The notes under the pieces are model-generated. The model was given only the letters and a program-made list of their open reading frames with translations. It was not told where the DNA came from and did not search any database. A stretch of 64,000 bases of DNA, from NCBI RefSeq assembly GCF_014489635.1, contig NZ_CP060828.1:8048001-8112000 (forward strand), read 5' to 3'. The first letter of the stretch is position 1; every line of letters starts with the position of its first letter. Source of the stretch: Streptomyces roseirectus. GTDB lineage: Bacteria > Actinomycetota > Actinomycetes > Streptomycetales > Streptomycetaceae. Below, in pieces: positions 1 to 64,000 of this stretch. A program made the position numbers and the translations under genes.

Positions 1-1
1 C

Positions 2-175
2 CAGAAGGCCGCCACCGCCGCCGCCATCCCCGGTGCCCGTTTCGAAGGCATCCCCGGCGCCGGGCACTTCAGCTCCGTCCACCAACCCGAGCAGGTCGAG
101 CGGCACGTGCGTGACTTCGTCCGGCACGTCACCACGCCCGACGCCCCCATGGCCGGCAGTGGTGCGGTCCGTTGA
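2..175 (+). CDS. alpha/beta hydrolase, C-terminal fragment (5' end outside window)
   Basis: The last 57 codons of a gene that begins before the window. The readable tail contains GIPGAGHFSSVHQPEQV followed by an amphipathic helix. This is the usual end of alpha/beta-hydrolase-fold enzymes, where the His of the GxGH segment is the catalytic histidine. The nucleophile and acid are outside the window, so the substrate cannot be judged. Its TGA stop (173-175) overlaps the TTG start of the next gene, suggesting translational coupling. The fold is likely; the function is unknown. Confidence 0.6.
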   Translation, partial: QKAATAAAIPGARFEGIPGAGHFSSVHQPEQVERHVRDFVRHVTTPDAPMAGSGAVR

Positions 176-1377
176 CCCTCACCGCAGACCGGTCGACACC
201 CGGTGCCGACCGGGTACCGGCTCCCCGGCCGCGGTCAGGCCGCCGACTGACCGCCCTCGGCCTGTTCTGGATCGTCACCCGCCTGACGGCGGTCGTCGGC
301 ATCCTCCTCAGCGGCCAGAACGCCTGGCAGGAAGTCGCCGGTTACCAGCACTGGGCCGACACCATGCTCACCGGCACCTTTCCGACCGCGGACACCACCT
401 GGCAGTACCCGCCGGGCTCCGCACTGATCATGCTGCTGCCGTACTTGAGCCCGCTCGGCACCTACGTCCAGATCTTCATCCTCATGACCGTGGTCGTGGA
501 CGGCCTCGTCACCCTCGCCCTGATCCGCACCGGACCGGCCACGCGCCCCCTCGCCCCGGCCTGGATCTGGACAGCCGGAATCCCCGTCCTGTTCGGCCTC
601 CCGTACACCCGGTACGACATCTTCCCCACCGCCTGCGCCGTTCTGGCACTGCTGCTCGTCCACCGCCGCCCCACCGCCGCGGGAGTGATCGCAGGTACGG
701 GAATCTCCCTGAAAGCCTGGCCCGCCCTTCTCCTGATCGCCGCGCCGGGCAGAACCTGGCGCTCAGCCCTGGCCGTCGCCGCCGGGGTGTGCCTCACCGC
801 AGCCGCCCTGCTGCACAACGCCCTCGGCTTCCTGACCTCCCAGGCGGGCCGCGGCGTCGAATACGAGTCCGTCGGAGGCAGCCTGCTGCTGGCCGCACGC
901 CACCTCGGCTACACCGGGCACATCGAAAAACGCTACGGGTCCTACGAAATCGTCGGCCCCCATGTCGCCGCGGTGGCCGACGCCTCCCTCGCCGCCAGCG
1001 CCCTGGCCGCGTGCTGGCTGATCCGGTGGCGCCGGCGCACACGCGGCTCCGCCGCCCCGGCCGCCGACGCCGCGCTCACCGCCACGCTCCTCTTCGTCGT
1101 CACCAGCCGTGTCATCAGCCCCCAGTACCTCATCTGGCTCCTGGGCCTGGTCGCCGTGTGCGCCGCCTCCCGGACCACCACACAACGCCCGGTCATCGTC
1201 CTGGTGCTTGCCTGCCTCCCCCTCACCGCCCTGGAATTCCCCATCTTCGTCAACCAGGCCCTGGCCGGCCAAGCCCCGGTCATCGCGATCCTGCTCCTGC
1301 GCAACCTCCTCCTCGTCACCGCCGCGCTCTGGTCCTGCCACCGACTACGGACACACCCTGGACCGCCCTCCCGCTGA
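172..1377 (+). CDS. GT87-like polyprenol-phosphate-dependent membrane glycosyltransferase (DUF2029 type)
   Basis: A 401-residue polytopic membrane protein with about ten hydrophobic segments separated by short loops. An acidic/aromatic first loop (QHWADTM, then TWQYPPGS) matches the GT-C/GT87 mannosyltransferase family, in which the first extracytoplasmic loop carries catalytic acid residues. GT87 enzymes transfer sugars from polyprenyl-phosphate donors outside the membrane, for example to lipoglycans. The TTG start was chosen because it overlaps the upstream stop (TTGA); no strong ribosome site is visible, so a slightly later start is possible. It is probably co-transcribed with the upstream hydrolase. 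The acceptor is unknown. Confidence 0.7.
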   Translation: MTLTADRSTPGADRVPAPRPRSGRRLTALGLFWIVTRLTAVVGILLSGQNAWQEVAGYQHWADTMLTGTFPTADTTWQYPPGSALIMLLPYLSPLGTYVQIFILMTVVVDGLVTLALIRTGPATRPLAPAWIWTAGIPVLFGLPYTRYDIFPTACAVLALLLVHRRPTAAGVIAGTGISLKAWPALLLIAAPGRTWRSALAVAAGVCLTAAALLHNALGFLTSQAGRGVEYESVGGSLLLAARHLGYTGHIEKRYGSYEIVGPHVAAVADASLAASALAACWLIRWRRRTRGSAAPAADAALTATLLFVVTSRVISPQYLIWLLGLVAVCAASRTTTQRPVIVLVLACLPLTALEFPIFVNQALAGQAPVIAILLLRNLLLVTAALWSCHRLRTHPGPPSR

Positions 1378-1382
1378 TCGCC

Positions 1383-2702
1383 TCACCCGCGAACCCGGCT
1401 CGTGGGGGGGATTCCGGCATATGACGCCTGTGGCAGGTGCCCAGCAAGGCGCGCTGAACCGGTTTGCGAATGTCCGCTCGTAAGGGCTTGGGCTGTATCA
1501 ACGAGATGCACGTGCCGGGGCACCGATTGCTGGAGCGCTTTGGAGTAGTTCCACAAGGATGTTTGGTGGGCCCGCCGCCGCCCGCGAAGCCTCCGGGGGT
1601 GAGTGAGTTGAGCCAGGTCTGGAACTGTTTTTGTTCGGCCGGGCCGAGGATGCGGGTGGTTCCGGGTGCCGGTGGGATGGGGTCCTGGCTGGGGATGGAC
1701 GGGTCGACCCTGTTGATGCCGGCGCGCATCGGCAGGATGCCGGGGACTTGTCCTTGGTAGGAGGCCAGGATGAGCGGCACAGGCTGCGGCAGCGGTACCG
1801 GGAACAGCGGAAGTCCTGGCAACCCGGAAGGTCCGTCCGAGCCGTTCGGGAGCTTGACCCGCTTCTGCGAGTCGTCGAGGGCGTTCACGACGTTGCCGAG
1901 GCGGTGGATCCACGGGTCGTCGAGGACGCTCCTTGGCGAGGTCCCTTTCCGTGATGTCGCGGAGGGGTTCGGGGAGGCCGTCGAGGTCGGGGTCGGCGGA
2001 CATGACCCGATAGGCGACCACGTCGGGAGCGCCGGTGCCGAAGGGCGGGCGGCCGGTGGCCGCGTAGGCGACGAGGGAGCCCCAGGCGAACACGTCGCCC
2101 TGAGGGCCGGTTGTTCCGGTGCGGTAGTGCTCAGGGCTGATCCAGCCGGGCGTGCCGGTCATCGTGCCGGTGCGTGTCACCGAGGTGCCGTCGGCGGCGT
2201 GGGCGATGCCGAAGTCCAGGAGGCGGGGGCCGGTCGGGGTGAGGACGACGTTCTGCGGTTTGACGTCCCGGTGGACGACCTCGGCCGCGTGGATGGCGGC
2301 GAGAGCTTGGGCGGTGCCGGTGGCGAAGGCGTACAGGGTGGCGGCGGTGAGGGGGCCGTGGGCGGCGAGGTGCTGGTCGAGGGTGAGGCCGGGGGCGTAG
2401 GCGGTGGCCAGCCAGGGGGATTCGGTGTCGGGGTCGGCCGCGAGAACGGGCACGAGGCACGGCCCCTGGACGCGGGCCGAGAGCCGCACCTCACGGCGGA
2501 AACGGGCCCGGAACTCCGGATCCCCGGCCGGCGCGGCATGGATGACCTTGACGGCGACGCGCAGCCCGGCGGGATCGAGACCGGCGTGCACGACGCCCAT
2601 GCCGCTCGCGCCCAGCCGCCCGACGATCCGGTACGGGCCGACCTGCCGGGGGTCACCAGGGCGGGCGGGCTGCACGCGCCCACCGGAGCGGGCAGCGCTC
2701 AC
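1383..2702 (-). CDS. Ser/Thr protein kinase, probably frameshifted in its C-terminal part
   Basis: A Hanks-type kinase from a GTG at 2702. It has a glycine loop with a degenerate third Gly (GRLGASGMGVV), the ATP-binding Lys in VAVKVIH, the catalytic loop HRDVKPQN, the metal-binding DFG in LLDFGIA, and SPEH in place of APE. There is no transmembrane or PASTA segment. Near 1929, after ERDLAKE, codon bias collapses in this frame, and high third-position GC moves to the next frame (VLDDPWIHRLGNVVNALDD) and continues to about 1570. This indicates a one-base frameshift, so the last 180 codons given here are probably not the ancestral protein. Beyond about 1570 both frames lose actinobacterial codon bias. 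The kinase assignment is firm; the real C-terminus is not. Confidence 0.7.
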   Translation of the reverse strand: MSAARSGGRVQPARPGDPRQVGPYRIVGRLGASGMGVVHAGLDPAGLRVAVKVIHAAPAGDPEFRARFRREVRLSARVQGPCLVPVLAADPDTESPWLATAYAPGLTLDQHLAAHGPLTAATLYAFATGTAQALAAIHAAEVVHRDVKPQNVVLTPTGPRLLDFGIAHAADGTSVTRTGTMTGTPGWISPEHYRTGTTGPQGDVFAWGSLVAYAATGRPPFGTGAPDVVAYRVMSADPDLDGLPEPLRDITERDLAKERPRRPVDPPPRQRRERPRRLAEAGQAPERLGRTFRVARTSAVPGTAAAACAAHPGLLPRTSPRHPADARRHQQGRPVHPQPGPHPTGTRNHPHPRPGRTKTVPDLAQLTHPRRLRGRRRAHQTSLWNYSKALQQSVPRHVHLVDTAQALTSGHSQTGSARLAGHLPQASYAGIPPTSRVRG

Positions 2703-2936
2703 AGAGAGTCCGTTCCTGTTCCACGAAGAAGAGCTGCGAGGAGCGGCGCTCTTCGGATACACCGCTGTGCCTCCGCGGCTGGATGTCATCCGCAGGATGC
2801 CTCGACGAGCAGTGGCACTCTGTGAATCGGCCGGGGGCAAGTCCTTGGGGCCGGCCGATGGGTTGCCCAAAGTGGTGTGGTGGTCACCGCTGGCTATCAT
2901 GGGGCGGGTTCGCAACGTGCGCAGCGGGAGGTCGAG

Positions 2937-4193
2937 TTGGCCGGTGCAGTGCCGGAGTTGTCGAGGGCGGAGGTGGCTGCCTGGAAGGCGGCGGGGACGC
3001 CGGTCGTCGATCTGCTGGGGCGGGCCCACCGGCTCGGGCCGGTCAGTGGGTTCCGGCTCGGGGACCGGCCCGTCGTCCTCGTGACCGACCCCGAAGCCGT
3101 CCGGCACGTGCTCGCGCGACATCCGGACCGGTACGTCAAACGCTCCCACCGGATGCGTCACCTCCTCGGCGACGGGGTACTCACCGTCGACGGGCCCGCC
3201 TGGCGGGGGCAACGCAGGCTGTTCCAGCCCCAGTTCACCGTCCAGGGCGTCCGGCGCTACGAGCGGGCGATGCGGGACGCCGTCGCGGACGTCGCCCGCG
3301 CCTGGAGCGCGTCGGCCCGTACCGGCGAGCCCCGGGACCTCGTCGCCGACATGCGGCGCTTCACCATCGACGTGATCTGGCGCGCCACGACCGGACTGCC
3401 CCTCGACGACACCACCCACCGCCAACTCCTCGCCGCCGCCCGCATCGTGGCCGCGGTCGCCGCGATCGGGCCCGCCGACACCGCCGACCTGGAGCGCGAC
3501 CTCGCGGAGGTCGACGCCGCCGCCGGACGCGCGGTCGCCGCCGCCCGCGCCAACGGCGACCCCGGCATCCTCGACGCGCTGCTCGACACCGTCGAACTCC
3601 CCGACCCCGACGGGCGGTTGGTCCGCGACAACTTCGTCACCTTCCTCGTCGCCGGGTACGAGACCACCGCCGCCACGCTCAGCTGGCTCCTGCTGCTCCT
3701 GCACGACCACCCGGGGGACCGGGAGTGGGCGCTCGCGCAGGGGCCCGCCGGCTCGGCCGCGCGGACGGCCGCGATCCGGGCGCTGATCAGCGAGACCCTG
3801 CGGCTCTACCCGGCGGCGCTGCTGCTGTTCCGCGACACCACCGAGGACGACGTCCTCGCCGGGCACCGGATCGGGAAGGACACCACCGTCGCCCTGTGCG
3901 CCTACCTCACGCACCGGATCCCCCAGTTGTGGCCGGATCCCGAGCGGTTCGAGCCCCGGCGATTCCACGAACCGGCGCCCCGGCCTGCCCTCGGTACGTA
4001 CTACCCGCTCGGGCTCGGCCCCCGCACCTGCCTCGGCGCCCAGTTCACCCTCCAGGAGATGACCCTCCTCGCGGAAACCCTGCTGCCCGCCTTCGAGTTC
4101 GCCCTTGTCGGGGAGCGGCCCCGGCCCGCGTTCGACATCACGATCCATCCCGACGGGCCGCTCCTCGCGCGGGTGAGCGCGCGGGGCGAGTGA
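2937..4193 (+). CDS. cytochrome P450
   Basis: A soluble heme monooxygenase of about 418 residues. The I-helix oxygen-activation motif AGYETT, the ExxR motif in SETLRLYP and the heme-ligand loop PLGLGPRTCLGAQF (Cys near residue 365) are all intact. The spacing fits class I bacterial P450s that take electrons from a ferredoxin. The TTG at 2937 is preferred because GGGAGG lies five bases upstream; an in-frame GTG at 2877 would add 20 residues but has no ribosome site. No ferredoxin or biosynthetic genes adjoin it, so the substrate is unknown. Confidence 0.85.
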   Translation: MAGAVPELSRAEVAAWKAAGTPVVDLLGRAHRLGPVSGFRLGDRPVVLVTDPEAVRHVLARHPDRYVKRSHRMRHLLGDGVLTVDGPAWRGQRRLFQPQFTVQGVRRYERAMRDAVADVARAWSASARTGEPRDLVADMRRFTIDVIWRATTGLPLDDTTHRQLLAAARIVAAVAAIGPADTADLERDLAEVDAAAGRAVAAARANGDPGILDALLDTVELPDPDGRLVRDNFVTFLVAGYETTAATLSWLLLLLHDHPGDREWALAQGPAGSAARTAAIRALISETLRLYPAALLLFRDTTEDDVLAGHRIGKDTTVALCAYLTHRIPQLWPDPERFEPRRFHEPAPRPALGTYYPLGLGPRTCLGAQFTLQEMTLLAETLLPAFEFALVGERPRPAFDITIHPDGPLLARVSARGE

Positions 4194-4327
4194 GACGGAC
4201 GGCAGGGGAGGGCCGGGGCTCGGGGGAGGGCTGGGACGCGGGGGCGTGACGTCCCCGGCCGGCGAGGGCGGCTCGGTCCGCCCGGCGTGAGGGGGTCCGG
4301 CTCGGCGCGCTGTGCGGCGGGGCGTCC

Positions 4328-5347
4328 TCATGGGGCCGTCCCCTCGCCGGGAGGCGTGCCGTGTGTGCGCCGGCCCCGCCTGTGAGGTGCGGTCGACGCG
4401 AGTCCGTCCCCGCCGCGCCCGCGCGAGCCGGCCGGTGTGACCTCGTCCCCGTCTCCCTCGCGCCCTCGCGAGGTGACCGGCGTCGATCCGTCCCCACCCC
4501 CGCTCCGTCCCGGTCGTCCCAGCACCACCCCCGCCAACACCAGCGCCAGACCGCCCAGTTGGCGCCCGCTCAGGCTGTCCCCCGCGACAGCCGTCCCCAG
4601 TAGGACCCCCGTCACCGGATTGAGCAGGCCGATCAACCCCACCGTCCCCGCCGGCAGATGCCGCAGTCCCGCGAACCAGACGGCGAACGCCAGGGCTGTC
4701 GCTATGAGGGAGGTGTAGGCGATCGCCAGGACGGCGGAGACGGACAGGGAGGGCGGTGCGCCCTCCACCGCGACCGCGACCGGCAGCAGGAAGAGGCCAC
4801 CCGCCGTGAGCTGCCAGGCCGTGGCCGCGAGGACGTCGGCGCCGGAGCCCCAGTGCTTGGTGAGGACGTGCCCGAACGACGAGACCAGCATCGCGGCGGC
4901 CGACGCGAGGACGCCTACGACGCTCGTGCCGTCCGCCCCCGTGAAGAGCATCAGGCACACCCCGGCGAGCCCGACCGCCGCCCCCGCGAGATGCGCGGCG
5001 CGCGGGCGCTCGGCGACCAGACCCCACGCGAGCAGCATCATCGTCAGCGGCGAGACCGCCATCACCGTCGACGCCACGCTCGTCGGCAGCAGTTGGGAGG
5101 CGACGTACACGAGGACGAAGAACACGCTCGCGTTGAGGAAGCCGAGGACGGCGGAGCGCCCCCACCACGCGCCGCGCGGGAGTTGTCGGCGCAGCATCAG
5201 GAGGGCGAGCCCGGCGGGCAGTGCGCGCAGGGCCGCGCCGTACAGGGGGCTGTCGGCCGGCAAGTACTCGTGCGTCACGAAGTAGTTGGCTCCCCACGCC
5301 ACCGGGGCGAGGGAGGTGAGGGCGATCCAGCGTGCATTCGCTTCCAT
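4328..5347 (-). CDS. EamA/DMT-superfamily permease
   Basis: A 339-residue protein with about ten membrane helices in two EamA repeats, typical of drug/metabolite transporters. The start is the ATG at 5347 (MEANARW), which keeps the divergent operator region outside the coding sequence. After the last helix there is a tail of about 60 residues, rich in Gly, Arg and Ser, that is not part of the family fold. It is transcribed divergently from the MarR regulator at 5388 across only 40 bp, so the regulator very probably controls it. Export of a small molecule or drug is likely; the substrate is unknown. Confidence 0.8.
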   Translation of the reverse strand: MEANARWIALTSLAPVAWGANYFVTHEYLPADSPLYGAALRALPAGLALLMLRRQLPRGAWWGRSAVLGFLNASVFFVLVYVASQLLPTSVASTVMAVSPLTMMLLAWGLVAERPRAAHLAGAAVGLAGVCLMLFTGADGTSVVGVLASAAAMLVSSFGHVLTKHWGSGADVLAATAWQLTAGGLFLLPVAVAVEGAPPSLSVSAVLAIAYTSLIATALAFAVWFAGLRHLPAGTVGLIGLLNPVTGVLLGTAVAGDSLSGRQLGGLALVLAGVVLGRPGRSGGGDGSTPVTSRGREGDGDEVTPAGSRGRGGDGLASTAPHRRGRRTHGTPPGEGTAP

Positions 5348-5384
5348 GGAAGACAATGTAGCTTCCCGGGAAGGTACCCTGGAA
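5341..5384. promoter_or_regulatory. repeated TTCCNNGGAA operators between EamA and MarR genes
   Basis: Three copies of one dyad are visible: CTTCCATGGAAG (5341-5352), CTTCCCGGGAAG (5362-5373), and a one-mismatch copy TACCCTGGAA (5375-5384). The first two are perfect 12-bp palindromes with centres 21 bp apart, two helical turns. They lie across the start of the EamA gene and just before the MarR gene, as expected for a MarR dimer repressing both genes. The sequence pattern is direct; the regulator assignment is inference. Confidence 0.65.
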
Positions 5385-5387
5385 GGC

Positions 5388-5942
5388 ATGAGTGAGGACA
5401 TTCCCTCGGAAGAGTGGCGGAACCAGGCCCCGCCCCCGCGTGACCGCGTCGCCCGCATCCAGGACGACTGGCGCCGCGAGCGCCCCGACCTCGACGTCTC
5501 CCCGCAGGGCGTGATCGGCAGACTGCACTCGCTGGCCGGCCGCCTGACCGACGAACTGTGCCTGGTCTACGGGCGGTACGGCCTGGGGGAGGGGGAGTTC
5601 GACGTGCTGTGCGCGCTGCGCAGGGCCGGCGCCCCGTACGAGCGGGCGCCCGGCGAACTCGCCGCGCACACCATGGTCACCACCGGCGCGATGACCAAAC
5701 GCATCGACCGGCTGGAGCGCGCGGGCCTCGTCACCCGGCGGCGCGCGGACGACGACCAGCGCGGGCGTATCGTCGCCCTGACCGAACCAGGCCGCGAGCT
5801 GATCGACCGCGCCTTCGCCGACCACATGCGCAACGAGCGCAGGCTGCTCGACCTGATGACACCCGCCGAGGCGGCCATCCTCGAACAGCTCCTCGGCTCC
5901 TGGCTCACGAGACTCGACGGAGGCGCGCCCGGCGACTCCTGA
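5388..5942 (+). CDS. MarR-family transcriptional regulator
   Basis: 184 residues with a winged-helix core: LTDELCLVYGRYGLGEGEFDVLCALRR as dimer helix and first DNA-binding helices (read as two parts, residues about 45-70), then HTMVTTGAMTKRIDRLE as recognition helix. The wing follows, with the basic/acidic RRRADDDQRGR turn typical of MarR proteins. The ATG at 5388 follows GGAAGG at good spacing. It probably represses itself and the divergent EamA exporter through the palindromes between them, with release by a small phenolic or drug ligand. The ligand is not known. Confidence 0.85.
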   Translation: MSEDIPSEEWRNQAPPPRDRVARIQDDWRRERPDLDVSPQGVIGRLHSLAGRLTDELCLVYGRYGLGEGEFDVLCALRRAGAPYERAPGELAAHTMVTTGAMTKRIDRLERAGLVTRRRADDDQRGRIVALTEPGRELIDRAFADHMRNERRLLDLMTPAEAAILEQLLGSWLTRLDGGAPGDS

Positions 5943-6110
5943 GAACCCGGCAACTCCTCGCCCAGGGACGGGGTTTCACGGGATGCGCACCCGCCCTCAC
6001 TCTTTCTTTAGATTTCAAAAGCTACGCTCACGGACAAGCCGAGCGGCCGAAAACGGCCCCCACGCCCCGGCGCTCGCGCGAAGCACCCCCACAGGTACAG
6101 GAGACAGGCC

Positions 6111-7214
6111 GTGCGCGACGGCGACGTAGTGGTGATCGGCGGCGGCTACGCCGGAGTCCGGCTGGCCAAACGGCTGGACGCGACCTCACGGGTCACCCTG
6201 GTGGACCGCAAGGAGGTCTTCTTCCACCGGATCGCCTCCCTGCGCGCGGGCGTCCACCCCGAGTGGACCTCGACCCCGTTCATCCCCTACGACCGGCTCC
6301 TCACCCACGGCCGGATCGTCGTCGGCAAGGCCCTGCGCATCGACACCGACGCCCGGCACGTCGTCCTCGCGACAGGCGAACGGATCCCCTACGACGTCCT
6401 CGTCATCGCGACCGGCGCCGACTACCCGGAGCCCGCCCGGTTCACCGGCACGACCGTCGACGAGGCCGCCAAGACGTTCGCCGCGCACCAGCAGAAGATC
6501 GCCGGCGCCGACCACGTCCTGGTCGTCGGCGGCGGCCCCTCCGGCGTCGAACTCGCCGCCGAGATACGCCTGGCGCGCCCCCACGTGCGCGTGACGCTCG
6601 CCCACGCCGGCGACGCCCTGCTCGACTCCACCGGCAGCGCCTGGGCCGGACGCCGCGCGCGCACCTGGCTGGAGGCGCACGACGTCGCCGTCCGCCTCGG
6701 CTCCTTCATGGCGCCCGGCACCGAGTTCGGCGTCTACAAGGACACCCACGGCGAGGCGGTCGAGGCCGACGTCTCCTTCTGGGCCACCGGCATCACCCCC
6801 AACACCCTGTGGCTGCGCCTCGCCGGGCACGGCGACTGGCTCAACCCCGCGGGCCACGTCCGCGTCGACCGCGCGCTGCGCGTGGCGGGACTGCGCGACG
6901 TCTTCGCCGTGGGCGACGTCAACGACGCGGCCGAGCAGAAGGTCACCCAGGCCGCCATCAGCCAGGCCGACCTCGCCGCCCACAACATCCGCGCCCACCT
7001 CGCCGCCGGGCGCCACCGCAAGGAACCCCGCCTCTACCGCGCCCCCCACCGCACCCCGCTCATCGTCCCCTTCGGCGGCGCCGACGGCCTCACCCTCGTC
7101 CCCGTCCCCGGCGGCGAGAGCGCCGTCCTCGGGAGCCGCACGACGACCGTCGCCAAGGCGAAGACGCTGATGACGCCGTACATGCGGCGCCAGCTGGGGT
7201 ACACGGCGGCCTGA
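6111..7214 (+). CDS. NAD(P)/FAD-dependent oxidoreductase (NDH2/FSP1-like)
   Basis: A 367-residue two-dinucleotide-binding flavoprotein. The N-terminal FAD motif VVIGGGYAGVRLAKRL, the ATG motif in VIATGADYP, the second Rossmann NAD(P)H motif VLVVGGGPSGVELAAE and the FAD-binding VFAVGDVND are present. No redox-active CxxxxC is present, so it is not a disulfide reductase. It resembles type II NADH dehydrogenases and AIFM2-like quinone reductases but is short and lacks an obvious membrane helix. GTG start with CAGGAG upstream. The 168-bp leader contains an AT-rich patch (6001-6025) that may hold the promoter. A strong terminator follows. Confidence 0.8.
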   Translation: MRDGDVVVIGGGYAGVRLAKRLDATSRVTLVDRKEVFFHRIASLRAGVHPEWTSTPFIPYDRLLTHGRIVVGKALRIDTDARHVVLATGERIPYDVLVIATGADYPEPARFTGTTVDEAAKTFAAHQQKIAGADHVLVVGGGPSGVELAAEIRLARPHVRVTLAHAGDALLDSTGSAWAGRRARTWLEAHDVAVRLGSFMAPGTEFGVYKDTHGEAVEADVSFWATGITPNTLWLRLAGHGDWLNPAGHVRVDRALRVAGLRDVFAVGDVNDAAEQKVTQAAISQADLAAHNIRAHLAAGRHRKEPRLYRAPHRTPLIVPFGGADGLTLVPVPGGESAVLGSRTTTVAKAKTLMTPYMRRQLGYTAA

Positions 7215-7225
7215 GCGCACGAAAG

Positions 7226-7255
7226 GGCCGCCCCGTGGAAGTCCACGGGGCGGCC
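7226..7255. terminator. strong intrinsic hairpin terminator
   Basis: A perfect 13-bp stem (7226-7238 pairing with 7243-7255) with a four-base AAGT loop, 12 bp after the flavoprotein stop. There is no U-tract, as is common in Streptomyces. It faces the small minus-strand gene at 7269 and probably serves both strands. Confidence 0.8.
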
Positions 7256-7268
7256 TGCGGGCGGTGCC

Positions 7269-7403
7269 TCAGCACCTGTTCGGCCAGCACGGATTGGAGG
7301 CGAGCCGGGACCGAGCCCCCGGAAGGTGGAGGGCTGCGGCGATCTTCAGGAAGCGTGCCAGCGCCCTGTCCTTGACTGAACGCCCGGAGCGTTTCCCACG
7401 CAT
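7269..7403 (-). CDS. 44-residue cationic peptide downstream of sensor kinase
   Basis: Not a recognised family. The ATG at 7403 follows AAAGGAG at six-base spacing, among the best ribosome sites in the window, and third-position GC is raised. The peptide begins MRGKRSGRSVKD, has a central helix-like ARFLKIAAALHL stretch and ends in SNPCWPNRC with two Cys and one Trp. It lies 43 bp downstream of the sensor kinase on the same strand, with a small CCCCG/CGGGG hairpin between, so it may be co-transcribed. It could be a signalling peptide, a modified-peptide precursor or a small accessory protein. No modification enzyme is adjacent. Confidence 0.45.
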   Translation of the reverse strand: MRGKRSGRSVKDRALARFLKIAAALHLPGARSRLASNPCWPNRC

Positions 7404-7446
7404 GTCTGTCTCCTTTCGGCCCCGCTCTCACGGGGTGTTCCCACAG

Positions 7447-9543
7447 TCAGAAGTCTTCGGCGCCCAGGGACCCGGACGCATGAGACCGAGGTCCCGACGT
7501 GGTCCCGGGACCGGCGGGGAACCTGGCGTCCACGACCGTCCCGTCCACACTGCTGGTGAGGGCGAACGACCCGCCCAGCTCCTCCGACCGCTGTGCCATG
7601 GACCGCAGCCCCACCCCCGGGCAGTCCCGGTGGGAGGGAAAGCCGTCCCCGTTGTCCGTGATCCGCAGGGACACCCGCCCGTCCGACGCCGACACCAGCG
7701 CCTGCGCGCGGTCGGCGTGCGAATGCCGGACCACGTTGTTGAGCGCTTCCGAGGCGATCCGATACACCGCCACCTGCAGCGCGGCCGGCAGCGGCGGCAG
7801 CGGGTCGGGCTCCACCGCCACCCCGATGCGCAGACTGCGGCTGCTCAGATGGTCGGCGAGCTGCCGCAGCGCGCGCGTGAGGTCGGCGCCGTCCAGCGCG
7901 GCCGGCGCGAGCCCGTCGGTGATGTGCCGCAGCTCCTTGATCGCATACCCGATCCCGTCGGACACCTCCGACAGCGGACGCGCCACCTCCGCGCCCGCGC
8001 CCCTGCGCACCGCGTCGACCTGGAGGCGCAGTCCCGACAGTGCGGGACCGAGCCCGTCGTGCAGCTCGTGCCGCAGCCGGCGCCGCTCCTCCTCGCGCGC
8101 GTGGATGAGCTGTTCCCGGCTGCTCTGGAGATCCTGGTACAGGCGCGCGCCCGCGAGCGCCGGAGCCGCCTGCCCGGCGAGCACCTGGACCGCTTCCCGG
8201 TCCTGCGGGTCGAGAGCCAGCTCACCCGGGCGCGGCGCCACGCACAGCCGTCCGATCTCCTCGCCCCGGTACAGGAGCGGGAACTCCTCCGCCACCGGCC
8301 CGGGATCGTGGATCCGTACCAGCTCACGCGGCCCGTGCCGGGTGTCGACCGTGACCGAGACGGCGGGCAGCCCCAGCACCCCGACGACGGCGTCTCCCAG
8401 CAACTGAGGCGTGTCCCCCGGATCGGGCGCACGGCTCAGCCGCTCGGCCAGCCCCCGCACCACCTGGTACGGGTGCGCGCGATCACCGTAGAAGTAGTGG
8501 TCCATCACGCGCGCCGCCCACCGGAACGTCGGCCGCAGCAGCACCCCCAGCAGCAGACCCAGCGCGCAAGCCGGCAGCAGCCGCGCCGTGTCCCGGTGGT
8601 GCGGGGCCAGGCTCAGCAGCACACCCGCCGCCGCCATGGCCGCCGCCAGCAGCAGGAACGTCAACAGCAGCGTCGCCAGCACCCGGCGCGCGGCGCGATC
8701 GAGGTACCACGCGCGTGCGCGCGCGCTGACGTAACCCAGACACAGCGGCCACACCAGCGCCGCCGCGTAGCGCACCGGACGGTCCACGGCCTCCGGGATG
8801 TCCACCCGCAGCGTCAGCAGCGCCAGCACGGACCACACCGTGTACGGCACCGCGACCCACCAGGTGTCCCGCAGGTACTGCCGGGACCGCAGGCTCTTCA
8901 CGACCATCACCAGCAGCGCCAGCACCTGCGCCACCTCGATCCCGGTCGGGAACACCCACCGGGAGACCGGCTCCGTACGGTGCCAGAACGCCGCCCACGC
9001 CCCCTGGGCCATCGGATTGCGCACTCCCATCCACCCGTCGACCAGCGTCCACGCGTAGAGCCCCTGGGCGACGCACAGCAGCAGCATGACGACGACGTAC
9101 AGGCGCGCCCGCACCGAACCGAGCCGCCCGTCCGGCAGCCAGACCGGCTGGGTGAGGATCAGCAGGCCGAACAGCATGTAGAAGACCATCCCGGCCACAC
9201 AGGCGACCCCGCCGAGCGAGGCGGGCAGCAGACCCAGCGTGATGGTGATCAGCAGGACGTCGGCCACCGTCACGGTCAGCGCGGCGGTCATCAGCAGCCA
9301 GCCGAACACGGCACCCGTCGGGCGCGCGGCGAACAGCATCCCGGACAACGCGAAACCGAAGCCCAGCAACAGGTTCTGCACCGAGTAGTGGAACTGGTCG
9401 TAAGCCGTCACCGTGTCCAGATGGATGAGCGTGAGCACCGCCCACACCACCCCCGACAGCGCGACGACCGCGCACACCAGATACGCCGGAAGCAGCTCAC
9501 GCCCCGTGCCCGGGACCTTGGTGCCGTTCACCTCCGCGCCCAT
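7447..9543 (-). CDS. NarL-type sensor histidine kinase with ten-helix membrane domain
   Basis: 698 residues. About ten hydrophobic segments fill residues 18-340, followed by a GAF-like region (about 360-465), a HisKA_3 dimerisation helix with phospho-acceptor His495 in RHELHDGLG, and an HATPase domain with an N-box (ASEALNNVVRHSHA) and G-box DNGDGF. The large multi-span input domain resembles the architecture of ComP-like sensors. The ATG at 9543 follows GAGGAG. It lies 84 bp downstream of the response regulator and is its likely partner. The signal is unknown; a membrane-borne or peptide ligand is plausible. Its position beside the cyclitol genes suggests it controls them. Confidence 0.88.
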   Translation of the reverse strand: MGAEVNGTKVPGTGRELLPAYLVCAVVALSGVVWAVLTLIHLDTVTAYDQFHYSVQNLLLGFGFALSGMLFAARPTGAVFGWLLMTAALTVTVADVLLITITLGLLPASLGGVACVAGMVFYMLFGLLILTQPVWLPDGRLGSVRARLYVVVMLLLCVAQGLYAWTLVDGWMGVRNPMAQGAWAAFWHRTEPVSRWVFPTGIEVAQVLALLVMVVKSLRSRQYLRDTWWVAVPYTVWSVLALLTLRVDIPEAVDRPVRYAAALVWPLCLGYVSARARAWYLDRAARRVLATLLLTFLLLAAAMAAAGVLLSLAPHHRDTARLLPACALGLLLGVLLRPTFRWAARVMDHYFYGDRAHPYQVVRGLAERLSRAPDPGDTPQLLGDAVVGVLGLPAVSVTVDTRHGPRELVRIHDPGPVAEEFPLLYRGEEIGRLCVAPRPGELALDPQDREAVQVLAGQAAPALAGARLYQDLQSSREQLIHAREEERRRLRHELHDGLGPALSGLRLQVDAVRRGAGAEVARPLSEVSDGIGYAIKELRHITDGLAPAALDGADLTRALRQLADHLSSRSLRIGVAVEPDPLPPLPAALQVAVYRIASEALNNVVRHSHADRAQALVSASDGRVSLRITDNGDGFPSHRDCPGVGLRSMAQRSEELGGSFALTSSVDGTVVDARFPAGPGTTSGPRSHASGSLGAEDF

Positions 9544-9627
9544 CGCCACTCCTCGCCGTCGCCGACCGGATCCCTCCAGCTTCGGGCGCCCGCTGTCCCG
9601 GACGCCTGAGGCACAGGTCCCGACCCG

Positions 9628-10347
9628 CTACCGTTCCTCGCCGAGGCCGGCGTCCCGCGCGCGGGCGACGGCCTCCGCGCGCGTGGCGACGTGCAGCTTC
9701 TCGAAGATGTGCGTGACGTGGTTGCGGACGGTCTTCTCCGACAGGACGAGCTCCCGGGCGATCCTGCGGTTGTCGAACCCGCGCGCGATGAGTCCCAGCA
9801 CCTCGCACTCGCGCGTGGTGAGCGCCGGGAACAACTGCTCGGCGTCCCGCCGCCGCGAGCCCGCGACCAGCGTGCTGAGCCGCGCCGCCACCCCCGCCCC
9901 GAACACCGCGCCGCCCGCCGCGACCGTCCGCACGGCGTGCAGGACCTCCTCGGCGGCGGCGCCCTTGACGATGTACCCGCGCGCGCCCGCCTGGAGGGCG
10001 GCCAGCAGGTCGCCCTCGTCGTCGGACATGGTCAGGGTCAGCACGGGCAGCCCGGGGTGCTCCTCGGCCAGCGAGCGGATCGCGGAGATGCCGGAACCGT
10101 CGGGCAGCCCCAGGTCCATGATCACGACGTCCGGGAGGTGCGCGGCCACCGCCTCCGGCACCTGCGCGACGGTCTCCGCCTCCGCCACGACCACCACCTC
10201 GCCCAGGCTCTCCAGCGCCGACCTCAGCCCGCTGCGGAACAGTGGATGGTCCTCGACGACAAGCGCCCGCAGCACGGACCGGTCCGCGGGCGGAGCGGCA
10301 TCCTCGTTCACTCTCGAAAGGTAATCCCTTCGGGGGTGGTTCGGCAT
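9628..10347 (-). CDS. NarL/LuxR-family response regulator
   Basis: An N-terminal receiver (acidic pair in VVEDHPLF, phospho-acceptor Asp78 in IMDLGLPDGSG, conserved Lys in YIVKG) is followed by a C-terminal LuxR helix-turn-helix (LTTRECEVLGLIARGFDN through KTVRNHVTHIF). The ATG at 10347 gives 239 residues. A GTG at 10311 (227 residues) and longer upstream ATGs are possible; the longest would run into the repeat tract. It precedes the sensor kinase in an operon. The heptamer repeats just upstream of its start are candidate binding sites for this protein or for whatever controls it. Confidence 0.88.
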   Translation of the reverse strand: MPNHPRRDYLSRVNEDAAPPADRSVLRALVVEDHPLFRSGLRSALESLGEVVVVAEAETVAQVPEAVAAHLPDVVIMDLGLPDGSGISAIRSLAEEHPGLPVLTLTMSDDEGDLLAALQAGARGYIVKGAAAEEVLHAVRTVAAGGAVFGAGVAARLSTLVAGSRRRDAEQLFPALTTRECEVLGLIARGFDNRRIARELVLSEKTVRNHVTHIFEKLHVATRAEAVARARDAGLGEER

Positions 10348-10361
10348 ATTTTCATCCGGTA

Positions 10362-10431
10362 CCTCACGCATCACCTGTGACACATCACGCGTCACACATC
10401 ACATGTCATGCATCACGCATCACACCTCACG
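10362..10431. repeat. tandem heptamer tract, ten units
   Basis: Exactly ten consecutive 7-bp units: CCTCACG, CATCACC, TGTGACA, CATCACG, CGTCACA, CATCACA, TGTCATG, CATCACG, CATCACA, CCTCACG. The tract fills the space between the regulator start and the dehydrogenase, and it covers the dehydrogenase stop codon. Related heptamer pairs recur at 11575-11860 and before the cyclase gene. Confidence 0.8.
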
Positions 10432-11548
10432 GCATCAGCAGCACCGGCTTCACCGCCTCCCCCCGCACCGCCGCCGCCCCCGCCTCCTCGATCGCCTCGA
10501 ACGGGAACACCGACACGAGCGCGTCCACCGGCAGCCGCCCCGCCAGGTACAGCTCCACCAACGCCGGCACGAACACCCGGGGCACCACGTCGCCCTGGTT
10601 GACGCCGACCACCCGAGGCCCCCGGTCCAGCATGGTCGGGACGTCGAACGCCGCCTCCGTCCCGGCCGGCGGCGCCCCGACCACCCCGCACACGCCGCTC
10701 ACCGCCAGCCCGTCCACCGCCTGCCGCAGCACCCTCGGCACCCCGCTCGTCTCCAGCGCCCGCTCCGCCCCGCGCCCGCCGGTGAGGTCCCGGACGGCCG
10801 TCAGGGGGTCGTCCTCGTCCGGGTTGACGGTGTCGGTCGCCCCGAGCCGGCGCGCGAGCGCCAGCCGGCGCGGATCCGGATCGACGGCGATCACCCGCGT
10901 CGCCGGGGTCAGCCGCGTCGCCATCACCGCGGCCAGCCCCACCGACCCGACGCCGTGCACCACGAGCGTGTGCCCCGCCTCCGGGCGCAGCACGTTCAGC
11001 ACCGACCCCGCCCCCGTCTGCACCCCGCACCCCAGCGGCGCCAGCACCTCCGGCGGCAGCCCCGCCGGCACCGGCACGACATTGCGCTCACCGGTCAGCG
11101 CGAGCGTCGAGAACGACGACTGCCCGAAGAAGTGGCCGTGCAGCACCGAACCGGCGTGCCGGCCCGTCCCGAACACCGTCGCGCTCCCGTCCAGCCTGCC
11201 CCCGCCGAACAGGTTCAGCGCCGGCCAGTGCGCGCACCGCACCGGACGCCCGGTCAGGCACGCCGGACACCGGCCGCACGACGCGAAGCTCAGGACGACG
11301 CTGTCGCCGGGCACCACCGACGTGACCCCCGCGCCCACCGCCTCCACCGTCCCCATCCCCTCGTGCCCCAGCACCGCCGGGACGGGGAACGGGGTGTGCC
11401 CGGCGCGGACGCTCAGGTCGGTGTGACAGATCCCGGCGGCCTGCACGCGGACCAGGACCTCGTCGGGACGAGGATCGTCGACACGGACCTCCTCCAGGGC
11501 GAAGGGGGCGCCGTGGGCGCGGACGACGGCGGCGGTGGCGGTGTGCAT
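10427..11548 (-). CDS. zinc-dependent NAD(P) alcohol dehydrogenase (aryl-alcohol type)
   Basis: A 373-residue medium-chain dehydrogenase. Catalytic zinc ligands are visible in GICHTDL and LGHEGMGTVE, and the structural zinc loop in SCGRCPACLTGRPVRC (Cys spaced 2, 2 and 7). The Rossmann motif is VVHGVGSVGLAAV, followed by an acidic strand end (VIAVDPDP) favouring NAD. Overall it resembles benzyl/aryl alcohol dehydrogenases. The ATG at 11548 is preferred over upstream in-frame codons because it starts at the conserved N-terminus. It is separated from the cyclitol operon by 332 bp of repeats but shares strand and repeat motifs with it. A role oxidising or reducing a cyclitol hydroxyl is inference. 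Confidence 0.85.
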   Translation of the reverse strand: MHTATAAVVRAHGAPFALEEVRVDDPRPDEVLVRVQAAGICHTDLSVRAGHTPFPVPAVLGHEGMGTVEAVGAGVTSVVPGDSVVLSFASCGRCPACLTGRPVRCAHWPALNLFGGGRLDGSATVFGTGRHAGSVLHGHFFGQSSFSTLALTGERNVVPVPAGLPPEVLAPLGCGVQTGAGSVLNVLRPEAGHTLVVHGVGSVGLAAVMATRLTPATRVIAVDPDPRRLALARRLGATDTVNPDEDDPLTAVRDLTGGRGAERALETSGVPRVLRQAVDGLAVSGVCGVVGAPPAGTEAAFDVPTMLDRGPRVVGVNQGDVVPRVFVPALVELYLAGRLPVDALVSVFPFEAIEEAGAAAVRGEAVKPVLLMP

Positions 11549-11594
11549 GGCGGGTCTCCCGAGAGGGGGCGATATATCACATGTCACGCATCTT

Positions 11595-11632
11595 GGGGTG
11601 TGGGGGATGTGGGGGGATGGTGGGGGATGGGG
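11595..11632 (+). other. G-quadruplex-forming tract
   Basis: Five runs of four to six guanines separated by two to five bases (G4-TGT-G5-ATGT-G6-ATGGT-G5-AT-G4), starting 47 bp upstream of the dehydrogenase ATG. The G-rich strand is the template strand for that gene. This fits the classic quadruplex rule with strong runs. Folding in vivo is not shown. Confidence 0.7.
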
Positions 11633-11654
11633 TGGCTGTCGGGGCTGCGTAATA

Positions 11655-11876
11655 CATCACGCGTCACGCATCTCCGTCGTGGGGGAGTGCTGTATTACGC
11701 AGGGGGCCTTCCGCTGGGTGAAGTGCTGCATCACGCATCACGTGCTTTCGCGGGGCGGTGTGGTACATGACGCATCACGCGCCGCTGCGGGGCCGGGTGG
11801 TACATCACGCATTACGCACCGTTGCCGGGCCAGGCGGCACATCACGCATCACGCATCGCGCGCCCCACCCCGACGC
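11655..11876. repeat. 37-bp tandem repeat array, six degenerate units
   Basis: Units begin at 11655, 11692, 11729, 11766, 11803 and 11840, a fixed 37-bp period. Each opens with a heptamer pair close to CATCACGCATCACG, except the diverged unit at 11692 (TATTACGC), then a GC-rich stretch ending near GTGGTA. The best copies (11729-11839) agree over most of their length. An additional heptamer island sits at 11575-11592. A perfect 10-bp inverted repeat, GCGTAATACA (11647-11656) against TGTATTACGC (11691-11700), lies over the first unit. The array fills the space between the GMC stop and the quadruplex/dehydrogenase promoter. Confidence 0.75.
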
Positions 11877-11880
11877 TCCT

Positions 11881-13443
11881 TCACGGCAACACCCCTCCCT
11901 CCCGCACCACCCGCAACGCCTGCGCGGCGATCGTCAGCGTCGGGTTGACCGCCGCGGACGACGGGAAGAACCCGCCGTCGACGACGAAGAGGTTCGCCAC
12001 CTCGTGGCTGCGGCAGTACGGGTCGAGGACGGACCGCGCGGGATCGGTGCCGGCGACGGTCGTGCCGCACTGGTGGCCGGTCGCCTCGACGCCCAACCGG
12101 CGTGAGAACACGAGGGGATAGCCGGCCCGGCGCATCATCGACGCGGCGGCGCGGACGAGTTTGTGGTGGGCGCGGGTGTTGGTGGGGCGCCAGCGGATGG
12201 TGACGTCGTCGGCGCCGGGCCCCGGCAGGACGCGGTTGTCCGGATCGGGCAGGTCCTCCGACATCACCCACCAGTCGACGCTGCGCGAGGCCAGCGCTCC
12301 GAGCAGCCGCCGGGGCAGCCGGGGATGCGCGGCGGCGAGCGTCGCCCCGTACACCTTGCCCATCAACTGGAGTGTTCCCAGCGGGTGTTGACCCTGCGGG
12401 CCGCCCGGCAGGTAGAAGTCGTTGACGGCGAGCGTCTTCTGGAAGGTCACCGGGTTGCGGCGGCGCGGATCGACCGCCATCAGCACGGAGTTGTTGTGCA
12501 GCATGAGGTTGCGCCCGACCAGCCCGCTGCCGTTCGCGAGCCCGTCGGGGTGCGCGGCGCCACCCGAACGCAGCAGCAGGACAGCCGAGTTGACGGCCCC
12601 GCACGACACCACCACGGTTCCGGCCCGGAGTTGGACCGCCCGCCCGTCCCGCACGGCGTCGACGGAGGTGATCCGCCGCCCGCCGGGGTCCGTGCGCAGC
12701 CGGACGGCGCGGGTGCGGGTGAGGAGGCGGACCGTCGGGGTGCGCAGCGCGGGCCGCAGGGCGCGCGTCTCGGCGTCGCTCTTGGCGCCGACCTGGCAGG
12801 GGAAGGCGTCGCAGGTGGCACAGCGTTCACACGCCCCCTCGGGCGCCAGGTCGACGCCGAGTTCGACGGGGTGGGGGTGCAGGCCCTGTGCCGTGAGCCG
12901 GTCGGCGAGGGCGGCGATGACCGGCTCGTGCGGCACCGGCGGCCAGGGGTAGGGGCCGCTGCGGGGCGGGCCGCTCGGGTCGGTGCTGTCGGCGCCGTGG
13001 ACGCGGTAGAGGTGTTCGGCCTCCGCGTAGTACGGCTCCAGGTCGCCGTAGGTGAACGGCCAGGCGGGCGAGGTGCCTTGAAGGTGTTCGACCGTCCGGA
13101 AGTCGCTCGCGCGCAGCCGGGGCAGGGCGGCGCCGTAGACCTTGGTGGTGCCGCCGACGCCGTAGAACCCGCCGGAGGTGAAGGGGCGGCCGTCGGCCGT
13201 GTGCCAGATGCCGGTGTTGTGGTAGCGGTGGCCGACGAACACGGCCTCCGGGGAACGGTTCTCGGGCTCGCGGGGCAGGAAGTCGCCCCGCTCGACGACG
13301 AGTACGCGCGCGCCGGTCGAGGCCAGCGCCCACGCGGTCGTCGCGCCTCCGGCGCCCGAGCCGAGGACGAGGACGTCGGCCTCGTACACGTCCTGCTCCC
13401 GCGTGACGACCGGCGGCGATCCTGGACCCCAGACGCCGGTCAT
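11881..13443 (-). CDS. GMC-family FAD-dependent oxidoreductase
   Basis: A 520-residue flavoprotein with N-terminal ADP-binding motif VLVLGSGAGGATTAWALA, the GMC substrate-domain feature YGVGGTTKVYG, a Cys-rich insertion (CERCATCDAFPC) and the C-terminal region GHQCGTTVAGTDP through NPTLTIAAQA. The cysteine insertion and C-terminus resemble sugar/polyol and sterol-type GMC enzymes. Family members oxidise alcohol groups to carbonyls. The ATG overlaps the stop of the VOC gene (ATGA), giving translational coupling and making it the last gene of the five-gene operon led by the cyclase. A cyclitol intermediate is a reasonable substrate, by context. Confidence 0.85.
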   Translation of the reverse strand: MTGVWGPGSPPVVTREQDVYEADVLVLGSGAGGATTAWALASTGARVLVVERGDFLPREPENRSPEAVFVGHRYHNTGIWHTADGRPFTSGGFYGVGGTTKVYGAALPRLRASDFRTVEHLQGTSPAWPFTYGDLEPYYAEAEHLYRVHGADSTDPSGPPRSGPYPWPPVPHEPVIAALADRLTAQGLHPHPVELGVDLAPEGACERCATCDAFPCQVGAKSDAETRALRPALRTPTVRLLTRTRAVRLRTDPGGRRITSVDAVRDGRAVQLRAGTVVVSCGAVNSAVLLLRSGGAAHPDGLANGSGLVGRNLMLHNNSVLMAVDPRRRNPVTFQKTLAVNDFYLPGGPQGQHPLGTLQLMGKVYGATLAAAHPRLPRRLLGALASRSVDWWVMSEDLPDPDNRVLPGPGADDVTIRWRPTNTRAHHKLVRAAASMMRRAGYPLVFSRRLGVEATGHQCGTTVAGTDPARSVLDPYCRSHEVANLFVVDGGFFPSSAAVNPTLTIAAQALRVVREGGVLP

Positions 13444-13973
13444 GACGCGGCCCTCGGCGGGTCGTAGAGGCGGACCGGCGTCTCGTCGTGGAACGGCAGG
13501 CGCTCGGGGATCTCGGACAGCTCCAGATGGAGGCCGAAGGGGGTGCGCAGGTAGATGAACCGGACGCCGGCGATGGGCCCTTCGGCGACGGTCTGCGGCT
13601 CACCGAGGGCAACCACCCCGTCGTACGCGGTGAGATGGGCCAGCGACGCGTCCAAGTCCTCGGTGCCCAGGGCGAGATGGTGACCGCCCCAGTCGCTGTT
13701 GCGGGGGTAGACGCGGCGCTGGTCGGGGGAGGCGTACTCGAACAGCTCGACGTTGGTGACCGGGCCGAGGCGCAGCATCGCGATGTGGGCGACGGCGCTG
13801 CGGTGGACGCCGAGCTGGCGCAGCATCCACAGGCCGGCCGCGTCCTCGACCGGGCCGGTGCGGTAGGCGAGTTGGGCGCCGAGCGCGTCGGTGAAGAAGG
13901 CGACGGCCTGGTCGAGGTCGGGCACGGTGTAGGCGACGTGGTGGACGGCGCCGACGCCGGGGACGGTGGTCAT
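13440..13973 (-). CDS. VOC-superfamily protein, candidate valiolone epimerase (CetB-like)
   Basis: 177 residues with two beta-alpha-beta-beta-beta modules. The metal ligand positions are H11/H12 (VHHVAYTVPDLDQAV), Glu in NVELFEY, His in GGHHLAL and Glu151 in LHLELSE, the pattern of glyoxalase/VOC metal enzymes. The ATG follows AAGGAG and overlaps the upstream stop. In cetoniacytone biosynthesis the VOC protein CetB epimerises 2-epi-5-epi-valiolone, the product of an EEVS. Coupling to a cyclase gene here suggests the same reaction. Family membership is clear; the specific activity is inferred from context. Confidence 0.75.
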   Translation of the reverse strand: MTTVPGVGAVHHVAYTVPDLDQAVAFFTDALGAQLAYRTGPVEDAAGLWMLRQLGVHRSAVAHIAMLRLGPVTNVELFEYASPDQRRVYPRNSDWGGHHLALGTEDLDASLAHLTAYDGVVALGEPQTVAEGPIAGVRFIYLRTPFGLHLELSEIPERLPFHDETPVRLYDPPRAAS

Positions 13974-14368
13974 GACGGCTCCTTGAGGGAGGCGCGGGCG
14001 GTGCTGGGGGTGCGGGGCGGCAGGGCCCGGGTGACGGCGGCGGGGCCGAGCGTCAGGCACAGCAGCCGGGCGCCGTGCCGGCCCGCGGTGAGGGTGGCGG
14101 CGCCGCCGTGCGGGGCGAGGACGAGGCCGCCCGCGGTGAGCGGGACGGGGCGCCGGTCGGCGTGCACCGTCCCGCCCAGCACGTACCAGACGGTCTCGGT
14201 GCCGCCCCGGCCGGCCGGCTCCCAGCGGGTGCCGGGGGCCAGTTCGACCTCGTCGAACGCCTCGCACTCGCTGTGCAGCATCCCCCGCCGGGCGAGACAG
14301 CGGACGGCCGCCCGCTCCTCGCCGGGCCCGAACAGGACGGCGCTCAGCGGCCCGTTGTGGACGATCAC
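13970..14368 (-). CDS. small cupin-fold protein
   Basis: 132 residues from a GTG at 14368, chosen because GGGAG lies six bases before it; a TTG at 14374 is the alternative. The middle reads as a cupin barrel (ELAPGTRWEPAG, then TVWYVLGGTVHAD), but the HxH and Glu metal ligands of catalytic cupins are not evident, so a binding or isomerase-like role is possible. Its stop overlaps the ATG of the VOC gene. It belongs to the five-gene cyclitol operon. Exact function unknown. Confidence 0.65.
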   Translation of the reverse strand: MIVHNGPLSAVLFGPGEERAAVRCLARRGMLHSECEAFDEVELAPGTRWEPAGRGGTETVWYVLGGTVHADRRPVPLTAGGLVLAPHGGAATLTAGRHGARLLCLTLGPAAVTRALPPRTPSTARASLKEPS

Positions 14369-14402
14369 GGCCAACTCCCTTTCCTGCGACGTGAGTCGGG
14401 TG

Positions 14403-15128
14403 TCAAGCGGCGCGTTGTTCCGTCGGCAGCGGCACGTCCAGCACCGCGTGGAAGAACTCCAGGCCGCCGTCGCCGGCCCACAGCCGCACCGCCCCGCCCA
14501 GCGGCAGGGTCAGCGCGGTCCCCGAGGCGAGGGCGACCTCGCGGTCGGCGGTGCGGGCGGTGCCCGTGCCGCTCAGCACGAACACGGTGTGCTCGGTGCC
14601 GCGCGCCGCGAACTCCACGCCCGCGTGCGGCGGAAGGTCCTGGACGTGGATGGTGCGCAGCGGCCCGGTGAGGACGCTCTGGGCGTCCAGCGGGCCGTGG
14701 GCACGCAGATCGCGGACGACGATGCTGTTCACGGAAGTCTCCTGCTCCAGGGGCCGGCGGGGCCGGGGGAAGACGGCGGGCAACTCCACCACCAGCCAGG
14801 ACAGCGGCCGTTGCCCCGTGTTGTGCAGCGCGTGCCGGGAGCCGATCCCGGTGAGGACGGCGTCCCCGGCGCGCACCCGGTGCGCCGTGCCGTCGAGGTG
14901 GATCTCGCCCCGGCCGCGCAGCAGGAAGTACAACTCCTCGGTACGGGAGTGCAGATGCTCCCCGCTGACCCCGCCGGGCGGCAGCCAGGCCCACTCGACG
15001 GCCTCCCAGCCGCCGTACAGGCCGGTCCGCCGCGCCAGGCAGGTCCAGCGGGAGATCCCGTCCGAGTCGTGCACGCCGTGCACCACGGCGGGCGAGTGGA
15101 CGTCGGCCACCACGAGTGCGTCACGCAT
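14403..15128 (-). CDS. bicupin protein
   Basis: 241 residues with two cupin domains. The N-terminal barrel has a complete-looking metal site (EHLHSRTEELYFLLRGRG, then GSRHALHNTG). The C-terminal barrel (HAGVEFAARGTEHTVFVLSG) lacks the paired histidines. Its ATG lies inside the end of the cyclase gene (ATGCGTGA overlap), so the two are translationally coupled. Cupins of this kind act as sugar isomerases, epimerases or dioxygenases. Here it probably acts on or near the cyclase product, but the reaction cannot be read from the sequence. Confidence 0.72.
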   Translation of the reverse strand: MRDALVVADVHSPAVVHGVHDSDGISRWTCLARRTGLYGGWEAVEWAWLPPGGVSGEHLHSRTEELYFLLRGRGEIHLDGTAHRVRAGDAVLTGIGSRHALHNTGQRPLSWLVVELPAVFPRPRRPLEQETSVNSIVVRDLRAHGPLDAQSVLTGPLRTIHVQDLPPHAGVEFAARGTEHTVFVLSGTGTARTADREVALASGTALTLPLGGAVRLWAGDGGLEFFHAVLDVPLPTEQRAA

Positions 15129-16335
15129 GGGACCGCACCTCCTTCGCGGCGCGCGCCAACTTCTCGGCCGCGCCGGTGATCTCACGATCCGTCAGGTCGT
15201 TCACGAACACCGCGTCACCGATGCCGACCGGCAGCGGCAGGCGCTGCATGCCATCGCGGTGACGGACGGTGTCCGCGAGGGCGGAGCCAAGCAACTCCGG
15301 CTCCATCAGGGGGTGGTGGACCGGCAGGCGCAGCGCGCGCATCGTGTCGAGTACACGCGTGCACTGACGGTCCGTCATGAGGCCGCGGCCACGGGCGATC
15401 ACGGTGGTCAACGCCATGTCGAGGTTGACCGCCTCGCCGTGCAGCAGCGCGGGCAGGGCGCGCATCTCCAGCGTCGGACTGAAGGTGTGGCCGTAGTCGA
15501 CGACCCGCTCCAGCCGGTGCTCCCACAGGTTGTCGTGGAGTTCTTCGAGCATCCCGTGCACCGCGCGGGCCAGTACGTGATGTGCCGTGGTCCGCAGCGG
15601 GCCCGCCGTCTGGAAACGGCCGGCCAGCAGGCGCTCGCCGCTGCTCTCCAGCAGGTCGAACAGGTCACGGTCCTTGATCAGGGCGATCTTCAGGATCTCG
15701 GCGAGCCCGTTGCCGATGTGCCGCTCGTCCAGCGTCGCGAGGAACGCCGGGTCGAGCAGCGTCTCGACGGCCGGGTGGTACGTCCCGAGGCGGTTCTTGC
15801 CGCCGCCGAAGTTGACGCCGGTCTTCGCGCCGACACCGGCGTCCACCAGCCCGATCAGGGTGGTCGGGACCCGGACGTACGGGGTGCTGCGCCGGTACAG
15901 GCTGCACGCGAGGCCGACGATGTCCAGCAGCACCCCGCCGCCGACGGCCACGACCGGCTCGCGGCGCCGGTCGAGGCCGAAGCGGTCCATCGCGTCGACC
16001 ACGGAGTACACCGAGTCCATCGTCTTCAGTCGCTCGTGCGCGGGCAGGACGTGGATGCTGTATGACGCGTGACGCGCCGCCTCGCAGTAGGCGCGCAGCG
16101 CGTCGCCGTACAGCAGGTCCACGTGCTCCTCGACGACCAGCAGCCGTCGGGCCGGCGTGCTCTCGCCCTCCGGGAGGCCGGCATGGGCGAGGGCGGGGTT
16201 GCGGGGGTCCAGGACGCCGGGGGCGAACCGGACCCGGTAGCTGACGGGCTTCGCGGTGGCGACGGTCCAGCTGCGCGCCGGTCCCGGGCCGTCCGTGGTG
16301 GTGAGGCCGTGGGTGGTGGGAGGCGGGAAGGGCAT
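15121..16335 (-). CDS. sedoheptulose-7-phosphate cyclase, 2-epi-5-epi-valiolone synthase type
   Basis: A 404-residue dehydroquinate-synthase-fold enzyme. NAD and substrate motifs are VGGGVLLDIVG (residues 131-141), RVPTTLIGLVDAGVGAKTG (155-173) and NFGGGKNRLGTYHP. The zinc ligands are Glu213 in GLAEILKIALI, His in VDYGHTFSPTLE and His in LLHGEAVNLDM. VDYGHTFSP and the GGGKNRLG loop match sugar phosphate cyclases of the EEVS group (ValA, AcbC, CetA) rather than primary dehydroquinate synthase. The product would be a C7-cyclitol ketone from sedoheptulose 7-phosphate. The ATG at 16335 follows GAAGGA. The reading frame stays open upstream to 16662, but that part is Arg/Ala-rich and unlike the family. 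First gene of the five-gene operon. Confidence 0.85.
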   Translation of the reverse strand: MPFPPPTTHGLTTTDGPGPARSWTVATAKPVSYRVRFAPGVLDPRNPALAHAGLPEGESTPARRLLVVEEHVDLLYGDALRAYCEAARHASYSIHVLPAHERLKTMDSVYSVVDAMDRFGLDRRREPVVAVGGGVLLDIVGLACSLYRRSTPYVRVPTTLIGLVDAGVGAKTGVNFGGGKNRLGTYHPAVETLLDPAFLATLDERHIGNGLAEILKIALIKDRDLFDLLESSGERLLAGRFQTAGPLRTTAHHVLARAVHGMLEELHDNLWEHRLERVVDYGHTFSPTLEMRALPALLHGEAVNLDMALTTVIARGRGLMTDRQCTRVLDTMRALRLPVHHPLMEPELLGSALADTVRHRDGMQRLPLPVGIGDAVFVNDLTDREITGAAEKLARAAKEVRSHA

Positions 16336-17195
16336 GACGGGTCCTTCGTGGTTCGGACGGCCGTGGGAGGGGTCGCGCGGGCAGTGGTGTGTGATGTTCC
16401 ACTGACGGTGACGAGGCGCCCACGCTCCGCACGAGGCGGCCGGGCGGGCCGGTTCCACCTCGTGCGGGCGGGGCTGGGAGGCCGGACCGGCGGGCACCCC
16501 CACCGGCCGCCGCCGCGCCGCACCCCTACGGCGCCCCCGTCGGCGGCCGGCGTCGCGGGCAGCTCGCACGGAGCGCCCCGTCCGGTCCGGCTGGTCGGTG
16601 TGCACGGGTTCCGGGAGAAGCGGAGCCGTCTCGCCGGTGGCCGGGGTTTCAGTGCTGTATGACATGTGACCCACCACCTTCCGGAAGCTCCCTCCGAGAG
16701 CGCCCCTCTCGGAACCTCGCTCACTCAAGGTCCCCCGCCCGACGTCCCGACGGCGTGAGTCCCCGGCCCTGTCACGGCCCCGCATCGCGCCGGGCCGGCC
16801 TGGGACCGGGGTGGGGCCGGGGCGTGAGGAGCGGGTCCGGGAGCGAGGTGGGATCGGGGTCCCGGGAACGGGGGAGGGGCGTCAGGGATGTCCCTTGGGG
16901 GACGGCGGCTCGGCGTGACGTCCGGGGTGCCGCGGTGCCTCGTTTCCGTCGTCCCCGCGCCCTGGGGAGAGAGCCCGCGCGGACTCGGGCTGTGGAGCGG
17001 GCCAGGTCAGGCGGACTCGTGGGTCGCCGACTTCGAACTCGCCTTGCGCGCAGTGGACTTGGCCGCCTTAGGTGCAGTGGCCCTCGTGCCGGCCATGAGG
17101 AGAGCGCCACGGCTCAATCCCCGGACACCCCCTTGACGCCCCGGAACCCTCGATCGACACTCGAACCGGGAATCCTAGTGAACAGGTAGGGAATC
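16336..17195. other. 860-bp intergenic region upstream of the cyclase operon
   Basis: Holds the probable promoter of the cyclase operon. At 16651-16672 a GTGCTGTATGACATGTGACC segment repeats, in reverse orientation, the TCACATGTCA core found before the dehydrogenase (11577-11586) and in the heptamer tract. From about 16740 to 17000 it is GC-rich without convincing genes. A possible 29-residue ORF is listed separately. Just before 17196, CCTAGTGAACAGGTAGG (17174-17190) has CCTA/TAGG dyad ends and may be a control site for the leader peptide. Confidence 0.5.
17007..17096 (-). CDS. possible 29-residue Lys/Ala/Ser-rich peptide
   Basis: A short ORF beginning MAGTRATAPKAAKSTARK and ending ATHESA. 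The composition resembles low-complexity, histone-tail-like basic peptides seen in actinobacteria. No ribosome-binding site precedes the ATG. It is included only because codon third positions are reasonably GC-rich and the region otherwise lacks genes. Low confidence. Confidence 0.25.
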   Translation of the reverse strand: MAGTRATAPKAAKSTARKASSKSATHESA

Positions 17196-17309
17196 ATGGG
17201 GCGCCTGGAACCGACCGTCAGCCGCACGAGCCGCACGGCCTGGTCGTCGCCCCTCCTCACCTCCCGCCGCCACATCGACCTGCTGCGCGTGTGCAGCGCA
17301 CAACGCTGA
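17196..17309 (+). CDS. putative leader peptide (sulfur-type)
   Basis: 37 residues starting MGRLEP and ending SRRHIDLLRVCSAQR. The C-terminal R-H-(I/V)-D-L-x-R-V-x-S-A pattern is that of the short actinobacterial leader peptides found just upstream of sulfur assimilation and transport genes, where Cys or Arg codons are thought to sense translation. GGTAGGGAATC precedes the ATG, a moderate ribosome site. It lies 94 bp before the GST-like gene on the same strand. Attenuation-type control of the downstream gene is inference. Confidence 0.7.
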   Translation: MGRLEPTVSRTSRTAWSSPLLTSRRHIDLLRVCSAQR

Positions 17310-17403
17310 CCCCGCAGGTCCACACCCCCCTTCCCGCACACCCCTCAGCCGCCGCAACCGCCGCCGCGCGTACGCCCCCGCGCGCTCGCCCCCGGGGAGA
17401 ACC

Positions 17404-18285
17404 ATGACCGCAACACCGCTGACCGCCCACGCGTACGACCGCCCGGCCCCCGCCTTCCGGGGCCGCATCGGCGGCGACGCCCGCAGCGGCCACTACGCCG
17501 TGCCGCGCCGCTACCGCCTCCACCTGTCCACCGCCGACCCCGACGGCCTGCGCATCGCCGTCACCCACAGCCTCCTCGGCCTCGACACGGCGTGTCCGCT
17601 CACCTTCCTGCCCGCCGTCCCCGACTGTCCCGACGGCGGACACGCGAGCCTGCGCCCGCTGTACGAGGCGAGCGCGCACCGCTACCGGGGCCCGGCCCTC
17701 GCGCCCGTGCTCAGCGACGACTGGTCCGGCCGCATCGTCTCCACCCACGGCCCCGACATCGCCCGCGACCTGGCCCGCCGCTTCGGCGGCGGCCGTCCGT
17801 CGCTGTACCCGTGCGGCACCGAGGCGCGGATCGAGACGGTGGAACGCCTCTGCCGCCGGGCCGAGCACGCCGCCCAACTCGCGGGCGACGCACAGGCGTC
17901 GGAGCGCGAGCGAGCCGACGCCCTCGACGGCCTCCTCGACGCGCTCGGCGGCCTGGAGCAACAGCTCGACGACGACGTCCATATGGCGGAAGGTCAGCTC
18001 ACCGCTGCCGACGTCGACCTGTGGGTCACCCTCGTCCAGCTCGACACCGTGCACCGCCATCACCTCGACGCCGCCGCCGTCCAGCGGATCGCCGCCCACC
18101 ACGCCCTGTGGGCCCGCGCCCGCCGCCTCACCGCCCACCCGGCGTTCGGCGCGCACCTCGACCTCGACGGCATCGACCGCCGCCACCGGGCCCGCTGCCA
18201 GGGCCTCGAAGCCGCCGGCTCGGCTGTCCAGATCCTGGACTGGGCCGCGTACGCGACCGAGGAAAACCGGACCCACCAGCGCTGA
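17404..18285 (+). CDS. glutathione S-transferase-like protein (Xi/GHR type) lacking the CPWA motif
   Basis: 293 residues matching the C-terminal helical domain and overall layout of glutathionyl-hydroquinone reductases (SRGxI-like SGRIVSTHGPDIARDL, SLYPCGTEARIETVE, AADVDLWVTLVQLDTV). In family members a catalytic CPWAHR follows the first strand (…RYHLY). Here the corresponding stretch is RLHLSTADPDGLRIAVTHSL, without Cys. Actinobacteria use mycothiol rather than glutathione, so a changed activity or a binding role is plausible. GGGGAGAACC precedes the ATG. Placed between two leader peptides in the sulfur region. Confidence 0.7.
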   Translation: MTATPLTAHAYDRPAPAFRGRIGGDARSGHYAVPRRYRLHLSTADPDGLRIAVTHSLLGLDTACPLTFLPAVPDCPDGGHASLRPLYEASAHRYRGPALAPVLSDDWSGRIVSTHGPDIARDLARRFGGGRPSLYPCGTEARIETVERLCRRAEHAAQLAGDAQASERERADALDGLLDALGGLEQQLDDDVHMAEGQLTAADVDLWVTLVQLDTVHRHHLDAAAVQRIAAHHALWARARRLTAHPAFGAHLDLDGIDRRHRARCQGLEAAGSAVQILDWAAYATEENRTHQR

Positions 18286-18426
18286 TCCGGTCCGGAACCC
18301 GGACGGACGTTGACAAGCGTCCGGACGACGGGCTTGACTGCGGCGCGGAACGGTCTGACGATCCAGCGCCGCACCCCTTCTCGACGGCCGCCCCGGCCGC
18401 CGCCCGAAGCAGAAGCAGAGGACGAC

Positions 18427-18576
18427 ATGTACGCAGCTCCCAGGACGGCGCCCCGCCGCTCCCCGGGCTGCGTACGCCCGTACCTCAGCCACCTCGTCGC
18501 GAACCGCGCCGTCGATCTCCTGCGCGTCAGCAGCGCACTGTGTACCGCACCGGGCCGTGCCCGCTGTCGGGTCTGA
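18427..18576 (+). CDS. putative leader peptide before ABC importer
   Basis: 49 residues starting MYAAPRTAPRRS. The segment NRAVDLLRVSSALCTAP is the same motif as in the peptide at 17196, here with the Cys after SSAL. AGAGGAC precedes the ATG. It ends 179 bp before the permease gene, so it likely provides translation-dependent control of the importer operon. Confidence 0.65.
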   Translation: MYAAPRTAPRRSPGCVRPYLSHLVANRAVDLLRVSSALCTAPGRARCRV

Positions 18577-18755
18577 CCTCGAAGCCGACCCCGACCGCAG
18601 CGCCCTCGCCGGCCACCGCACACGCGGTGCGCCGCCCGCAGCCCTCGAACCCCGGTCCCGTACGCGCCCGTTGACCGCGCCCGCTCCGTGAGGAGCCGTG
18701 CACCCGCGGCCCGCCGCCTGTGACCCGGGGAGCCCGCCTTCCGCCGGAGCCCCTT

Positions 18756-19733
18756 ATGAGCGAATCACCGGGCGCCGTGTCCCTCGCCACGGCACCACCA
18801 CCTGATGAGCCGTCAAAAGTCGTCACGGCGCAGCGAGTTCAGCCGCTGCGCCGTCCTGGACGCTGGATCGCCACCGTGATCGTCCTGGTCCTGGCCGCCC
18901 AGTTCGCCCACGGCCTGATCACCAACCCCTTCTACCAGTGGGACCGGTTCGGCTACTGGTTCCTGCGCCCGGCCATCGTCGAAGGACTCCTGGTCACCCT
19001 CGAAGTCACCGCCTGGAGTGCGGTGTCGGGCCTGCTCGGCGGCATCCTGCTGGCTCTCGCGCGGCTCTCGAAGAGTCCGGTGCTGCGGGCGGTGAGCTGG
19101 GTCTACATCTGGGCGTTCCGTTCGATCCCGCTGATCGTGGTGCTGCTGTTCCTCTACAACTTCAGTGCCCTGTACCGGACGTTGAGCGTCGGAGTCCCCT
19201 TCGGCCCGGCCTTCTTCAGCTTCGACGAGTCGCGGCTCGCCACCGACATGGTCATCGCCGTCGTCGGACTCAGCCTCCACGAGGCCGCGTACGCCGCCGA
19301 GGTCGTCCGGGGCGGGGTCCTCTCCGTCGACCAGGGGCAGCACGAGGCCGCCGCCGCGCTCGGCCTGCCCAAGGGGTACCAGTTCCGCCGGATCGTCTTC
19401 CCGCAGGCCCTCAGGTCGATCGTCCCCAACTACGTCAACCAGCTGATCGGGCTGGTCAAGTCGACGTCGCTGGTCTTCTACGTCTCCCTCCTCGACCTCT
19501 TCGGCGCCGCGCAGACGATGGGCTCCACCTACCCCGGCGACGTCGTCCCGCTGCTGCTGGTCGTCACCGTCTGGTACCTGATCCTCACGAGCCTCGTCTC
19601 GATCGCCCAGTTCTACGTCGAGCGGTACTACGCGCGCGGCGCCACCCGCACCCTGCCGCCCACCCCGTTCCAGCAACTGCGCGCCTCCGTCGGCCAGTTC
19701 AGGGAGCGCCTGCGCAAGGAGGCCGCCGTATGA
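18756..19733 (+). CDS. amino-acid-type ABC transporter permease
   Basis: 325 residues with about six membrane helices. The EAA loop for docking the ATPase reads EAAAALGLPKGYQFRRIVFP, the signature of polar amino acid (HisM/GlnP/TcyL) permeases. A 50-residue N-terminal cytoplasmic extension precedes the first helix. The ATG at 18756 follows GGAG. Its stop overlaps the ATG of the ATPase gene. With the leader peptide upstream and flavin monooxygenases downstream, uptake of cystine or another sulfur amino acid or organosulfur compound is the best guess. Confidence 0.85.
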   Translation: MSESPGAVSLATAPPPDEPSKVVTAQRVQPLRRPGRWIATVIVLVLAAQFAHGLITNPFYQWDRFGYWFLRPAIVEGLLVTLEVTAWSAVSGLLGGILLALARLSKSPVLRAVSWVYIWAFRSIPLIVVLLFLYNFSALYRTLSVGVPFGPAFFSFDESRLATDMVIAVVGLSLHEAAYAAEVVRGGVLSVDQGQHEAAAALGLPKGYQFRRIVFPQALRSIVPNYVNQLIGLVKSTSLVFYVSLLDLFGAAQTMGSTYPGDVVPLLLVVTVWYLILTSLVSIAQFYVERYYARGATRTLPPTPFQQLRASVGQFRERLRKEAAV

Positions 19734-20539
19734 GCACCGCCACCGCTACCGCTACCGCCGCCACGGCCACCGCTGTTGCGCCCGCCGCCGTCGAACTCCA
19801 CGGCGTCCACAAGTGGTTCGGCACCCACCGGGTCCTGGACGGCATCGACCTGACCGTGCGCCCCGGCGAGGTCACCGCGCTGCTCGGCCCCTCCGGCTCC
19901 GGCAAGTCCACGCTGTTGCGCGTCATCAACCACCTGGAGAAGCCCGAACGCGGCTACGTCAGCGTCAACGGCGAACTCATCGGCGTACGCGAACACGGCG
20001 ACCGGCTGCGGGAGTTGAGCGAGCGGGCCATCCTCGCGCAGCGGTCCGGGATCGGGTTCGTCTTCCAGAACTTCAACCTCTTCCCGCACCTCACCGTCCT
20101 GGACAACGTCGCCGCCGCCCCCGTCGCCACCGGACGGCTGCACAGGGCCGGGGCCCGGGAACTCGCCCGCGAACTCCTGGACCGTGTCGGCCTCGCCGAC
20201 AAGTCGGCCGCCTATCCACGGCAGTTGTCCGGCGGCCAGCAGCAGCGCGTCGCCATCGCCCGCGCCCTCGCGCTGCGTCCCGGCGTCATCCTCTTCGACG
20301 AGCCGACCTCCGCCCTCGACCCCGAGCTGGTCGGCGAAGTCCTCGCCGTCATCAAGGACTTGGCGACCAGCGGCACCACCCTCCTCATCGTCACGCACGA
20401 GATCGGCTTCGCCCGCGAGGTCGCCGACCGCGTCGTGTTCCTCGACGGCGGAAGGATCGTCGAACAGGGCCCGCCGCAGCAGGTACTGGACGAGCCGCGG
20501 CACGAACGGACCCGCGACTTCCTCGCCAAAGTCCTCTGA
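19730..20539 (+). CDS. amino-acid-type ABC transporter ATP-binding protein
   Basis: 269 residues. Walker A GPSGSGKST, Q-loop FVFQNFNLFPH, signature LSGGQQQRVAIARAL, Walker B VILFDEPTSALD and switch His in VTHEIGFAREV are all intact. The FNLFPH and TSALDPELV forms are typical of the polar amino acid uptake group (GlnQ/TcyN). Starts with ATGA overlap with the permease. The first 20 residues are an Ala/Thr repeat of no evident function. Confidence 0.9.
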   Translation: MSTATATATAATATAVAPAAVELHGVHKWFGTHRVLDGIDLTVRPGEVTALLGPSGSGKSTLLRVINHLEKPERGYVSVNGELIGVREHGDRLRELSERAILAQRSGIGFVFQNFNLFPHLTVLDNVAAAPVATGRLHRAGARELARELLDRVGLADKSAAYPRQLSGGQQQRVAIARALALRPGVILFDEPTSALDPELVGEVLAVIKDLATSGTTLLIVTHEIGFAREVADRVVFLDGGRIVEQGPPQQVLDEPRHERTRDFLAKVL

Positions 20540-20598
20540 CACCACCCCACTTGACCCACGAGACCCCCCTTCCTGACCCACGAGACCCAAGGACAGCC

Positions 20599-21618
20599 AT
20601 GCCCGCGCCCCTCTCCCGACGTGCCCTGATCCGAGGCATCACCGCGACGGCCGCCGTCGCCTCCCTCGCCGGCGGGCTCGCCGCCTGCGGCGGGGACAGC
20701 GAGGCCGCCACCGCCACCGACTCCGCGGGCTCCGTCACCATCGGCCGCGTCTCCAACGGGGCCGCGAAAGAACGGACGTTGAAGGTCTCCGAGGTGAAGT
20801 CGATCAGCGCCGAGGTGCCCGCGGCGATCCGCGAACGCGGCACGCTCGTCATCGGCAGCGGCTCCCTGCCGTCCGGCACCGCGCCGCTCGGCTACGTCGG
20901 CGACGACCAGAAGACCCTCACCGGCTCCGAGCCCGACCTCGCCCGCCTGGTCGCCGCGGTCCTCGGACTCAAGCCCGAATACCGGCGGTTCACCTGGGAG
21001 AACCTGTTCGTCGGCATCGACAGCGGCAAGGTCGACGTCGGCCTCTCGAACATCACCGACACCGAGGAACGCAAGCGGAAGTACGACTTCGCCTCCTACC
21101 GGCAGGACAACCTCGGCTTCGAGAAGCTGAAGTCCAACTCTTGGACGTTCGACGGCACTTACCGCAGCCTCGCGGGCAAGACCTTCTCCGTCGGCGCCGG
21201 CACCAACCAGGAACGCCTGCTGCTGGAATGGCAGAAGAAACTGAAGGCCGAGGGCAAGAACCTCACCATCAAGTACTTCCAGGACAGCAACAGCACCTAT
21301 CTCGCCCTGAACAGCGGCAAGATCGACGCCTACCTCGGCCCGAACCCGAGCCTGTCCTACCACGTCACGCAGAGCGCCAAGTCGCCCTCGCCCACGGCCA
21401 TCGCGGGCACCTACTCCGGCGCCGGCGAAACCCTCCAGGGCCTGATCGCGGCGACCGTCAAGAAGGACAGCGGCCTCGTCAAGCCGCTCGCCGACGCGAT
21501 CAACCACCTGATCGAGACCGGCGCGTACGCCCAGTGGCTCGACTCCTGGAACCTCGCCAACGAAGCCGTCACCAAGTCCGAGATCAACCCGCCCGGCCTG
21601 CCCCTCACCAACGCCTGA
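20599..21618 (+). CDS. amino-acid-type ABC transporter substrate-binding lipoprotein
   Basis: 339 residues. The N-terminus has a twin Arg (LSRRALIRG), a hydrophobic stretch and a lipobox ending LAACGG, so it should be exported and lipidated. The mature part is a SBP_bac_3 fold: YRRFTWENLFVGIDSGKVDV, then GLSNITDTEERKRKYDF, are signature regions of polar amino acid and cystine-binding proteins. AAGGA precedes the ATG. Third gene of the importer operon; defines the ligand, which is probably a sulfur amino acid by context only. Confidence 0.88.
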   Translation: MPAPLSRRALIRGITATAAVASLAGGLAACGGDSEAATATDSAGSVTIGRVSNGAAKERTLKVSEVKSISAEVPAAIRERGTLVIGSGSLPSGTAPLGYVGDDQKTLTGSEPDLARLVAAVLGLKPEYRRFTWENLFVGIDSGKVDVGLSNITDTEERKRKYDFASYRQDNLGFEKLKSNSWTFDGTYRSLAGKTFSVGAGTNQERLLLEWQKKLKAEGKNLTIKYFQDSNSTYLALNSGKIDAYLGPNPSLSYHVTQSAKSPSPTAIAGTYSGAGETLQGLIAATVKKDSGLVKPLADAINHLIETGAYAQWLDSWNLANEAVTKSEINPPGLPLTNA

Positions 21619-21659
21619 CACACCGTCAACACCACTCCGAACGAAAGGACTTCGCCTCC

Positions 21660-22535
21660 GTGACCCACCCGGACGACCTCCACGGAGGCAGAGCCCCGGC
21701 CGCCACCGCGCCCCACCCGCTCGACAACGCCGTCTGGGCCGCCCTGACCGGCCCCCACGCCCACCTCGCCGACCGGGCCGGGCTGCGAGCGCTGGGTGAA
21801 CCAGCCCGCGCCGCCCGTTACCCCGCCGACGTCTACGCCTTCGCCGCCCTCGACGACCCGGCCGACCCCGCCGCCTGGGTCGACCTGCACCGCCTCGTCG
21901 GGCCCGCGACGGCCGTACGCCTCAAGCCCGTCGACGCCGTCCCCGACGGCTGGGAGGTGATCCGGGAAGGGCTCGGGGTCCAGCTCGTCGACACCTCGCT
22001 GCGCACCGAGCCCGACCCCGAGGCGGTGCGGCTCGGGCCGGACGACGTCCCGGAGATCCTGGACCTCGTCGCCCGCACCCGTCCTGGGCCCTACCTGAAA
22101 CGGACGATCCTGCTCGGCACCTACCTCGGCATCCGGCACCGGGGGCGGCTGATCGCGCTGGCCGGGGAACGGCTCAGGCCGCCCGGCTGGACCGAGATCA
22201 GCGCCGTCTGCACCGACCCCGCCCACCGGGGCAGGGGGCTCGCCACCCGGCTCGTGCGCGCGGTCGCCGCCGGGATCCACGCGCGCGGGGACACGCCGTT
22301 CCTGCACGCCGCCGCCGGCAACACGGGGGCGATCCGGCTGTACGAGTCGATCGGCTTCACGCTGCGGCGGACGTCGCGGATCGTGGAGGTGCGGAGCCCC
22401 GCGGGGCCGGCCACCGGGCGCGCCGCCGAGTTTGTCGAGCCGGCTGAGTTCGGCGAGTCCGCAGAATCGATTTCGCACAGAAGTTCGAAAAATGTCGTGG
22501 AATCGGGAACACGGCCGAGGACCGGCCCGTTGTGA
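21660..22535 (+). CDS. GNAT-family N-acetyltransferase
   Basis: 291 residues. An N-terminal region of about 110 residues of unclear fold is followed by a GNAT core: ISAVCTDPAHRGRGLATRLV is the acetyl-CoA pyrophosphate-binding motif A, and NTGAIRLYESIGFTLRR is motif B. The GTG at 21660 lies 41 bp after the binding-protein stop with AAAGGA upstream, so it is the last gene of the importer operon. N-acetylation of an imported amino acid or thiol conjugate would fit. After residue 240 the tail is Glu/Ser-rich and probably disordered. Confidence 0.8.
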   Translation: MTHPDDLHGGRAPAATAPHPLDNAVWAALTGPHAHLADRAGLRALGEPARAARYPADVYAFAALDDPADPAAWVDLHRLVGPATAVRLKPVDAVPDGWEVIREGLGVQLVDTSLRTEPDPEAVRLGPDDVPEILDLVARTRPGPYLKRTILLGTYLGIRHRGRLIALAGERLRPPGWTEISAVCTDPAHRGRGLATRLVRAVAAGIHARGDTPFLHAAAGNTGAIRLYESIGFTLRRTSRIVEVRSPAGPATGRAAEFVEPAEFGESAESISHRSSKNVVESGTRPRTGPL

Positions 22536-22587
22536 CGGATGAGAGCCACGACCGGACCGCACGGAGCGAGAGAGAAGGAGGACGGCA

Positions 22588-22641
22588 GTGACCGACATCC
22601 ACATACGCCACGCCGAACACCTTCACGCGCTCTGTAGCTGA
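22588..22641 (+). CDS. 17-residue leader-like peptide
   Basis: GTG start directly behind GAAGGAGGACGGCA, one of the best ribosome sites in the window. The product is MTDIHIRHAEHLHALCS. It shares the His-x-(D/H)-x-L-x-x-C-S type ending with the two longer leader peptides at 17196 and 18427, though the match is looser. It ends 84 bp before the first flavin monooxygenase. Likely a third sulfur-responsive leader. Confidence 0.5.
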   Translation: MTDIHIRHAEHLHALCS

Positions 22642-22725
22642 CACCGTCCCGCACCCCCGCCGCCGCACCCGCTTCCCGCGCGGGCCCGGCGCCCTCGTAC
22701 GGACCTCCAGGAAGGCACTCCGCCC

Positions 22726-23940
22726 GTGTCCCCTTCGTCTCCCTCGTCCCCCGCACCTCTCCACCTCGCCGTCGCCCTCGACGGCACCGGCTGGCACCCC
22801 GCCTCCTGGCGCGAGCAAGTCGCCCGCCCCCGTGACCTGTTCACCGCCGGCTACTGGGCCGACCTGGTCACCGAGGCCGAACGCGGCCTGCTCGACTTCG
22901 TGACCATCGAGGACGGCCTGGGCCCCCAGTCCTCCCGCCTCCTCGACCCCGACGACCGCACCGACCAGGTCCGAGGCCGCCTCGACGCCGTCCTGATCGC
23001 CTCCCGCGTCGCCCCGCTCACCCGGCACATCGGCCTCGTCCCGACGACCGTCGCCACCCACACCGAGCCGTTCCACATCTCCAAGGCCATCGCCACCCTC
23101 GACTACGTCAGCACCGGCCGCGCGGGCCTGCGCGTCCAGATCACCGCCCGGCAGAACGAGGCCGCGCACTTCGGCCGGCGCACCCTCCCGCGCATCGAGT
23201 CCTACGACCACACCGACCCCGCCACCCGCGCCCTGATCACCGACCTCTTCGACGAGGCCGCCGACTACGTCGAAGCCGTCCGCCGCCTGTGGGACAGCTG
23301 GGAGGACGACGCGGAGATCCGCGACGCCGCCACCGGCCGCTTCGTCGACCGCGACAAACTCCACCACATCGACTTCGAGGGCCGCCGCTTCAGCGTCAGG
23401 GGCCCCTCCATCACCCCCCGCCCGCCCCAGGGCCAGCCCCTCGTCGCGGCCCTCGCCCACGCGACGGTGCCCTACCGGCTGGTGGCGCGCGCGGCGGACG
23501 TCGGCTTCGTCACCCCGCACGACACCGACCGGGCGCGGGCGATCGTCCAGGAGATACGCGCCGAACAGGAGGCCGCGGGGCGCGGCGCCGACCCGCTGCA
23601 CGTCTTCGCCGACCTGCTGGTCTTCCTCGACGACGACCCGGCCGAGGCACGGGCGCGCCGGGCGCGGCTCGACGACCTCGCGGGCGAGCCCCACAGCGGC
23701 GACGCGCGGATCTTCGCCGGCAGCCCCGCCGAACTCGCCGACCTGCTCCAGGAGTTCCAGACGGCCGGCCTGAGCGGGTTCCGGCTGCGTCCCGCCGTCG
23801 CCGGACACGACCTGCCCGCGATCAGCCGGGGCCTGGTCCCCGAACTCCAACGGCGCGGCGCCTTCCGCACGGCGTACGAGGCCGACACCCTGCGCGGGCT
23901 CCTCGGCCTGACCCGCCCCGCCAACCGATACGCCGCCTGA
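22726..23940 (+). CDS. LLM-class flavin-dependent monooxygenase
   Basis: 404 residues of the bacterial luciferase-like TIM-barrel family: LHLAVALDGTGWHPASWRE, VTIEDGLGPQSS, IGLVPTTVATHTEPFHISK and ATLDYVSTGRAGLRVQIT line up with FMNH2-dependent NtaA/SnaA/DszA/SsuD-type enzymes. These use reduced flavin from a separate reductase to cleave C-S or C-N bonds in sulfonates, sulfides or chelators. GTG start with a distant GGAAGG. Followed 20 bp later by a second family member. With the leader peptide upstream, organosulfur desulfurisation is likely. Confidence 0.85.
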   Translation: MSPSSPSSPAPLHLAVALDGTGWHPASWREQVARPRDLFTAGYWADLVTEAERGLLDFVTIEDGLGPQSSRLLDPDDRTDQVRGRLDAVLIASRVAPLTRHIGLVPTTVATHTEPFHISKAIATLDYVSTGRAGLRVQITARQNEAAHFGRRTLPRIESYDHTDPATRALITDLFDEAADYVEAVRRLWDSWEDDAEIRDAATGRFVDRDKLHHIDFEGRRFSVRGPSITPRPPQGQPLVAALAHATVPYRLVARAADVGFVTPHDTDRARAIVQEIRAEQEAAGRGADPLHVFADLLVFLDDDPAEARARRARLDDLAGEPHSGDARIFAGSPAELADLLQEFQTAGLSGFRLRPAVAGHDLPAISRGLVPELQRRGAFRTAYEADTLRGLLGLTRPANRYAA

Positions 23941-23960
23941 GCGCGAGGGAGACACCGACG

Positions 23961-25334
23961 ATGAGCAAGCCGCTGAAGCAGATCCACCTCGCCGCCCACT
24001 TCCCCGGCGTCAACAACACCACCGTCTGGAGCGACCCCCGCGCGGGCAGCCACATCGAGTTCAGCTCCTTCACCCACTTCGCGAGGACCGCCGAACGTGC
24101 CAAGTTCGACTTCCTGTTCCTCGCCGAAGGGCTCAGGCTGCGCGAACAGGGCGGCACGATCTACGACCTGGACGTCGTCGGCCGCCCCGACACCTTCACC
24201 GTCCTGGCCGCGCTCGCCGCCGTCACCGAACGGCTCGGCCTGACCGGCACCATCAACTCGACGTTCAACGAACCGTACGAGGTGGCCCGGCAGTTCGCGA
24301 GCCTCGACCACCTCTCCGACGGCCGCGCCGCGTGGAACGTGGTCACCTCGTGGGACGCGTTCACCGGGGAGAACTTCCGGCGCGGCGGCTTCCTGCCGCA
24401 GGAGGACCGCTACTCCCGCGCCAGGGAGTTCCTGACCACGGCCCACGAACTGTTCGACTCCTGGCAGGGCGACGAGATCCTGGCCGACCGGGCCACCGGC
24501 GCCTTCCTGCGGGACGCGAAAGCCGGCTCCTTCGTCCACACCGGCAAGCACTTCGACATCCACGGCCGGTTCAACGTGCCGCGCAGCCCCCAGGGCCGGC
24601 CGGTGATCTTCCAGGCCGGGGACTCCGAGGAGGGCCGCGAGTTCGCCGCCGCCGAGGCCGACGCGATCTTCAGCAGGCACGCGCAACGGGAACAGGGCCA
24701 GGCGTTCTACGCGGACGTCAAGAGCCGCCTCGCCAAGTACGGCCGCCGCGCCGACCAGTTGCTGATCCTGCCGGCCGCGACCTTCGTCCTCGGCGACACA
24801 GAGGACGAGGCCCGCGACACCGCCAGGGAGGTGCGCCGGCAGCAGGTCAGCGGAGCCACCGCGCTCAAGCACCTGGAGTTCGTCTGGAACCGCGACCTCT
24901 CCGCGTACGACCCCGAGGGCCCGCTGCCCGAGATCGACCCGGACGTCGACGCCGAGCACATCTCGCGCGGCCGCGCCCAGGTCAGGATGTACCGGGATCC
25001 GCTGGCCACCGCCCGCGAGTGGCGCGAGCTGGCCGAGGCCAACAAGTGGTCGATCCGCGACCTCGTCATCGAGACCGGCAACCGGCAGAACTTCGTCGGC
25101 ACCCCCGAGACCGTCGCCCGCACGATCGACGAGTACGTCCAGGCGGACGCCGCCGACGGCTTCATCCTCGTCCCGCACATCACCCCCGGCGGACTCGACG
25201 AGTTCGCCGACAAGGTGGTCCCGCTCCTCCAGGAGCGGGGCGTCTTCCGCGCCGACTACGAGGGCACCACCCTGCGCGACCACCTCGGCCTCACCCACCC
25301 GGACGAGGCCCGCGAGAGCCGGGCAGCGTCGTGA
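23961..25334 (+). CDS. NtaA/SnaA/DszA-family FMN-dependent monooxygenase
   Basis: 457 residues, closer to the full NtaA/DmoA type. Motifs include FDFLFLAEGLRLREQ, ASLDHLSDGRAAWNVVTS, VIFQAGDSEEGREFAA and EADAIFSRHAQREQG. Family members oxidise nitrilotriacetate, dibenzothiophene sulfone, dimethylsulfide or related compounds with FMNH2. ATG at 23961 behind GAGGGAG. It is co-transcribed with the upstream LLM gene and ends before a clear terminator at 25417. Probably desulfurises the compound taken up by the importer, but the substrate cannot be read from the sequence. Confidence 0.88.
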   Translation: MSKPLKQIHLAAHFPGVNNTTVWSDPRAGSHIEFSSFTHFARTAERAKFDFLFLAEGLRLREQGGTIYDLDVVGRPDTFTVLAALAAVTERLGLTGTINSTFNEPYEVARQFASLDHLSDGRAAWNVVTSWDAFTGENFRRGGFLPQEDRYSRAREFLTTAHELFDSWQGDEILADRATGAFLRDAKAGSFVHTGKHFDIHGRFNVPRSPQGRPVIFQAGDSEEGREFAAAEADAIFSRHAQREQGQAFYADVKSRLAKYGRRADQLLILPAATFVLGDTEDEARDTAREVRRQQVSGATALKHLEFVWNRDLSAYDPEGPLPEIDPDVDAEHISRGRAQVRMYRDPLATAREWRELAEANKWSIRDLVIETGNRQNFVGTPETVARTIDEYVQADAADGFILVPHITPGGLDEFADKVVPLLQERGVFRADYEGTTLRDHLGLTHPDEARESRAAS

Positions 25335-25416
25335 GGTTCCCCGCGAGCGTCCTGCGCAAGGAGATCCCCGACCCGCCGTTCGACTGGGCCCCCGTGTTCC
25401 CCGGCCCCGCCGGTGC

Positions 25417-25462
25417 GGCCGGGCCGCCCGCCCTCCCCCGAGAGCGGACGGCCCGGCCTTTT
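25417..25462 (+). terminator. intrinsic terminator after the sulfur region
   Basis: A perfect 10-bp stem, GGCCGGGCCG (25417-25426) pairing with CGGCCCGGCC (25449-25458), followed by TTTT. A rare U-tailed terminator for this genome type. It ends the monooxygenase operon and separates it from the convergent gene at 25494. Confidence 0.75.
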
Positions 25463-25493
25463 CCCCCGGCGCTGGACTGTGGTTCGTGGGCGG

Positions 25494-26549
25494 TCACCAG
25501 CACATGACCGCCGTCTGCCCCGACCCCCAGGCCGAGTAGAGGCGCAGCCGCACGAAGTACCGGCGCCCCTTCACCAGCCGGGCCCGCAGGGTCGCGTTCC
25601 CCGGTGTGCCCCCGTCGTCGTCCCCGGCGAGGAAGCGCGGCTCCCCCTCCCGCTCCTCGAAGAGGACGACGACGGCGTCGCAGTCGCCGAACACGGCGAG
25701 CCGGTAGTCGCGGGTCTCGGGCGGCTCCAGCGTGAAGTCCGCCTGCTCACCCGGCCCGAGGACCAGCGGCTCCGACCGGAACGGCACGAGCGGGCCCGGC
25801 GGGCGCGCGGGCGGCGGCGGATACCAGCGCTGCACGAACTCCTTGTCCAGCGCGGACAGCGCCCCCGGCGGATGCACGCCCTGCCGGAACTGCTCGGGCT
25901 CCAGGATCAGCCCCGCCGGGAACGGGTACTCCATCACCGACTGCGGGTCCCACACCGTGCCGTTGACCTCGGCCGCGTCCAGCTTGCGCAGGATGTTGAG
26001 GTACGTGCGCTCGCGGCTCCAGTGGTTCGGCGGGCCCGCGAGGTCGGCGTACACGGCCTCCTCGTCCCAGTGGATCCCGGCGTACGGGCTCTGGTGCTCG
26101 TGCTGCATGCCCAGCGCGTGGCCGATCTGGTGCAGGGCCGTCGCGCGCTCGCCGGGGGCCGTGAGGTCCCAGCCGAAGTTCATCGTGCGCTCGTGGAGGC
26201 CCGCGAGGAGGGCGTCGCGCCCGACGGCCGACCAGGAGCCGTTGCCGTCCTGGAACCCGATGCGTACCTCCGCCTCGGACCGGTCGGTGACCTCCGTGAA
26301 CGTCACGCCGATGCCGAGCCCCTGCCACTCGCGGAAGCAGTCGCGCACGACCTCGCGCTGCGCCTCGGCGCCGGCCCAGGAGAGCCTGCGCGAGGTCCGG
26401 TCGCAGGTGTCGAAGAAGCAGTAGTGCAGGACCGTGCCGTTGACCCACATCCGCCGGCCGCCCATGAGCGCACCGAGCCGTTCGGCGGCGAGACCCGGGG
26501 TGAACCCGGGCTCCGGCTGCCGGACGAGCGAGCAGTAGCGGGCGGTCAT
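25494..26549 (-). CDS. astacin/M12-like metalloprotease homologue with altered catalytic Glu
   Basis: 351 residues, no signal peptide. The zinc motif reads HQIGHALGMQHEH: the three zinc-binding His (140, 144, 150) are present, but the catalytic Glu after the first His is Gln141 (codon CAG). The Met-turn region (SVMEYPFPAG) is present. A C-terminal beta domain of about 100 residues follows (GPGEQADFTLEPPETRDYRL…), resembling bacterial pre-peptidase-like domains. Glu to Gln normally abolishes hydrolysis, so this is likely a binding or decoy protein. Divergent from the LAL regulator across a strong inverted repeat. ATG at 26549. Confidence 0.8.
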   Translation of the reverse strand: MTARYCSLVRQPEPGFTPGLAAERLGALMGGRRMWVNGTVLHYCFFDTCDRTSRRLSWAGAEAQREVVRDCFREWQGLGIGVTFTEVTDRSEAEVRIGFQDGNGSWSAVGRDALLAGLHERTMNFGWDLTAPGERATALHQIGHALGMQHEHQSPYAGIHWDEEAVYADLAGPPNHWSRERTYLNILRKLDAAEVNGTVWDPQSVMEYPFPAGLILEPEQFRQGVHPPGALSALDKEFVQRWYPPPPARPPGPLVPFRSEPLVLGPGEQADFTLEPPETRDYRLAVFGDCDAVVVLFEEREGEPRFLAGDDDGGTPGNATLRARLVKGRRYFVRLRLYSAWGSGQTAVMCW

Positions 26550-26590
26550 GTGTTCCACAGTGCCCGGTCCAAGGTCACCGCGCCTGAGTC

Positions 26591-26632
26591 GGGGGCTACT
26601 CAAGTCACCGTGTATCAGACCTGAGTACCCCC
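26591..26632. promoter_or_regulatory. 15-bp inverted repeat in divergent promoter
   Basis: Left arm 26591-26606 and right arm 26618-26632 pair over about 15 bases (GGGGG, then TACTCAAGTC against GACCTGAGTA, then CCCCC) with one bulge and one mismatch, around an 11-bp centre. It lies 12 bp before the GTG of the LuxR-type regulator and 42 bp before the metalloprotease-like gene. A regulator operator shared by both is likely. Confidence 0.6.
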
Positions 26633-26644
26633 GCTCATGTTGAC

Positions 26645-28573
26645 GTGACGACTCTCGAACGCGACCCGAAGTCCCTCGACGCACCCTGGCCGTTCACCGG
26701 CCGGGAGGAGGAACTGACCCTGATCCGCCAGGCGTTGACCGCCGCCCGCCCCGGCATGATCCTCACCGGTCCGCCCGGCCACGGCCGCACCCGCCTCGCG
26801 GCGGAGGCCGTCAGGGACCTCGTCCCCGGGGCGGCGCGCGAAGCACCGAGGGGGGCGCGCGGACGGACGGCGCGCGGCGGCCTCCAGGGAGCGCACGGCG
26901 CCGGTACGCGCGGGGCGCGCGGCCGCTCGGGAGCACCCACCGGACCGTACGGCCGCGCCGCCGAGCCACACGGCCGGGAGACCGCCCCGCGCGGAGAGAC
27001 CCCCGCCGACGCCCGCGCCCGGCAGAGCACCGACGCCCTCCACGAGACCCCCGCCGGCACCCGCCCGCACGCCCGGCACACCCCCGACGCCCCACCCGCG
27101 TGCGCGCGCGTCGCCGGCACCCCCGAGACCCGCGCGCTCCCCTTCGCCGCCTTCGCCCACCTCCTCCCCGAGGACGTCACGCTCCACCGCGCGGTCGAAC
27201 TCCTCGCCCCGGTGCGCCTGTTGCTCGTGGACGACGCGCACCTCCTGGACGACGCCTCCGCCGCCCTCGTCCACCAGCTCGCCGTCCAGGGCCGCACCCG
27301 CCTGCTGGTCGTCACCGCCGAGGGCGCCCCCGCGCCGGCCGCGATCACCCGTCTGTGGGCCGACGAACTCCTCCCGAGGCTCGTCCTCGGCCCCCTGCCC
27401 CACGACGAGACGGCGCGGCTCCTGGCGGCCGGTACGGGCGTCGAGCTGGACGCCCTCACCGCGCACCGGCTGCACCGGCTGTGCCGGGGCGACCTGAGGC
27501 TCCTGAGGGAGCTGGCGGACGCCGTACGCGAGCAGGGCCTGCTCGTACCGGCCGAGGGCGCCGAGTACGCCTGGCGGGGTCCCGTGCCGGTCACGGCGGC
27601 CGTCAGGGAGCACGCGGCCGCCGTCCTCGCGCGCACGGACGCCGAGCGCGAGACCCTTGACCGGCTGGCGTTCGCGGAGCCCCTTCCGATGCCGGCCCAC
27701 CGCCTCGACCTGGGTGTCCTGGAGCGCCTTGAGGCCGACGGGCTGATCGAGGTCGGGGAGGACACGCGCGTACGCCTCGCCGACCCGCTGCACGGGCCCG
27801 TCCTGCGTGCCGTCGCGGGCCGGCTGCGGTCGCTTCGGCTGACCGGGGAGCGCGAGCCGCACGACGTGGCGCTCGCCGAGGAGTCCGCCGAACTGGTCCG
27901 GCGGATGACGGCGGCGGACGTGCGGGACACGCGCGCGCCCGTGGGGGAGTGGCTGGCCGCCGAGGGGGAGCCGGTCGCTGCGGTCCACGCGTGCGTGCGC
28001 GCACGGTTCGCACGGTTGCGGGGCGACCTGCGGCTGGCGGCGTCCTGGGCGCGCGAGGGCCTGAGGCACACCCCCGGCGACGCCTTCTGCCGTGCGGAGC
28101 TGGCCCGTGCCGAGGACGGCGCGGTGCGGCCCGACGAGATGCGGGACGCCGGCGGGGTGTTCGCGCTCCACGCGTGCGCGCTCGCGCAGGGCGACGCGGC
28201 GGCGCTGGACGAGGCCGCGCGGGAACTGGAGGAACGGGGGTTCCTGCTGCACGCGGTCCAGGCCCGCACCCAGGCCGCGCACCTGCACCGCGACCCCCGT
28301 GCCGCCCGCGCCGCACGCACGCGTGCCGTCGCCCTGGCCCGCCGCTGCCAGGGCGCTGCCCACCCCGCCCCCACCGGCCTCGCCCTCGACGAACTCACCG
28401 CCCGCCAGCGCCAGATCGTCACCCTCGCCGCGGCGGGCCTCAGCAACCGCCAGATCGCCGAACGCCTCACCCTGTCGATCCGCACGGTCGGCAACCACCT
28501 CTACAGCGCCTACACCCGCCTCGGAGCGAGCGACCGCGACGCCCTGCCGTGGCTGGTGGGCCAACCGGCGTGA
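26645..28573 (+). CDS. LAL-like LuxR-family transcriptional regulator
   Basis: 642 residues. The N-terminal ATPase has a degenerate Walker A (GPPGHGRTR, Lys to Arg) and a Walker B (VRLLLVDDAHLLDD). The C-terminal LuxR helix-turn-helix is LTARQRQIVTLAAAGLSNRQ through SIRTVGNHLYSAYTRL. Between Walker A and B lies an insertion of about 100 residues (roughly 60-160) rich in Gly, Arg, Ala and Pro that is not part of the family. It is also short for LAL regulators. The GTG start at 26645 has no clear ribosome site and may be leaderless. Probably binds the inverted repeat just upstream and controls the divergent protease-like gene. Confidence 0.8.
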   Translation: MTTLERDPKSLDAPWPFTGREEELTLIRQALTAARPGMILTGPPGHGRTRLAAEAVRDLVPGAAREAPRGARGRTARGGLQGAHGAGTRGARGRSGAPTGPYGRAAEPHGRETAPRGETPADARARQSTDALHETPAGTRPHARHTPDAPPACARVAGTPETRALPFAAFAHLLPEDVTLHRAVELLAPVRLLLVDDAHLLDDASAALVHQLAVQGRTRLLVVTAEGAPAPAAITRLWADELLPRLVLGPLPHDETARLLAAGTGVELDALTAHRLHRLCRGDLRLLRELADAVREQGLLVPAEGAEYAWRGPVPVTAAVREHAAAVLARTDAERETLDRLAFAEPLPMPAHRLDLGVLERLEADGLIEVGEDTRVRLADPLHGPVLRAVAGRLRSLRLTGEREPHDVALAEESAELVRRMTAADVRDTRAPVGEWLAAEGEPVAAVHACVRARFARLRGDLRLAASWAREGLRHTPGDAFCRAELARAEDGAVRPDEMRDAGGVFALHACALAQGDAAALDEAARELEERGFLLHAVQARTQAAHLHRDPRAARAARTRAVALARRCQGAAHPAPTGLALDELTARQRQIVTLAAAGLSNRQIAERLTLSIRTVGNHLYSAYTRLGASDRDALPWLVGQPA

Positions 28574-28702
28574 AGGCGCAAGGCCGTGGACGGCGCGTCA
28601 GGGCCGACGCACACGCGCGCCCCACGCGTGTCAGAAGCGCACCGGACACGCGTCGTCAGACACACACCACGCGCGCGGCACCACAGCAGCCTCACGCCCC
28701 CC

Positions 28703-31306
28703 TCACGCCGCCCCGAACGCCGTGAACGCCCACCCCGTCGCCTGATGCACCGCGTCCCCCGGCACCGCCCCGCGCGCGTCCCGCAGGGCCTCCGCGAGCG
28801 AGCGCCCGTCCGCGAGGCTCTTGTGGAGCGCGAGCATCAGCGGGACGACGGCCGCGTCGTTGACGGGCGCGCTGCTGGCGAGGACGCCGGCCGTGCCGAG
28901 GGGGAGCAACGCGGTGACGAGGCCGAGGAGTTCGTCGGCGCCCACGGACGCGAGGCGGGCGGTGTCGCAGCTGGAGAGGATGATCCGGTGGGGGCTGCGG
29001 TCGAGGCGTTCGAAGTCGTGCACGATCAGCGGCCCGTCGGCCATCCGCAGGGCGGAGAACAGCGGGCTGTCCGCGCGGAACGTGCCGTGCGCGGCGATGT
29101 GCGCGAGCGCCGCCCCGTCCAGCTCGGCCAGCACACGCGGCACACGCGCGCCGTCGTGCTCCAGGACCACGGGACGCCCGTACCGCCCGGCGACCTCCGG
29201 GACCTCGGCCCCGCCCGTCGCGAGCCCGGGACCGCGCACCAGGACGTGCCGCCCGCCGGACGGCGCCGGGGTCTCCTTGGCCCGCAGCCAACTGCTCGCC
29301 GACGGCGACACGCTGAGCACCCGCTCGCGCAGCGCGGGCAGCAGTGCCCAGGGCACCCGGTGCAGGCGCGCGGGCGGCACGACGATCACAGGGCCGTCGC
29401 CGAGATGGTCGGCGGCGGGTCCGAGCAGCAGGTCCTGGAGGCGGCGGCCCATCTCCTCGACGAGCGGCAGCCGATTCTCCGCGCCGGGGTGGGCGAGCCT
29501 GCGCAGCGCCGCCTGGACGTGCTCGGCCTCGCGCTCCGCGTCCGCGAGCAGCCCGCCCGTGAACCGGCGCACCCGGCCGTCCCCGCACAGCAGCACCTGC
29601 ACGCGCCCGTCCAGGACGGCGAGTTCGACCAGCCGTTCCCCGTCGAGCCGATCCAGCAGCCGGACCACGTCGAAGCGGTGGCCGCCTTCGGGGGACTCGC
29701 CCCGGATGTGCAGGGTCCGGGAGCGGATCTCGCGCTCCAGACGCCGCTGCTCGCGCTCCAGGGCGGGCAGGGGGCGCCCGGAGATGCGGGCCTGCTCCGC
29801 CTGGTCGGCGATGACCCGGAAGGCCGTCAGACCGCTCAGGAGGGCCGCGTCGGCGGGCGGCCTGGTCGGCGGCGCGGACAACACCGTCGCCCGCCAGCGC
29901 TCGCTCCACAGCAGCAACTGCCGCGGCCCGCCCCGCTCCAGGCTCACCTGCTGCGCCAGCGCGGCGAGTTCGGCGCCCTGCGCCGTCGCGCGGGCACGCA
30001 GCTCGGAGGCGCCCAGCGTCATCCGGTGGTCGTCCAGGACGTCCAGACCGCGCCGGCACGCCTCCAGGACGCCCCGCCCCGAGCCCGCCGCGCGCGCCCG
30101 CAGGGCCTGCGCCGCCCAGCCCGTCACCCGGGCCAGCGGAGGCCCGCTGTGCCGGCTGCGGGCGGCCAGCGCGAGGTAGCGCTCGGCGTCGGCCGTCCAG
30201 TCCAGGCCGAGCGCGATACGGCCCGCCAGCAGCCACGCCTCCGGCGCGGCGGGCGCCCCGAACGAGGCGAGCTTCCCGGCGACTTTCGCGGCGTCCGCGA
30301 CCAGCCGGCCCGAACCCCGGCCCGCCGTCAGCCGGGCCTCGATCAGCACCAGTTGGGCGTGCGTCTCCCACCAGGTGCGCCGCTGCGCCGCGAACAGCCG
30401 CACGGCGACCGCCGCGCGCGCTATCGCCGTGCCCGTGTCGCCCGCGAGGCGGGCCGCCTTCGCCGCCGTCAGCAGCAGCTCCGCCTTGCGCGTGGACTGG
30501 CCCCGGATGCCGTCCAGGACGGCGATCGCCGCGTCCGCCTCGGCCAGCGCCTCCGGGGCGAGGCCGGCCGCCATCAGGACCTCGCAGCGCCGGATGTTGA
30601 GCATGATCCCCGGGGTGCCGAGCTTCGCGTACCGCTCCTCGGCGTCGTCCAGGAGGCTCAGCGCGCGCGGGATGTCGCCGGAGCGGAACGCGGCGATGCC
30701 CTGGCTCTCGACGGCGTCCGCCTTGTCGTGCTCCTGGTCGGTGGTGTCCCACAGGGCCTGCGCCGCCGCGTAGTCGGCGTCCGCCCGGTCCACCGCGCCG
30801 AGCGCCAGGTGCACCGTCGCGCGCAGGTTCAGTGCGCGCGCCGTCCAGATGGTGTCGCCGACCTGACGCAGCACCGGCACCGCGCGCCGCAGGTCCTCCA
30901 GTGCCTCCGGATGATGGCCCAGCACTTCCCACGAGTACGCCCGACGGAACAGCACCCGCGCACGCGTGAGGCCCGTACCGCGCTCCACGCCCCGCTCGAA
31001 CGCGGCCAGGCCCTGCCGGGTGCGGCCCGCGTGGACCAGGGCGACGCCCAGGGTGCCCAGGATGTCCGCCTCCCGGTCCGCCGAGTCCGCGCGGGCCGCC
31101 AGCACGCACGCGCGGCGCAGGTGTTTGAGGGCCAGCCGCAGGTCGCCCCAGTCCCGCTGCCAGATCCCGATCACCTGATGGGCGACGGAGGCGTGCAGCG
31201 GCGGCGGATCGGCGCGGAGCAGTTCCTCCGCGCGCGCCAACGCCTCGTGGGGGGCGGCGAACACCAGAGGCAGCAGTTCGAGGACCGGTTCGTGTGCCGC
31301 TGTCAC
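28703..31306 (-). CDS. TPR-CHAT domain protein (caspase-like protease)
   Basis: 867 residues. Residues 20 to about 480 are helical TPR-like repeats (for example ALAAFERGVERGTGLTRARV, ALEDLRRAVPVLRQVG). The C-terminal part is a CHAT domain with the caspase-type dyad His740 (LAHIAAHGTFRADSPLFS) and Cys780 (IILSSCDTARLA). CHAT proteases sense and cleave protein targets in bacterial defence and death systems, including the Cas7-11-linked gasdermin-like pathways. GTG start at 31306. It is divergent from a cytoplasmic subtilisin and sigma-factor operon, across a strong dyad at 31326-31361. Its partner or target is unknown. Confidence 0.88.
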   Translation of the reverse strand: MTAAHEPVLELLPLVFAAPHEALARAEELLRADPPPLHASVAHQVIGIWQRDWGDLRLALKHLRRACVLAARADSADREADILGTLGVALVHAGRTRQGLAAFERGVERGTGLTRARVLFRRAYSWEVLGHHPEALEDLRRAVPVLRQVGDTIWTARALNLRATVHLALGAVDRADADYAAAQALWDTTDQEHDKADAVESQGIAAFRSGDIPRALSLLDDAEERYAKLGTPGIMLNIRRCEVLMAAGLAPEALAEADAAIAVLDGIRGQSTRKAELLLTAAKAARLAGDTGTAIARAAVAVRLFAAQRRTWWETHAQLVLIEARLTAGRGSGRLVADAAKVAGKLASFGAPAAPEAWLLAGRIALGLDWTADAERYLALAARSRHSGPPLARVTGWAAQALRARAAGSGRGVLEACRRGLDVLDDHRMTLGASELRARATAQGAELAALAQQVSLERGGPRQLLLWSERWRATVLSAPPTRPPADAALLSGLTAFRVIADQAEQARISGRPLPALEREQRRLEREIRSRTLHIRGESPEGGHRFDVVRLLDRLDGERLVELAVLDGRVQVLLCGDGRVRRFTGGLLADAEREAEHVQAALRRLAHPGAENRLPLVEEMGRRLQDLLLGPAADHLGDGPVIVVPPARLHRVPWALLPALRERVLSVSPSASSWLRAKETPAPSGGRHVLVRGPGLATGGAEVPEVAGRYGRPVVLEHDGARVPRVLAELDGAALAHIAAHGTFRADSPLFSALRMADGPLIVHDFERLDRSPHRIILSSCDTARLASVGADELLGLVTALLPLGTAGVLASSAPVNDAAVVPLMLALHKSLADGRSLAEALRDARGAVPGDAVHQATGWAFTAFGAA

Positions 31307-31325
31307 CCCACGGATGGTATCGGGC

Positions 31326-31361
31326 GGCGGAGCGCACCACACCGGTCGGTGCGCTTCCGCC
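31326..31361. promoter_or_regulatory. inverted repeat between CHAT and S8 genes
   Basis: GGCGGAGCGCACC (31326-31338) and GGTGCGCTTCCGCC (31348-31361) form a 13-bp dyad with one bulged base and a nine-base centre, 20 bp before the CHAT start. It could be an operator coordinating the two divergent units or a hairpin in the leader transcript. Confidence 0.5.
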
Positions 31362-31518
31362 GAAACCCCGCACCACCGCCCGGGCGCGCACTCCGGCGCA
31401 CACGGCGAAACGCGCCCCCGCCGCGCTCCGTGAACCCGCTCCCGTCCCTCACCCTGTATCAACCGCCGCGTTCGCGGCTCTGAACTGACGACCATCGCCT
31501 CAGGGGAAGAGGACAGCC

Positions 31519-32946
31519 ATGGCGCCACAGCGATTCCAGGAGCAGTTCGACCACATCCAGCGTTCGATGCCGGACGTGCCACTCGCCATGGGGCCCGACG
31601 ATCTCGGGGAGTTCGTGTACGAGAAAGGCGTCGTCCTCGCGCGGGACGGCGAGGAGGCGCGCCTCGTCGAGGACACGGTGCGCGCGCACTTCACGGAGGC
31701 ACCGGACCTGACCCCCGACCACGTGCGCCGGGCCGGCCCCGACCGCAACCGGTCCGGGATCACCCGGATACAGGTCGGCGACCCCGGCCAGGGCATACGC
31801 GCGGGCGGGGACGACCAGAGCGTCGCCCACGCCCTGCGCGCGCTCGGCGCCCGCGAGGGCCGCGCGGGACACCGGCTGATCAGCCGCAACCACGTCGTCC
31901 ACATCGCCACCAACGCCTGCCCCGGCGACGAGCCGGTGCCCGCCCCGCGCTCCGCCGCCACCAACCCGGCACCCGCCGACGCCGTGCACGACCCGGACAG
32001 CGCCGTCTCTGTCCTGGTCGTCGACAACGGCCTCACGCACGACTACCGCGCCTGCCCCGGCATGAGCCACGTCACGGGTGACGCCCTCGCCGGCGAGACC
32101 GACAGCCAGGGCATCCTGCGCCAGTACGCCGGGCACGGCACGTTCATCGCGGGTCTGCTCACCGCCGTCGCCCCCAACACGGACGTCACCGTGCGCAACA
32201 CCCTCAACGACGCGGGCGCCATCCTGGAGTCGGAGTTCGGCGAGCGCCTGTTCGACGCCGTCGAGGACGGCTGGCCCGACATCCTGAGCCTGTCCGCGGG
32301 CAGCGTCAACGGCCGCACCGACGGCCTGCTCGGCGTCGAGGCGTTCATGACCGCCCTCCAGACGCAGCGCACGCTCCTGGTGGCCGCCGCCGGCAACGAC
32401 GGCAGCGCCACCCCGTTCTGGCCCGCCGCGTACGCCGCCGTGCCCGGCCACGCCGACGCCGTCCTGTCGGTCGGCGCGCTGCGCACCGACGGCGCGTTCG
32501 GCGCCTGCTTCACCAACCACGGCCCCTGGGTGAAGGTCTACGCCCCCGGCGAACGCCTCGTCAGCGCGCTCACCGGCTTCGAGGCGCCCGTGCCGTACGT
32601 CTACCAGCACTCCACCTACGACTCCTGCCGCTACGGCTTCGGCTACGCCTGCACGTGCCGCTCCCCGCAGCACACGGGCGTCCTCAGCGACCCGGCGGAG
32701 AAGCCCGACCAGGTGATGTTCGACGGGTACGCCGCCTGGAGCGGCACCTCCTTCGCGACGCCCCTGGTCGCGGGGCTCGTCGCCGCCTGGATGAACGCCA
32801 CGAAGGAGACCGACCCGCGCGCGGCCGCCGGCGCCCTGCTCGCCTCCTGCGCCGACTTCGCCGAGGTGCGCGGCGCGCACGTGACGGCGTTGCGCCCGCC
32901 GACCTGGCTCCCGGCCACCGCCGAGCAGCCCGTCGCCGTCTCATGA
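31519..32946 (+). CDS. S8 family subtilisin-like serine peptidase, cytoplasmic
   Basis: 475 residues with an intact catalytic triad: Asp169 in VLVVDNGLTHD, His206 in YAGHGTFIAG and Ser411 in SGTSFATPLVAG, plus oxyanion Asn in VAAAGNDGS. There is no signal peptide or membrane segment, so it acts in the cytoplasm. The first 160 residues form an unclassified N-terminal domain, possibly regulatory. AGAGGAC precedes the ATG. It leads an operon with a sigma factor and a small acidic protein, and faces a CHAT protease gene. A proteolytic cascade or a conflict role is inferred from this context. Confidence 0.88.
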   Translation: MAPQRFQEQFDHIQRSMPDVPLAMGPDDLGEFVYEKGVVLARDGEEARLVEDTVRAHFTEAPDLTPDHVRRAGPDRNRSGITRIQVGDPGQGIRAGGDDQSVAHALRALGAREGRAGHRLISRNHVVHIATNACPGDEPVPAPRSAATNPAPADAVHDPDSAVSVLVVDNGLTHDYRACPGMSHVTGDALAGETDSQGILRQYAGHGTFIAGLLTAVAPNTDVTVRNTLNDAGAILESEFGERLFDAVEDGWPDILSLSAGSVNGRTDGLLGVEAFMTALQTQRTLLVAAAGNDGSATPFWPAAYAAVPGHADAVLSVGALRTDGAFGACFTNHGPWVKVYAPGERLVSALTGFEAPVPYVYQHSTYDSCRYGFGYACTCRSPQHTGVLSDPAEKPDQVMFDGYAAWSGTSFATPLVAGLVAAWMNATKETDPRAAAGALLASCADFAEVRGAHVTALRPPTWLPATAEQPVAVS

Positions 32947-33005
32947 GGGCCGTCGCCACCCCCGTCACGGCGTACGATGACATGCCGTACACGAGGGGTG
33001 GGGCC

Positions 33006-33581
33006 GTGGACCGTACTGATGTCGGCGCGCTCGTCCAGGCCGCGATCGACGGTGACGCGGCGGCCTGGAAAGCGCTGGTGGAAGGGCTCAGCCCGCTGGT
33101 CTGGTCGGTGGTGCGCGCACACCGGCTCTCCGAGGCCGACGGGCACGAGGTGTGCCAGACCGTGTGGTTCCGCTTCGCCCAGCACCTGGGGCGGATCCGG
33201 GAACCCGAGAAGGCGGGCGCCTGGCTCGCGAGCACCGCGCGCAACGAGTGCCTGAAGGTCATCAAGAGCCTCAAGCGCCTCACCCCGACCGACGACCCCC
33301 AGGTCCTGGACCGGGTCAGCGAGGACCGCACCCCCGAACAGTCCGTCCTGGACTCCGAGGAGGCCGCCGCGCAGAGCGAACGCGTGCGCCGCCTGTGGCA
33401 GGAGTTCGAGGCGCTGGGTGAACGCTGCAGGCAACTGCTGAGGGTGCTCATCGCCTCGCCCCCGCCCAGCTACCAGGAGGTGGCGGACGCGCTCGGCATC
33501 GCCGTCGGCAGCATCGGCCCGATGCGCCAGCGCTGCCTGCGCCGGCTGCGCGTCCGCCTGGAAGGCCGGGGTCCGAAGTGA
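33006..33581 (+). CDS. sigma-70 family (ECF-like) RNA polymerase sigma factor
   Basis: 191 residues. Region 2 lies in VRAHRLSEADGHEVCQTVWF through AWLASTARNECLKVIKSLKR, and region 4 in SYQEVADALGIAVGSIGPMR, with the usual linker. The GTG at 33006 is chosen for the GAGGGGTGGGG just upstream; in-frame ATGs at 32982 and at 32943 (overlapping the peptidase stop) are alternatives. Its stop overlaps the next gene (GTGA). It lies between a subtilisin and an acidic protein. It may be controlled by regulated proteolysis or by that partner, and may transcribe the protease genes. Confidence 0.85.
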   Translation: MDRTDVGALVQAAIDGDAAAWKALVEGLSPLVWSVVRAHRLSEADGHEVCQTVWFRFAQHLGRIREPEKAGAWLASTARNECLKVIKSLKRLTPTDDPQVLDRVSEDRTPEQSVLDSEEAAAQSERVRRLWQEFEALGERCRQLLRVLIASPPPSYQEVADALGIAVGSIGPMRQRCLRRLRVRLEGRGPK

Positions 33582-34081
33582 ACGACGACGTGTACGACGG
33601 GATGGACGATCCGATGAACGAGGCCCCGCACGACGACGCCGGCGACGGTTTCGCGGACGACTGTCTGGAGGAGGAGCTGCGCCAGGCCGCCGCGATCCTC
33701 GACCCGGTGCCCGCCGAGGTCTACCGCACGGCCCTGGAGGCGTTCGCGCTGGTCGACCTCGACGCCAAGATCGCCGGGCTGACCTTCGACTCGCTGACCC
33801 ACGGCATCCCCGTGCGGGGGGTGACGGACGCGCCGCGCATGCTGACGTTCGACACCGGGGACCTCACGGTCGACGTCGAGGTCACCACGCACGGCATGTT
33901 CGGGCAGCTGATGCCCCCGCAGACGGCCCGCATCGAGGTCCTGGGCGGGCCCCAGCAGGCCACCGCGCTCGACACCGACGACCTCGGGCGGTTCAGCAGC
34001 GACGCGGCCCCCTCGGGCCCGTTCGCGCTGCGGGTGCGGGCCGGCGGGGACGTCGTCGTCACGGAGTGGCTGCGGGCCTGA
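33578..34081 (+). CDS. small acidic protein of the sigma/subtilisin/CHAT module
   Basis: 167 residues, not a named family to my reading. The first 40 residues are strongly acidic (MNDDVYDGMDDPM…). A middle segment, VDLDAKIAGLTFDSLTHGIP, is followed by a C-terminal beta-rich part (ARIEVLGGPQQATALD … GRFSSDAAPSGPFALRVRAG) resembling carboxypeptidase-regulatory-type folds. It starts inside the sigma-factor stop, so stoichiometric co-expression is likely. An anti-sigma, adaptor or protease-substrate role is possible; none can be shown from the sequence. Confidence 0.6.
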   Translation: MNDDVYDGMDDPMNEAPHDDAGDGFADDCLEEELRQAAAILDPVPAEVYRTALEAFALVDLDAKIAGLTFDSLTHGIPVRGVTDAPRMLTFDTGDLTVDVEVTTHGMFGQLMPPQTARIEVLGGPQQATALDTDDLGRFSSDAAPSGPFALRVRAGGDVVVTEWLRA

Positions 34082-34104
34082 ACCTCATCGCGCCCACCCG
34101 CGTC

Positions 34105-35364
<1,260 letters not shown>

Positions 35365-35424
35365 GCGTCCACCCTCGCCGGGCGCGGGCGGCGTGTCGCG
35401 CGGGAGTGCTCCTAACAGGGCGGG

Positions 35425-36270
35425 TCAGGGCCGCGGGCCCGAGACGGCGTCCACGAGGGCCGCCAGCGCCCGCGCGACACGGCCCAGCCCCGGGCCCGCC
35501 GGGCCACCGGGCTCGGTCATGTAGACGTCCCGGCGGACCTCGATCATCAGCGCGGTCACGCGCGCGTCCGACCCGTAGAACTCCAGGGGGACGTACGTAC
35601 CGCTGAAGGGGCTGTCCAGCCCCACCTCGAACCCCGCGAACGCCGTCTCGGCCGCGTCCAGGAGCGCCGGGGGCGTGTGGAACGGGTCGGTGCCCAGGCA
35701 CACGGCCGGGCGCGCGCCGTCGCCGTGCAGCTCGTACGGCAGGGGCGTGCTGGGGTACGAGTGGACGTCGATCACGACAGCCCGGCCCGCGCGCTCGACG
35801 CGCTCCCGCACGGCCTCGGTCATCGCGCGCGCGTACGGACGGAAGTACCGCTCCACGAGCGGCCCCGGATCGACGGCGTCGTCCCGCAGCACCTCCCGGT
35901 GCGTCGTGCGCGTGTAGACGGCCCCCATCCCCACCGCCCGCATCTCCTCCCGCTCGTCCAGGAACCGCTCCGGGTCCACCACCAGCCGCGACAGCAGGTT
36001 GACGAACCGCCACGGCCGCACCCGGCTCCCGCCGGCCGCGTCCCGGGCGATCTCCGCCGTCCACGCGTCCACGATGTGGTCCGACTCCCGCTCCAGCTCC
36101 GCGTCCCCCAGCACGATCCCCGTCCGCACCTGTGCCGGGATCTCCCGCGCCGAGTGCGGCACGTGCAGGATCACCGGCGAGTCCTTTGCACCGGGGAGGC
36201 ACACGAAGGACGGCGGTACGGCGCTGGTCAAGGCTGCTCCCGGGGCGTTGTCAGTGGCGTGGTGCACCAT
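35425..36270 (-). CDS. N-formylglutamate amidohydrolase family protein
   Basis: 281 residues. VILHVPHSAREIPAQV at the start, DHIVDAWT, then VVIDVHSYPSTPLPYE and FSGTYVPLEFYGSDARVTAL carry the conserved His/Asp/Glu positions of the FGase (HutG-like) family. These metalloenzymes release formate from N-formylglutamate in histidine breakdown or act on related amides. No hut genes are nearby, so the true substrate may differ. The ATG at 36270 lacks a clear ribosome site; a GTG three bases later is possible. Confidence 0.82.
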   Translation of the reverse strand: MVHHATDNAPGAALTSAVPPSFVCLPGAKDSPVILHVPHSAREIPAQVRTGIVLGDAELERESDHIVDAWTAEIARDAAGGSRVRPWRFVNLLSRLVVDPERFLDEREEMRAVGMGAVYTRTTHREVLRDDAVDPGPLVERYFRPYARAMTEAVRERVERAGRAVVIDVHSYPSTPLPYELHGDGARPAVCLGTDPFHTPPALLDAAETAFAGFEVGLDSPFSGTYVPLEFYGSDARVTALMIEVRRDVYMTEPGGPAGPGLGRVARALAALVDAVSGPRP

Positions 36271-36307
36271 CGGATCACGGTGTCACATCGACTGCGGGGG
36301 AGGGGCC

Positions 36308-36649
36308 ATGGGCCTGACGAACGAACAGACGGCGGAGCGGGAGTTCCTGGCGACGCTCTACGAGGACGACTACTTCCCCGACCACGTGCTGGACAAGGGG
36401 CGCGCGATCCTCGTCCGCCTCTGCGCACGCATCGAGACCGAACAGCCCGCCGACCTGAGCGCGCTCTACGCCCTCACCCACGCCGCGACCGAGGAGTTCA
36501 ACGCCCTCGAAGCGGAGTTCGACGCCGCCGGCAGCGAGATCGAGACCGTGGCCCGCGAGGAGATCGGCGGCGAGTTCTGGTTCGTCGCCCACGCGTACGG
36601 CTTCCCGACCGCCGACGTCGAGGAACTGATCGCACCCCGGGAGTGGTGA
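36308..36649 (+). CDS. DUF5713 family protein
   Basis: 113 residues from the ATG at 36308, preceded by GGGGGAGGGG. The sequence EFLATLYEDDYFPDHVLDKG, then ALYALTHAATEEFNALEAEF and EIETVAREEIGGEFWF, matches the small widespread DUF5713 family. Its function is unknown. It is soluble and mostly alpha-helical by composition. It is divergent from the formylglutamate amidohydrolase gene and convergent with isocitrate dehydrogenase, with a bidirectional terminator between. Confidence 0.75.
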   Translation: MGLTNEQTAEREFLATLYEDDYFPDHVLDKGRAILVRLCARIETEQPADLSALYALTHAATEEFNALEAEFDAAGSEIETVAREEIGGEFWFVAHAYGFPTADVEELIAPREW

Positions 36650-36743
36650 TGCGCGCTGTCCTTGTCGCCGACGGCCTGCGCGGCGAGCACGGGTCCCCAG
36701 AGAGCGTCCGCCCGTGCAGGAGCGGTCGTCCGGTGTCGCGCAA

Positions 36744-36784
36744 GGGCCCGCCCCGGCCGGGAAGGATCCGGCCGGGGCGGGCCC
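36744..36784. terminator. bidirectional terminator hairpin
   Basis: A perfect 17-bp stem (36744-36760 with 36768-36784) and a seven-base loop, located between the convergent DUF5713 and isocitrate dehydrogenase genes. No U-tract on either side; the length of the stem suggests strong termination in both directions. Confidence 0.85.
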
Positions 36785-36831
36785 CGGGGCACTCGCGTCG
36801 GCTCGCAGCGGGAGCCTCAGCGCGGTGTGTG

Positions 36832-40186
<3,355 letters not shown>

Positions 40187-40406
40187 CCCTCACCTCCCGC
40201 CAACTCGCCCATAAGAGGCCGGATGTGAAATGTCGTCACCTGGTCACCTGCTCGATTCCGGGATGTGCTGACGCGCCCTCGACCGGAGCGCGACCATCCA
40301 TCCTGCCGCATCCGGGAAGGACCTTTCGCAAGCCCTTTCGACGCGTCAGGATCCGCGCCCCGAGCGGGAGAAGAGCGCTGCCGACCCCAGAGGGAACGGG
40401 CGCGCC

Positions 40407-41360
40407 TCATATCACCTTGAACCGCACCAACGCCCCCAACGCCACCGCCCCCGGCACCAACGGCACCCACACCGTGATCACCCGGTACGTCAGCACCACA
40501 GCCGTCGTCAGCGCCAGCGGCCCGCCCGCCGCCACCAGCGCGATCACCAGCGCCGCCTCCACCGACCCGATCCCGCCCGGCGTCGGCACGAGCGCCACCG
40601 CGACGGTCGCCGCGAGATAGGCGAGCGCCATGTGCAGGGCCGGCACCGGCAGCTCCAACGCCCGCCCCACGGCGACGAGTCCGGCCGCCTGGAGCGCCGG
40701 GAACGCCAGGGAGCCGCCCCACAGTGCCAGCACCCGCCCGGGACACGTGTGCACGGACCGCGCCTCGGTGAGGGCGGCGCGCAGGAACGTCACGACGGGC
40801 GCGCGCAGCCGCCGTACGAGGCACAGGAGGCCCGCGACGACGGCCGCGCCCCCGGCGACGGCCGCGAGAAGCGGACCGGCGTCCGTGCCGGGCAGCAGCG
40901 CGCCCAGCCGCAGCGCGTCGGGGAAGGCGCACAGCAGCGCGGCCAGCAGGCCGACCCGGGCGACGCTCTCCGCGAGGAGGTACAGCGCGAGGGCCGCCGA
41001 GGACCGCGCGAGCGGCACCCCGCACACGGTCATGAACCGCAGGTTGACCGCGCCGGCGCCGAGCCCGGTCGGCAGCAGGTGGTTGGCGGCGCCGGCCGCG
41101 AACTGGGTGGCCAGCAGCCGCAGCCGGGGCAGCGGCTGCGACACCGCGCCCTGCCGGGTGACGGCGGCGGCGACCCAGGTCAGACAGGTCGCCCCGGCGG
41201 CGGCCAGCAGCCAGGGCCACTCGGCGTCGTGGAGGTGCCCGAAACCCTCGGCGAGGACGTCACGGTGGCGGACCGCGACGACGGCGACGAGGGCGACGGG
41301 CACGAGGCAGAGCAGTTGGCGCACGGGGACGCGCCGGGGAGCGATGAGGGGGACGGTCAC
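40407..41360 (-). CDS. lysylphosphatidylglycerol synthase-TM/UPF0104 flippase-like membrane protein
   Basis: 317 residues with about eight membrane helices. The segment AAGAANHLLPTGLGAGAVNL and the C-terminal LVPTPGGIGSVEAALVIAL are typical of the LPG_synthase_TM family, where the PxPGGxGxxE signature is conserved. Members are flippase domains for amino-acylated lipids or stand-alone proteins of unknown substrate. The GTG at 41360 was chosen at the beginning of conserved sequence; the frame stays open far upstream without family sequence. It is divergent from an ABC exporter across a SoxR-like promoter. Confidence 0.8.
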   Translation of the reverse strand: MTVPLIAPRRVPVRQLLCLVPVALVAVVAVRHRDVLAEGFGHLHDAEWPWLLAAAGATCLTWVAAAVTRQGAVSQPLPRLRLLATQFAAGAANHLLPTGLGAGAVNLRFMTVCGVPLARSSAALALYLLAESVARVGLLAALLCAFPDALRLGALLPGTDAGPLLAAVAGGAAVVAGLLCLVRRLRAPVVTFLRAALTEARSVHTCPGRVLALWGGSLAFPALQAAGLVAVGRALELPVPALHMALAYLAATVAVALVPTPGGIGSVEAALVIALVAAGGPLALTTAVVLTYRVITVWVPLVPGAVALGALVRFKVI

Positions 41361-41439
41361 GTCGTCAGAGGTTCTCCACGCCCGCACAACGCGGGGTTGC
41401 GGGCGCGCGGACGCCGTATGACGAACTCCCGTCACGCCC

Positions 41440-41470
41440 TTGACCTCAAGATTGGTCGAGGTCCTACGGT
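41440..41470 (+). promoter_or_regulatory. MerR/SoxR-type promoter of ABC exporter
   Basis: TTGACC (41440-41445) and TACGGT (41465-41470) are separated by 19 bp, the long spacer typical of MerR-family-activated promoters. Within it GACCTC (41442-41447) and GAGGTC (41458-41463) form a dyad; the CCTCAAG half resembles SoxR sites. The start codon follows eight bases after the -10, so the transcript is probably leaderless. Confidence 0.6.
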
Positions 41471-41477
41471 CGTCCCC

Positions 41478-43394
41478 ATGAGCATGGAGACCACCGCGTG
41501 GGCGCAGTTGCAGAGCGCCATGAGCGCCAGGACCGGACACGGCAGACCCTTCGACCGCGAGACCCTGCGCCGCATCGGCGCGTTCGCCCGACCGCACCGC
41601 AGGAGGATCGCGCTGTTCGTCGCGCTCGGGATGGTGACCGCGCTGCTCGCGGTCGCCTCGCCCGTGCTCGCCGGACACGTCGTCGACACGATCGTGTCGC
41701 GCGGCGAGCCCTCCGTCGTCGTCCGCCTCGCCCTGCTCATCGCGGGCATCGCGATCCTGGAGGCCGGGCTCGGGGTGCTGGGGCGGCGGCTGTCGGCGAC
41801 GCTGGGGGAGGGGCTGATCCTGGATCTGCGGACGGCCGTCTTCGACCACGTGCAGCGCATGCCGGTCGCGTTCTTCACGCGCACGCGCACGGGCGCGCTG
41901 GTATCCCGGCTGAACAACGACGTGATCGGCGCGCAGCGCGCGTTCAGCAACACCCTCTCCGGCGTCGTCAGCAACCTCGTCACCCTGGTCCTCACGCTCG
42001 CCGTCATGCTGACCCTGTCCTGGCAGGTCACGCTCCTCGCGCTGGCCCTGCTGCCGGTGTTCGTGATCCCGGCGCGGCGCATGGGCGCGCGGATGGCGGG
42101 CATGCAGCGCGAGGCCGCGACCCTCAACGCGGCGATGGGCACCCGCATGACCGAGCGGTTCTCCGCGCCCGGCGCCACCCTCGTCAAGCTCTTCGGCCGC
42201 CCCGAGGAGGAGTCCGCCCAGTTCGCCGAACGCGCGGCCCGCGTTCGGGACATCGGGGTGCGGACGGCGACCGCGCAGTCCGTCTTCATCACCGCCCTGA
42301 CCCTGGTCTCGGCCCTCGCGCTGGCGCTGGTGTACGGGCTCGGCGGGCGGCTCGCGCTCGGCGGCACCCTGGAGCCCGGCGCCGTCGTCTCCCTCGCGCT
42401 GCTCCTGACCCGGCTGTACGCGCCGCTCACCTCGCTCGCGGGCGCGCGCGTGGAGGTGATGAGCGCGCTGGTGAGCTTCGAGCGCGTCTTCGAGATCCTG
42501 GACCTGAAGCCGCTGATCGAGCAGAAGCCGGACGCCGTCGACCTGCCGGCAGGACCGCTCTCCGTGGAGTTCGACGACGTCCGCTTCGGCTACCCCGCCG
42601 CCGACCGCGTCTCCCTCGCCTCCCTGGAGGAGGTCGCCGCCCTCGACACACGCGGCGGCGTCGAGGTCCTGCACGGCCTGACGTTCCGCGCGGAACCCGG
42701 CCGGACCGTCGCCCTCGTCGGTTCCTCCGGCGCCGGCAAGTCGACCGTCGCGCAGCTCCTGCCCCGCCTGTACGACGTCGACTCCGGCGCGGTGCGGATC
42801 GGTGGCGTGGACGTCCGTGACGTGAGCGCGCGCTCGCTCAGGGAGACCGTCGGCATGGTCACGCAGGACGGACACCTCTTCCACGACACCGTCCGCGCCA
42901 ACCTCCTGCTCGCCGCCCCGCTCGCGACCGACGCCGAGCTGTGGGACGCGCTGCGCCGGGCCCGCCTTGAGGCGCTGGTCCACGACCTGCCCGACGGCCT
43001 CGACACCGTCGTCGGGGAACGCGGTTACCGGCTCTCCGGCGGGGAACGCCAGCGGCTCACCATCGCCCGCCTCCTGCTGGCCCGCCAGCGCGTCGTCATC
43101 CTCGACGAGGCGACGGCCCACCTGGACAACACGTCCGAGGCGGCCGTCCAGGAGGCGCTGACCGAGGCGCTGGCCGACCGCACCGCGCTGGTCATCGCGC
43201 ACCGCCTCTCGACGGTCCGCGCGGCCGACCTGATCCTCGTCCTCGAAGCCGGCCGGATCGTCGAACAGGGCACGCACGAAGGGCTGCTGGCGGCCGAGGG
43301 ACGGTACGCGCAGCTGTACCGGACGCAGTTCGAGGGACAGCAGGAGGATGAGGCGGAAGCGGACTGCTTCGCCTGCGAGGAGGCCGCGGTGTAG
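41478..43394 (+). CDS. ABC transporter, fused permease/ATPase (exporter type)
   Basis: 638 residues. Six membrane helices (residues about 35-320) precede the ATPase: Walker A LVGSSGAGKST, Q-loop VTQDGHLFHD, signature LSGGERQRLTIARLL, Walker B VVILDEATAHLD and switch His in VIAHRLSTV. A homodimeric multidrug or peptide exporter of the MsbA/LmrA layout. A short Cys-containing tail (ADCFACEEAAV) follows. The ATG at 41478 lacks a ribosome site, consistent with a leaderless mRNA from the promoter just upstream. Redox-cycling compounds are plausible substrates if the SoxR-like promoter is real. Confidence 0.92.
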   Translation: MSMETTAWAQLQSAMSARTGHGRPFDRETLRRIGAFARPHRRRIALFVALGMVTALLAVASPVLAGHVVDTIVSRGEPSVVVRLALLIAGIAILEAGLGVLGRRLSATLGEGLILDLRTAVFDHVQRMPVAFFTRTRTGALVSRLNNDVIGAQRAFSNTLSGVVSNLVTLVLTLAVMLTLSWQVTLLALALLPVFVIPARRMGARMAGMQREAATLNAAMGTRMTERFSAPGATLVKLFGRPEEESAQFAERAARVRDIGVRTATAQSVFITALTLVSALALALVYGLGGRLALGGTLEPGAVVSLALLLTRLYAPLTSLAGARVEVMSALVSFERVFEILDLKPLIEQKPDAVDLPAGPLSVEFDDVRFGYPAADRVSLASLEEVAALDTRGGVEVLHGLTFRAEPGRTVALVGSSGAGKSTVAQLLPRLYDVDSGAVRIGGVDVRDVSARSLRETVGMVTQDGHLFHDTVRANLLLAAPLATDAELWDALRRARLEALVHDLPDGLDTVVGERGYRLSGGERQRLTIARLLLARQRVVILDEATAHLDNTSEAAVQEALTEALADRTALVIAHRLSTVRAADLILVLEAGRIVEQGTHEGLLAAEGRYAQLYRTQFEGQQEDEAEADCFACEEAAV

Positions 43395-43418
43395 GGGGGG
43401 CAGGGGGGCGCGGGGCCC

Positions 43419-44817
43419 TCAGCACCCCACCCGGGCCCCGAACTCCCCTTCCTCCCAAGCCCCCTTGGCCACCACCTCCGCGCACACCTCCACCAGCCGG
43501 TCCACGTCCCGCGTGTTCGTCCCCACCCCCATCGACGCCCGCACCGCCCCCTGAGCCCGGACCGCGAGTTGGGCGAGGTACGCGTCGACGTCCGCCGGCG
43601 CACCCCGCAGCAGCGCCGCCCGCACCACCTCCGGGGTCATCCCGTTGGCCTCCTCGGCGACCCCGGGGTTGCAGAAGCAGCCGGTGCGCAGGCTGACGCG
43701 GGCGCCGGCGGCGGCCCGCTGGAGGAGCCGTTCGTCGAGCGGAGTGCCGTCCGGCCGCAGGAGGTTGAAGGCGACGGTGGGCCCCCGGCCGTCGGTGGTG
43801 AGGGGCCCGAGGACGCGGACGGCCGGGGCGCCGTCGGGGTGGCGCAGCGTGGTGAGGCCGGCCAGGAGGCGGGCGGTGAGCGCCGCGACGTGGCGGCGGA
43901 CGGCGCCGGCGCCCAGCGCGCGGTGCCAGGCGGCGGCGGCCGTCACGTCGGGCAGGGCGAGGAAGGGCAGGGTGCCGTCCTCGAACCCCTCCGGCGGCGG
44001 GGCGGGCAGATGCCAGTCGGTGTGGGCGGACGACGCCCGCACGGTCCCGCCCGCGAACCAGGGCCGGCGCAGGGCGGCGAGGGCGTCGCGGCGGGCCACC
44101 AGGCAGCCCACGCCCGACGGGAACCCGGTGATCTTGTACCAGGACAGCGCGACGAAGTCCGCCGGGACCTCCGTCAGGTCGAGCGGCCCGGTCGGCAGGT
44201 ACGCGGCGGCGTCGAGCAGCACCCGCCACCCCCCGGCGCCGCGCCTCGCCGGCCCACTCCAGCGGATGCCGCACGCCGGTCGCGTTGGACTGCGCCGGGA
44301 ACGCGAACAGCCCCCGCCCGCCCGCGTCCAGACACGCCGTCACCGCCGCCGGATCCGTGCGGAAGTCGGGGCCCGGCGGCACGACCCGCACCGGCGCCCC
44401 CGCGCGCGCCGCGTAACGGCGCATCCCCAGTACCGAGTTGTGGTCGTCCCCGAGGAACGCGAGCGGCGCGCGCGGGCCGAACGGGAACGCCTCCGCGACC
44501 AGCCGCAGGGCCCCGGTCGCGTTGGCCGTGAAGACGACCGTGTACGCCTCGCGCGGGGCCCGGCAGAACGCCAGGACCGCCTCGCGGGCCTCCTCCACGA
44601 GCCGGGTCGAGGCGAGGGAGGCGGGGCTCGCGGTGTGCGGGTTGCCGTACACGCCCGCGGTGAGGCGGGCGGCGCTCGCGCGGACCAGGGAGAGCGGGGC
44701 CGGCGCCGCGCCGGTCCAGTCCAGATAGGCGTGGTCCTCGGCGTCCAGGTACGGGAATTCCGACTCCCGCAGGAAGCCGAGAGCATCTGTTCGGTCGGGT
44801 GCGGATGTGGCCGGCAT
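43419..44817 (-). pseudogene. class V aminotransferase/cysteine desulfurase-like gene with frameshift
   Basis: The start at 44817 (MPATSAPDRTDAL, GAGAGG upstream) encodes an aminotransferase class V N-terminus through FAFPAQSNATGVRHP. At a run of six C (44229-44234; G6 in the sense strand) the reading frame changes, and the family sequence continues in another frame as VLLDAAAYLPTGPLDL, the PLP-lysine region LSWYKITGFPSGVG and the C-terminal GCFCNPG. Both halves together would make a full protein of about 465 residues. Either the gene is inactive, or the base run is a sequencing error, or phase variation occurs. It resembles molybdenum-cofactor sulfurase/cysteine-lyase-like enzymes. It adjoins the butyrolactone island. 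Confidence 0.8.
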
Positions 44818-45013
44818 CTCGGAACCTCTCTTCACGTCGCCGCGAAAACACGCGCGGAACGGCCCGATAAAACCCACGGAAAACAATCCAACGTGACACA
44901 GGAAAACATGGTGCGTATATCGCCCCTTCCGAGTGAAACATTCGCCGGGGACCACTCCGTCCAGCGGTAACTGCCCGTATTCGGGCCGGTGCTCGTGGCA
45001 ACCTACGGTGCGT

Positions 45014-45044
45014 GAACGATAGGGACCATTATCGGTCCGCGTTC
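45014..45044. promoter_or_regulatory. dyad in AT-richer divergent promoter region
   Basis: GAACG and CGTTC (45014-45018, 45040-45044) flank GGACC and GGTCC (45023-45027, 45034-45038) around ATTATC. It lies in the 292-bp divergent space between the aminotransferase and desaturase-like genes, which is clearly lower in GC than its neighbours (44818-45109). A candidate regulator site; no exact match to known autoregulatory-element consensus was found by eye. Confidence 0.4.
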
Positions 45045-45109
45045 GCCTCGGTACCGAGAAAAACCACGGTCCGCCCCGCCCCTGCCGAAATTCGAACCGG
45101 GACATCGCC

Positions 45110-45949
45110 ATGCCGATCGATCTGCGCGCGGAACTCGAACCCAGTGTCACCCGCCGTCTCGACCACCACCTGACGGCCGCCCGGGAGTGGATGCCCCACG
45201 ACCCCGTCCCCTGGTCCCTCAGCTGGGACTTCGACAGCTCCCCCTGGCACCCCGGGCAGTCCCGCCTCACCGGGCCCGCCCGCACGGTCCTCACGCTCCT
45301 GCTCGCCGCCGAGGAGGACCTGCCCCGCCGCCACGCGGCCCTCGCCGCCGTCTGCGGCGACCGGGGCGCCTGGGCGCGCTGGCTGCACCGCTGGACCGCC
45401 GAGCGGCAGCGCCACGGACTCGCCCTGCGCGACTACCTCCTCACCACCCGCGCCGCCGACCCCGTGGAACTGGAGCGGGCCCGGCTGGCGGCGCTCGGCG
45501 CGGTCCGCGAGGAACCCGTGCGCGACCTCGCCCGCACCCTCGCGCACCTCACCGTCCAGGAGACGTCCGCGGCCGTCCTCTACCGGTCCGTCCCCGGCGT
45601 CCCCGACTGCGGGGCGCGGCTGCTGGACCTCGTCGCCGGCGACAAGGAACTCCACGCCGCCTTCCACCGTTCACTCCTCGACGACGCCCTCCTGATCGAC
45701 CCCTCCCGCACCGTCGCCGCGATCTGCGCGGAACTCCTCACCTTCGGCCCGCCCGCCTCCGGCGTCCACGACCTGCGCCGCCACCTCGACCTCGTCCTCC
45801 ACCCCCTCCTCGCCCACTGGCGCCTGACCGAGCTGACCGGCCTCGACGCCGACGCCGTACGCGGTCTCGACGCGCTCGGCGCCCTGCTCGACGGCGTCCG
45901 CCTCCCCGCGCCCGCCGCGCCGCCCCTCACCGTCGGCGGCCTGCTGTGA
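45110..45949 (+). CDS. acyl-ACP desaturase homologue with degenerate diiron site
   Basis: 279 residues of the ferritin-like stearoyl-ACP desaturase family: EWMPHDPVPWSL, the AEEDLPRRH first-Glu region, HRWTAERQRHGLALRDYLLT and VAGDKELHAAFHRSLLDDAL. In active enzymes the two EExRH/DExxH motifs supply Glu ligands three residues before each His. Here these positions are Arg (ERQRH) and Lys (DKELH), so the diiron centre is probably not formed. It may be a scaffold, carrier or inactive relic. Its stop overlaps the start of the GNAT gene. Location beside the butyrolactone genes suggests a signalling-linked role. Confidence 0.75.
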   Translation: MPIDLRAELEPSVTRRLDHHLTAAREWMPHDPVPWSLSWDFDSSPWHPGQSRLTGPARTVLTLLLAAEEDLPRRHAALAAVCGDRGAWARWLHRWTAERQRHGLALRDYLLTTRAADPVELERARLAALGAVREEPVRDLARTLAHLTVQETSAAVLYRSVPGVPDCGARLLDLVAGDKELHAAFHRSLLDDALLIDPSRTVAAICAELLTFGPPASGVHDLRRHLDLVLHPLLAHWRLTELTGLDADAVRGLDALGALLDGVRLPAPAAPPLTVGGLL

Positions 45950-46428
45950 CCGTCACCGTCCGCACCGGGTACACCGCCGACTACGACGCCGTGCGCGCCC
46001 TGCACGTGCGCTGCTCGGCCGCCACCCGGGCGCGGCGCTACCACACGGGGACGCCGCAGCTGAGCCGTGAGGCGTGGGAGCGGATGAGCGGGCCCCGCGC
46101 CGGCTGCACGCTCCTCGCGACGCCGTTCGGGCTGCCCCAGCGGGTCGTCGCCGTCGGCCACCTGCTCTACGAACGCCATCCGGACGTCGCCGAGCTGGCC
46201 GTCCTCGTCGAGGACGCCTGGCAGTCCCACGGGCTGGGCGGCATCCTCTCCCGGCGGCTGTACGGCCTCGCCCACTTCATGCGCGTGCGCACGATCGTCG
46301 CCTACGTCGCCGCCGACAACATCCGCGCCCGCCGCATGGTCCAGGCCCTCGGCCGGCACAGCGGCGGGGGCGGGCCCGACGTGCGCCTGGTCTCCGACTC
46401 GGACGTCCTGGAGGCGGTCCTCACCTGA
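45946..46428 (+). CDS. GNAT-family acetyltransferase
   Basis: 160 residues. The acetyl-CoA motif is AELAVLVEDAWQSHGLGGIL, a Gly-poor variant (QSHGLG) of Q/RxxGxG/A, followed by AYVAADNIRARRMVQALG. The GTG at 45946 overlaps the desaturase-like stop, so the two are translationally coupled and probably act together. The substrate is unknown. Confidence 0.75.
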   Translation: MTVTVRTGYTADYDAVRALHVRCSAATRARRYHTGTPQLSREAWERMSGPRAGCTLLATPFGLPQRVVAVGHLLYERHPDVAELAVLVEDAWQSHGLGGILSRRLYGLAHFMRVRTIVAYVAADNIRARRMVQALGRHSGGGGPDVRLVSDSDVLEAVLT

Positions 46429-46476
46429 GAGCCCGAGGCCCCTGTCCCGAGGCTCCCGCTTTGAGGCCCGGCCGTC

Positions 46477-47112
46477 TCACCCCACCAGCGCCGCCAGCTC
46501 CCGCCCCCGTGCCAGACACCCCTCCGTGTCCCCGTCCACCCGCATCGCGGGCAGCAGCAGGCGCCACATGTCGGCCACCGCGTCCTCGACGTCCGCGCGG
46601 CGGCACAGGGCGTCCGAGACGGTGTGGGTGCCGAAGAACGCGGCGATGACGGTCCGGGCGGTGCGCGGGACGTCGAGGGCCGGGTTCAGCTCGCCGGCGT
46701 CGCGGGCCTCGGTGAGGACGTCGCCGACGGTCGCGATCCAGCCGACGAACGGCAGCGGCAGCTCCGTCGAGATCGCCTGCCGCTCGTTCCAGAGCCGGTT
46801 GCCGGCCCGGACCAGGAGGTTGTCGCGGAACTCGCGGGCCACCTCGAAGCTGAGGAGCACCAGCCGCTCCAGGGCGGTGCCCTTCCGGCGCAGGCACCCG
46901 GCGATCACCGGCGGCCAGTGCGCGAAGTGCGCCTCGACGACACTGCGCGCCAGGTCCTCCTTGCTGCCGAAGTGGAAATACAGCGCCCCGCTGGTGTACC
47001 CGCTGGAGCGGGCCACGTCGGAAATGCTCGTGCCCGCGTACCCGTACTCCTCGAAGAGCCGGGCGGCCGCCACGAGAACGGCCTTTCTGGTCGTCTCCGC
47101 GCGCTCCTGCAT
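46477..47112 (-). CDS. TetR-family regulator, gamma-butyrolactone receptor type (ScbR/ArpA-like)
   Basis: 211 residues. The N-terminal HTH (LFEEYGYAGTSISDVARSSG, then YTSGALYFHFGSKEDLAR) is the very conserved form of butyrolactone receptors. The ligand domain includes LWNERQAISTELPLPFVGWI, with the conserved Trp region of the binding pocket. ATG behind GGAGG. Divergent from an AfsA homologue, the normal arrangement for receptor and synthase. It should repress its own and the afsA promoter until a butyrolactone-type hormone binds. It could also be a pseudo-receptor; sequence alone does not decide. Confidence 0.85.
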   Translation of the reverse strand: MQERAETTRKAVLVAAARLFEEYGYAGTSISDVARSSGYTSGALYFHFGSKEDLARSVVEAHFAHWPPVIAGCLRRKGTALERLVLLSFEVAREFRDNLLVRAGNRLWNERQAISTELPLPFVGWIATVGDVLTEARDAGELNPALDVPRTARTVIAAFFGTHTVSDALCRRADVEDAVADMWRLLLPAMRVDGDTEGCLARGRELAALVG

Positions 47113-47218
47113 CCTGCGTCCTCCGGTCCTGGATGTCTCGATCGGCCTTTCAGGTGATCTATAGGCGGCGGAGGGAAAAGTCAGCACTGACACGGCCGGA
47201 CGTTGTTCTCATGATTTT
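47113..47218. promoter_or_regulatory. divergent promoter of receptor and AfsA genes
   Basis: 106 bp, AT-richer than its surroundings. It contains GTCAGCACTGAC (47180-47191), a five-base dyad, and a CCTTTCAGGTGATCTATAGG segment (47147-47166) with CCT/AGG ends. One of these may be the autoregulatory element, although neither matches the published consensus closely. Confidence 0.45.
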
Positions 47219-48178
47219 ATGTCCAATGCTCTCGCCGCCCTTTCCTCCGCCCCCGCCATCGCCCCCGCCATCGCCACCGCCGAGCCGAGGACGGCGGCCC
47301 CGACCTGGGACCGCACGGTCCCCCGCCACCTGGTGCACCGCCGCTCGGTGACGGAGGTCCTGCTCACGGACGCGCTCAGGGTCTCGGACAGCCGCTTCCT
47401 GGTCGCCGCCCAGTGGCCGCTGCGGCACTCCACGTTCCCCCACGACCCCGAGGGCCGCCACGACCCGGTGTTCGCCGTCGAGACGATCCGTCAGATCGGC
47501 CTGCTGATCCCCCGCGTGTTCCTCGGCACCCCGCCCGAGACCCGCCTGCTCATCAGGACCGTCGGCTTCGCCCTGGACCCCGCCGCCGAGCCCCGTACGG
47601 CGTTCGGCGCGAGCGACATCCTGTGCGAGGCGCACCTGTCGGACGTCCGCGAGGTCCCGGCGCGCCCGGGGCCGCTGTCCCTGTCGCTGCGCGTCGTCTT
47701 CTCCTGCGCCGGCGTCCCCTTCGGGCGCGCGCACGGACGGCTGCGCACCCTCACCCCGCGCCAGTACGACGCCCTGCGCACCGGCCGCGACCGGCAGCCG
47801 CCCCGCCCGCCCGCAGGGGAGCGGCCCGCGCCCGCCGAGGCGGGGGTGACCGGCGAGGGCGGGGTGATGGTCGCCCGCGATGCGGCCGGCGCCGTCCGCA
47901 TCGCCCCCGCCGACCTCGGCCACCCCCTCTACTTCGACCACCCCAGCGACCACGTCCCCGGCATGGTCCTCCTGGAGTCCGCCCGGCAGGCCGCGTGCCT
48001 CGCGCGCGGGCGCGCGGGACGGCTCATCGCCGCGGACCTCACGGCGACCGGGTTCACCGAGTGGACGCCGGCGGCGCGGGTCGACTGCGCGGCCGGGGAC
48101 GAGGGCTGGGGCTTCGAGGTCGTCCAGGAGGGCACGGCGACGGCGTCGGGGACGCTGAGGTTCGAAGGGGAGCGGTGA
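47219..48178 (+). CDS. AfsA/ScbA-family gamma-butyrolactone biosynthesis protein
   Basis: 319 residues with two AfsA hotdog repeats. The first includes PRHLVHRRSVTEVLLTDALR and EGRHDPVFAVETIRQIGLL, the second GHPLYFDHPSDHVPGMVLLE followed by SARQA. These are signature stretches of A-factor synthases, which condense a beta-ketoacyl-ACP with dihydroxyacetone phosphate to start butyrolactone hormone synthesis. ATG at 47219 with no visible ribosome site. Divergent from a ScbR-like receptor. No dedicated reductase (ScbB-like) is adjacent. Confidence 0.9.
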   Translation: MSNALAALSSAPAIAPAIATAEPRTAAPTWDRTVPRHLVHRRSVTEVLLTDALRVSDSRFLVAAQWPLRHSTFPHDPEGRHDPVFAVETIRQIGLLIPRVFLGTPPETRLLIRTVGFALDPAAEPRTAFGASDILCEAHLSDVREVPARPGPLSLSLRVVFSCAGVPFGRAHGRLRTLTPRQYDALRTGRDRQPPRPPAGERPAPAEAGVTGEGGVMVARDAAGAVRIAPADLGHPLYFDHPSDHVPGMVLLESARQAACLARGRAGRLIAADLTATGFTEWTPAARVDCAAGDEGWGFEVVQEGTATASGTLRFEGER

Positions 48179-48246
48179 CGGGCCCGCCCGGTGTGATCAT
48201 CGTCCACTACGCTCGGCCCCGTACTTCTCACCCCGGGAGCGTGCCC

Positions 48247-48594
48247 ATGAGTGACATCCACATCCGCGACGACCGCGAGGCGGGCCGCCTGGAGGCGCTG
48301 GACGCCGGCGGTGAACTCGTCGGCCACATCGCCTACTTCACCCTGGACGCCCCCGAGGCCGCCCTCGTCCCGGTCCACACGATCGTCGAACCGGCCCACG
48401 AGGGCCAGGGCATCGCGGGCTCCCTGGCGCGCGAGCTGTACGCCGTCGCCGCGCGCGAGGGCAAGCAGGTCGCCCCGCTCTGCCCGTACGTCGTCTCCTG
48501 GGCCGCCCGCCACCCGGACGAGGCCCCGCCCGCGAGCCCGGAGCTCCTGGGGGCGGCGAAACTCTGGCTGAAGGAGCACCCCGAGGCGCGCTAG
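48247..48594 (+). CDS. small GNAT-fold N-acetyltransferase (YjdJ type)
   Basis: 115 residues. The stretch LVPVHTIVEPAHEGQGIAGS is the acetyl-CoA motif of the short YjdJ/Gcn5-related group, followed by VAPLCPYVVSWAARHPD. These proteins are often annotated as putative acetyltransferases with unknown targets. GGGAG precedes the ATG. The racemase-like gene begins 10 bp downstream, probably co-transcribed. Confidence 0.82.
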   Translation: MSDIHIRDDREAGRLEALDAGGELVGHIAYFTLDAPEAALVPVHTIVEPAHEGQGIAGSLARELYAVAAREGKQVAPLCPYVVSWAARHPDEAPPASPELLGAAKLWLKEHPEAR

Positions 48595-48604
48595 CCTCCC
48601 CGGC

Positions 48605-49258
48605 ATGCGTCTCGCCCTCCTGCACACCTCGCCGGTCCACATCCCCGTCTTCGACGCCCTGCGTGACGAGCACCACCCGGACCTGACCCTGCGTCACCAC
48701 GTGGACGAGTCGCTGCTCGCGCGCGCCCGCGTGGAGGGGCCCGAGGCGGTCGCGCCGGCGGTGCGGGAGGCGCTGGAGCGGACGGTGGGGGAGGGGGTGG
48801 ACGCGGTGCTGTGCACGTGTTCGTCGATCGGCGGGGTCGCGGAGGAGCGGGGCGCGGACCTCGCCGTCCCGGTCGTGCGGGTGGACCGGCCGATGGCCGC
48901 CGCGGCGGTCGCCGCCGGGGCGCGGGTCGTCGTCCTCGCGGCGGTCGCCAGCACCCTCGGGCCGACCGCCGACCTGGTCCGCGAAGAGGCGGGCGGGCGC
49001 GCGGTGAGCGTGCGGACGGTGCTGGTCGAGGGCGCGTGGGAGCTGTTCGAGGCCGGGGACGCCGGGGCGTACGCGCGTGCCGTCGCGGACGCGGTGGACG
49101 CGGTGGCGGACGCCGACGCGATCGTGCTGGCGCAGGCGTCCATGGCACCGGCTCAGGAACTCGCCCGGACGGCGGTCCCGGTGTTCTCCAGCCCGCGTCC
49201 CGGACTCGACGCCGCCGCTCGGTGCGTGCGGGACGCGCGCGATGTCCGGAGCAGGTGA
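48605..49258 (+). CDS. aspartate/glutamate racemase superfamily protein
   Basis: 217 residues of the Asp/Glu/hydantoin racemase fold. The first catalytic Cys region is AVLCTCSSIGG. At the position of the second Cys the sequence is VLAQASMAPAQE, where Ser or Ala replaces it, as in several arylmalonate-decarboxylase-like or uncharacterised members. True racemase activity is therefore doubtful. It follows the small acetyltransferase closely. Function unknown. Confidence 0.75.
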   Translation: MRLALLHTSPVHIPVFDALRDEHHPDLTLRHHVDESLLARARVEGPEAVAPAVREALERTVGEGVDAVLCTCSSIGGVAEERGADLAVPVVRVDRPMAAAAVAAGARVVVLAAVASTLGPTADLVREEAGGRAVSVRTVLVEGAWELFEAGDAGAYARAVADAVDAVADADAIVLAQASMAPAQELARTAVPVFSSPRPGLDAAARCVRDARDVRSR

Positions 49259-49382
49259 GGCCAAGTGTGCTTGAAACCACAAGTACCAGACGCTCAAGAT
49301 CGACTTAGCATGGCACCCTGATCCATCCGACGACCTTCCGGGCCGCCCCAGGAGGGCCGGAGGGGCGAACGAGGCGAGGCAC

Positions 49383-50834
49383 ATGACCCCCACACCCTCC
49401 CGTCGCACCGTGCTCCAGGGCCTGGCCGCAGGCTCCGCCGTGGTCGCCTTCGACCCCGTCGCCCGCAGCTGGGCGGCGACCGCGGACCCCGGCCTCCCGC
49501 AGGTCCCCCCGCTGGACGGCACCCTGCGCACCGACGCGGCCTCCCTCGCGGCGGCGGCCGAGGACTACGGCCACATCGTCCACCGCACCCCGGCCGCCGT
49601 CCTCAGCCCCGGCTCGGTCGACGACGTCGTCAAGATGATCCGCTTCTGCAACGCCCACGGCATCAAGGTCGCCCCGCGCGGCCAGGGCCACGGCACCTAC
49701 GGCCAGGCCCAGGCGGCGGGCGGCGTGATCATCGAGACGGGCCCGCTGAACCGGATCGGGACGCCGGAGCACGGCACGGTGACGGTCGGCGCGGGCGCGC
49801 TGTGGATCGACGTCCTGCGCGCCACCCTCCAGCACGGCCTCACCCCGCCCGTGTTCACCGACTACATCGAACTCTCCGTCGGCGGCACCCTCTCGGTCGG
49901 CGGCATCGGCGGCCAGACCCACCGGCACGGCGCCCAGGTCGACAACGTCCTCGCCCTCGACGTCGTCACCGGCGCCGGCGAACTGGTGCGCTGCTCACCC
50001 GCGCGCCACGCCGACCTGTTCCACGCCGTCCTCGCGGGCCTCGGCCAGTGCGCCGTCATCGTCTCCGCGACGATCCGCCTGGTCCCGGCGCCCACCGCGC
50101 CGACGGTCCGCCACTACCTCCTGCCCTACACCGACCTCGCCGCCTTCCTCGCCGACCAGCGGACCCTCACGCGCGAGCGCCGCTTCGACTACGTCGAGGG
50201 CCAGGTCACCGCCGACAAGAACGGCGCCTTCACCGCGTACGTCCTGGAAGCGGTCGCCTACGACGCGGATGTCCCGGAGGAGACGCTGCTGGCGGGGCTC
50301 GGGTACGACCCGGCGGGCGTCCAGCGCACGACGCCGACCTACTTCGACTTCGTCAACCGGGTCGGACCGGTCGCCGAGGAGCTGAAGAAGTCCGGGGTCT
50401 GGGCGTACGCGCACCCCTGGCTGAACCTGCTGATCCCCGGCGAGCGGACCGCCGAGGTGGCCGGGGAGATCCTGGCCGGGGTCACCGCCGCCGACGTCGG
50501 CGCCGGGCTGATCCTCCTCTACCCGCTGGAGCGCGCCCGCCTGCACGCCCCGCTGCTGCCCATGCCGGACGACCCGGTTCCGTACCTGTTCGCGATCCTC
50601 GCGGCGACCCCGTCCACCGACACGGCCACCGTCGACCGCCTCCTCGCCGCGAACCGGGCGGCGTACGAGAGGACCGCGGCGGCCGGCGGCACGCAGTATC
50701 CGGTCGGCTCCATCCCGTTTCGGCCTGCGGACTGGCAGGAGCACTTCGGGGCGGCCTGGCCGCAGCTCGTGGCCGCGAAACACACCTACGACCCCCGCGG
50801 GGTCCTGGTGCCGGGGCAGGGCATCTTCGGCTGA
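49383..50834 (+). CDS. FAD-binding oxidoreductase, cytokinin-dehydrogenase-like, Tat-exported
   Basis: 483 residues. The N-terminus has a Tat signal (PSRRTVLQGLAAGSAVVAF). The FAD_binding_4 domain has VAPRGQGHGTYGQAQAAGG, whose His matches the covalent 8-alpha-histidyl FAD site of cytokinin oxidases, and GTLSVGGIGGQTHRHGAQVD. The C-terminal substrate cap ends RGVLVPGQGIF-like PRGVLVPGQGIFG. Such secreted oxidases act on cytokinins or other amines and alcohols. No partner gene is evident. Confidence 0.82.
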   Translation: MTPTPSRRTVLQGLAAGSAVVAFDPVARSWAATADPGLPQVPPLDGTLRTDAASLAAAAEDYGHIVHRTPAAVLSPGSVDDVVKMIRFCNAHGIKVAPRGQGHGTYGQAQAAGGVIIETGPLNRIGTPEHGTVTVGAGALWIDVLRATLQHGLTPPVFTDYIELSVGGTLSVGGIGGQTHRHGAQVDNVLALDVVTGAGELVRCSPARHADLFHAVLAGLGQCAVIVSATIRLVPAPTAPTVRHYLLPYTDLAAFLADQRTLTRERRFDYVEGQVTADKNGAFTAYVLEAVAYDADVPEETLLAGLGYDPAGVQRTTPTYFDFVNRVGPVAEELKKSGVWAYAHPWLNLLIPGERTAEVAGEILAGVTAADVGAGLILLYPLERARLHAPLLPMPDDPVPYLFAILAATPSTDTATVDRLLAANRAAYERTAAAGGTQYPVGSIPFRPADWQEHFGAAWPQLVAAKHTYDPRGVLVPGQGIFG

Positions 50835-50849
50835 AACACGGTGACATGA

Positions 50850-53382
<2,533 letters not shown>

Positions 53383-53610
53383 CGGCTGCTCCTCTGCGTG
53401 AGGCGGGGGCTCGGGGCCCGGCGAGGCGAACGGTCGGCTCTCATGACAACAACGATGCCCCGTCGATCTGTTCCTGTCGTCGTACCTGAGCACTCATTGC
53501 GGCCTACTACCTACGGAGTACGAAAGGCCCCGAGTCCGCCTCAAGGGTGGTGGTGCGCCGCTCCCGGACGTACCCCCGGGATCCGACCGTTCTTGGTACT
53601 ACTGCCTCTC

Positions 53611-54378
53611 GTGGACCTCGACCCCGCTCTCGCCGCCCTCCGCCCGCTCGGCGGCTTCTTCGTCCTGCGCACCCTCCTACCCCCGGCCGGAGACCCGGCG
53701 ACCGCCCCGCCGGGCCCGCTGCCGACGCTCGCGGACGCGTACGAAGGCCGGTCGTCGGATGTTTACGGAGATCCGCTGATTTTCCGTGTCCGCTCGGTCG
53801 CGGCCGGTGTCGGCGCCCCCGAGGAGCGGGTCGCCGCCTCCCTCGCCCACCAGTCCCTGGCCTCCCGCCTCTGGTCGGCGGCCCTGGGCTGCGCGGCCCT
53901 CTACGGCCGCCTCCCCGACCTCGACCCCGCCCTCCTGCGCTGGCGCCCCGACGCCTCCGCGCCGGACGACCTGTGGCTCACCGAGGTCCGCCCGGCCCCC
54001 GCCCGTGACCTCGCGGCGGCCGTCCTCGACGCCCACCTCGAACCCCTCGCCGCAGCCCTGCGCACCCGCCACGGCGTCGCCCCCGGCCTCCTGCGCGGCA
54101 ACGCCGGATCCGCCCTCGCCGGCAGCGCGCGCCAGCTCACCCTCTGGGCGCGGCAGTCCGGCCGCTCCGACGTCGCCGCCACCACCCGCGCCCTGACCTC
54201 CGAGCTCTTCGCCCACCCCCTGCTCGCCGGCACCGGCACCTTCACGAACGGCCGTTTCCGGCGCCGCAGTTGCTGCCTGTACTACCGGGTGCCCGGCGGT
54301 GGCCTGTGCGGCGACTGCTGTCTCGACGCCCTTCCCCGCGCGCCCCGTCTGGGTGACCATGAGGGAACCGGTCGCTGA
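53611..54378 (+). CDS. FhuF-like (2Fe-2S)-binding protein
   Basis: 255 residues. The C-terminus has the Cys pattern RRSCCLYYRVPGGGLCGDCC (two adjacent Cys, ten residues, then CxxC), which binds the [2Fe-2S] cluster in ferric siderophore reductases of the FhuF family. The remaining helical part (VAASLAHQSLASRLWSAALG) fits the family. GTG start at 53611. It ends 14 bp before the glycogen synthase gene, probably by chance. No siderophore genes adjoin. Confidence 0.8.
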   Translation: MDLDPALAALRPLGGFFVLRTLLPPAGDPATAPPGPLPTLADAYEGRSSDVYGDPLIFRVRSVAAGVGAPEERVAASLAHQSLASRLWSAALGCAALYGRLPDLDPALLRWRPDASAPDDLWLTEVRPAPARDLAAAVLDAHLEPLAAALRTRHGVAPGLLRGNAGSALAGSARQLTLWARQSGRSDVAATTRALTSELFAHPLLAGTGTFTNGRFRRRSCCLYYRVPGGGLCGDCCLDALPRAPRLGDHEGTGR

Positions 54379-54392
54379 GAGAGGGGCTTCGG

Positions 54393-55544
54393 TTGCGAGT
54401 GGGGCTGCTGACGCGGGAGTACCCGCCGGATGTCTACGGGGGCGCCGGTGTCCATGTCGAGTTCCTGGCACGGGAGTTGAGACCGCTCGTCGACCTCGAC
54501 GTGCACTGCTGGGGCGAGGGCCGCGCCGACGGCGTGCTGCGCCACCGCTCCTGGTCCGCGCTGGACGGCGCGAACGACGCGCTGCGCACGTTCTCCGTCG
54601 ACCTCGCCATGGCCGCCGCCCTCGAAGGGCGCGACCTCGTCCACTCCCACACCTGGTACGCGAACCTCGCGGGCCACTTCGCGAAACTCCTGCACGGCGT
54701 GCCGCACGTGATGACCGCGCACTCCCTGGAACCCCTGCGCCCCTGGAAGGCCGAGCAACTGGGCGGCGGCTACGCCCTGTCGAGCTGGGCCGAGCGCACC
54801 GCGATCGAGTCCGCCGACGCGGTCGTCGCCGTCTCCGGGGCGATGCGCGAGGACATCCTCGCCTGCTACCCGGCGCTCGACCCCGCGCGCGTGCGCGTCG
54901 TCCACAACGGCATCGACACCGGCCTGTACCGCCCCGACCACGGCACCGAGGCCCTGCTGCGCGCGGGCCTTGACCCCGACCGGCCCTACGTGCTGTTCGT
55001 CGGCCGCATCACCCGCCAGAAGGGCGTGCCCCACCTCCTGCGCGCCGTCCGGGACGTCGACCCGCGCGCCCAGGTCGTGCTGTGCGCGGGCGCCCCCGAC
55101 ACCCCCGAGATCGACCGCGAATTCCGGGAGCTGTACGAGGAGTTGAGCGGCGTCCGGGACGGGGTGCACTGGATCCCGAAGATGCTGCCGCGCCCCGAGG
55201 TCATCCAACTCCTCACCCACGCCGCCGTGTTCGTGTGCCCCTCGGTCTACGAGCCGCTGGGCATCGTCAACCTGGAGGCGATGGCGTGCGGGACGCCGGT
55301 CGTCGCCTCGCGCGTGGGCGGGATCCCCGAGGTCGTCGACGACGGCGTCACGGGCCTGCTGGTCGACGTGGACGGGGAGTTCGAGGCCGGGCTCGCCCGC
55401 GCGATCGACTCCGTGCTCGCCGATCCGGCCGCCGCGCGGCGGATGGGGGAGGCCGGACGGGCCCGCGCGGTGGGGGAGTTCGGGTGGGACGCGGTGGCCC
55501 GGCGCACTGTCGCGCTCTACGCGGAGATCCTTCGACAGGGTTGA
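54393..55544 (+). CDS. glgA: glycogen synthase-like glycosyltransferase (GlgA/GlgM, GT4)
   Basis: 383 residues of the GT-B fold: [49 protein letters not shown] and the nucleotide-site [19 protein letters not shown] with the two Glu of the EX7E motif. This short actinobacterial GlgA clade includes GlgM, which makes alpha-maltose-1-phosphate from ADP-glucose and glucose-1-phosphate. TTG start at 54393 behind GAGGGG. It lies directly upstream of glgC on the same strand, which supplies its ADP-glucose. Confidence 0.92.
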
Positions 55545-55596
55545 GGCGCCTCGCGCGGGGGCAGTGAAGGGGCACCCACAGGTGAGGGGAGCGGCT

Positions 55597-56817
55597 ATGC
55601 GTCGTGGCGGACCTTCGGTGCTCGGGATCGTGCTGGCTGGCGGTGAGGGCAAGAGGCTGATGCCCCTGACCACGGACCGGGCGAAACCCGCGGTGACCTT
55701 CGGCGGGACCTACCGGCTGGTGGACTTCGTCCTGTCGAACCTCGTCAACGCCGACATCCTGCGCATCTGCGTGCTGACGCAGTACAAGTCGCACTCGCTG
55801 GACCGGCACATCACCACCACCTGGCGGATGTCGAGCCTGCTCGGCAACTACGTCACCCCGGTCCCCGCGCAGCAGCGGCTCGGGCCCCGCTGGTACCTGG
55901 GCAGCGCGGACGCCCTGCTCCAGTCGCTGAACCTCGTGCACGACGAACGGCCCGAGTATGTCGCGGTGTTCGGTGCGGACCACGTCTACCGGATGGACCC
56001 CCGGCAGATGCTCGCGCAGCACATGGAGAGCGGCGCGGGCGTCACCGTCGCCGGGATCCGCGTCCCGCGCGCGGAGTCCTCGTCGTTCGGGGTGATCACG
56101 CCGGGCAGCGACGGGCAGGTCGTCGAGCGGTTCCTGGAGAAGCCGGCCGACCCGCCCGGCCTCGCGGACGACCCCGACAGCGTGTTCGCCTCCATGGGCA
56201 ACTACCTGTTCACCACCAAGACCCTCATCGAGGCGCTGCAGCGCGACGCCGAGGACGAGTCCTCCGTCCACGACATGGGCGGCTCGATCCTGCCGCAGCT
56301 CACCGCGCGCGGGGAGGCGTACCTGTACGACTTCAGCCAGAACCACGTGCCCGGCGAGACCAGCCGGGACCGGGGGTACTGGCGGGACGTCGGGACGCTG
56401 GACGCGTACTACGACGCGCACATGGACCTCATCGCCGAGCGGCCCGCGTTCAACCTCTTCAACCGCAGCTGGCCGATCTACACGCACTCCGGCCAGCTCT
56501 CGCCGGCGCGGTTCAACGCGGGCGGGATGGCCAGCGAGTCGATCATCAGCGCCGGGTGCCTGATACGCGGGCAGGTCACGCGGTCCGTGCTGTCGCCGGG
56601 CGTCGTGGTCGATCCCGGGGCGGTCGTGCAGGGGGCGGTGCTGCACGACAACGTGCGCATCGGGCGGGGCGCGGTGGTGCGGGGCGCGGTGCTCGACAAG
56701 AACACGGAGGTCCCGCCGGGGGCGACGATCGGGGTGAACCCGGAGCGGGACGGGGAGCTGTACACGGTGTCGAAGAACGGGGTGATCGCGCTGGGGAAGG
56801 GGCAGATCGTGAGCTGA
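55597..56817 (+). CDS. glgC: glucose-1-phosphate adenylyltransferase
   Basis: 406 residues. The nucleotidyltransferase signature is [20 protein letters not shown], followed by [46 protein letters not shown] and the C-terminal left-handed beta-helix ([20 protein letters not shown]). It makes ADP-glucose from ATP and glucose-1-phosphate for glycogen and trehalose-pathway use. ATG behind GAGGGGA. Paired with glgA 53 bp upstream. Confidence 0.97.
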
Positions 56818-56961
56818 GGGGTGGGCGGGACGGGGGCGCGGGGCGGGGCCGGAGCGGTGACTTAATCCGTTGTTAACTGAGCGTAGCTTGATCGTACTTG
56901 ACCGTAATCGCTCGAACGGGTTTGACTGCTGCTCCACCCGTCGCCGACGCGAGGCAAGCCT

Positions 56962-58689
56962 GTGACCGCCGACCTGCTCGCCCCCCTCGACCTGGCGTTC
57001 TGGAACCTGGAGTCCGCCGCACACCCGATGCACCTCGGCGCCCTCGGCGTCTTCACCGCGCACTCACCCACCGCGGGCGCCCACGCCGCCGACCTCCTCG
57101 CCGCCCGCGCGCCCGGCGTCCCCGGACTGCGCATGCGCATCCGCGACACCTGGCACCCCCTCTCCTTCGGCGCCGCCGTCCGCGAACCCGCTCCCGGCTT
57201 CGACCCCCTCCACCACGTCCTCCTCCACGCCCCCACCCCCGACTTCCAGACGGAGGCGGGCCACCTCATGCAACGCCCCCTCGACCGGACGCGTCCCCCT
57301 TGGGAGGCCCACGTCCTGCCGGGTGAGGACGGGGTGACGTTCGCCGTCCTGTTCAAGTTCCACCACGCCCTCGCGGACGGGCTGCGCGCCCTGACACTCG
57401 CGGCGGCGCTACTGGACCCGATGGAGGGACCACCACCCCGCAGCCGGCCCGCGCACGCGGAGACACCGACGGGGGTACGGCGCCTGGCGGGAGTGGCGCG
57501 AGCGGCCCTGCCGGGACGCGGCGCGCTGAAGAGCGCGACGGGACTCCTGACGTCGGCGCACGCCGCGCTGCCCGGCCCGGTGCGCGGGGCGCTCAGCCGT
57601 ACGGCGAGCCTGCCCGCGCTCTCGGCGGGCGTGGTGCGCGACGCACTGAGCGGTACGGCGGAGCCGCCCACCTCGGCGACCGACGCCGCCTCGGGACCGG
57701 CCCGGCAAGGCGCCGCACCGCTGTCCAGCGCCCTGTCCGGCGCCCTGTCCGGCGCGGCCCGGCACACCGCCGCCCCCTCCCTCGCCGCCCTCTCGGCCAC
57801 CGCCCGCCGAGCCGCCCCCCTCCTCGACGCCGCCGCCGAGCCCGTCGCCGACGTCCTCGCCGGTGCCGTCGCGTTTCCCGGCCGGCTCCAGGACGCGGTG
57901 TCCGGCGCCGGGCGTGCCCTCGACATCGGCGTCTCCGTCGCCGTGTCCGGTCTCGCCGTCCGCTCCACCCCGGCCCTCGGCTCCGAGCCCACCGGTACGC
58001 GCCGTACCGCCGGGGTCGTCATCGACGTCGATGACGTGCACCGGGTGCGCAAGGCCGTCGGGGGGACCGTCAACGACGTGCTGATCGGGGTGGTCGCCGG
58101 GGCGCTGCGGCGGTGGCTCGACGGGCGCGGGGAGCGGACCGACGTCACCCCGCGCGCGCTCGTCCCGGTGTCCCAGCGCCGTCCCCGTACCGCTCATCCG
58201 CAGGGGAACCGGCTCTCGGGGTACCTCGTGCGGCTGCCCGTGGACCAGGCGGATCCGCTCGCGCGGCTGGCCGCCGTGCGCGGGGCGATGGACCGCAACA
58301 AGGACGCCGGTCCCCGCCGGGGCGCGGGAGCCGTCGCGCTGCTCGCCGACCACGTGCCCGCGCTCGGGCACCGGCTCGCGGGGCCGGTCGCCGGGCACGC
58401 CGCGCGGCTGTGGTTCGACGTCCTCGTGACCAGCGTGCCGCTGCCCGGCGTGGGGCTGAGGCTCGGCGGGCATCCCGTCGTCGAGGTGTATCCGTACGCG
58501 CCCCTCGCGCGCGGGCAGGCGCTCGCCGTCGCCCTGTCGAGCTACCGCGGGCGCGTGCACGTCGGCCTCGTCGCGGACGGCGCCGCCGTGCCCGACCTCG
58601 ACCGGCTCGCGGACGCCGTGCGCGCCGAGGTGGAGACGCTGGTCACGGCGACCGCGACGGGTTTGGAGGAGAGCCGGGGCGCTCCGTAG
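56962..58689 (+). CDS. WS/DGAT-type acyltransferase with internal low-complexity insert
   Basis: 575 residues. The catalytic HHxxxDG motif is HHALADG (His134, His135, Asp139). The N-terminal PLDLAFWNLESAAHPMHLG and C-terminal VNDVLIGVVAGALRRWLDGR, then DVLVTSVPLPG, are family features of wax ester synthase/diacylglycerol acyltransferases. Between the two halves (residues about 155-320) is a long Ala/Ser/Gly-rich helical insert, partly repetitive (LSSALSGALSGAAR). It should make triacylglycerol or wax ester storage lipid. GTG start. The 144-bp upstream space has an AT-rich patch (56860-56905) that likely holds the promoter. Confidence 0.87.
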   Translation: MTADLLAPLDLAFWNLESAAHPMHLGALGVFTAHSPTAGAHAADLLAARAPGVPGLRMRIRDTWHPLSFGAAVREPAPGFDPLHHVLLHAPTPDFQTEAGHLMQRPLDRTRPPWEAHVLPGEDGVTFAVLFKFHHALADGLRALTLAAALLDPMEGPPPRSRPAHAETPTGVRRLAGVARAALPGRGALKSATGLLTSAHAALPGPVRGALSRTASLPALSAGVVRDALSGTAEPPTSATDAASGPARQGAAPLSSALSGALSGAARHTAAPSLAALSATARRAAPLLDAAAEPVADVLAGAVAFPGRLQDAVSGAGRALDIGVSVAVSGLAVRSTPALGSEPTGTRRTAGVVIDVDDVHRVRKAVGGTVNDVLIGVVAGALRRWLDGRGERTDVTPRALVPVSQRRPRTAHPQGNRLSGYLVRLPVDQADPLARLAAVRGAMDRNKDAGPRRGAGAVALLADHVPALGHRLAGPVAGHAARLWFDVLVTSVPLPGVGLRLGGHPVVEVYPYAPLARGQALAVALSSYRGRVHVGLVADGAAVPDLDRLADAVRAEVETLVTATATGLEESRGAP

Positions 58690-58752
58690 AATCACCCGTT
58701 CGAAAGCGGGCGCGACCGGCGCGCCGCACGGCGAGTCGAGGAACACAGCGCG

Positions 58753-60231
58753 ATGACGGTGACAGAGGACGGCGAGGTCGCGTACGGCCCCGGGATCGAC
58801 CCCGAGCGGCTGGCCGTCTGCCTCAGCGTGCTGGACGAGCTGGACAAGCTCGAAGTGGACCACCCCGACGCGATCGCCGTGCGCCGCGCCACCGCCGGCA
58901 TCTACCGCACGGTCAAGCAGCGCCGCCGCCAGGAGCGCCGCGCCGCGAAGACCGCCCACGACAAGGCCGTCACCGAGGCCACCGCGACCGGCTCCGCGCA
59001 GCGCATCGACGACGAGACGGAGGGCCTGCTGCCGTCCTCGGTCACCGAGGCGGGCCGCATCGCCGGCGTCCTGCAGCGCCCGCGCTCCTGCTACACCTGC
59101 AAGGCCCGCTACGTCGAGGTCGACTACTTCTACCACCAGCTCTGTCCGGACTGCGCGGCCGTCAACCGCGCCAAGCGCGACGTCCGCGCCGACCTCACCG
59201 GCAAGCGCGCCCTGCTGACCGGCGGCCGTGCCAAGATCGGCATGTACATCGCGCTGCGCCTGCTGCGCGACGGCGCGCACACCACGATCACCACCCGCTT
59301 CCCCAAGGACGCCATCCGCCGCTTCACGGCGATGGACGACTCCGCCGACTGGATCCACCGCCTCGAAGTCGTCGGCATCGACCTGCGCGACCCCGCCCAG
59401 GCCGTCGCCCTCGCCGAACAGACGGCCGCGGCGGGCCCGCTCGACATCCTGATCAACAACGCCACCCAGACGGTCCGCCGGCTGCCCTCCGCGTACGCGG
59501 CCCTCGTCGACGGCGAGTCCGCGCCGCTGCCCGCCGGGGAACTCCCCGCGCACCACGTCATCGGCGCGTTCGGCTCCGGCGCGGTCGACGGCCTGGCCGC
59601 GCTGCCGCTGGGCACCTCCGGCATCGAGGCCCAGAAGGTCGCCGACCTCGCCCTCGTCGCCGGGAACGCCAGCGTCGCCCGCCACCTCGACGGCACCGCC
59701 ATCGACGCGGGCGGCCTCGTCCCGGACGTCGTCGACACCAACACCTGGGTCCAGTCCATCGAGCAGATCTCGCCCGTCGAACTGCTGGAGACCCAACTCT
59801 GCAACTACACGGCCCCGTTCATCCTCATCAGCGCCCTGCGCGCGAGCATGGCCGAGGCCGCCCGCAAGGCGCCCAGCAAGCGCGCGTACGTCGTCAACGT
59901 CTCGGCGATGGAAGGGGTGTTCGGCCGTGGCTACAAGGGCGCGGGCCACCCCAACACCAACGCCGCGAAGGCCGCGATGAACATGGTCACGCGCACCAGC
60001 GCGGAGGAGATGTTCCAGACGGACGGCATCCTCATGACGTCCGTCGACACGGGCTGGATCACCGACGAGCGCCCCCACTACGACAAACTCCGCCTCGCCG
60101 AGGCCGGGTTCCACGCGCCGCTCGACCTCGTCGACGGTGCCGCCCGCGTGTACGACCCGGTCGTGCGCGGCGAGGCGGGCGAGGATCTGTACGGCGTCTT
60201 CCTGAAGGACTACGCGCCCGGCAAGTGGTGA
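58753..60231 (+). CDS. SDR-fold protein with N-terminal zinc ribbon and altered active site
   Basis: 492 residues. Residues 1-100 are helical and charged. A zinc ribbon, CYTCKARYVEVDYFYHQLCP followed by DC, spans about 117-138. Then an SDR Rossmann domain (RALLTGGRAKIGMYIALRL, LDILINNATQTVRR). The catalytic Ser is present (NVSAMEGVF), but the YxxxK tyrosine is Thr (TNAAK in HPNTNAAKAAMN). The domain also has an insertion between strands 4 and 5. Classical redox activity is doubtful. Zinc ribbon plus SDR is an unusual fusion; a nucleic-acid or protein-binding role is possible. ATG start. Confidence 0.8.
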   Translation: MTVTEDGEVAYGPGIDPERLAVCLSVLDELDKLEVDHPDAIAVRRATAGIYRTVKQRRRQERRAAKTAHDKAVTEATATGSAQRIDDETEGLLPSSVTEAGRIAGVLQRPRSCYTCKARYVEVDYFYHQLCPDCAAVNRAKRDVRADLTGKRALLTGGRAKIGMYIALRLLRDGAHTTITTRFPKDAIRRFTAMDDSADWIHRLEVVGIDLRDPAQAVALAEQTAAAGPLDILINNATQTVRRLPSAYAALVDGESAPLPAGELPAHHVIGAFGSGAVDGLAALPLGTSGIEAQKVADLALVAGNASVARHLDGTAIDAGGLVPDVVDTNTWVQSIEQISPVELLETQLCNYTAPFILISALRASMAEAARKAPSKRAYVVNVSAMEGVFGRGYKGAGHPNTNAAKAAMNMVTRTSAEEMFQTDGILMTSVDTGWITDERPHYDKLRLAEAGFHAPLDLVDGAARVYDPVVRGEAGEDLYGVFLKDYAPGKW

Positions 60232-60968
60232 ACCCGGGCCCGGCGCACCCGGGTTCCGCCGTCGACCAGCAGATCGGCGCCGGTCACCCAGTCCGCCTCG
60301 CCCGACACCAGCCACAGCACCGCCCGCGCGACGTCCTCGGGCTCCCCGAACCGCTCCAGGGGGAGCCCGTCCGGCGTCCGCCCCTCCCACGCGAACCGCG
60401 CCATCCCGGTCCGCGTCAGCCCCGGCGACACCGAGTTCACCCGGACGCCAGGACCCAGCTCACCCGCCAACTGCTCGGTGAGCCGCAGCAGCGCCGCCTT
60501 GCTGACGCTGTACGCGCCCACCCCGGCGCCCACATGGACGGCGCCCTCGGTGCAGACGTTGACGACCGCGCCGCCGTGCTCGCGCATCCACCCCCGCCAC
60601 GCGCACTGCGTCAGCCGCAGCGGGGCCCCGACGTTGACGGCGAACGCACGGGCCCACAACGCGGGTTCGGCGTCCATCAGCGGGCCCAGCGGCTGATTGA
60701 CCGCCGCGTTGTTGACCAGGACGTCCAGGCGCCCGAACTCACGCAGGGCGAGGGCGACGAGAGCCCGGGGGAGCGCCGGGTCCGCGAGGTCACCGGGGAG
60801 ACCCGCACCGTCCAACTCCCGTGCCACGCGGCGTACTTCGACGGAGTCACGGGCGGTGACGCAGACCCGCGCACCCGCCTCGGTGAGCGCGCGGGCGACG
60901 GCGAGACCGATGCCCTTGGTGGCGCCGGTGACGAGGGCCGCCCTGCCGTGCAGTGAGTACGACGTCAT
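60210..60968 (-). CDS. SDR family oxidoreductase
   Basis: 252 residues with a complete classical SDR set: cofactor motif VTGATKGIGLAVA, NNAAVN, catalytic Ser region VVNVCTEGAVHVGAG (Thr/Gly at the usual Ser position), YSVSK and PGLTRTGMARF. The active-site Tyr and Lys are present; the usual Ser is not obvious. Length and pattern fit 3-ketoacyl-reductase-like enzymes. Its 3' end overlaps the tail of the zinc-ribbon SDR by 22 bp, convergent. Substrate unknown. Confidence 0.85.
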   Translation of the reverse strand: MTSYSLHGRAALVTGATKGIGLAVARALTEAGARVCVTARDSVEVRRVARELDGAGLPGDLADPALPRALVALALREFGRLDVLVNNAAVNQPLGPLMDAEPALWARAFAVNVGAPLRLTQCAWRGWMREHGGAVVNVCTEGAVHVGAGVGAYSVSKAALLRLTEQLAGELGPGVRVNSVSPGLTRTGMARFAWEGRTPDGLPLERFGEPEDVARAVLWLVSGEADWVTGADLLVDGGTRVRRARVHHLPGA

Positions 60969-61061
60969 CGGCGTACGGTCTCATGACGGGTCGTCAGATG
61001 ACAGCGCCCGGTGAGAGGGAGTCAAGGTTCCCCAGGCGGCGGCGAGTTGCGCCACGCGTCG

Positions 61062-61502
61062 TCAATCCACCGCCCCCAGCGGCGAGTTGCGCCCGGCGAC
61101 GATGTGCAGGACCGTCCGCCAGTCCTCCAGCACCCCCGCGTCGAACCCGGCGCCCCGCGCCTCCTCGGCCGCGTGGGCGAGCCGGGCGAGATCGTCGTCG
61201 GCGAGGAGGTGCGCGGGCCGGGGATGCCGGCGCAGCAGCGCGGCGACACGGGGGCCGAGGAGGGGGCGGACGGCGTCGGCGGTGCGGTCGGCGCGCCGCG
61301 CCGGGTCGGCGGGGCACAGGACGTGGCCGACCGGGTGGACGAGCCCCGCGAGCTGGAGCTCCTTGTCGGCGGGGCGACCGCGGCGCAGCAGGGCGGCCGT
61401 CCGCAGGGCGAGGTCGTGCAGATCGGCCGTGGCACCCGGTGCGCGCACACCCCTGCACGCGTACAGCAGGTCCATCAGCTCCTCGACGCTGCGCAGCTCC
61501 AT
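61062..61502 (-). CDS. degenerate HD-domain protein (phosphonate-HD-like)
   Basis: 146 residues. LQLAGLVHPVGHVL stands where phosphonate-pathway HD proteins have a LLHDIGHLL-type motif, and ADAVRPLLGPRVAALLRRHP matches the second metal-ligand region. The central Asp of the HD pair is Pro here, so the diiron site is probably lost. The start is the ATG at 61502 behind GGGAGG. It is a stand-alone gene. Function unknown; likely a non-catalytic relative. Confidence 0.65.
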   Translation of the reverse strand: MELRSVEELMDLLYACRGVRAPGATADLHDLALRTAALLRRGRPADKELQLAGLVHPVGHVLCPADPARRADRTADAVRPLLGPRVAALLRRHPRPAHLLADDDLARLAHAAEEARGAGFDAGVLEDWRTVLHIVAGRNSPLGAVD

Positions 61503-61940
61503 CCGTCGGTCCTCCCGCGAGACAGCCGGTGCGCGAGCCAGCAGACCATGGCGACCTTGCGGACGGGCCAACGGCACCTGAACTGAGCGGCCCTACGCCG
61601 AACGGATGAACCGCCGGGGGGCGGGAACGCGCCCGGGACGTCAACCGACAAGGGATGACATGGAGGTGACGTGTCATCGTTACGTCAAATTTTCAGCGCT
61701 ATCGAGCGGACCCCCGCTCATTTGGTTACCCTAGGGCTCGGCGGTCAGCAGTACAGGGATCCCACCCGAGCCCATCGTCCGCCGTGGGGCAGGCCGGTCC
61801 ATCACGGCCTGCGCGCCCAGGAGTTGTCGGCGCCACCGCGCCCGGACCGCCTTCAAGCTTTTCCCGAGGGTGCTTCAGGCGCCGGCCCGTAGAGTGACCG
61901 GCCCGCCCCGAGGGTGACCCGAACACATAAGGAGTGCGCG
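61503..61940. other. 438-bp intergenic region with promoter-like, lower-GC patch
   Basis: No convincing gene. GATGACA (61654-61660) and TGTCATC (61672-61678) form a perfect seven-base dyad, next to an AT-rich TACGTCAAATTTTCAG stretch, and GGTTACCCTAGGG follows at 61724-61736. Further on, GTGACCGGCCCG (61893-61904) and GGTGACCCG (61913-61921) repeat a GTGACC element just before the 57-residue gene. Likely promoter and operator sequence for that gene. Confidence 0.4.
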
Positions 61941-62114
61941 GTGACACCGGAGAACACGAAACGCGAGCAACGCCCCGAGGAACGCGCGGAGCGCTCGGCC
62001 AGGCGGCCCGGAGAACTCGGCAGCCTCGACGTGTGGGCGCACTCCGCCCCCATCCGGCTCGCGGGTTACGAGGACGACCTCGCCGAGCCCCACATCCTGC
62101 CCAGCGTGGACTGA
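61941..62114 (+). CDS. 57-residue small protein, conserved-looking
   Basis: GTG start seven bases behind AAGGAG, with strong third-position GC. The first half is Arg/Glu-rich (TPENTKREQRPEERAERS), the second half distinct and less charged (GSLDVWAHSAPIRLAGYEDD, then LAEPHILPSVD). The sharp change from a charged leader-like half to an aromatic/Pro-ended tail resembles small peptide precursors, but no modification enzyme adjoins. It precedes a GNAT acetyltransferase by 48 bp. I do not recognise a family. Confidence 0.65.
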   Translation: MTPENTKREQRPEERAERSARRPGELGSLDVWAHSAPIRLAGYEDDLAEPHILPSVD

Positions 62115-62162
62115 GCCCGCCTCATAACCGTCCGACGGCATGGGCGTGCCAGACTCGCGCCC

Positions 62163-62648
62163 ATGCTGATCAGGGAAGCCGACCCCGCCGACTGGCCGTC
62201 GATCTGGCCGTTCTGGCACCGCGTCGTGGCCGCCGCCGAGACCTACACCTGGGATCCCGACACCCCCGAGGAAACCGCCCGCGCGCTGTGGATGAGCCCC
62301 GCGAAACGGGTGTACGTCGCGCAGGACGACGACGGGGCCGTCGTCGGCAGCGCCTACCTCACCCCCAACTACGGTGGCCGGGCCGGGCACGTCTGCAACG
62401 CCGCCTTCATGGTCGACCCCGCGCGCGGGCGCCGGGGCATCGGCCGCGCGCTCGCCTCCCACGTCCTGGCCGAGGCGAAGAGCCAGGGCTACCGGGCGAT
62501 GGTCTTCAACGCCGTCGTCGAGACCAACCCCGCCGTCCACCTGTGGACCTCCCTCGGGTTCAGCATCCTCGCGACCATCCCGGACGCCTTCGACCACCCC
62601 CGGCACGGGCTCGTCGGCCTGCACGTCATGCACAAGGAGCTTGCCTAA
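62163..62648 (+). CDS. GNAT-family N-acetyltransferase
   Basis: 161 residues. The acetyl-CoA motif AAFMVDPARGRRGIGRALAS and NAVVETNPAVHLWTSLGF are clear. LIREADPADWPSIWPFWHRV at the start is typical of phosphinothricin/streptothricin-like and L-amino acid acetyltransferases. ATG at 62163. Its stop codon lies inside the palindromic operator of the following TetR gene, so its transcription may read into or be controlled with that gene. Confidence 0.85.
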   Translation: MLIREADPADWPSIWPFWHRVVAAAETYTWDPDTPEETARALWMSPAKRVYVAQDDDGAVVGSAYLTPNYGGRAGHVCNAAFMVDPARGRRGIGRALASHVLAEAKSQGYRAMVFNAVVETNPAVHLWTSLGFSILATIPDAFDHPRHGLVGLHVMHKELA

Positions 62649-62660
62649 AGGGTTTAGGCA
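62642..62660. promoter_or_regulatory. perfect palindromic operator upstream of TetR gene
   Basis: TGCCTAAAGGGTTTAGGCA: two perfect eight-base arms around GGG, 75 bp before the TetR start and overlapping the upstream GNAT stop codon. Size and symmetry are typical for TetR dimers; autoregulation is likely. Confidence 0.7.
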
Positions 62661-62735
62661 GCCGCATAATCCCCTGAGGTGATTCTGGGCGACCCGGACG
62701 GTCTGGGCGGTCCGGGCTCCGGGAAGGGGACGACG

Positions 62736-63314
62736 ATGGCGCGCGCGGGGCTGACCCCTGAACGCCTGGTCCTCGCGGGCGCGGAACTCGCCGACGAGGC
62801 CGGCTTCGAGAACGTCACCCTCTCCGCGCTCGCCCGCCGCTTCGACGTCCGCGTCGCGAGCCTGTACGCCCACGTCAGGAACTCGCAGGACCTCAAGACC
62901 GGTATCGCGCTGCTCGCCCTGGAGGAACTGGCCGACCGCGCCGCCGACGCCCTCGCCGGACGGTCCGGCAAGGACGCCCTCACCGCGTTCGCCGACGTCT
63001 ACCGCGACTACGCCCGCACCCACCCCGGCCGCTACACCGCCGCCCGCCACCGCCTCGACCCCGAGACGGCCGCCGCGAGCGCGGGCGTGCGGCACTCCCG
63101 CATGACCCGCGCGATCCTGCGCGGCTACGACCTCACCGAACCCGACCAGACCCACGCCGTCCGCCTCATCGGCAGCGTCTTCCACGGCTACGTCAGCTTG
63201 GAGGCGGCCGGCGGCTTCGCGCACAGCGAGCCCGACTCACAGGCCAGTTGGGAGCGGATCCTCGACGGCCTCGACGCGCTGCTGCGCAACTGGCCCACCA
63301 GCGAAGAAGGTTGA
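62736..63314 (+). CDS. TetR-family regulator (WHG-type C-terminal domain)
   Basis: 192 residues. HTH: AGFENVTLSALARRFDVRVA with SLYAHVRNSQDLK. The C-terminal domain (VRLIGSVFHGYVSLEAAGGF) has the W/F-H-G pattern of the TetR_C WHG group. The ATG at 62736 follows AAGGGG. It probably binds the palindrome at 62642 and controls itself and the SGNH esterase gene that begins two bases after its stop. Confidence 0.87.
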   Translation: MARAGLTPERLVLAGAELADEAGFENVTLSALARRFDVRVASLYAHVRNSQDLKTGIALLALEELADRAADALAGRSGKDALTAFADVYRDYARTHPGRYTAARHRLDPETAAASAGVRHSRMTRAILRGYDLTEPDQTHAVRLIGSVFHGYVSLEAAGGFAHSEPDSQASWERILDGLDALLRNWPTSEEG

Positions 63315-63316
63315 CC

Positions 63317-64000
63317 GTGCCGCTGCACCGAATCCCCGTCACCGCCGACCTGATACGCGGCGCCCTCGACCTCGAAACCACCCCGGACGGCGGACTCGTC
63401 CCGCACCGGCTCCCGCCGCGCGCCCGCGCCCGGAACACCGACCCCCAGCTCGCCGCCGTCGAGGTCCAGCCCTCCGGCGTCCGCCTCGCCTTCCGCACCC
63501 GCGCCACCGAGGTCGAGCTGGAGGTCCGCCCCACCACCCGCGTCTACGCCGCCGCGCCGCCCCGGCCGCCGGCCCTGTACGACCTCCTCGTCGACGGCAC
63601 GCTCACGGCCCAGTCCGCCGCGACCGGCGGCGACACGCTCACCGTCGACATGACGACGGGCGCGACGGAACTGACCCCCGGCCCGCCCGGCACCGTCCGC
63701 TTCACGGGCCTGCCCGCCCGCCTCAAGGACGTCGAGATCTGGCTGCCCTACGCGCAGAAGACCGAGCTGCGCGCCCTCCGCACGGACGCCCCCGTCGAAC
63801 CCGCCGCCGCGTCAGGGCGCAAACGCTGGCTCCACCACGGCAGTTCCATCAGCCACGGCACCGACGCCGCCAGCCCCACCGCCGTCTGGCCCGCCGTCGC
63901 CGCCTCCCTCGGCGGCGTCGACCTCCTCAACCTCGGGTTCGGCGGCAGCGCCATGCTCGACCCCTTCACCGCCCGCGCCATCCGCGACACCCCCGCCGAC
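63317..64000 (+). CDS. SGNH/GDSL hydrolase (CE2-like), truncated by window end
   Basis: 228 codons are visible; the gene continues past the window. The first 145 residues are a beta-sandwich (VEVQPSGVRLAFRTRATEVE) as in CE2 acetylxylan esterase-like enzymes. The SGNH domain then begins with the nucleophile block WLHHGSSISHG and the GFGGSAM block carrying the oxyanion Gly. The catalytic Asp/His lie outside the window. GTG start two bases after the TetR stop, so a co-transcribed, TetR-controlled esterase is likely. Confidence 0.82.
   Translation, partial: MPLHRIPVTADLIRGALDLETTPDGGLVPHRLPPRARARNTDPQLAAVEVQPSGVRLAFRTRATEVELEVRPTTRVYAAAPPRPPALYDLLVDGTLTAQSAATGGDTLTVDMTTGATELTPGPPGTVRFTGLPARLKDVEIWLPYAQKTELRALRTDAPVEPAAASGRKRWLHHGSSISHGTDAASPTAVWPAVAASLGGVDLLNLGFGGSAMLDPFTARAIRDTPAD

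Follow-up and report, generated by a model that had tools for sequence, protein, structure and literature searches.

A conserved family of EEVS-cupin gene clusters, represented in Streptomyces roseirectus by a six-gene operon predicted to form an oxidised C7 ring

Pathways to acarbose- and validamycin-type compounds begin with EEVS, and the locus described here raises the question of what such a cyclase initiates when it is accompanied by two cupins, a VOC protein and two oxidoreductases. The locus lies in a 64,000-nucleotide stretch of Streptomyces roseirectus (NZ_CP060828.1, positions 8,048,001 to 8,112,000), hereafter the window, and its features are listed below in window coordinates.

7447..9543, minus strand: HisKA_3-type sensor histidine kinase (PF07730, PF02518), adjoining the regulator in type A and type B loci
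9628..10347, minus strand: NarL/LuxR-type response regulator, start uncertain (PF00072, PF00196), adjoining type A and type B loci
10427..11548, minus strand: zinc alcohol dehydrogenase (ADH), 373 aa, aryl/benzyl-alcohol type by bit scores against 5tnx and 1f8f
11881..13443, minus strand: GMC-family FAD oxidoreductase, 520 aa (PF00732/PF05199)
13440..13973, minus strand: VOC protein, 177 aa, putative CetB-type 2-epi-5-epi-valiolone epimerase (PF13669)
13970..14368, minus strand: small cupin, 132 aa, without the HxH metal motif, homologous to the bicupin N-terminal domain
14403..15128, minus strand: bicupin, 241 aa, N-terminal metal site intact (PF07883, alignment, model), its start overlapping the EEVS stop
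15121..16335, minus strand: EEVS-type sedoheptulose 7-phosphate cyclase, 404 aa (ValA 4p53 bit score, active-site positions, tree)
16386..16565, minus strand: putative relic of a pseudo-cyclase C-terminus, a call resting on the L003 link; the gene is open in related clusters

The six enzyme genes, from the cyclase through the bicupin, small cupin, VOC and GMC genes to the ADH, all lie on the minus strand, confirming the operon proposed in the first-pass annotation. The overlaps it gave are exact: ATGCGTGA at 15121-15128 between cyclase and bicupin, and ATGA at both 13970-13973 (small cupin/VOC) and 13440-13443 (VOC/GMC). The row is mostly coupled from the cyclase to the GMC gene, with a gap of 34 nt between the bicupin and the small cupin, whose start is GTG (an alternative TTG start is possible at 14374). 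The coupling does not extend to the ADH gene, which a repeat-rich stretch of 332 nt separates from the GMC gene; among seven relatives, the corresponding distance, measured up to where the ADH match begins, never exceeds 82 nt. Compared with the S. acidiscabies copy, dN/dS ranged from 0.10 to 0.50 across the six enzyme genes (the regulator was left out of the table), and on these ratios all six are under purifying selection, the small cupin being the least constrained (0.50).

The cyclase scored 470.7 bits against ValA (4p53), 257.7 against DDGS (5tpr) and 123.9 against the best DHQS. It is identical to ValA at all 12 active-site positions selected for comparison, a selection that covers part of the EEVS fingerprint. 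The DDGS row differs from ValA at five of the 12, including D to A and H to T changes. The EEVS fingerprint is reported to comprise 14 sites (PMC4426668). In the tree, the cyclase falls within a 10-row clade (support 100/98) that joins the ValA branch at 85/92, and no grouping with dehydroquinate synthases was found. Because the single DDGS row is a long branch in an unresolved fork, the tree by itself cannot decide between EEVS and DDGS. Rows L020 (stop), L041 (short), L014-L017 (repeats or near-repeats), P0218 and the pseudo-cyclase were left out, and the bicupin-bearing EEVS rows are not monophyletic, with four changes on the tree. Taken together, scores, active-site positions and tree led us to reject a dehydroquinate synthase or DDGS identity, as the annotation had anticipated, and by sequence the cyclase is EEVS-type. 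A separate AroB-type gene (33% identity) was identified elsewhere in the genome.

The annotation was based on a single copy; comparison places the operon in a conserved family of clusters whose tailoring genes are exchangeable. The bicupin adjoins an EEVS gene in all 15 Streptomyces genomes that carry it (295 searched). The order seen here, with GMC, ADH and the two-component pair (type A), is preserved across nine distinct Streptomycetaceae loci, and an extradiol-type dioxygenase occupies the ADH position in five others (type B). The EEVS-cupin-cupin-VOC core extends beyond Streptomyces to other Streptomycetaceae genera, to further actinobacteria and to myxobacteria, and the oxidoreductases around it are exchangeable. 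Some variants carry an inosose-dehydrogenase-like MDR and an SDR in place of the GMC; in L051 a KAS III-like gene follows the cluster; and L068 encodes an EEVS-cupin fusion, two bicupin-cupin pairs, VOC, GMC, a DegT aminotransferase, an AMP ligase and a chorismate-binding enzyme. The recurrence of order and neighbours in many genomes, together with the dN/dS range, indicates that the operon is more than a chance arrangement. The cupins are constant partners of the EEVS branch seen here. The link between bicupin and EEVS is not absolute, since L104 has a bicupin region without a cyclase within 19.5 kb, and L069 has a bicupin alongside a dioxygenase, an SDR, an FAH-family gene and a sugar-type importer, with no EEVS match in 19.5 kb. 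No described cluster with the same gene order was found in the literature searched, most subscription papers lying outside its scope, and this gene set, conserved in bacteria, is apparently undescribed.

Pfam and NCBIfam names for the bicupin are family-level or below cut-off. The bicupin matches PF07883 (E 7e-22), and its 3His/1Glu metal site (H58, H60, E65, H99) is invariant in the 31 sequences aligned. Its structure model (pLDDT 90) ties in fold and Z score with isomerase/dehydratase bicupins, pirins, quercetinases and DUF861/ureidoglycine aminohydrolase, and naming an activity from the fold was dropped, given the many tied families. The small cupin, the other cupin gene of the annotation, had no Pfam match at a threshold as loose as E 0.1 and is identified as a cupin by profile-profile comparison with the bicupin and by cupin structural matches of a middling-confidence model. 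By these comparisons it is a relative of the bicupin without HxH. The VOC protein is 63% identical to P0289, which carries the name 2-epi-5-epi-valiolone epimerase in its source, in line with the suggestion that EEVS plus VOC recalls cetoniacytone. Its candidate metal ligands H11/H12, E76, H98/H99 and E151 are invariant in 18 sequences. Among solved structures, the GMC protein comes closest to glucose dehydrogenase (131.6 bits), followed by fructose dehydrogenase (110.2 bits). The ADH scored 360 bits against 5tnx, which carries no specific name, 322 against benzyl alcohol dehydrogenase 1f8f and 194 against the next sequence; among named relatives its sequence is closest to benzyl alcohol dehydrogenase.

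The kinase/regulator pair stays with the cluster in type A and type B relatives, in agreement with its earlier description as dedicated. Tandem TGATGCG-type heptamer repeats were observed at about 10360-10426 and 11640-11870 and considered as response-regulator operators. Apart from one stray match (L056), a 13-base pattern for them is absent from 30 related loci, and an 18-base pattern turns up in four further regions of this genome; we read the repeats as lineage-specific, not as conserved operators. A pseudo-cyclase relic was detected in L003 (8438-8740; tblastn, E 1e-5). Window positions 16406-16899 are 76% identical to L003 8181-8656, and the relic motif of L003 was also located in the window; tblastn of the window's own relic stretch gave no match. 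The pseudo-cyclase is stop-free beside EEVS in nine of 11 distinct Streptomyces type A/B loci and is present in eight of 10 EEVS regions from other genera (the L100 match being partial). It lacks the Zn ligands in the one sequence checked. Relatives also occur in genomes without the cluster (20 of 295 at E 1e-15), so the pseudo-cyclase is not EEVS-specific, and as only a relic exists in this lineage it was rejected as a working part here. Likewise, a GST-like gene (17404-18285) was not retained as a member, because of all loci compared only that of S. acidiscabies has it next to the cluster.

On balance, and with moderate confidence, we interpret the locus as a regulated cluster that diverts sedoheptulose 7-phosphate to an oxidised, dehydrated C7 ring in five steps. 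EEVS would make 2-epi-5-epi-valiolone, and the VOC protein, judging from its relative named as an epimerase, would epimerise the carbon adjacent to the ketone. The GMC flavoenzyme, closest to sugar dehydrogenases, may then form a second ring ketone. Probably together with its HxH-less paralogue (whose role is a guess), the metallo-bicupin could remove water and shift a double bond, by analogy with BacB and AerE, to yield a C7 core that is an enone, a quinol or aromatic. Finally, the aryl/allylic alcohol dehydrogenase would act on the exocyclic CH2OH. Control by the adjoining kinase/regulator pair is suggested by their conserved linkage. BacB (bacilysin) and AerE (aeruginosin) perform dehydration and double-bond shifts on other six-membered rings, and the bicupin here is only 11-13% identical to them. 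The literature searches returned nothing linking 2-epi-5-epi-valiolone or valiolone to cupins, nothing combining BacB, cupin and isomerization, and nothing pairing valiolone with glyoxalase. The annotation had also favoured a different oxidised cyclitol. As it had noted, no aminotransferase, sugar kinase or glycosyltransferase is recognisable in the ORFs from 6.1 to 18.3 kb (by eye, with Pfam for nine proteins). The term 'oxidised cyclitol' is possibly too restrictive, because in five sister loci an aromatic ring-cleavage-type dioxygenase occupies the ADH position.

How far the ring is taken separates the main alternatives. One, a serious minority possibility, is a non-aromatic keto-carbasugar of the gabosine/COTC kind, in which EEVS and epimerisation are followed by one dehydration, the cupins' sole contribution, with GMC and ADH moving the ketone. 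Gabosines are C7 Streptomyces ketocarbasugars held to come from sedoheptulose 7-phosphate, the ADH family also accepts allylic alcohols, and the KAS III-like gene after the L051 variant could add the acyl group needed for COTC. Furthermore, four C7-cyclitol carbasugars and a predicted C7-cyclitol cluster are attributed to S. lincolnensis (PMC10717218). This alternative leaves the type B dioxygenase unexplained, and no gene cluster is named in titles among the gabosine literature matches listed. That dioxygenase, aligned with 1f1r, keeps the positions we take to be extradiol ligands and catalytic residues, which argues for an aromatised ring: GMC oxidation and cupin dehydration would give a polyhydroxybenzyl alcohol or quinone, with ADH forming the aldehyde in type A and the dioxygenase opening the ring in type B. 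The kinship of the ADH with benzyl alcohol dehydrogenase is consistent with this, as is the FAH-family gene beside relatives of the dioxygenase in all 10 regions fetched (from nine of 12 genomes), and in L069 the dioxygenase stands with the EEVS-free bicupin, as if the latter supplied a catechol. However, L069 is a single locus, its bicupin is 38-43% identical and split into two ORFs, its FAH protein scores best, below cut-off, against a sugar-acid hydrolase model, and no FAH homologue was found in the 13 type A/B loci searched at E 1e-3. We regard aromatisation as doubtful, if credible. More speculative still is its extension to the family, in which the EEVS-cupin-cupin-VOC core plus an oxidase would form a shikimate-free route from sedoheptulose 7-phosphate to aromatic or quinone C7 compounds, with a polyhydroxybenzaldehyde or quinone as the type A end point and cleavage of the ring by the extradiol dioxygenase in type B.

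The relic pseudo-cyclase and the repeats separating GMC from ADH might instead point to a cluster that is being lost in this lineage and now makes nothing. This seems improbable, as all six enzyme genes are open and constrained relative to S. acidiscabies, with metal and catalytic residues retained. Very unlikely indeed is a cetoniacytone-type C7N aminocyclitol cluster with its aminotransferase elsewhere in the genome. EEVS, the epimerase-related VOC and the DegT aminotransferase within the L068 cluster speak for it; against it, no aminotransferase was recognised in the conserved block, nor did visual inspection reveal one among the listed ORFs of L004, L005 and L008, and the closest aminotransferase-like ORF spotted by eye in the window (43419-44222) is about 27 kb away.

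If the recurring core has a new product, a family of C7 natural products would be opened up; aromatisation of the ring by the cupins would amount to a route from sugar to aromatics that bypasses shikimate. The small size of the clusters (six enzymes here) puts the product question within reach of work with purified proteins.

Among known systems, the validamycin cluster has a cyclase, ValA, of the same family and active site, on a neighbouring tree branch. The validamycin pathway includes kinase and aminotransferase steps, whereas the operon here has cupins, GMC and ADH instead. Validamycin biosynthesis also employs the pseudoglycosyltransferase ValL (PMC12041759). The cetoniacytone A cluster, with CetA as EEVS and CetB as VOC epimerase, shares the EEVS and VOC pair with the present operon. 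The cetoniacytone amine is described as acetylated by the NAT protein CetD (PMC11213898); no aminotransferase or NAT was recognised here. For S. lincolnensis, a C7-cyclitol cluster fed by sedoheptulose 7-phosphate is predicted, and AcbL is described as a cyclitol dehydratase (PMC10717218). That cluster, likened here by description only, differs in assigning dehydration to an AcbL-like protein. To our knowledge, gabosines and COTC have no known gene cluster, and a link to them is hypothetical. Epoxyquinomicins, from Amycolatopsis, combine a C7N epoxyquinol with salicylamide. The accessible parts of two Amycolatopsis reviews give no epoxyquinomicin cluster (PMC8037709, PMC8532670). The window is without nitrogen and salicylate genes, whereas an epoxyquinomicin-type product would fit the L068 gene set.

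The cluster lies on the minus strand of the window at 10427-16335. Its first gene encodes an EEVS-type cyclase; genes for a bicupin, small cupin, VOC protein, GMC flavoenzyme and zinc alcohol dehydrogenase (ADH) come next in the direction of transcription, with a NarL-type response regulator and then a sensor kinase downstream. The cyclase, two cupins, VOC, GMC and alcohol dehydrogenase named in the first-pass annotation were all found on this strand, and the three gene overlaps that it reported are each exact in the sequence. The host genome is a single contig of 9.95 Mb, of which the window covers 8,048,001-8,112,000. Between cluster genes (10360-10426 and 11640-11870) there are tandem TGATGCG-type heptamer repeats, with a distance of 37 nt between some units; they recur in the same genome near 1.298, 1.429, 1.707 and 1.711 Mb and, save for one stray match, were not found in 30 related loci. 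A glutathione-S-transferase-like gene (17404-18285), divergent from the cluster, also adjoins it in S. acidiscabies (84%) and was not found beside it in the other compared loci. Two cytochrome P450-like ORFs were noted by eye outside the cluster (2949-4193 and 34105-35364).

The assignment of the cyclase as EEVS-type agrees with its bit scores, which were 470.7 against ValA (4p53), the validamycin EEVS, and 257.7 against a DDGS (5tpr), the best DHQS reaching 123.9. Through alignment, it was observed to be identical to ValA at all twelve active-site positions chosen for the comparison; the DDGS row departs at five of them, including Asp to Ala and His to Thr. A 14-residue fingerprint is described for these cyclases (PMC4426668). 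In a 55-row tree, the phylogenetic check proposed earlier, the window cyclase sits in a ten-row clade (support 100/98) that, together with two further rows, groups with the ValA-containing branch (85/92). Since DDGS is a single row on a long branch within an open fork, the argument is carried by the residues and scores rather than by the tree. A separate AroB-type cyclase (33% identity) is encoded elsewhere in the same genome.

Comparison of loci, with duplicate records left out of the counts (L044 = L005, L045 = L006, L046 = L008), showed one cluster with several layouts, two of them typed as follows:

Type A, nine loci (cyclase, bicupin, cupin, VOC, GMC, ADH, regulator, kinase): window, L003, L005, L006, L042, L043, L094, L099, L100
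Type B (extradiol-type dioxygenase at the ADH position): L004, L007, L008, L009, L010

Those type A and type B cyclases that are in the same tree fall into sister clades, with support of 100/99 and 100/98. L095 and L096 gave no GMC match and contain two bicupin-cupin pairs each. In L098, L101 and L103, GMC is replaced by an Archangium-kind dehydrogenase, a second bicupin type and an SDR; L097 and L102 have similar gene sets, cut or incomplete in the retrieved stretch. In the two Archangium loci a GMC gene precedes the cyclase; the rest of the set is bicupin, cupin, Archangium-kind dehydrogenase, a further bicupin, SDR and VOC. For the dehydrogenase copy in one of them, L012, the top model was scyllo-inosose 3-dehydrogenase, tied with threonine dehydrogenase, both below cut-off; by eye, a glucose-6-phosphate dehydrogenase gene adjoins this cluster. 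Further Streptomyces loci (L047-L055) combine cyclase, bicupin and VOC with other neighbours, and a small cupin in all but L053. No bicupin match was found in six contrast EEVS loci (L056-L061). In L051 (8984-16008), a KAS III-like gene comes after those for EEVS, bicupin, cupin, dehydrogenase, SDR and VOC; it may encode an acyltransferase for making a cyclitol ester. L068 (674-14981) encodes an EEVS-cupin fusion, a DegT aminotransferase, two bicupin-cupin pairs, an AMP ligase, and KAS III-like and chorismate-binding genes, and is a candidate salicyl-aminocyclitol cluster, e.g. for an epoxyquinomicin-like compound.

Further clues to the chemistry come from enzyme relatives. The closest solved structures to GMC are glucose and fructose dehydrogenases, and the closest named relative of ADH is benzyl alcohol dehydrogenase. 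Aligned with homoprotocatechuate 2,3-dioxygenase, the type B dioxygenase keeps the metal ligands and catalytic residues. Of the 296 genomes of the class, 12 contain relatives of it; an FAH-family gene adjoins these in all 10 regions retrieved, from 9 of the 12 genomes, one of the other three being that of L069. L069 (1937-11200) comprises a catabolic-looking operon of dioxygenase, FAH gene, SDR, a sugar-type importer (by eye) and a bicupin that is split into two ORFs, with no EEVS match within 19.5 kb. This gene set suggests that a bicupin may supply the substrate of a ring-cleaving dioxygenase from a cyclitol-like compound. Strong caveats attach to this reading: it comes from a single locus with a bicupin at 38-43% identity, the top-scoring model for the FAH protein there is a sugar-acid hydrolase, and no FAH homologue was found in the 13 type A or B loci searched.

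From these homologies, EEVS would convert sedoheptulose 7-phosphate to 2-epi-5-epi-valiolone, and VOC would epimerise the carbon beside the ketone, as judged from P0289, a homologue with the source name 2-epi-5-epi-valiolone epimerase. GMC may perform a second ring oxidation, bicupin and small cupin may eliminate water and shift the double bond, and ADH may oxidise or reduce the exocyclic carbon. On chemical reasoning, such a ring, once it bears two ketones and has undergone one elimination, could turn into an aromatic polyol by tautomerisation.

Relative to S. acidiscabies, dN/dS among the six enzyme genes is lowest for the cyclase (0.10) and highest for the small cupin (0.50); for the sensor kinase it is 0.33, the regulator being left out of this comparison. 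In 9 of 11 Streptomyces type A/B loci and 8 of 10 other-genus regions, the cyclase is adjoined by a pseudo-cyclase gene (P0363), whose product lacks the Zn ligands. At E 1e-15, it or a relative is present in 20 of 295 Streptomyces genomes, some without the cluster, and none was detected in the window's genome. L003 keeps a C-terminal relic (E 1e-5); the corresponding window stretch is 76% identical to this part of L003 and has the same motif, and itself gave no tblastn match to the pseudo-cyclase. The pseudo-cyclase, encoded at 7715-8803 in L005 and at equivalent sites near EEVS elsewhere, is a degenerate DHQS-like protein that most sister clusters keep, and it may serve the cyclase as a non-catalytic subunit.

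A search of the literature on EEVS, cetoniacytone, gabosines, C7-cyclitols and epoxyquinomicins, covering mostly open papers and few subscription ones, found no published cluster with this gene order, so a printed description may still exist. With an arrangement not met in that literature, the operon belongs with the known C7-cyclitol clusters.
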